From a virus: a stretch of 25,536 nucleotides of DNA. Where the stretch lies: positions 1 through 25,536 of the IMG/VR virus record IMGVR_UViG_3300026519_000060; one strand, written 5' to 3'. The position numbers and the translations under genes were made by a program. This document shows positions 1-25,536 of this stretch, one piece after another. The notes below the pieces were generated by a model. It saw only the letters and a program-made list of their open reading frames with translations, searched no databases and had not been told where the DNA came from. Position 1 is the first letter of the stretch, and every line of letters starts with the position of its first letter.

Positions 1-206
1 CACCCCAGCGTGAAATGGTTGGCGAGTTCATCCCTGTTGAACTCGAACTGCCACCTGATGGAGAGAAGGTCATTGCTTTAACTGAGGCCGAAGATGGGGA
101 GACAAATGTACGGGAAGCTACGCACAGTGAGAACGGCGATTTTGACATTCCTGATGTCGTCGCCTGGGCGTGGATGCCTGAACTTCCTGGGGCTGGGGGT
201 GTATAG
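1..206 (+). CDS. DUF551-like small phage protein, 5' end beyond window
   Basis: The frame is open from the left edge to a TAG at 204-206. An ATG lies at 15, but the codons before it are also open, so the true start is probably outside the window. The visible protein has the pattern of DUF551-type phage proteins: an opening of the form FIPVE.ELPPDGEKVIA, then a variable acidic middle and a closing segment VVAWAWMPELP. The family is common in phage early regions and has no established function. The stop overlaps the GTG start of the methyltransferase gene by one base, so the two are probably co-transcribed. Domain assignment rests on the two end motifs only. Confidence 0.55.
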   Translation, partial: PQREMVGEFIPVELELPPDGEKVIALTEAEDGETNVREATHSENGDFDIPDVVAWAWMPELPGAGGV

Positions 207-1171
207 TGCAAGCCTACTACAACGAGTTTGACCCATTTGCAGCCAAGTGGCTGATGAATCTCGTCAAGGCCAATAAGATCATGTCTGGCATAGTTGACCA
301 TAGAAGCATACTTGACTTAGAGCCTGGTTCCCTAGTCCCTGCCATGCAAATGTTCGGTGTTATACGGGCGCATTTCTTTGCCGGGATAGGCGGATGGGAT
401 TTGGCGCTACAACTTGCTGGGTGGCCTGAAGATGCAGAAGTCTGGACAGGCTCGCCACCATGTCAACCATTTAGCGATATTGGAAAACGAAAGGGAAAAG
501 ACGATGAGCGACACTTGTTGCCGAAATGGCTTGATCTTGTCAGGGAGGCAAAGCCCTATTGCATATTTGGGGAGCAGGTCGAAGCAGCTATCCGGTACGG
601 CTGGCTGGATGATCTATACGATGCAATGGAAGCAGAAGGTTACGCCTGCTGGGCGGTCGTACTACCGGCTTGCAGCGTCGGCGCACCGCACATTAGGCAC
701 AGACTTTTCTTCGCTTGTTTCAGGATGGGTGACATCAGCAGCACGGGACTGGAAAGACACAGCGGGTATGAAGACAAAATCAGGGACGCGCTCAAGAGTG
801 GATCAACTCCCAAGGCAAGTTCACAGCTTGATCGCAGGTTGGCCGACAGTGACAGTCACATCAACCAGGCAGATAGCCGGAGAGGGTGCGGCAAAGCACC
901 ATCCAAAGCGCGGGACGACATTGGAGGGGGCGGTGTCGCTAATGGTCGAGATGGACTGTCCAATTCGATTGTCAGCCAATGGGGCAGTCCTGACTGGCTT
1001 GGATGCAGGGATCAAAAGCTCCGGCCTGTTCAGTCCGGCACATTCCCGGTGGCTGATGGGGTTCCCGGACGAGTGGGACGAATACGCGCCTACGGAAACG
1101 CCATCGTCCCGCAGGTAGCGGCCATCTTTATAAGGCAAACGATGAAGTTCTTGACAAGCGAAGAAGGATGA
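206..1171 (+). CDS. DNA (cytosine-5) methyltransferase
   Basis: This 321-residue protein should transfer a methyl group from S-adenosylmethionine to C5 of cytosine in a specific DNA site. The usual motifs are present in order: motif I FAGIGGW (58-64), motif IV SPPCQPFS with catalytic Cys86 (83-90), the motif VI glutamate Glu123 in GEQV, motif VIII RHRL (164-167) and motif X GNAIVPQVA (297-305). The target-recognition region lies between motifs VIII and X (about 171-285). The GTG start is chosen because the N-terminus YYNEFDPFAAKWL matches the leader typical of phage Dcm-like enzymes and because GTG overlaps the preceding stop. No restriction endonuclease is visible beside it, so a protective or anti-restriction role is more likely than a complete R-M system. 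From about 600 onward a +1-frame ORF overlaps it throughout. Confidence 0.9.
   Translation: MQAYYNEFDPFAAKWLMNLVKANKIMSGIVDHRSILDLEPGSLVPAMQMFGVIRAHFFAGIGGWDLALQLAGWPEDAEVWTGSPPCQPFSDIGKRKGKDDERHLLPKWLDLVREAKPYCIFGEQVEAAIRYGWLDDLYDAMEAEGYACWAVVLPACSVGAPHIRHRLFFACFRMGDISSTGLERHSGYEDKIRDALKSGSTPKASSQLDRRLADSDSHINQADSRRGCGKAPSKARDDIGGGGVANGRDGLSNSIVSQWGSPDWLGCRDQKLRPVQSGTFPVADGVPGRVGRIRAYGNAIVPQVAAIFIRQTMKFLTSEEG
504..1118 (+). CDS. candidate overprinted ORF inside the methyltransferase gene
   Basis: This ORF lies in the +1 frame relative to the methyltransferase and ends in TAG (1116-1118). The frame is open further upstream (a TTG at 414 and an ATG at 432), but the ATG at 504 has a purine-rich AAGGGA seven bases before it. 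The second half does not look random. Segments such as TPAGRSYYRLAASAHRT, GWVTSAARDWKD, IAGWPTVTVTSTRQIAG, PIRLSANGAVLTGLDAG and AHSRWLMGFPDEWDEYAP match the pattern of phage proteins annotated as hypothetical near Dcm-like genes, as I recall them. The first part, opposite motifs I and IV, shows no such resemblance. It could be a translated overlapping gene, an alternative C-terminus reached by frameshift, or a conserved by-product of the methyltransferase sequence. Translation is unproven. Confidence 0.35.
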   Translation: MSDTCCRNGLILSGRQSPIAYLGSRSKQLSGTAGWMIYTMQWKQKVTPAGRSYYRLAASAHRTLGTDFSSLVSGWVTSAARDWKDTAGMKTKSGTRSRVDQLPRQVHSLIAGWPTVTVTSTRQIAGEGAAKHHPKRGTTLEGAVSLMVEMDCPIRLSANGAVLTGLDAGIKSSGLFSPAHSRWLMGFPDEWDEYAPTETPSSRR

Positions 1172-1264
1172 CTATACTTACTACTGCGCTAAGGTCGAAG
1201 AAGACCACCACGGGGCATCCCTGTCCACTCCCTGCACCATCCACGGAGCCCCAGGCGCACCATT

Positions 1265-1299
1265 GGCCGACGGTCTGGCATGAGCCGTCGGCCTTTTTT
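1265..1299 (+). terminator. Rho-independent terminator closing the plus-strand genes
   Basis: A perfect 9-bp stem, GGCCGACGG (1265-1273) with CCGTCGGCC (1285-1293), encloses an 11-base loop and is followed by six T residues (1294-1299). The T tract follows only on the plus strand, so it stops transcription from the methyltransferase gene just where the converging minus-strand lysis cassette ends. It touches the stop codon of the Rz1-like gene. Confidence 0.9.
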
Positions 1300-1540
1300 A
1301 TTCCCGCACATCAGCCACGGCGCGGATGATTCCTTCCAGGGTGTCTATCCTTACCTTCAGACGCTTCTCCCTAACTACCAGCCGCCTGTAGGCCGAGTCT
1401 GACAGGCAGGATAGCTCATCGGCCCCGATGGAGGGAAGCCGCACTGGCGGCGGCAGATTGGCCGACGGCTTGATGACCGTGGTAGTCCCGCACCCGCTAC
1501 TCAAAATAGCGGCGATCAGAAGTATCAATACTTTTTTCAT
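1298..1540 (-). CDS. Rz1-like outer-membrane spanin lipoprotein
   Basis: This is an 80-residue lipoprotein candidate for the outer-membrane half of a two-component spanin, the complex that fuses inner and outer membranes at the last step of lysis. It has a Lys-Lys start, a hydrophobic signal segment (about 4-15) and a cysteine at 17 in the context LSSGC, which fits a lipobox loosely (the leucine is one position further out than usual). A short proline-rich stretch (NLPPP) follows, as is common in Rz1 proteins, then a charged C-terminal helix. The start at 1540 is preferred over a longer frame starting at 1597 because it gives the signal peptide and has GGGAGGG eight bases upstream. Its first 44 bases overlap the end of the Rz-like gene in another frame, the classic Rz/Rz1 arrangement. 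Confidence 0.75.
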   Translation of the reverse strand: MKKVLILLIAAILSSGCGTTTVIKPSANLPPPVRLPSIGADELSCLSDSAYRRLVVREKRLKVRIDTLEGIIRAVADVRE

Positions 1541-1730
1541 TGATATTGCCCTCCCGTTTGAGGCCGTCTGAGAGCGCATCTGAGGCCATTTTCTCAACGC
1601 CCCTCATTGCCTCAGCTTGTTGTCGTCTTTTCGCCTCCCTGCGTGCCCTGCCTAGCGAGACGATGGATGCAAGAATAGATGAGGCTGCAATCAGGGCTGC
1701 GATGGCCCAAGTCTTTAGTCTCCCAATCAT
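1497..1730 (-). CDS. Rz-like inner-membrane spanin
   Basis: This 77-residue protein has one N-terminal hydrophobic segment (about 7-27) followed by a highly charged, probably helical region rich in Arg, Glu and Lys. That fits an inner-membrane spanin anchored by its N-terminus with a periplasmic coiled coil. It is shorter than lambda Rz. The family has little conserved sequence, so the call rests on topology, position after a holin-like gene, and the overlap with a lipoprotein gene at its 3' end. Its ATG overlaps the upstream stop as ATGA, and AGGAG lies about ten bases before the start, so translation is probably coupled. Confidence 0.7.
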   Translation of the reverse strand: MIGRLKTWAIAALIAASSILASIVSLGRARREAKRRQQAEAMRGVEKMASDALSDGLKREGNINEKSIDTSDRRYFE

Positions 1731-1933
1731 TCGTCTTTATCTCCTACTGGGCCTGTGGTTTTTACCCGCAGCCAAGCCATGATTGCGGCGATGGCGATGT
1801 AACTGATGCCGTAGTGCTCTCCGAGCATTTCCCGCAGCAGCCCGAAGTTCGCCTCGATGACACCAAGGACGGCGATGAGGGCCGCAGCGTCCAGGGTCCG
1901 GCTTTTCTTGATTACACCCTTGTAGGTCTTCAT
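1727..1933 (-). CDS. holin-like small membrane protein
   Basis: This 68-residue protein has two hydrophobic segments (about 14-34 and 41-56), with basic residues before the first and a charged C-terminal tail (GPVGDKDE). The pattern, including IEANFGLL and IAAIMAWLRVKTT, resembles small phage membrane proteins found in lysis cassettes and usually annotated as holins. A holin would form the inner-membrane holes that release or activate the endolysin. The start at 1933 is chosen over an upstream in-frame ATG at 2056 because it overlaps the preceding stop as ATGA and has AAGGA about eight bases upstream. It lies between the coiled-coil membrane protein and the spanins. An alternative is that it acts as a holin antagonist. 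Confidence 0.55.
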   Translation of the reverse strand: MKTYKGVIKKSRTLDAAALIAVLGVIEANFGLLREMLGEHYGISYIAIAAIMAWLRVKTTGPVGDKDE

Positions 1934-2223
1934 GGCTTCAATCCTTTTGTCAGGGCTACCCAAGCTGCGGCGACAGCGACAACTATGGCCGAGGCCCATT
2001 TTACCAGCCCCCCAACCCATCGAGCGACGTTCCCTGTTCCCTTCAGTGACTTCCATAGCTCAACCAGTTCACTGACACTTTCCTGAACCGAGTCGATCTT
2101 GCTGGCGATTTCCTGATTGCTGATGGCGTACCTGTCCATCTTCACCGCCAGCGAAGCTACATCGTTCTCCAAGGTCGTCAGCCGTCTCTCGATACCGGCT
2201 ACCTTGCCATCGTCACCCATCAT
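1930..2223 (-). CDS. coiled-coil protein with C-terminal membrane anchor, XhlA-like
   Basis: This is a 97-residue protein: a soluble N-terminal part with heptad-like spacing (about 11-60, for example IERRLTTLENDVASL), a Lys/Gly linker, and one C-terminal membrane segment (about 74-93, ASAIVVAVAAAWVAL). That topology is like haemolysin XhlA-type proteins that accompany holins in some phage lysis cassettes. Two ATGs are adjacent. The first overlaps the endolysin stop as ATGA; the second sits five bases after a GGAGG and may be the one used. Whether it is a second holin, an antiholin or a lysis accessory protein cannot be decided from sequence. Confidence 0.55.
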   Translation of the reverse strand: MMGDDGKVAGIERRLTTLENDVASLAVKMDRYAISNQEIASKIDSVQESVSELVELWKSLKGTGNVARWVGGLVKWASAIVVAVAAAWVALTKGLKP

Positions 2224-2564
2224 CGCCTCCCTTGGTGCTCAAGTGAATAGTGATTGCCGTCATTGAACCTCCCGCCCCAAGAGCCACCAAGGCTTTCCCA
2301 ATACTCGCCAAGGGGTCGATGGTCTTCCGTGGAAGTCAAATACTTGCCATCCTTGAAAAGATTGAAGTCAACAGCCAACCTAACCTTGTGATTAGACCGA
2401 CTTCTTCCATAGCCTTTCTTTTCACCAACATGACCGAACACTCGTGGGTCACGGTAAGCGTCTCCGAAAGTCAACTCATAGCCGTTGTCATAAGCGAAGA
2501 TGATCAGGTCTGCAATCATTCGAGTAAACCGGCGCTGCTTTTGTCCTAGTGTTTCAGTAGTCAT
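2220..2564 (-). CDS. endolysin, M15-family L-alanyl-D-glutamate-type peptidase
   Basis: This 114-residue enzyme should cut the peptide part of peptidoglycan at the end of infection. It carries the zinc-binding pattern of M15 (VanY/T5 endolysin-like) peptidases: SNHKVRLAVDFNLF, in which His59 and Asp66 have the HxxxxxxD spacing, and a C-terminal His105 in GNHYSLEH. The preceding FGDAYRDP segment is also typical. Length is in the usual range for single-domain M15 endolysins. No signal peptide or membrane anchor is seen, so it would depend on a holin. It is the first gene of the lysis cassette and overlaps the next gene by four bases. Confidence 0.85.
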   Translation of the reverse strand: MTTETLGQKQRRFTRMIADLIIFAYDNGYELTFGDAYRDPRVFGHVGEKKGYGRSRSNHKVRLAVDFNLFKDGKYLTSTEDHRPLGEYWESLGGSWGGRFNDGNHYSLEHQGRR

Positions 2565-2588
2565 ATCGCCTACTTGGTCTTTAATGCG

Positions 2589-4073
2589 TTAATCAAATAG
2601 TTCAAGTTCAAACCTTAACATAGTAAACTCTCTAATATCCCCCAATCTGTGATATACGCCTATTGAATATGTTCCCGTGTTTGCTAAAAACGAAAAAGTA
2701 AAATCAAACTCTGCTATTATCCTATTGGCATCGTTTGTGACACTGCTTGGTACAGATGTAAAAGACTTAAGCCCTTGGCTATATAGGCTGCCATACCTCA
2801 ACAATGCCAGCTCAATATATCCTGAAATCCCTGCTACACCAGCGTTAGTCACCATTACTGCTCCTTTTACTCTCGCCAATGTTTTATTTAATGTGGCAGC
2901 ATTTGGCATTACCCAACTAGATGACCCAGCCGCTACGTTAAAAATGTTTCTGTGCGAGTTATATGTGTCTCCATTCGGCAGAGGTATTTCAATATATGAG
3001 CCGCCGTCGCTTGGTACTGCTACGCTTGCTGTAAATGCATTATATGTTCTTACAACGCCAACAGGCGGGTATGACATACCAAACAGTATTGGCCTTCTAT
3101 CTATTATTACTGGGTTTGATAAAGAATTTGGAGGGACATCTATAAAAGCTATTGGGACTCTACCTTGGTGGGACGAGTCTATTCGTTCGTCACCGTCAAC
3201 AGGTGGCTGCGATAGATTAAGCCCCTGAGACACTTCAACATTCGGTAGATTGCTACTATTTTTAGCTGGGTCAAGTAGTATAACATCTCGTCTGTAACTA
3301 CCTGCGCCACCAGGTATAGTTACGGTTTGAGCCGGTATCGCTTCTGATCCATCTGCTATGCCAACATTTCGACCTATAAATCCGCTGCCGACCCTGAAAT
3401 CCCATGAAACCCCATCAGCGTTCTGCCCTATTAGCGAGACTGCAAATTGTTGGTTCGCGTTATCAGCAGCAGTTGTTGCCCTATCGGCTTCAGCCTGTGA
3501 TCTGTTGGCTTCAGCCTGTGATCTGTTGGCCTCTGTCTGCGCTCTGTTAGCTTCGGTTGTTGCCCTATCCGCTTCGGTCTGCGCCTGTGATGCACTTGAA
3601 GCAGCGTTAGACTCAGATGTGCGAATGGATTGGATGAGTTGGTCAGGAGTAGTCGTCGGGTCTGAAATGTCGACTTTCACAGAACGGTCAACTGCTTCCT
3701 GCAAGTCCTGCGCTGCCATCGTCAGTCTATCAAGCGCACCTTCGATGACCTCCGGTTGCCACGCACCTTGGTTTATAATGTCAACCTGTTGCAGCTTTGT
3801 CGTCGAGCGAATAACAGTCAACGACTCACCAGAAGGTAAAGGACTCCCACTAAGGGGGTATGTAACCGTACCGCCAGGGTTGTTTTCCTGGTCTGCGTTG
3901 AGGGTTAGTGAATAGTCTGTACCTTCGACAAGAGTAGTTTCTGCCCCTGCCGAGTCAGCGTGGACGACTTGTATCTCCGCGTTTGATGGGGCTTTGAAAT
4001 TGGTAAACGAGAACGATGTTGCCACACCATTCCCATCGAATATATATTTACGATCAGTGGTTTGTACGGTCAT
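2589..4073 (-). CDS. tail fibre protein with T7 gp17-type N-terminal domain
   Basis: This 494-residue protein is probably the adsorption fibre attached to the tail. The first ~140 residues match the T7 gp17 N-terminal, tail-attaching domain: YIFDGNGVATSFSFTNFKAP, then GTDYSLTLN, GGTVTYP and LQQVDIINQGAWQPEVIE. A coiled-coil section of 7-residue units rich in EANR/SQA follows (about 158-208), then a domain of unrecognised fold ending in the sequence LRFELELFD. The C-terminal part, presumed to contact the receptor, does not resemble T7. The start is supported by GAGGGA seven bases upstream. It follows the giant protein with a 55-base gap, matching the gene 16-17 order of T7. Confidence 0.85.
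   Translation of the reverse strand: MTVQTTDRKYIFDGNGVATSFSFTNFKAPSNAEIQVVHADSAGAETTLVEGTDYSLTLNADQENNPGGTVTYPLSGSPLPSGESLTVIRSTTKLQQVDIINQGAWQPEVIEGALDRLTMAAQDLQEAVDRSVKVDISDPTTTPDQLIQSIRTSESNAASSASQAQTEADRATTEANRAQTEANRSQAEANRSQAEADRATTAADNANQQFAVSLIGQNADGVSWDFRVGSGFIGRNVGIADGSEAIPAQTVTIPGGAGSYRRDVILLDPAKNSSNLPNVEVSQGLNLSQPPVDGDERIDSSHQGRVPIAFIDVPPNSLSNPVIIDRRPILFGMSYPPVGVVRTYNAFTASVAVPSDGGSYIEIPLPNGDTYNSHRNIFNVAAGSSSWVMPNAATLNKTLARVKGAVMVTNAGVAGISGYIELALLRYGSLYSQGLKSFTSVPSSVTNDANRIIAEFDFTFSFLANTGTYSIGVYHRLGDIREFTMLRFELELFD
3466..3591 (-). repeat. 21-bp tandem repeat coding the fibre coiled coil
   Basis: Six consecutive 21-base units encode seven-residue blocks of the type A-(E/D)-A-x-R-x-(Q/T) in the tail fibre. 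Two units (3487-3507 and 3508-3528) are identical and the others have diverged. The period equals two turns of a coiled coil, so gain or loss of a unit would change fibre length without breaking the frame. Confidence 0.75.
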
Positions 4074-4128
4074 ATCGGTTTCCCTCTATTCAAGTTTGGC
4101 ACAACCCAAATTAAACTCGGCTTTTGTC

Positions 4129-7100
4129 TCACTTCTCGTCTTCTGGCACGTTCCTGACAAGGAACTCATATAGTGAGAAGTCTTCTTCGCCTTCAAGCAC
4201 AGCGTAAACGTGTTCACCGCTGATATACATTTGCCTAGCGGGGAGCGAGAACAAATACCCTGACGCCATGAGCACGTTCTTGGTGTCGTTCTGATCCCAC
4301 TCCTGGTCTGGGTCAATCGCAACTCCGATTGAGTCAAGCGACCTGACAATCGTATCTGCTGCGTCGATGACGGGAGTTGCCTTGTATGTATACCCAGACT
4401 GAAGGTGGTTAGCGATGTCTCTTAGTCCAACGAGGGTCATGAATGGGTACGACGCAATCAGCTTTGCGGCCCACCCCAGCCATGTCTCGTCATCGTCGTC
4501 ATCCGGGCCACGGCCAAGGGCCATCTCAGTCAGAACCGCTGGTATGACGACGAGATAAAGAAATGACATGGTTATTTCACTGGTCGCCCTGTACGACAGG
4601 CCTTGCCTTGCTGTTATTTTCAGTCTCCTTCGGATCAGATTGTGAAGCACAGAGAAGAATGAATAGAACATAACGAAGATGCGATTGATCTCCCCGCCAC
4701 GCTGGATCGCTGCCAGGTCTTTCGGCCCGCCCGCTGATTGCGACATTCTGACAACGCTGTCTGCATAAGCGATGGCGTCCTTCTCGCCCATGCCATCTGA
4801 CATTCCCTTTTCATATGCCCCTATCCATGTCGGGATTGTCACGCTCAAATCCATGAATCCAATGTGGCTATACAGAACACGCTGCATATTGTCGTAGTGC
4901 GACGTACCCTTGATGCTCTTTATGGCATCCCTGACTTCCCGGTCGAAGGTCTTTGTTCTGTTACGCATCATGACAGATTTTGCAAAGACTTCTTCAATGG
5001 CACTCTTTGCCCTGACAGGATTGCCGTAAAACTTCTTGATGCCAACCATCGTCCATTTGGCTCCCAAAAGCTCAATAGTGTTGGTGACGCCAAACGGCTG
5101 CACAAGTGCTGTCGTGAACTTGAACCCCATATTGACAGCGGTGACACCACGACGAAGCCTTGAGACGACTTTCTCAACCCACCCGTCCATGGGGCGGTTG
5201 TCTGAGGCGATATTGGCCAACCATGGGCGGATATGCCGATACAGTTCCCTGCTGCTGACAGCGATAATCGTTTCGCGGGTGCGAGGGTCTTGTATCACTC
5301 TGTCGACCATAAGTACCGCTTCTCGATGTGTAAGGTCATGAATGACGTTGGAGATGTGTCTTGCAAACACATCGAGCGACAAGTCAACAGACATCCCACC
5401 TGAACCCTTACGCGCCTCGACGTGTCCGTGGCGCGTCGATGGGCGGAGGAAGTTGCCACCAAACATTTCTTCTACAGACCGCTTTTCCTCATACTTGAAC
5501 GCCTTGGCGTTTCTGTCCTTATCGTACACAAGTGGATAGTACCCGCCTCGCATCGAGCCGAATGGAGTTTCAAATGGCGTAGCTTCTACTTTTTCAGGAG
5601 CAACACCAGTGAGCCGTTCTTGGAGGGCCTTGATTTGCGGCCAGAATGTGTCAATGAAGTCCCACATTTCTTGAACGACACGCCAATCGTTCTCGGTCAT
5701 GTACTTGTCGAGGACTTGTTTTACCTGGACCTCGTTCCATTGCTCGCCTTCAAGCAGTGCTTTCCTGTTCCCTTCGTTGCCCCAGTTAAGAGCGATAGCG
5801 ATAAGCTCTGCCTTTTTGATGGTCCTGCCAAGAGCCTTCTCAGTGTCAAGAACACGTTTGTAAAGCTGCCTCTGCTCGTCTTCTGACCATAGTGAAAATA
5901 TACGTTGTGTCTCCTTCAGAGCGTCAGCTTGCATTTGCAGTTCTGCGTCTTCAGCCTCAGCCAGTGGACGAAATATCGTATTCCACCACAGGCCGTTTGG
6001 TTCATCTCCGTCAAGCTGCTGAGCGAAGAACTCCATTTTGACATGAGACGCAAAGTATTCGCGCTGGAAGGCGTCGAGTTTGTCGAGTGTTGTCAGGTCG
6101 CTGCCGAACTTTTCTTCCTTGACTTTATTATTCTCAAGCGCGGTGGTGACTAGCTGTTCTACAAGGCTGTCAAAGTCTCGTTTTTCATTGGCGACTATGA
6201 TTTTCTTTTCATAGCGCCCAATATACTCGATGTTCCTCAGGGCAGAATACACGCCCACAAGCTCGTCGTAGGTGAGTTCTTTCCATGACCGCTTCGCCGC
6301 CTGCTCTATGATGTCTTCAGGGAAAGCAACTTCCAGGCCCTTCTTTCTCTGTTCCTGAATCCACTCACGAAGGGCTTGGCGTTCTCGGACTGCCTTCATA
6401 GACACAGCCCGTTTGAAGTCATACGCCTCAAGGATGTTGTCGATTTGGTCAAGATTTGGTTTGGCTATGTTCTTCCTTGTCCCAGGTCGATTGTATTTTT
6501 GAATGTACTTGACCTTCTTTTCAGCGTCTTGCTTCATCTTGAGCGCAAGACGATATATCTCCATGTTCAAAAGCTGCTTCTGTTTCGCGTCAGCAGCCTC
6601 ACCGTATTTACCTTTTACGGCTTTGTCGTATGCGATCCTTCCGTACTTGTTTGACTGGACGAGATACTTGTTAGGCGTCAAATCACCAATATGGACAGAA
6701 GACACGATGCGCTTCGCAGCGTTTTTTATCACGTTGCGGGGCGGGACAGCTTTCTTTGCTTTCCGACCAAGAGCACGAAGCTCCATGAACAAAGCGTCAG
6801 CACGGTCGTCGTTCTGTATGCTTTTTAGAGCAAGTTCAGCTATGGCATCTGCACTGTCAGGGTCGCCATATTTCTGCCTCATCGCCTCATCAGCTTTCTC
6901 CTTGGCGATTTTCTTGATGTCGCCTTTAGCCTCTACCATGGCCCTGACCATGGCGCCCCCATCCGAGAAACCAAACATAACGGCTATCTCATCAGGGTGG
7001 ACGCCATCATCCTTGGTCGTCCAGACTGAATACTTGCCGAACGGGAGCCTGCGCCAGAGTGCGTCAGGTCCGTCCCCGTACATATCGACCAGGGCTTGTT

Positions 7101-10100
7101 TTGACAGTTTTACAGGAGTCAATCCTTCAGGCACTTCGCCATTCGGGAGCGTCCCACGCATCAGGAAATGCCTTGCCTGGTAAACAGGTTCGGAGTACAG
7201 GTCAGCTTCTATCTGCTCTGCCAGTTGGTCGCGTTCCTCCTTCCATGCCTTACTTGCTTCCCTTTTGACCCTCTCCATTATTTCCTTACTGGCTTCCTCC
7301 ATTGACCTTGTTTTCGCTGAGAGCAGCTTTTCAATGTACGCTTTTTTCTCTGCATCAGAGAACAACTTTTCCTGTTCTGTGAGCAGTGAAAGGACTGACG
7401 CATCCGTCTCTGCGTTCTCAATGGCGTCGTCGACTGCGAGCATCCTCCCCATGACTGCCCTGACTTCATCAGTGAGGTTTACATCAGAGAAGTAGTTTGA
7501 CATTACGGACTCGTAAACCCTGATCAGCCATGACCTGAATGTGTCAAAGATTTTTTGCAGACCTTTTGACGGAGCTTTCCCTTCCATCAAATACTGCTCA
7601 AATCCTTTTGCAAACTGTTCATGCTGGTCAACGCCAATCTCATCAACAGTTGACACACCAAACCAGTCAAGAAGAATGTCAAGGTCTTTCTTGATTTCTT
7701 CAGACTTGTCCGCAAGTCTGGCATATGTCTGTAGGAAAAAGTGACCAGACTCGTGCAGGAATGAAGACAGGTCCATATTCTCTGTGAACAAGGATATGGC
7801 GACTTCAGACCCTTCAGGGAACTGAATCATTCCTCGGATTTCTCTGCCATTTTGCCGCTTCCTCTGAAACAACGCAAAGCTGTCGTCCTTTATTTCTTTG
7901 GCTACACCATCAGGTATCTTAACAATCCAATAGCTCTCACCATTGTACTCAGTGACAATGCGTTTCGCGTCCTGTTTTATCAACTTCTTTATGATTTTTG
8001 GTATCAGTCTGTCATATTCATTTGTGTAGCTTTCACGGAAACGCTCACCCCATCGAGACACAAGCGCATCAGAGTCAGACCAGGCCAAATACTCCTTGCC
8101 TGACTTTACTGCGTCAATCAGAGCCGTCTTTATGCCAAGCTCAACCCATGCTTCTTTCTTCATGAATGGGGCCATGGGTGAAACCGCTTTGTATGCTTTA
8201 TATTCACGTTGAGCATTTTCTATTGCAGCTACAAGCTCCTTGCTTTCAGGCAGCTTGTTTATCGCCTTTATCAGCCTGGGCATGAACAGATTTATTCTTT
8301 GCCTAGACTCTTTAGGTGGGTCTATGAAGTAGCTATATATGGTTTTGCCTACAATGCTAGACAAGTGTTTGGTCCCACTTTCAGTAATCGGTGCGCTGTC
8401 AACAAGGTCTGTGTAGTATTCTATCGTAGCGTCGTTTTTGCTATCGTAAAGATCAGCAAAACTGTACGCATATACAATATCTCTATACGCATCCTTGTAT
8501 TCATCACCGACAAGAGCCTTATCGGACTCAGACATTTTCACAATCGCCTCAACCATACCATCAACGGCATTGGTAGCGTAAGTCGGTGGTGACGTAACTA
8601 CATTCTGCTCTGGCGTGATGTACCCATATTTACTCCCTTGTTGGTGAAGATCAGACTGCAATTCTTCTATAAACTGGGTGCCCATAGCGTCTTCGTCGTT
8701 AATCATTTCAACCTGAACGCCAATGTCAACATTTTCAGATGCGTACATCAAAACCATCGCTGAGTCTGCACCAACAGCCCACTGAGACTCTATATAGTCA
8801 AGTCTTGACTTGAACTCGATCAGGTTTTCGATGTGTACTGTTATCGTCCCAAGCTCAACATGGTCTGCGTCAGACTCATTGACTATTATCTTCATGGCCT
8901 TTGCGTAGTCGCCACTTTCTACCATGGCCGATACTTTTTCAGCGAAGTCGCTGTCAAATGTATTTCTCAGCCACTTTGTAACAAATCTTGTTTTTTCTTC
9001 AAAGCCATGTTTATCGTTGCCATAGTTCATAAAATCACTTGGAACTTCTTTTGGCAGTTTGCTCTCTATGTACTTTTTTATGACCTTGTATTTATTTTCG
9101 ATGTACCAGATAACATGGTTATTGGACAAGCCTTCATGCCAGATAGATTCCATTTCAGCGATTCTTTTAATCGCTGGTTCTTGGCTGATATAAAACCCTT
9201 CTTCAACGCGCTTTTTTTCCTCGCCATAGGTGTAGCCTCTGGCCTTAAAATCGTCAGGTGGTTGGTGTTTATATTCTATGTCAAGTTGTTTCGTCGTTTC
9301 AGCGTTAATCTCATTGTACTTATCAGCAAGCAAGTTCATTAGCTCGCCAGGGATTTCTTCACCGTCTATTGTGATCAGTGGGTCATACGCCAAATCCCGT
9401 GATGACTCACGACGGAACAGCAAAATGTTCTCATCAGGAAAGTGTGTATCGTATTTGAACGGCGGTCGAAGTGATGGAGCGATGATCTTTGTCTCCCAGT
9501 ACGAGTTGGCATCCGCCCAGCTTTCTCCCATGATATAGTCATTCCATTTGGCTACTTCTGGTGAGTTCGTGCCGTCTGGAAGATCACCGTAATTGTTGGC
9601 TAGCTCAATCGCCCTTATTTCAGCCTCTGGAAAACTATATACATCAAGAAAGTTGTATGACCTCCCATTGTCGACGCTAAGGCTGTACCCTAATTCATCA
9701 TTCCCAACAATAATGTAGTCCGTTACCGGGTCATAATACTCATATACAGGGTCTTCAAGGTATTGTTCCCTCGCATACTTTTCTATGCCAGGTGATAGCT
9801 CGTCTTCAAGTTTTGTTTTCAGTTCGTCAACTGCTTCAGGGTAGCCGTTGTCAGAAATGATACGCACAACAGCATCCATGACAGAGATGTTTCCGTCAGC
9901 AGAGATGTTGTCATCAGCTTTGTCAATAGCTTTGTCAACAGAGTCAGATACATCTTTGGCCTGGCTGTCATCCATGGCCTGTATGTATTCATCAGCAAAC
10001 TCTTTGATATACTCTTTAGTGAACAGGTCATCTGCTGCCTGCATAAGCGGGTACGATGCGTCGCTAATGTCGCTGATACTACTCGCTTGTTCTAACTCAT

Positions 10101-13100
10101 ATAACGCATCATCAATGATATTCTGATATTGGTCTATACCGTCAACAACCTGACCTTCTCCAAACTCCATGGACGGGGCTTCTGCTTCGCTTTCATCCTT
10201 GTCTGCCACGACGACATCAAGCTGGAAACCGTTATTCTGAACAAACTGAAGCACCTCATCCCTTGAGAACTTGCTCCCTTCTTCTGCCGTCAACCACTGC
10301 TCTATACCGAGCCATTTCAGTTCTTCCTTCTTGACACCCTGCATCGAGTTCAGCTTGTTCCATATCTGTTGACCGTTTTCTCTGGAAATGTTCGCGTTGA
10401 TTTTTGCCTTCAGCTTATTAAACTCTTTCAGTCTATCTTCGTCCTTTATACCGCCCATGATGTCTTCTTTACGAAGCTCATCATATTTTGCCTGCTCGTC
10501 ATCTGTCAGGGCCTTTCCCTTTTTCGGCCTCCACCCAGGCAGGTTCATATCTATGACAGCCTGCTCAACAGCAGACCACATACCAAGGTGACGCTTGGCG
10601 GCTTTCCGCTTCTCGCCCTGATAGAACTCGATAATGTCAATATCAGTGTCGTCGAACACGACATAGTTGAACGTAGCTTCTTCGTATGGCTTTTCGCCTT
10701 TAAGAACAGACAGGCGGTAGTCACCAACGACGTATTTATTACCCCTGACGCCAGCTTTTCTCAACTTTAAGCTAACAATTTTTTGCCCACTCTTTCTGTA
10801 GGCGTCCTTTTCACCAACGAATTGTGGATTGTTCAATCCAAGATAAAACTCACTGCCAAGGCTGTTCCAGTCAACACCAGCGACTTCAATGAGTGGCGCT
10901 ATCGCCTCTTTTACCTTGTCGCTCTGTTCAGACAGCGGCCTATCCCACAGAAGAAACTCATCTGGCTCTGGGGCGAGCTCGACTTTATACACAGCCCCTT
11001 TTCTTGCATCAGGGTCTTGCTCAACCAGGGCGGTAAGGTCACGACGCCTTGCCCAGTTCCACGCTGTCGAGTATGGCTGTAGCATAGACATCGTTATGCC
11101 TTCTGAGGCCCTTAACTCATCAAGCGTTCCACGAAGCTCTGCGACAACAGACGACCATAGGGTCGGCCTGCCGTTCCCAGCATTAAGGGCAGAGGCTATC
11201 GCCTGCCTGACTACCTTTGCTGCTTCCGGGAATGTCAACGACAGGTCAGCGGTTATGGCTTCTGCCGGTATCCCGCTAACCAGCATTGGCGAGTTTTCTT
11301 CAAGTACGTCCCCTGTCAACTGCTGCCGGTAGCTTTCAGCGATGGCATCGAGGTCTGTAAAATACAGCCCCCAGCCAAAGGCCATCCCACCTTCACCAGT
11401 GCCAACATAGTCAGTTGACATCCTTGGTATGCCCCGGACACGCGAACCGTGATATGCCTCCTGGTCAAGTATTGCTCCCTCAGCCTGTTTCGCCTTCAGT
11501 TCTTCAAATGTCTTGGCAGACTGGATGCGAAGACCAAGAGCCTCATTGACATAAGCATCGTATGGATCAACACCCAGCTTGTCCCCGAGAACAACAGCAA
11601 ACGCTTCGTGTATGGCGGCGTTTGTGTCGGCAATCTCAGGAGGCATACCAACATTTTCAATCAGTTGTTTCTTTACAAGGTCTTTTACCTTTTTCGCGCT
11701 TTCTCTGATTTGTGCCGACTCCTGAGCCTTCTCCAATATCTGTTGCGCCTGTTCCTTTACTGAGTCAACCTGCTCCTTCTGAGCAGTTACAGCCTCACGG
11801 AAAGTTGACTCGCCGGGGGACAGCCTTACGTCTTGAAGAAGTGGCTCGTAATATGGTGTGTCTGCCAGTTTTACAAACTTTGACAGTGGTATCTTTATAT
11901 CCCCGCCGACCTCAAGCGCATTGTCTAGTTCTTCCTTGGTGACGCCAATATCCTCAAAAACCGTTGAAGGATTTACACCTTCTACCTGTTGGAAGTATGC
12001 TGTAGCTTGTTTGGCGTCAAGGTAAATGTTCGCGTCCTCTGTTCCCTGAAGCGCGGTATCGACAAACTTCTCGAATGTCGCCTTGTGCCTCTTGAACGTG
12101 TTACTTTCAAGAACCTTCTTCTGAAGGTCTTGCAGCTTCTTCACCCTCTGCTCTGCATCTGCTTTAGCTTGGTCATACAAAACTTTATTGGCCGTTATCC
12201 TTGCCGTCGCAGCGCCGCCACCAGAGCCAGCACCACCAAGAAACGCGGGAAGAACCCCCTGGGTGAGACTGGCATCAGGGTTGTATGTAATCGCTTCAGC
12301 AATGTTTTGTATGAACTCTTGCAGTCCTTCCGTAGTCCCTTCAGTAATGAACGCAACGACAGCCCCAAGAAAACTCCGTGCGTTCATTATTTTTTCAAGA
12401 CCGAGTTTTTCCAGCCAGGTATTTATCCCAGCTACAATCAACTGGCCTGTAGCAAACTCAACGTCATCAATCTTTTGTCCGGTTGATTTCTCATATTGAG
12501 CAGCAGTAGTCGCATAGTCCATAGCCTCCAATCCAGCAATGAAAGCAGGAGAGCCGCCTGACGCCCAGGCTGCAACCAATGATGGTATGGCGTTGCCGAT
12601 GAACGCGCCCCATGACTCAGGATCACTAACAACCTGAACCATCGCTGTCGGGTCGCCGTTCTCTATCAACTGCTCAAGGGCCTTGTCGCCCTGGGCGTTG
12701 TATTTTGCTATTTCCCTGAATAGGTCGAAGTTGTTGGTGAGGATTTGCTGAGCGTTGGCGATTTCACCAGCGACGACGTTGGCGTGCTTCCTGATGTTGA
12801 CAGCATCAGGAACGTATAAATCTTCAGTCTTCGGTAGCGCCCAGGTTGGCAGGCCAAGATTCCTTGCCGCTTGAACAAGAGCGTCATATTGCCTCGCCGC
12901 TGCGTCTGGTGCCCTGAACAACATTTCAGACAGGCCAAGAGTCCCCTGGAACGCAGCCCCGGTAAGCGACTTCGCCGTGCCAAATGAGTTATCAAGGATA
13001 ACAGAAGGGTCTTTCTTTGATTGGTTGAAAGCGTCAACCTGATTGAAAATCAGACCTGCCGCCGCCTTGAACTGGTTTTTTACCGAAAACAGATCGGCAA

Positions 13101-13494
13101 TCGACTTGTCAACATCGTCTAGCTGTTTGACATCATCCTGGGACACCTTCGCGTTTTCAGCAGACGAGAACCACGCTTGTAGCGTGGGGCTTTTTTCGAT
13201 GTCACGTTTTATGCTGTTCGATACTACGATGTCCTGCACTTCCGGCAGGTTTCTTTCTACAGTGTCAGTCGGCAGACCAGTCTCTTTTGCAAGGTCGATA
13301 GCCTTGGCAGCGTCGTCAGGATTGACCTGCTTTGCTGCTGTCAGACTCACATTGACACTTATCTTTTTTGACTGCTCTGCGTCTGATATAAGCTGACCGT
13401 ACTCAGACACAAGAGGGTCTTTGTCATCCTTGTTATCATTGGCAGACTGGATGAAATTGCTGTACTCGGAAAAAAGACCGTTATCTTGTGACAT
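4129..13494 (-). CDS. giant polyvalent internal virion protein with ADP-ribosyltransferase and zincin domains
   Basis: At 3121 residues this is over a third of the window, against 1318 for T7 gp16 in the same position. Recognisable parts, by residue: an N-terminal region with AAKAIDLAKETGLP and NLPEVQ as in large phage polyvalent proteins; a hydrophobic, glycine-rich stretch (about 290-430) including FITEGTTEGLQEF; an ADP-ribosyltransferase-like domain (about 680-950) with AYHGS (His682), GWGLYFTD (Tyr711), FLLWDRPLSEQSDKV and NYVVFDD (943-949); an associated segment MQGVKKEELKWLGIEQWL (1051-1068); EELQSDLHQQG (1610-1620); WVELGIK (from 1783); a zincin with HESGH (1914-1918) and a second conserved HEQFAKGFEQYL (from 1958); then RGGYYPLVYD (about 2649) and a C-terminal region with hydrophobic segments (about 2974-2994 and 3008-3025). 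No lytic transglycosylase motif was found. It starts directly after the upstream stop (TAAATG). Likely carried in the virion and injected; that is inference. Confidence 0.8.
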   Translation of the reverse strand: MSQDNGLFSEYSNFIQSANDNKDDKDPLVSEYGQLISDAEQSKKISVNVSLTAAKQVNPDDAAKAIDLAKETGLPTDTVERNLPEVQDIVVSNSIKRDIEKSPTLQAWFSSAENAKVSQDDVKQLDDVDKSIADLFSVKNQFKAAAGLIFNQVDAFNQSKKDPSVILDNSFGTAKSLTGAAFQGTLGLSEMLFRAPDAAARQYDALVQAARNLGLPTWALPKTEDLYVPDAVNIRKHANVVAGEIANAQQILTNNFDLFREIAKYNAQGDKALEQLIENGDPTAMVQVVSDPESWGAFIGNAIPSLVAAWASGGSPAFIAGLEAMDYATTAAQYEKSTGQKIDDVEFATGQLIVAGINTWLEKLGLEKIMNARSFLGAVVAFITEGTTEGLQEFIQNIAEAITYNPDASLTQGVLPAFLGGAGSGGGAATARITANKVLYDQAKADAEQRVKKLQDLQKKVLESNTFKRHKATFEKFVDTALQGTEDANIYLDAKQATAYFQQVEGVNPSTVFEDIGVTKEELDNALEVGGDIKIPLSKFVKLADTPYYEPLLQDVRLSPGESTFREAVTAQKEQVDSVKEQAQQILEKAQESAQIRESAKKVKDLVKKQLIENVGMPPEIADTNAAIHEAFAVVLGDKLGVDPYDAYVNEALGLRIQSAKTFEELKAKQAEGAILDQEAYHGSRVRGIPRMSTDYVGTGEGGMAFGWGLYFTDLDAIAESYRQQLTGDVLEENSPMLVSGIPAEAITADLSLTFPEAAKVVRQAIASALNAGNGRPTLWSSVVAELRGTLDELRASEGITMSMLQPYSTAWNWARRRDLTALVEQDPDARKGAVYKVELAPEPDEFLLWDRPLSEQSDKVKEAIAPLIEVAGVDWNSLGSEFYLGLNNPQFVGEKDAYRKSGQKIVSLKLRKAGVRGNKYVVGDYRLSVLKGEKPYEEATFNYVVFDDTDIDIIEFYQGEKRKAAKRHLGMWSAVEQAVIDMNLPGWRPKKGKALTDDEQAKYDELRKEDIMGGIKDEDRLKEFNKLKAKINANISRENGQQIWNKLNSMQGVKKEELKWLGIEQWLTAEEGSKFSRDEVLQFVQNNGFQLDVVVADKDESEAEAPSMEFGEGQVVDGIDQYQNIIDDALYELEQASSISDISDASYPLMQAADDLFTKEYIKEFADEYIQAMDDSQAKDVSDSVDKAIDKADDNISADGNISVMDAVVRIISDNGYPEAVDELKTKLEDELSPGIEKYAREQYLEDPVYEYYDPVTDYIIVGNDELGYSLSVDNGRSYNFLDVYSFPEAEIRAIELANNYGDLPDGTNSPEVAKWNDYIMGESWADANSYWETKIIAPSLRPPFKYDTHFPDENILLFRRESSRDLAYDPLITIDGEEIPGELMNLLADKYNEINAETTKQLDIEYKHQPPDDFKARGYTYGEEKKRVEEGFYISQEPAIKRIAEMESIWHEGLSNNHVIWYIENKYKVIKKYIESKLPKEVPSDFMNYGNDKHGFEEKTRFVTKWLRNTFDSDFAEKVSAMVESGDYAKAMKIIVNESDADHVELGTITVHIENLIEFKSRLDYIESQWAVGADSAMVLMYASENVDIGVQVEMINDEDAMGTQFIEELQSDLHQQGSKYGYITPEQNVVTSPPTYATNAVDGMVEAIVKMSESDKALVGDEYKDAYRDIVYAYSFADLYDSKNDATIEYYTDLVDSAPITESGTKHLSSIVGKTIYSYFIDPPKESRQRINLFMPRLIKAINKLPESKELVAAIENAQREYKAYKAVSPMAPFMKKEAWVELGIKTALIDAVKSGKEYLAWSDSDALVSRWGERFRESYTNEYDRLIPKIIKKLIKQDAKRIVTEYNGESYWIVKIPDGVAKEIKDDSFALFQRKRQNGREIRGMIQFPEGSEVAISLFTENMDLSSFLHESGHFFLQTYARLADKSEEIKKDLDILLDWFGVSTVDEIGVDQHEQFAKGFEQYLMEGKAPSKGLQKIFDTFRSWLIRVYESVMSNYFSDVNLTDEVRAVMGRMLAVDDAIENAETDASVLSLLTEQEKLFSDAEKKAYIEKLLSAKTRSMEEASKEIMERVKREASKAWKEERDQLAEQIEADLYSEPVYQARHFLMRGTLPNGEVPEGLTPVKLSKQALVDMYGDGPDALWRRLPFGKYSVWTTKDDGVHPDEIAVMFGFSDGGAMVRAMVEAKGDIKKIAKEKADEAMRQKYGDPDSADAIAELALKSIQNDDRADALFMELRALGRKAKKAVPPRNVIKNAAKRIVSSVHIGDLTPNKYLVQSNKYGRIAYDKAVKGKYGEAADAKQKQLLNMEIYRLALKMKQDAEKKVKYIQKYNRPGTRKNIAKPNLDQIDNILEAYDFKRAVSMKAVRERQALREWIQEQRKKGLEVAFPEDIIEQAAKRSWKELTYDELVGVYSALRNIEYIGRYEKKIIVANEKRDFDSLVEQLVTTALENNKVKEEKFGSDLTTLDKLDAFQREYFASHVKMEFFAQQLDGDEPNGLWWNTIFRPLAEAEDAELQMQADALKETQRIFSLWSEDEQRQLYKRVLDTEKALGRTIKKAELIAIALNWGNEGNRKALLEGEQWNEVQVKQVLDKYMTENDWRVVQEMWDFIDTFWPQIKALQERLTGVAPEKVEATPFETPFGSMRGGYYPLVYDKDRNAKAFKYEEKRSVEEMFGGNFLRPSTRHGHVEARKGSGGMSVDLSLDVFARHISNVIHDLTHREAVLMVDRVIQDPRTRETIIAVSSRELYRHIRPWLANIASDNRPMDGWVEKVVSRLRRGVTAVNMGFKFTTALVQPFGVTNTIELLGAKWTMVGIKKFYGNPVRAKSAIEEVFAKSVMMRNRTKTFDREVRDAIKSIKGTSHYDNMQRVLYSHIGFMDLSVTIPTWIGAYEKGMSDGMGEKDAIAYADSVVRMSQSAGGPKDLAAIQRGGEINRIFVMFYSFFSVLHNLIRRRLKITARQGLSYRATSEITMSFLYLVVIPAVLTEMALGRGPDDDDDETWLGWAAKLIASYPFMTLVGLRDIANHLQSGYTYKATPVIDAADTIVRSLDSIGVAIDPDQEWDQNDTKNVLMASGYLFSLPARQMYISGEHVYAVLEGEEDFSLYEFLVRNVPEDEK

Positions 13495-14892
13495 TTACTT
13501 ATACCGTTCCCGTACTTCAATGATTTTCTTTTGGGTGTAAATCTTCCTGACTGATAACTCATCAGATGATTTACCGGCGGCATCGAGGGCTTTCTTTATC
13601 GCCGATCGATGGTCTTCTGGTATTTCATCATATGGAACAAGAACAACTTTGCCATCGTCATCTGGCCCCTGGAATACATATCCTTCTTTGTCCGGCAGGA
13701 TAAACCCTAGTGTCCTGTCATCAGGATAGGTTCCCTTTATCAATAGAGAGTCAATCATCCCTTTTACATCAGGCTCAGAAGGGAACCTACCGTCGTTTGC
13801 GTTCCTGTATGCGTCAATCTCCCTAAGCAGAGCGCCCTGGAACTGCTGCACAAGCTCTCTGTGCGCTTTCGGGGCCTTCGCGTCCATCTTTATGCCCGCT
13901 GCCGCCAATGAGGCTTTTGCAAGGGACATGGCTTCACCTATGCCCCTCACCTGCTCATCGGCTTTTGCCTGATTGCCCGCAACTGTTCTTTGCAGGTTAA
14001 TCATCTGGCTCATGTGTTTTGCTGACAACTGATACTTGTTCAAATCGACGGTAAGGAACTTGCTTCTATCATTGATGGACATATCCATCAACTCTGCATA
14101 GTCACCCCAATCTGTCGCCAAATCACCATACTTGGCGATTTTCAGCTTTCTGAGTATTGCGGTTTGATCGCGCCCACCAATCTCGTCTTTATATTCTTTG
14201 AAATAGGCTTCGGCCCTCTTTGGGTCATCAAGCATCATGCGGTCTATAATCGCCGTCCTCAGTTTGCTCTGGTATTCCTTCAGTTGGGCGTTTGTCTGCT
14301 CGGCGTCTTGTCCTCCCCTCTGCGCCATTTCATAGATTTCGTTCCTTCCTGTCTCAATGAGGAGATTGACGTACTCAGGGTTTTCATAGCTTGCAGCAGC
14401 TTCTTCTATCGAGTCGTCAATCCTTGCCTTTGAGGCAGCATCCTTCCAGGCTTCGTACTCCTTCGCGGCGTGCCTTTGTATGTCCAATTTCATCTTTTCA
14501 GCGCGGACAGAGAGAGACTGCATGAGCATGGATTTTTGCTGTGGCGTCTCTGCGTTGTCGATAGTTTGCTTTATCAACTCATCAACAGCCTTCTCAGCTA
14601 CGGGCTGGTACTGAAAGGCGTACTCTCCTTTTTTGTTGAAATATCCGTTTTCAGGGTCAAACAAAAGTGCCCTAGCAGACTTGCTGAAGTTGACTTCAAG
14701 CTCTTTTGCCTTCGCCTTGTTTTGCTCATTGAACTCATTAAGGGCGATCTGCCCGGCCACGTTTCCAACACCCTCAATAGCTGCTGCGATGTTCGCACCA
14801 AAAGCATCAGGAGACGCCCTTGTATTCAACCTTACATTTGGCAAAGCCTCTTGCTTTACCTGTTGCGTTGTAATCAACGGAACTTTTGGCAT
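13495..14892 (-). CDS. putative internal virion / ejection protein (gp15 position)
   Basis: This 465-residue, mostly helical, highly charged protein has no catalytic motif I can name. The N-terminus (PLITTQQVKQEALPNVRL) and the following Ala/Glu/Lys-rich helices are typical of conserved phage proteins lying between gp14-like and large gp16-like genes. By position it corresponds to T7 gp15, a core protein that forms part of the DNA-ejection channel, but it is much shorter (T7 gp15 is 747 residues) and similarity is by order, not motif. An AAGGGTGAT lies just before the ATG, and the start is four bases past the upstream gene's stop. Its own stop abuts the giant gene with no spacer. Confidence 0.6.
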   Translation of the reverse strand: MPKVPLITTQQVKQEALPNVRLNTRASPDAFGANIAAAIEGVGNVAGQIALNEFNEQNKAKAKELEVNFSKSARALLFDPENGYFNKKGEYAFQYQPVAEKAVDELIKQTIDNAETPQQKSMLMQSLSVRAEKMKLDIQRHAAKEYEAWKDAASKARIDDSIEEAAASYENPEYVNLLIETGRNEIYEMAQRGGQDAEQTNAQLKEYQSKLRTAIIDRMMLDDPKRAEAYFKEYKDEIGGRDQTAILRKLKIAKYGDLATDWGDYAELMDMSINDRSKFLTVDLNKYQLSAKHMSQMINLQRTVAGNQAKADEQVRGIGEAMSLAKASLAAAGIKMDAKAPKAHRELVQQFQGALLREIDAYRNANDGRFPSEPDVKGMIDSLLIKGTYPDDRTLGFILPDKEGYVFQGPDDDGKVVLVPYDEIPEDHRSAIKKALDAAGKSSDELSVRKIYTQKKIIEVRERYK

Positions 14893-14896
14893 TTCA

Positions 14897-15415
14897 TCAC
14901 CCTTTATACCAGTTGGGGTTTTGTTTGCTAAACTTGTACCACTTTGAAGCTACAGCATCAGCACCAGATAGCAAACTTGATATTTGCTTGTTCCTTCCTT
15001 CAAGCATAGCTACTTGTCCTTGTAATCTACTGTCCTGCGCGTTTACTCTAAACCCCCAGGCTTGACGGGCAGCGTTGTTTCGTATCTGAAGCATGTCACG
15101 CTCACCAACCTCTCTTGTGTCAAGCAAAACCTTACCTGACGTATCAGCCTGGTCTATCAATATGCCGTTTGCCGCGAGCGCAGCCTTTTGCTGACTGATA
15201 AGCTGGTCAACCTGCTGACCGTATTGATCGGCCTCAGCCTCACCACGTTGGATCGCGTCAGCCGCCTGCATTTCAGCTATTCTTGCGTTTCTGTTGGCCA
15301 TGTCCTTTTGGAACGAGGCCATCTTTTGAGCACTATATACGCTATAAGCTGTAGCAGCTATGGTCGCTGCTGTACTTATCTGTGCCATGACAACCGGAGT
15401 TGCTGCCAAACACAT
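14897..15415 (-). CDS. internal virion protein, T7 gp14-like
   Basis: This 172-residue protein has the form of gp14-type core proteins: an N-terminal hydrophobic Ala/Thr/Ser-rich segment (about 1-27), then a long polar helix region with ARIAEMQAADAIQRGEAEAD, the phrase AALAANGILIDQADTSGKVL, and IRNNAARQAWGFR. These features recur in podovirus virion proteins that insert into the host membrane and help form the ejection conduit. T7 gp14 is 196 residues. GAGGGG lies eight bases before the ATG. It sits between the gp13-like and gp15-position genes, as in T7. Confidence 0.75.
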   Translation of the reverse strand: MCLAATPVVMAQISTAATIAATAYSVYSAQKMASFQKDMANRNARIAEMQAADAIQRGEAEADQYGQQVDQLISQQKAALAANGILIDQADTSGKVLLDTREVGERDMLQIRNNAARQAWGFRVNAQDSRLQGQVAMLEGRNKQISSLLSGADAVASKWYKFSKQNPNWYKG

Positions 15416-15416
15416 A

Positions 15417-15875
15417 TCAATTACCCCTCATGGTAAACTCATGAAACAACTCACCATATCTGAACATGGGTTTTGCTTCATGAATAGTAAATCCGAGCCA
15501 ACCAAGCCACTTTATTGACAGCTTGTTGTTGGCGTGGACATAATTCCTCATTATGCTGTATTTATTCTTCCATGACATGATCATGCTTTTATTCCTCCTT
15601 GCAAACTGAAATTGATAGCGGTTTATCAAGTCAGTCGCTATGTTCCACGGCGCAACACTGTTTGCAATCCTGTTTATGTATGACACACCAAACACACAAA
15701 CAAGTTTTCCATCAGCAAATCCGGCATACGCCTCTACTGCTGTCCTGAAAGTAAACTCCATGCCTACATCCAATGGCACTCCTGTAGCTATCAACTCTGC
15801 CCTATCAGCGTCACGCATCGAAGACATCATATCGACCATGTGCCACCGTTGGCACTGTATGACTTCAATCTTCAA
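15417..15875 (-). CDS. gp13-like internal virion protein with GNAT-like look
   Basis: The protein as called has 152 residues and opens with KIEVIQCQRWHMVDMMSSMR, followed by ADRAEL, which is how gp13/DUF2833-type phage proteins begin. Later segments KWLGWLGFTIHEAKPM and LFHEFTMRG fit the C-terminal half of that family, which has a GNAT acetyltransferase-like fold but no known activity. The open frame extends to 15932, deep into the tail nozzle gene, so I chose the TTG at 15873-15875, which overlaps the nozzle stop by 11 bases and matches the family's N-terminus. An ATG at 15839 is an alternative but would cut into the conserved start. T7 gp13 is 138 residues. Confidence 0.65.
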   Translation of the reverse strand: MKIEVIQCQRWHMVDMMSSMRDADRAELIATGVPLDVGMEFTFRTAVEAYAGFADGKLVCVFGVSYINRIANSVAPWNIATDLINRYQFQFARRNKSMIMSWKNKYSIMRNYVHANNKLSIKWLGWLGFTIHEAKPMFRYGELFHEFTMRGN

Positions 15876-18027
15876 CTTCGTAGCTCGGTATGATTGACAG
15901 AACGGTGGTCGGCAGAGGCTCATCCTGAACAACCTGTAGGCTTCCGTATTCCGTGTCAGGTTCTATAAACAGCCTGAAGTACCCTGTTTTCATGGCTGTC
16001 GGACTGCCCCACGGTTCACTTGACCTTTGCTTCACTTCTGACAACTCACCATTCTCAGACCCAACTTTAAGTCCACGGGTATTCAGAACGCCAACGATGA
16101 CCTCAGACGCACGCTTCCATCTACCCTGGACTTCCTGGACCGGAGGCTCAAGAGTTACGATATTAGCCTGGTACGGCAACCCGACATGAACTGTGCTTGC
16201 TGCGTAGTCAAGAGTTATGCTGCCACCGGATACGACTTTTTGCGGATGAACATTGCCATCAGCAAGTATGGATACGGTCTCTCCCTCAAGGTGATCAAGT
16301 CCTGTCAATGTCGTTACTGGTGCGCCTGAATATGTCAGCCCACTGTCAACAAAAAATGCGTCCTCTATCCTTGAAAACTCTCTACTGTGCAAACGCTCTA
16401 TGTATTTAACTGGCCCTTCACCAGGCCCTATATTCCGTTCAACAACAACATAAACTGCGTCCTCACCATTCTCAGGGACAACGGCTACAGACTTAAACGA
16501 ACCATTCGTCGTATGTTTGTGCCAAGCTATGACTTCTTGCTCTTGTATGAACGTCAAACCAACAAGTATACCATCGTTCCTGACATACCAAACTATGTTA
16601 TAGGGTTCTTCAGCCCTGCCAGAGTCAACCCAGTCGTACCCGGTAAATATATGTTTCGCAGTTATTGATATGTCGCTGCCAGCATATCCGTCAACATCGA
16701 GTCTGTACCCAAGAGTCCTTACTGCCGTCCCAAATGCCTGAGTGTGCAATACGATATTACCAATCACTATCGGTCTTAGTGGTGATGAGCCTCTGTAGCT
16801 TTGAGGCTTGACTTGTATGTTATCTATGGTGAACGCTCTGTCACCAGACGTAATGCTATGTTCGGCACCAGATGTAAGGACAAGAAGCGTATTTATTGAA
16901 ACAAGCCCACGAACAGCATTTACCTGTGCTGCATCAACGCTAATCGTTATGGCATCTCCGGCCTTTTGCGGCCTCGATGTATTGAAGTTGTGAAAATTAG
17001 CGACCTGACTAAACCAGATTTTTTGTGGATTGTTGTTTGTGTTGGCGAACACAAGCCGCTGCTGGTGGTAAGTTACAACAGATGGATAATCACCGGGGGA
17101 GGAAAAAGGGAGTTTTGAAACTGGCGGTGTGTCATCCAAGGATGGGATTATTTTCTCATCGGTGAACGATGTCCCTATCGCGTTTCCTATATACCCGTAA
17201 ACCCCATTCTTTTCCTTGTATATATTGTATGATTCTGCACCAGCTACCGCACTCCACGATATTACAAGACCATCCTCAAGCCCATTGACTGACGCAGAAG
17301 GCAAACTTTCTTCACCAGTATCAGAACTTATGGCTGTAACAACATAATTATATGAAATTATTCCAGCACCACCTGTCGCCGTTACGCCAGTAGGCGAAGA
17401 TATTGACGGTCCAAAGTTTATTTGGTCAAGAACCCACCTGTCATGGGCGTATCGTTTTAGCTCCATAGGCGGGTAGTTAGAGTGAACTATTGTTATCACA
17501 TCGGCCGACTGAACATACTGCAACGACATGACATCAATGTCTGCGTATGGCGTTGGTATCTCAACGATGTCCTGCTCAAGTGCATACCAATATATCTGCC
17601 AACTAGCACCGATCCCTGGCTGGTCTATTGAAAGCGATATATGGCTCCGTTTACAGTAGTAGTTGACGCCAGATTGGTTTACATGGTCGCCTTTTGTGTA
17701 ACCTGTATCGATCGCCCACGCTGGGGGAGTGGTTTGCAGCAAAACCCGCCCGCCATTCCTTATAACACGCATGTACTGATCGCCAAACTCAAGACAATAT
17801 GTATCAAGGTCGTTGAATGAGAATGGGATCAGCTTTACGGGTGAAAACGATGATTTAACCTGAGTAACGAACTCAAACCCTGGTCTGTTTGAGACACCAC
17901 CTTCAGGGTGGACGAAGAAGTTAGTACATTCTTTCAGGCCAGATACATACCTTGACAGGTCCGGTCTTGAGTGCAATGCTGGCGACAGTTCACCAGACGT
18001 AAAGTTGTTTTGCGGTATGTCTGCCAA
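15865..18027 (-). CDS. tail nozzle protein (tail tubular protein B, gp12-like)
   Basis: This ~720-residue protein should form the distal nozzle of the short tail. The N-terminus is diagnostic: NNFTSGELSPALHSRPDLSR, then YVSGLKECTNFFVHPEGG, NRPGFEF and LIPFSFNDLDTYCLEFGDQ, as in gp12-like and related phage tail proteins. A fibronectin type III-like insert (about 210-310; SPTGVTATGG, ISYNYVVTAI, SWSAVAGAESYNIYKEKNG) interrupts the propeller region. Two TTG codons could start it. The first (18031-18033) overlaps the adaptor stop, but GAGGA is only one base from it; the second (18025-18027) lies seven bases after GAGGA and gives the N-terminus (M)ADIPQNNF, so I prefer it. T7 gp12 is 794 residues. 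Confidence 0.85.
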   Translation of the reverse strand: MADIPQNNFTSGELSPALHSRPDLSRYVSGLKECTNFFVHPEGGVSNRPGFEFVTQVKSSFSPVKLIPFSFNDLDTYCLEFGDQYMRVIRNGGRVLLQTTPPAWAIDTGYTKGDHVNQSGVNYYCKRSHISLSIDQPGIGASWQIYWYALEQDIVEIPTPYADIDVMSLQYVQSADVITIVHSNYPPMELKRYAHDRWVLDQINFGPSISSPTGVTATGGAGIISYNYVVTAISSDTGEESLPSASVNGLEDGLVISWSAVAGAESYNIYKEKNGVYGYIGNAIGTSFTDEKIIPSLDDTPPVSKLPFSSPGDYPSVVTYHQQRLVFANTNNNPQKIWFSQVANFHNFNTSRPQKAGDAITISVDAAQVNAVRGLVSINTLLVLTSGAEHSITSGDRAFTIDNIQVKPQSYRGSSPLRPIVIGNIVLHTQAFGTAVRTLGYRLDVDGYAGSDISITAKHIFTGYDWVDSGRAEEPYNIVWYVRNDGILVGLTFIQEQEVIAWHKHTTNGSFKSVAVVPENGEDAVYVVVERNIGPGEGPVKYIERLHSREFSRIEDAFFVDSGLTYSGAPVTTLTGLDHLEGETVSILADGNVHPQKVVSGGSITLDYAASTVHVGLPYQANIVTLEPPVQEVQGRWKRASEVIVGVLNTRGLKVGSENGELSEVKQRSSEPWGSPTAMKTGYFRLFIEPDTEYGSLQVVQDEPLPTTVLSIIPSYEVED

Positions 18028-18029
18028 AG

Positions 18030-18620
18030 TCAAGTCCTCGCATCAAGCCATGGAACACTGTAGCTGTCACCTGTTTCTTCTTCATTTATATTTACGGCTC
18101 TCGCCGTCTGAATGAGCATATTGAACAGGGAGACTGCATCGTCGCGCAGCGTCCTCTTTCCAGTCAACGGCATGGCTACCAGTGACGCCAACTTTGCGGA
18201 GAACGCTTCGACAAACGCGCCAGAGAACATTGTTGTGTTGGTCACAAAGGCAGTATATCTGACCTTTGCTGCTGGCTCATCTGTCAAAATCACTTTTGAG
18301 TCTGCAATATCACTGTGCGCAACCTGGAAAGGGATTGGTGTTTTGGTCCTGTCTACAGGAAGTATTGCCCTGACTGCGGCACACAAGTTTGGGTATGCAT
18401 ACTGATACACCCATGTTTGCGGTGGTGTACCTGACTCTGATAACTGTTCTGTCTTCCTTGCGAACGCCCAGTCATGCGCTTCCAATGTGGCTGCCAAGGC
18501 AGTGTTGTAGAACAGATTTATTTTCCTTGCTTCCTTGCTGTCTTCGGTCAACGAAGCAATATTAGACCGTGAGCCGATGTGTGCCAAAGCCATATTTGCA
18601 ATGTCTACATCACTTGCCAT
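18030..18620 (-). CDS. tail adaptor (tail tubular protein A, gp11-like)
   Basis: At 196 residues this is exactly the length of T7 gp11. It carries the family's features: the N-terminal helix VDIANMALAHIGSRSNIASL, then EARKINLFYNTALAATLEAH, DWAFARK, and the VYQYAYP segment followed by a beta region and a C-terminal helix. It should form the ring joining portal and nozzle. The start at 18620 (MASDV) is preferred over the frame's first start at 18653 because it matches the family's N-terminus; it overlaps the upstream staple gene by 11 bases. The end overlaps the nozzle gene. Confidence 0.85.
   Translation of the reverse strand: MASDVDIANMALAHIGSRSNIASLTEDSKEARKINLFYNTALAATLEAHDWAFARKTEQLSESGTPPQTWVYQYAYPNLCAAVRAILPVDRTKTPIPFQVAHSDIADSKVILTDEPAAKVRYTAFVTNTTMFSGAFVEAFSAKLASLVAMPLTGKRTLRDDAVSLFNMLIQTARAVNINEEETGDSYSVPWLDART
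18035..18039 (-). promoter_or_regulatory. ribosome binding site choosing the tail nozzle start
   Basis: The minus strand reads GAGGA here. It is seven bases from the TTG at 18025-18027 and only one base from the TTG at 18031-18033, which favours the former as the start of the tail nozzle gene. No ATG is available nearby. Confidence 0.55.
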
Positions 18621-18924
18621 TGTCACCACCATACATCGCTGACTCACGATCACCAGGGGATGGCTTTATGCCAAGGGCTGTGATCTGAAGCGTGACACTC
18701 TCGCCATCATCAGCTTTCCTGTGTCCTGTCACTTTCATAACTGCGTCGAATGGAATCTGACTTCCGACCTTCGGCTCTCTCAGGCCAATCTTGTCAAGCT
18801 CAGGGCCTTCGAGCGTAACCGTCAAACCGAAAAAGTAATCATCCTTTTCGGCGTCAGCAGGCCCGCCAAGTAGCGTTTTCCCTTCTTTCTCTACTTGCGA
18901 CCGTTTCAAATCTACAATGGACAT
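18610..18924 (-). CDS. capsid staple-like protein
   Basis: This 104-residue protein starts MSIVDLKRS, has a charged linker, then FFGLTVTLEGPELDKIGL, PKVG, a beta-rich stretch and VTLQITALGI. That order (short N-terminal arm; YxxGLxxxL; leucine-glycine-leucine then a VG turn; LQIT near the end) is that of small phage proteins annotated as capsid staple proteins, which clamp neighbouring capsid subunits. It is the first gene after the mid-operon terminator. GAGGA lies six bases before the ATG, immediately after the terminator's T tract. The name is recalled from annotation patterns, so the exact role is moderately certain. Confidence 0.6.
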   Translation of the reverse strand: MSIVDLKRSQVEKEGKTLLGGPADAEKDDYFFGLTVTLEGPELDKIGLREPKVGSQIPFDAVMKVTGHRKADDGESVTLQITALGIKPSPGDRESAMYGGDNGK

Positions 18925-18939
18925 GGCTTTTCCTCATGT

Positions 18940-18993
18940 AAAAAGGCCCCGGCACCCAAAACGACTTAGCGTATCATACAGGTGTCGGGGCCT
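18940..18993 (-). terminator. intrinsic terminator inside the virion operon
   Basis: On the minus strand AGGCCCCG-A-CACC pairs with GGTG-C-CGGGGCCT (one A/C mismatch) around a 24-base loop, followed by five T residues (18944-18940, the first of them also closing the stem). The plus strand has no T tract, so the signal acts on the late transcript. It separates the capsid group from the staple and tail genes and would lower expression of the latter. Confidence 0.8.
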
Positions 18994-19015
18994 CGTGGCC
19001 TGTTAGAAGACAAAA

Positions 19016-19189
19016 TTAGTCAAGCAGTTCTTCGTCTTCTTCGTCTTCTTCGGGCTGTTGGTCTGCTTTAGTTGCGACCCTTACCATCCATGACGGCATC
19101 GGATCATCAGGCTTGATGGGGTACTCAAACTCCTCCCCAGGCTCACGGATGCGCTGATAGTACCCACGCTTGGTTGCTCGGACCTTCAT
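19016..19189 (-). CDS. small acidic phage protein downstream of the capsid genes
   Basis: This is a 57-residue protein. It begins MKVRATKRGYYQRIREPGEE followed by FEYP, and PSWM occurs near residue 34. This is the pattern of small conserved phage proteins lying near capsid genes (MKVxAT..GYY/F...R.PG..F......SWM). It ends in a strongly acidic tail (EEDEEDEELLD) encoded by a repeated nine-base unit. Function is unknown. A near-perfect Shine-Dalgarno lies upstream (19195-19204). It sits 16 bases after the cement gene and just before the terminator, so it belongs to the highly expressed capsid group. Confidence 0.8.
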   Translation of the reverse strand: MKVRATKRGYYQRIREPGEEFEYPIKPDDPMPSWMVRVATKADQQPEEDEEDEELLD

Positions 19190-19194
19190 TTTGC

Positions 19195-19204
19195 ATCACC
19201 TCCC
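19195..19204 (-). promoter_or_regulatory. strong ribosome binding site for the 57-residue gene
   Basis: The minus strand reads GGGAGGTGAT five bases before the ATG, close to a full match to the 16S rRNA anti-Shine-Dalgarno sequence. It is the best such site I noticed in the window and supports the small gene being real and well translated. Confidence 0.7.
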
Positions 19205-19205
19205 T

Positions 19206-19595
19206 TTAGATGTTGGTGTCACGGCCCATCGACAGGCCAGCTACAACTTCATAGGCCGGGGTCGTCCCGCCAACGGTATAGTTCAGCCGCATGTACCGAG
19301 CATCAACGCCGTCAGGTACAAACTGCAAAGCGGCCTTGTCGCCAGCCGAGCCGCCGGTAAACGTCATCGAGATGACGTTTTTCGGTGACGTAAACGCTTC
19401 GTCGGCGGACACCTGAACATCGACCTGGAGAGTTGGAGCGGTGCCGCTGGCGTCAGCGGTAAGCTGGATGAGCAGAGGGATAGGACGACCGGGGCCAAGG
19501 TCTGTCGAGGCCCCAAGGTCAATCACATTGGTCGAAACAGCGTTAACCGTGATGGCCTGCTTGTTCGACATCAGAGTTTCTTGATCAAGGATCAT
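19206..19595 (-). CDS. capsid cement protein, Bbp16-like
   Basis: This 129-residue protein opens MILDQETLMSNKQAITVNAV, with STNVIDLGAS next, the hallmark of the Bbp16 family of capsid cement proteins named from Bordetella phage BPP-1. These beta-rich proteins sit on the outside of the capsid and stabilise it. Central segments PIPLLIQLTADASG and TLQVDVQVSADEAF, and the closing VPDGVDARYMRLNYTVGGT, fit the family. AAGGAGA lies seven bases before the ATG. It directly follows the major capsid gene, as in BPP-1-like phages. Confidence 0.85.
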   Translation of the reverse strand: MILDQETLMSNKQAITVNAVSTNVIDLGASTDLGPGRPIPLLIQLTADASGTAPTLQVDVQVSADEAFTSPKNVISMTFTGGSAGDKAALQFVPDGVDARYMRLNYTVGGTTPAYEVVAGLSMGRDTNI

Positions 19596-19618
19596 TGTTC
19601 AATCTCCTTCAGTTGACC

Positions 19619-20620
19619 TTAGACCACACGGGCCTCGGTGTTGAGAATGGCGTCGCACTCACGGATAGGCATACCCAGGAACGACACAATCTCCTTCCCC
19701 TCGAACGTGTCGATGGTCAGATTGACGTTGCTGGTGTTCTTGGCGATCTTGTGCAGCGCGGTCTTGATAACCGTATTGCAGTAAATCGCGGCTTTGCCAT
19801 TCCGAACACGACGCTGACGCAGCTTGTAATAGGCGTCGATCATGTATTCGTCGATATCCCTACCGCCGGACTGACCAGTGGCCTGAATGTCGGATACGTC
19901 CAGATTGGCGACGCGAGCGACATACCGCCAGTCGCGGACGGACAGGCCGATGTCCCACTGGAAATGCTCACGATAAACTTCATACATCGAGCCATCAGCT
20001 TTTTCCTTGGTGGTCTTGCCAAGGTCTTCACGCTGCACACCAGCCTTACTGCCTTTCGGATACAGCAGATGTACGGTCTTGGGCGACCATACGATGAACC
20101 AGATAGACGTATTATCAGCACCAATGCCGCCGCCATCAACGATTTGGCTGCCGTTTTCGGCAGACAGGTTGGAGAACCGAGGAGCAAGGCCCATGAATTG
20201 CTCGGGGCTGCTGGCGGTGTCGCTGTAGAACAGCGCCGTTGCCATCTGGTTCGACATCCCCTCGATGAAAGCCTCGGCCTCGTCAAGACGAAGCGCATTG
20301 CCGTTTGCGCCTGCCAGCATGACCAGCTTGGCGTCCACCTCGGAATATGCCTCAAGCCAGCCGGTCGTGTCAGTGACCTGGCGAGTGGTGGACTTGCTGG
20401 GCTGGACGCCCTGGTACAGCATCCGCCAGGTACCAGAAGGCAGGCCGGTCCGAACGGTAGTCATGTGCTGCGAGCCGTCGTTACACTCGACGGAAACAGC
20501 GTCATCCAGAATCGGGTTGATTTCAGTCAGCATGTCGATCACTTCCGCGATCTGGCCATTCGGCTCGGTACGGCGGTAGTAGTCGGCAAGCTGAAGGTAT
20601 GTTTGACCTACGGTAGCCAT
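19619..20620 (-). CDS. major capsid protein (HK97 fold, Bbp17-like)
   Basis: This 333-residue protein should be the main shell subunit. It opens MATVGQTYLQLADYYRRTEP, with PNGQIAEVIDML overlapping, and contains ILDDA, VRTGLPSGTWRMLYQGVQPS, STTRQVTDTTGWLEAYSEVD and SGGRDIDEYMIDAYYKL, all typical of the podovirus capsid group that includes BPP-1. Length agrees with that family. It lies between the scaffold and cement genes and has AAGGAG about eight bases upstream of the ATG. No internal protease gene is seen nearby, consistent with a separate scaffold and an unprocessed subunit, though this is inference. A 619-codon open frame on the opposite strand is a shadow. Confidence 0.9.
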   Translation of the reverse strand: MATVGQTYLQLADYYRRTEPNGQIAEVIDMLTEINPILDDAVSVECNDGSQHMTTVRTGLPSGTWRMLYQGVQPSKSTTRQVTDTTGWLEAYSEVDAKLVMLAGANGNALRLDEAEAFIEGMSNQMATALFYSDTASSPEQFMGLAPRFSNLSAENGSQIVDGGGIGADNTSIWFIVWSPKTVHLLYPKGSKAGVQREDLGKTTKEKADGSMYEVYREHFQWDIGLSVRDWRYVARVANLDVSDIQATGQSGGRDIDEYMIDAYYKLRQRRVRNGKAAIYCNTVIKTALHKIAKNTSNVNLTIDTFEGKEIVSFLGMPIRECDAILNTEARVV

Positions 20621-20635
20621 GTTATGTACTCCTTA

Positions 20636-21349
20636 TCAGTCGGTTTGAGGATTGCCGTAAAGGGCTTCAACGCGATCAAGTTTGGCCGGTGCGCCTTCGG
20701 CGTTCGCCAACTTGAGTGTGTCTTCGCCCATATTGACCCCGAGCCGATAGAACAGTCGTACAATTTCCGGGTGGTTCCCCAGGCCAAGACCTGTCGGGTT
20801 TTCCGTCGGATGGTACGGGTCCATCAGTTTTTTCAGGTCATCATTCGCCAAAGCCTCGAAAGCCTGATGGGCTTTAGCGATTTTCTTGTCGAAGTCGGCG
20901 CCGCCAACTTCGGGGTCGTTCTTTACAATGTCCGCCCACTCGGTCAGACGGTTGTTGTAGGCTTCAAGGATTTGACTTTGGCGGGACACCTCAAAGTCAA
21001 CCAGTTTTTGAGCAGCTTCGTTGCTCAAACCAAGCTCTTTCGCCATATCCTTGAATTGGTCAAGGACGCTATCATCGACAGCGCCCTTGAACTCATCTGG
21101 TATAGAAAGGTCGTATTCTACTTCTTCCGACCCTTCTTGCCCCCCTTCTTCCCCTTCTTGCCCTTGGTCTTCATCATTTCCTTTTCCTCCGTTCTCGTTG
21201 TTGTCTTCAGCGCCCTGACCTTCAGCGCCCTGACCTTCAGCGCCCTGACCTTCAGCGCCCTGACCTTCAGCGCCCTGACCTTCAGCGCCACCGGAAGCTG
21301 CGCCTTCTGCACCAGCTTCCTGCATGTGCCGTTTGAAAAAGTCAATCAT
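20636..21349 (-). CDS. capsid scaffolding protein with pentapeptide repeats
   Basis: This is a 237-residue acidic protein. After an N-terminal helix there is a GQGAE pentapeptide run (about 21-48), a Gly/Glu-rich linker (to about 77), then the conserved scaffold body: YDLSIPDEFKG, LDQFKDMAKELGLSNEAAQK, LVDFEVSRQ, WADIVKNDPEVGGADFDKK and GNHPEIVRLFYRLGVNMGED. These segments are common to podovirus scaffold proteins that guide procapsid assembly and then leave. It directly precedes the major capsid gene with a 15-base spacer. AAGGGGA lies seven bases before the start. The repeat linker probably varies in length between relatives. Confidence 0.8.
   Translation of the reverse strand: MIDFFKRHMQEAGAEGAASGGAEGQGAEGQGAEGQGAEGQGAEGQGAEDNNENGGKGNDEDQGQEGEEGGQEGSEEVEYDLSIPDEFKGAVDDSVLDQFKDMAKELGLSNEAAQKLVDFEVSRQSQILEAYNNRLTEWADIVKNDPEVGGADFDKKIAKAHQAFEALANDDLKKLMDPYHPTENPTGLGLGNHPEIVRLFYRLGVNMGEDTLKLANAEGAPAKLDRVEALYGNPQTD
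21205..21289 (-). repeat. 15-bp tandem repeat in the scaffold gene
   Basis: Five exact copies of a 15-base unit (plus strand CTTCAGCGCCCTGAC) start at 21205, followed by a partial copy ending at 21289. They encode the GQGAE run. Perfect identity between copies points to recent expansion by slippage; loss or gain of a unit keeps the frame. Confidence 0.9.
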
Positions 21350-21662
21350 CTTTCATTCCCCTTTGCTCTTTCTCCATCGTTTGAAACTCTGGCAGGCAGT
21401 GCTCTACCAACTGGCCAAGGAGAGACAGTCCAAAGTCACGCCTCCCCTCATTGAACGCCATTGTCACAGGATCAGTGTCGAAGACCGAGCGATAAACGCC
21501 GCATTTCCCAAGCATGGCCCAGACAAAGCCCCGGCCTTCCTTTGTCCTCATAATAGCTCTGAGATTATTTATTTCGGAATTGGTCTTATTGTGCTCTCTC
21601 CGTTTTGCATCTGCGACATGCTTCTCGTTACTACTATCATAGTATTCTTTTTGCTTTGTCAT
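21342..21662 (-). CDS. Bbp19-like phage protein
   Basis: This 106-residue protein has the features of the Bbp19-like family: DAKRREHNKTNSEINNLRAI, then MRTKEGRGFVWAMLGKCGVY, VFDTDPVTMAFNEGRRDFGL and a C-terminal helix with LPEFQTM. The family is named from phage BPP-1 and is found beside capsid genes in many phages; its function is not established. The gene ends eight bases inside the scaffold gene, so translation is probably coupled, and GGAGA lies seven bases before its ATG. Confidence 0.75.
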   Translation of the reverse strand: MTKQKEYYDSSNEKHVADAKRREHNKTNSEINNLRAIMRTKEGRGFVWAMLGKCGVYRSVFDTDPVTMAFNEGRRDFGLSLLGQLVEHCLPEFQTMEKEQRGMKDD

Positions 21663-21834
21663 ACTCCCGTCTCCGAGTTTGCCTGTCTGTTGTTTGGACG
21701 ACTGGTTCTATTATTATCGGCACAATCAAATCACTGACCAATTCTGATACTGTCGGTTGAGTTGGCAAAATAGAAGCGTATGGCCCGCCGAGCCCATACG
21801 CAAATAGCTCCCTCCCTAGTCCGAACGAAATCAT
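21637..21834 (-). CDS. small hypothetical phage protein
   Basis: This is a 65-residue protein. It starts MISFGLGRELFAYGLGGPYA, has a hydrophobic middle (SELVSDLIVPIIIEPVV) and a basic C-terminus (RQTRRREYDKAKRIL). The FGLG motif at the start recurs in small phage proteins near capsid genes, but I know no function. Evidence that it is real is its place in an overlapping chain: its ATG overlaps the upstream stop as ATGA and its end overlaps the Bbp19-like gene by 26 bases. The hydrophobic stretch could be membrane-associated or a buried segment. Confidence 0.55.
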   Translation of the reverse strand: MISFGLGRELFAYGLGGPYASILPTQPTVSELVSDLIVPIIIEPVVQTTDRQTRRREYDKAKRIL

Positions 21835-22355
21835 TGCGGTGAAATCTCTGTAAGGTCGTCAGTAGCATTGAATACTTTGAGCGGGGTTACACCATCACTT
21901 GAGTATATAGTTATTGTGTTCGCTGCTTTGTCATGGACCCGGCGGTTCCAATGCGCTGAGTGTATATCCTGTATCCGTTGGTCTTCGTAGTTGACGAAAC
22001 CAGCACTGTTCTGCGCAATCACCTGGACTTGGTTCTGGACAAGGATACCTGCCCCAACATCAAAGATATTGTTATTCGATCCCGCCAATCGCACCGAGTA
22101 TTGCCCATCCTCGAATTGCACCCGATAGCCATTAAGCATCTCCACTTTCCGGGCATACGTTACACCTGCGACAGTGTATCCCGCAACATGGTCATGCGTG
22201 CGCGGCCAGGGTATCCCATCTGCCCCACTCTCAAGTGCCTTCAACTGCAACCGAAACCAATTCGTGTCAAGCTCGTACAGCGTACCGCTGATTAGAGTCA
22301 AGTCGGCTCGCGGGATCGTAATTAGCTGGTTCGCCCAGTCTATCGAGATTGCCAT
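21831..22355 (-). CDS. conserved phage structural-module protein of unknown role
   Basis: This 174-residue, beta-rich protein belongs to a recognisable phage family by its opening MAISIDWANQLITIPRADLT and the later GYTVAGVTYARKVEMLNGYR, VQFEDGQYSVRLAGSNNNI and NQVQVIAQNSAGFVNYEDQR. The family occurs beside virion genes in many tailed phages, often next to other beta-rich proteins, and is presumed to be a virion or tail accessory component; no activity is known to me. It overlaps the preceding small gene by 16 bases and the following one as ATGA. AGGAG lies about 11 bases before the ATG, a little far. Confidence 0.6.
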   Translation of the reverse strand: MAISIDWANQLITIPRADLTLISGTLYELDTNWFRLQLKALESGADGIPWPRTHDHVAGYTVAGVTYARKVEMLNGYRVQFEDGQYSVRLAGSNNNIFDVGAGILVQNQVQVIAQNSAGFVNYEDQRIQDIHSAHWNRRVHDKAANTITIYSSDGVTPLKVFNATDDLTEISPQ

Positions 22356-22579
22356 AGCCGTCGAAGCTCCTGAATCTCTTGAAGTACCTGTGTCTTGAAC
22401 GAATCAAGCGCGGCTACCTGCACCTTGACATCACCCACCGCGTTTTGCAGTTCCAAGCAAAGCATGTGCAGGTTCCGTACATTTCGCCGGATGCTATCAA
22501 GCTCACCCACCTCTGGCATGGCTTCAGCTACTTCCTTCAGCCGAATCTCTACCACCGCTAATCTATCTTCAACTGTCAT
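22340..22579 (-). CDS. small coiled-coil protein
   Basis: This 79-residue protein is almost entirely predicted helix with heptad-like hydrophobics (VEDRLAVVEIRLKEVAEAM, IRRNVRNLHMLCLELQNAV, VQVAALDSFKTQVLQEI). It has no membrane segment or signal peptide. It probably forms an oligomeric coiled coil; partner and role are unknown. Its ATG overlaps the stop of the 628-residue gene as ATGA and its end overlaps the next gene by 16 bases, which supports it being translated as part of the virion operon. Confidence 0.6.
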   Translation of the reverse strand: MTVEDRLAVVEIRLKEVAEAMPEVGELDSIRRNVRNLHMLCLELQNAVGDVKVQVAALDSFKTQVLQEIQELRRLWQSR

Positions 22580-24462
22580 TCGTCCAACACCAGGGCAACA
22601 TCTGCATGAAACCCGGCGCTGGTGATCGTCCCAGACACCGGGGAGATTTTGTAAAGCGGGGAAGCGGTCGTCTTTCGAATCGTACCCTTTACCGGCTGAT
22701 CCGACGCATAGTTGTGGGTTCCAAGAACTTCGCCATTAGCATCAGTCGTGCCGGTTAGAACAACTGCTGTAGAAGTGGGCGTGCCGGTCGCGCTTCCGAC
22801 AGGGATAACTGGCATAGCGTAAGTGTACGTCGTAGCGTCAACAACCGTAATCTGCTTCAGCCCAGTGTACTCCGCCTCGTTGCTGCCCTTGATAACGACA
22901 TAATCTCCTGTACTGAACCCATGCGCATTGTGGGTTACAGTGGCGGTTCCAGCCCCATCATTGGAAATCGTAACCGCAGCTTCGAAAGGCAGCGGACCTC
23001 CGGCGTCAGCAGTAAGAAGTACCGTAGCGCCTGGAACAGGTGATGTACCACCACCGGCGCCATAGGCTACTTCATACGCATGGACAGTAACATTTACAAC
23101 ATTGTTGATGGTCACACTGCCTCCGGCAACATTGTTGATCTTTGCCGGGTCAGGGTTGCTGCCATTGATACAGTTAAGCGTGATGTTGTTACCCAGCCGG
23201 TTCACAATGTCGTAAGTGTTTCCGGAGAACTTAACATTGTCGAGCGTGTATGTCCCCCCGACCTCAATACCTAACGCCCCGGCGTTGTTGATAAACTCAC
23301 AATTCTTCAGAACATTAGAAAGGTTACCAGCTTCGTCAACAATGCAGCCGAAATTAGCATCGTTCCCATTATAAAATACGCAGTTCTCGACTGCCCCAAT
23401 GTTCCCTATGTATATTGGGTTTATAGGGTTTATCCGGCAGTCCCGAAGCTCAAAGTTCGGGTTGTTATAACTACCACCGTCCCAAGCTGTCAGGTATATG
23501 CCATTAACACCATACCATCCTCCCGACACCTGCGGATCACCGACATTAAACACAAACGGAATCCAAGACGCAGCCCCGGAGACGTAAGCCCCATCCAGTC
23601 CGCGCACATCGGGGGCCGTGCCTACGATTTCACCGAACTGGATATATGTCTCCGACCCGAGAGCGCCACGGCAAATGATTGACGGGTAGCCCAAGTATCC
23701 GGCAGGGCGAGACTGAAGTGCTCGCCGATAGGAAACAAGCCTAGTTGGGTTCAGTCCATCCTGAGTGCCAATGTTCACACGCCCACGGATGATGATTGTC
23801 TGCCCGGCTTCCTCCATATAGCCAATATCGGCAGCTTGCAGCGCCTCTACAAGCTCGCTCAACCCCTCTCCGTCCGTGTTATTAGGGCCATAAACAACCG
23901 GACCAAGCTGCGGCGTATCAATGTCCGAGTCCAAGTAGCACCAATCAATGAACACATCTTGCGGAAGGGAGGAGACAGACGTTTTCGTTACTGCGAACCC
24001 GATGCGTGTGATCTGGGTAAGGTCAGGGTTCACTCCGGTTGTGTTTCCGATAAACCCAGCATTAGTCCTCACCCCGGTTTGTAGCCAGCCCCCTTTGTAC
24101 TTCATGTCGTCATTGACAGTAGTAAACGGGTGCCCTCCTACGTTCCACCACCCCTGATTGCCTAGTGCATCTTCCATCCAGAGCTGTATGCCGCCGTTGG
24201 AAGCCGTTTGGAGGTCGAGATAGTCCAGCACATACACCCAGAACCAAATCTCTCGAATACCCCCAACACTACTCAAGTCACGAGCAGTAGCGAACGTCGG
24301 TCCCCACACGACTGTCCCAGTAGTATCCGCCTGCCAACCTATGCACGCAGTCCCTTGCCGGTTTATGTCTGTATTCAGCGCGAGCGACGCTGGCCCTACC
24401 CACCCAGTCAGGGACTCCATGTCATACAGCGTGATGAAGTTCTGCGTAACGGTGAAGGCCAT
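22576..24462 (-). CDS. putative virion appendage protein (beta-rich, beta-helix-like)
   Basis: This 628-residue protein starts MAFTVTQNFITLYDMESLTG. Residues about 1-190 look like a carbohydrate-binding or jelly-roll module (aromatic-rich, alternating beta). Residues about 240-450 have the short repeated rungs of a right-handed beta-helix (FELRDCRINPIN, GAVENCVFYNGND, NVLKNCEFINNAG, TLDNVKFSGNTYDIV). A C-terminal part includes TVTHNAHGFSTGDYVVIKG (about 507-526), an FCCH-like module seen in many phage virion proteins. A role as spike, fibre or head decoration is plausible. It lies upstream of the scaffold and capsid genes rather than with the tail fibre. No catalytic motif is evident. Its start overlaps the previous stop as TAATG. 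Confidence 0.6.
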   Translation of the reverse strand: MAFTVTQNFITLYDMESLTGWVGPASLALNTDINRQGTACIGWQADTTGTVVWGPTFATARDLSSVGGIREIWFWVYVLDYLDLQTASNGGIQLWMEDALGNQGWWNVGGHPFTTVNDDMKYKGGWLQTGVRTNAGFIGNTTGVNPDLTQITRIGFAVTKTSVSSLPQDVFIDWCYLDSDIDTPQLGPVVYGPNNTDGEGLSELVEALQAADIGYMEEAGQTIIIRGRVNIGTQDGLNPTRLVSYRRALQSRPAGYLGYPSIICRGALGSETYIQFGEIVGTAPDVRGLDGAYVSGAASWIPFVFNVGDPQVSGGWYGVNGIYLTAWDGGSYNNPNFELRDCRINPINPIYIGNIGAVENCVFYNGNDANFGCIVDEAGNLSNVLKNCEFINNAGALGIEVGGTYTLDNVKFSGNTYDIVNRLGNNITLNCINGSNPDPAKINNVAGGSVTINNVVNVTVHAYEVAYGAGGGTSPVPGATVLLTADAGGPLPFEAAVTISNDGAGTATVTHNAHGFSTGDYVVIKGSNEAEYTGLKQITVVDATTYTYAMPVIPVGSATGTPTSTAVVLTGTTDANGEVLGTHNYASDQPVKGTIRKTTASPLYKISPVSGTITSAGFHADVALVLDE

Positions 24463-24872
24463 TACTCAATACCCTGCAACGGCTCACCTGTGCCAATCTC
24501 AAGCTGCATACCCAGTGCAAGCTGGAAGTAGGCAAGCAGCATGAACGGGTCAATCGCGCCATTGGCAAAGTCCGTATTTACCTGAACAATCGCCGCGTCC
24601 CGCTTCGCTACTGCATCCGCAGCATCAAGTGCATAGCCTTTCCCAATAGCCCAGGCTACGAAGCTGCTCTCAAAGTCCGTATCGGTAAAGGACAGTCTGT
24701 TAGCGGAATAAACTCGGTTACCACCGGTATCGATAGCATACTTGCTTGCCACCATATTCACGACGTAGCGATACGGAGCCGTCTTCTCCACTCGCAGCGA
24801 ATAACTCTCCACATGCACAAAGTCATACGAAAGCGCCGGAACCGTATCAGGATTTGCAGAACGAATCGCCAT
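24462..24872 (-). CDS. hypothetical protein of the appendage module
   Basis: This 136-residue protein opens MAIRSANPDTVPALSYDF and continues with beta-strand-like segments (YSLRVEKTAPYRYVVNMV) and a C-terminal helical half. I do not recognise a family. The start at 24872 is chosen over an in-frame start at 24887 because GAGGGA lies seven bases upstream of it. It follows the partial gene to its right with an 11-base gap and its stop overlaps the next gene by one base, so the three genes at the right end probably act together. Confidence 0.6.
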   Translation of the reverse strand: MAIRSANPDTVPALSYDFVHVESYSLRVEKTAPYRYVVNMVASKYAIDTGGNRVYSANRLSFTDTDFESSFVAWAIGKGYALDAADAVAKRDAAIVQVNTDFANGAIDPFMLLAYFQLALGMQLEIGTGEPLQGIE

Positions 24873-24883
24873 AGCTGTTTCCC

Positions 24884-25536
24884 TCAAGCATCAGATGTAC
24901 GAATAACTGTCACAGACCCGCCGGTTGCAGTCAGCGTCGCGGACGTGACGAACTCCTTAATGGGTGTTGCCCCACCATCCCGCACCCGAACGACAAGCTG
25001 CCGGTCTGCCGAGTAGACAACGGTGAAGGATTCTCCTGTGCTGGCTGAAACCTTGTCGATGTAGCTGATAAAGACATTATTACCAGCGGCGGCGTTGTCG
25101 GCTGAGAAGTCCGTCGCGGGGATGGTAAACGTACTGCCCGCCCATGACGTGTAGCTCACTCGCCGGTAGAGGCCACTGGCCGTCTGAATCCTGATTGTTC
25201 CGCTGCTCGGAGTATCACTTGGAATAGCCGTACTCACAGTAACTGCTGTCTCTGCTGTCCCGATCAGGGCTGTTTGCAAAGCAAGCTGGTTCTTCTGAAT
25301 ATCCGGATTGCCTTCTGGATCAAGCGTGATCCCGTCCCATGGGCCAACCAGCACAACATCTTCCCCCACGACAAGGCCATTGACTGAGAATGTCACGTTA
25401 TTCGGCGGGGCGTAGGTGACATTATCCAGCCCTGTCAACCTATCATTGGCAGATAGGTCAGTAGCCTGGATGCCCAAACCGTATGCGCCAATAATAGCGC
25501 TGCCTGTCGAAAGCCCTGCAAACGGGGCTGATACGT
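24884..25536 (-). CDS. putative virion protein, 5' end beyond window
   Basis: The frame runs open to the right edge, so the gene is cut there; a TTG at 25477 is only an internal codon, since the residues before it (GLSTGSAIIGAYGLG) read as normal protein. The visible ~216 residues are beta-rich with many Thr, Ser, Gly and Val (for example GTIRIQTASGLYRRVSYTSW and SGVFISYID-like strands around VFISYIDKVS). There is no enzyme motif. Composition and position beside the 628-residue protein suggest a structural or appendage component. The family is not recognised. Confidence 0.6.
   Translation of the reverse strand, partial: VSAPFAGLSTGSAIIGAYGLGIQATDLSANDRLTGLDNVTYAPPNNVTFSVNGLVVGEDVVLVGPWDGITLDPEGNPDIQKNQLALQTALIGTAETAVTVSTAIPSDTPSSGTIRIQTASGLYRRVSYTSWAGSTFTIPATDFSADNAAAGNNVFISYIDKVSASTGESFTVVYSADRQLVVRVRDGGATPIKEFVTSATLTATGGSVTVIRTSDA

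Follow-up and report, generated by a model that had tools for sequence, protein, structure and literature searches.

Cellular and phage genomes alike have, to our knowledge, few long overprints on the same strand for which selection on both frames is strongly supported. The DNA methyltransferase M.EcoHK31I, which has the target YGGCCR, is the closest described system to the locus studied here: Lee, Kam and Shaw are said to have reported in 1995 that its small subunit is translated from a second frame nested within the large gene and that activity needs both subunits. Both M.EcoHK31I and M.AquI are C5 methyltransferases that naturally consist of two chains (PMC3404938). In M.EcoHK31I, the larger subunit carries motifs I–VIII and X, motif IX stands alone in the smaller polypeptide, and the predicted target recognition domain is placed on the large subunit (PMC3404938). 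M.AquI holds motifs I–VIII in one chain and motif IX in another (PMC3404938). In phage methylases, a hidden out-of-frame HNH endonuclease, the ShiLan domain, has been described as a homing insertion (PMC11855218).

The window analysed here, the whole 25.5 kb of a virus record, carries a plus-strand C5 methyltransferase gene (alpha) at the left end, and tail, head and lysis genes of the tailed-phage type on the minus strand. The first-pass annotation had noticed two protein-like frames on one stretch of DNA over the second half of alpha, and all the peptides it quoted do lie in the frames to which it assigned them. Sequence comparison makes it highly probable that the locus encodes a C5 cytosine methyltransferase with two subunits, of the same kind as M.EcoHK31I, and that both subunits (alpha and beta) are read from the same stretch of DNA. 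The features concerned, all on the plus strand, are as follows.

206..1171, +: alpha subunit, C5 cytosine methyltransferase catalytic domain (321 aa, GTG start)
458..475, +: alpha motif IV PCQPFS with the catalytic cysteine (alignments A1 and A4)
491..496, +: Shine-Dalgarno-like AAGGGA, 7 nt before ATG504 (duplex energy -5.3 kcal/mol)
504..1118, +: putative beta subunit, nested gene in the +1 frame, 204 aa from ATG504 (open frame, homology, selection)
555..683, +: beta N-terminal helix and beta hairpin, GSxLYxLTWKxxxTPxGRxxxxLRAS (AF2 block with pLDDT up to 91)
680..712, +: alpha motif VIII region GAPHIRHRLFF (alignments A1 and A4)
723..959, +: beta WPTPxARDWKD repeat region, putative target-recognition domain (hhalign to ShiLan gp70)
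1029..1079, +: beta motif IX FSPAHSRWLMGFPDEWD (pattern in +1 relatives; matches the in-frame actinophage motif IX)
1091..1120, +: alpha motif X YGNAIVPQVA, with the beta stop inside the motif (alignments A1 and A4)

In described motif layout, by which the two are likened, the phage locus resembles M.EcoHK31I: alpha has motifs I–VIII and X without IX, and motif IX is found on the smaller polypeptide. The nesting of the small-subunit gene in another frame of the large gene would be a second likeness, if the M.EcoHK31I overlap is as reported. In contrast to the prediction for M.EcoHK31I, the phage locus has its target-recognition-like region on the +1 protein and not on alpha. With M.AquI it shares the distribution of catalytic motifs I–VIII and motif IX over separate chains; the second chain of M.AquI, however, also holds motif X in a simple split, whereas phage alpha keeps motif X and the overprint is long. 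The ShiLan-domain HNH gene is likewise an out-of-frame gene within a phage DNA methylase gene, but the overlap described here, unlike that insertion, spans the methylase's own conserved sequence and would complete the enzyme.

The alpha gene encodes a catalytic domain without motif IX

The alpha product matched the Pfam C5 DNA methylase family (PF00145, E=1e-20) and PHROG 363 (E=2e-68), and it contains motifs I–VIII and X without IX. The hallmarks of a C5 catalytic domain are present, namely PCQ in motif IV, the ENV/EQV motif VI and motif VIII, and the PCQPFS, GEQ and R.R columns were invariant in the alpha alignments. Motif X lies near the C-terminus, with G297, N298 and A299 invariant. The motif IX and target recognition region that a single-chain enzyme carries between motifs VIII and X on the same chain are absent from alpha.

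Structure prediction gave a corresponding picture: AF2 folded alpha well outside residues 205–257 and 279–297, with pLDDT mostly above 85 over residues 1–150 and below 50 in those two segments, and the low-pLDDT part is the place of the small domain in a single-chain enzyme. Foldseek matched alpha to M.HhaI. Elsewhere in the window, a 3121-aa ORF on the minus strand (4129–13494) matched PHROG 9880, of unknown function, over its C-terminal 40%, and the ORF finder also listed an opposite-strand ORF at 821–1138.

The +1 frame is open far beyond chance expectation

In the window, the +1 frame is without stops from position 390 and ends at TAG 1118. The fairest sets for asking how often such a frame stays open were relatives selected through alpha peptides alone, with stops counted in the codons between motifs IV and X. 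The null consisted of synonymous codon shuffles that keep composition and the alpha protein, with the alpha codon pool fixed per gene and the loci treated as independent although they are related. Under this null, 3.0 of the 72 viral contigs and 5.0 of the 78 bacterial loci would be expected to keep the +1 frame fully open; the observed numbers were 70 and 76. The bacterial set held 4 +1 stops against 206.9 expected. The +2 control frame was open in none, with stops slightly above expectation. Within the 207 codons that lie between motifs IV and X in the window itself, there were no +1 stops against 4.4 expected, none of 100 shuffles was open, and the +2 frame had 12 stops against 14.7 expected. 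For loci outside the profile, the +1 profile score averaged 196, compared with 46 for their synonymous shuffles.

These counts bear on the reading that there is no second gene at all, the +1 frame being open through base composition and codon use and owing its likeness among phages to the conservation of alpha. A G+C content of about 0.56–0.60 does give fewer +1 stops than AT-rich DNA would, but the composition-preserving shuffles, which also keep the alpha protein, still carried 204.5 stops in the viral set where 2 were seen, and at one alpha leucine column a +1 stop occurred in 0 of 116 sequences with 50 expected. Between motifs VIII and X, moreover, the fastest-changing alpha position is position 1, at which +1 has its wobble, a pattern that alpha coding alone cannot yield. 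We give this reading practically no credence. A chance open frame or composition effect was ruled out by the synonymous shuffles together with the +2 control.

Codon-position rates indicate selection on both frames

Substitution rates were taken from pairs of relatives at 72–80% identity; as one sequence can enter several pairs, the counts are not independent. At alpha codon positions 1/2/3, the rates were.14/.11/.48 before the overlap,.22/.12/.29 over motifs IV–VIII,.36/.19/.21 between motif VIII and the conserved C-terminal block,.24/.12/.23 within that block and.21/.18/.53 past the +1 stop. The fast codon position thus switches to the +1 wobble position between motifs VIII and X and reverts past the +1 stop, and the shift toward position 1 between VIII and X was seen in all three identity bands. 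Since alpha position 1 is the wobble position of the +1 frame, conservation between motifs VIII and X is stronger in +1 than in alpha. A finer profile placed the onset of constraint near window position 452 and its end near 1081; third-position change was normal upstream of motif IV, and the third-position rate was back to 0.50 after alpha motif X.

The first-pass annotation had proposed a search for suppressed synonymous change, and the fall of the alpha position 3 rate from.48 to.21 between VIII and X is such a signal. Both stops and synonymous change are suppressed in the overlap, with the control frame normal. Taken across phages and prophages, the aligned relatives show both frames to be under purifying selection. 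Of the interpretations first put forward for the overlap, a true overprinted gene agrees with the suppressed stops and the dual-coding substitution rates in relatives. A family existing only as a misread frame does not, because stops are far below chance and synonymous variation is not normal; the codon-position rates ruled it out.

The +1 product carries the motif IX that alpha lacks

Of 176 relatives, none had a motif IX pattern between motifs VIII and X of the alpha chain, and 159 had it in the +1 chain; these counts leave out some loci that could not be parsed for motifs. Several exceptions that we inspected proved to be variants, such as WLMALP and WLMGYR.

By profile alignment with hhalign, the +1 family matched the VIII-to-X segment of ShiLan gp70 at E=4e-8 and a probability of 95; its match to Baddon gp4 covered motif IX. 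ShiLan gp70 is a single-frame actinophage methyltransferase in which the +1-type region, with homologous PTP-repeat region and motif IX, lies in frame between VIII and X. The likeness to beta thus covers both parts in ShiLan gp70 and motif IX in Baddon gp4, but unlike the overprinted loci, ShiLan and Baddon have motif IX in the alpha (catalytic) frame and their +1 frame is broken. On the alpha side, the repeat region (723..959) corresponds to a variable, low-confidence linker in which alpha position 1 is the fastest-changing. From these matches we infer that target recognition and motif IX belong to beta, as the small domain. Upstream of the in-frame motif IX in ShiLan (L152:1312-2481) and Baddon (L153:1321-2391), parts of the +1 frame also read PTP-type repeats (LLPTPV..., MPTPQASDWK...), hinting that a change of frame may have turned the overprinted layout into the actinophage enzymes, or the reverse.

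Other searches with the +1 product gave less. It matched PHROG 31772 (E=1e-28) and PHROG 1008 (3e-17 from ATG504, 1e-19 from 414), both labelled DNA methyltransferase. Pfam returned no match, a defence-system search no convincing match and a solved-structure search no significant match, and direct profile comparison of the +1 and alpha frames detected no similarity. AF2 modelled beta alone with low overall confidence (mean pLDDT 61, pTM 0.29); confidence was high for a helix and hairpin (residues 18–60), and the model has a C-terminal helix at motif IX. The helix-hairpin sequence GSxLYxLTWKxxxTPxGRxxxxLRAS is conserved in alignments A2 and A3 and shares its DNA with alpha motifs VI–VIII. No fold was assigned to the +1 model because its significant structure hits, to phage methyltransferases and uncharacterised phage proteins, had very low TM-scores.

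The lack of a convincing Pfam or defence-system match and the low-confidence beta model could also suit a real overprinted gene with a role unrelated to alpha catalysis, such as a methyltransferase regulator or an anti-defence protein. Yet motif IX occurs in the +1 frame exactly where alpha is without it, and the +1 product is homologous to an in-frame part of a single-chain methyltransferase. Nor was there a clear stand-alone +1 copy among 43 loci found with the +1 peptide, where only one locus, cut by a contig end (L038), was without an alpha match. An unrelated role is therefore unlikely, and a small subunit of the methyltransferase remains our reading of beta.

Internal starts favour independent initiation over frameshifting

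Within the window, ATG504 is the best candidate for the beta start. It is favoured because the nearest relative, L001, keeps an aligned ATG with a stronger Shine-Dalgarno sequence (AAAAAGGGGAG, duplex energy -7.8 kcal/mol), in agreement with the early suggestion of a start at this ATG with AAGGGA seven bases upstream. Alternative starts are TTG414 and ATG432, of which ATG432, common to the window and L001, also stands as a candidate.

Among relatives, a different site is the commonest. In many of them the alpha codons for DERSIEDV read GAAAGGAGTATTGAAGATG, which provides an AGGAG Shine-Dalgarno sequence and a +1 ATG. This pair was strongly enriched at the one alpha site: 41 of 103 loci had it where 4.7 would be expected. 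A Shine-Dalgarno sequence without the ATG was depleted there (2 against 11.0 expected in the same 103 loci); in a larger set, the pair was present in 71 of 175 loci and the Shine-Dalgarno without ATG in 3. Third positions at the common start were conserved only between loci holding both elements. Where the common start is absent, another good start occurred in 32 loci against 12.5 expected, an expectation lowered by the fact that the shuffles also break the open frame; loci with the common start showed no such excess. The window is without the commonest start, and no start site is common to the whole family.

The first-pass annotation had also considered a programmed frameshift, in which a slip from alpha into +1 upstream of motif VIII would yield a fused chain with an alternative target-recognition C-terminal tail. 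Its guess about content looks right, in that a target-recognition-like region and motif IX are in beta and absent from alpha, but beta is better read as a separate subunit than as a tail. The absence of a strong internal start at the commonest site in more than half of the loci would also suit a slip, but the other good starts found in such loci speak against it. So do the normal third-position change upstream of motif IV, the +1 constraint, which begins near motif IV and covers motif VI–VIII codons that would go untranslated in +1 after a late shift, and the loss of motif X from the fused chain. Because so many relatives hold the internal Shine-Dalgarno and ATG, and because of the +1 constraint on motif VI–VIII codons, we consider a frameshift unlikely; independent initiation fits the +1 gene better.

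Proposed working of the two-subunit enzyme

In the two-subunit enzyme that we propose, alpha would supply cofactor binding, catalysis and motif X. Beta, translated through internal initiation on the alpha message, would bind alpha as the absent small domain and contribute target recognition and motif IX. The pair would then methylate a specific cytosine and so presumably protect the DNA of the phage against restriction by its host, and variable beta repeats together with cassette exchange among close relatives could change the target specificity. Between the window (206–1171) and L001, the ends of alpha are almost identical and the middle, which carries beta, is strongly diverged; this looks like the exchange of a specificity cassette.

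We hold it somewhat probable that the overprinted second gene is a whole small domain, internally started, exchanged as a cassette and kept in a very large family, with target recognition on beta, contrary to the prediction for M.EcoHK31I. A single piece of DNA would then serve as linker and motif X for the catalytic subunit and as specificity domain for its partner. The kind of enzyme is known; the breadth, the selection evidence and target recognition on beta look new. A limited search of the open-access literature returned no paper on a phage-wide overlap or on Mte8, and only the ShiLan HNH paper was relevant. Annotations usually omit the second half of the enzyme or choose the other frame, and functional tests that use only alpha would be likely to fail or to give misleading results. 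The family is also a well-sampled natural data set for overlapping-gene constraint on a specificity domain.

Distribution and annotation of the overprint

The first-pass annotation had recognised the +1 pattern as recurrent in phages. Besides the matches to PHROG 31772 and PHROG 1008, tblastn with the +1 peptide found 215 phage records, most matches lying under genes annotated as methyltransferase. Both frames are annotated in phage K1G and Xanthomonas PhiXhv-28, and the +1 frame alone in Pseudomonas phage PMG1. When each frame was located by its own profile, the +1 match lay exactly one base ahead of alpha at 150 of 151 phage or viral loci, and the relation was exactly +1 at 80 of 80 bacterial loci. 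In the sole viral or phage exception, L013, one indel moves both frames together; a natural fusion of the frames there was rejected, as a three-frame reading showed a single indel shifting both genes. A scan of genome contigs with the single window protein gave no confirmed relatives. The overprint recurs in phages of many hosts, in proteobacterial prophages and, in metagenome assemblies, in other phyla; the family of phages and prophages that keep it is very large and mostly unannotated.

Individual loci illustrate how the second frame is treated. In a prophage of E. coli ECCTRSRTH03 (L235:2483-3652), an intact alpha appears in RefSeq as two incomplete pseudogenes, a call apparently stemming from a middle segment that matches no protein model, and the +1 frame is intact and unannotated. 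In Edwardsiella phage eiAU (L054:1316-2740), the +1 frame runs stop-free into the downstream methyltransferase gene gp15, possibly giving a 474-aa beta-methyltransferase fusion. Phage eiDWF, related to eiAU, is annotated with one larger methyltransferase ORF (PMC3025963).

In a distant methyltransferase subfamily (L031–L045), a long +1 frame is likewise kept and contains the RDWKDTAGM block and LNPNWVEHLMGLPAGW; for this reason the overprint is probably older than the split of that subfamily. In some of these loci, the +1 frame is open across the entire alpha gene.
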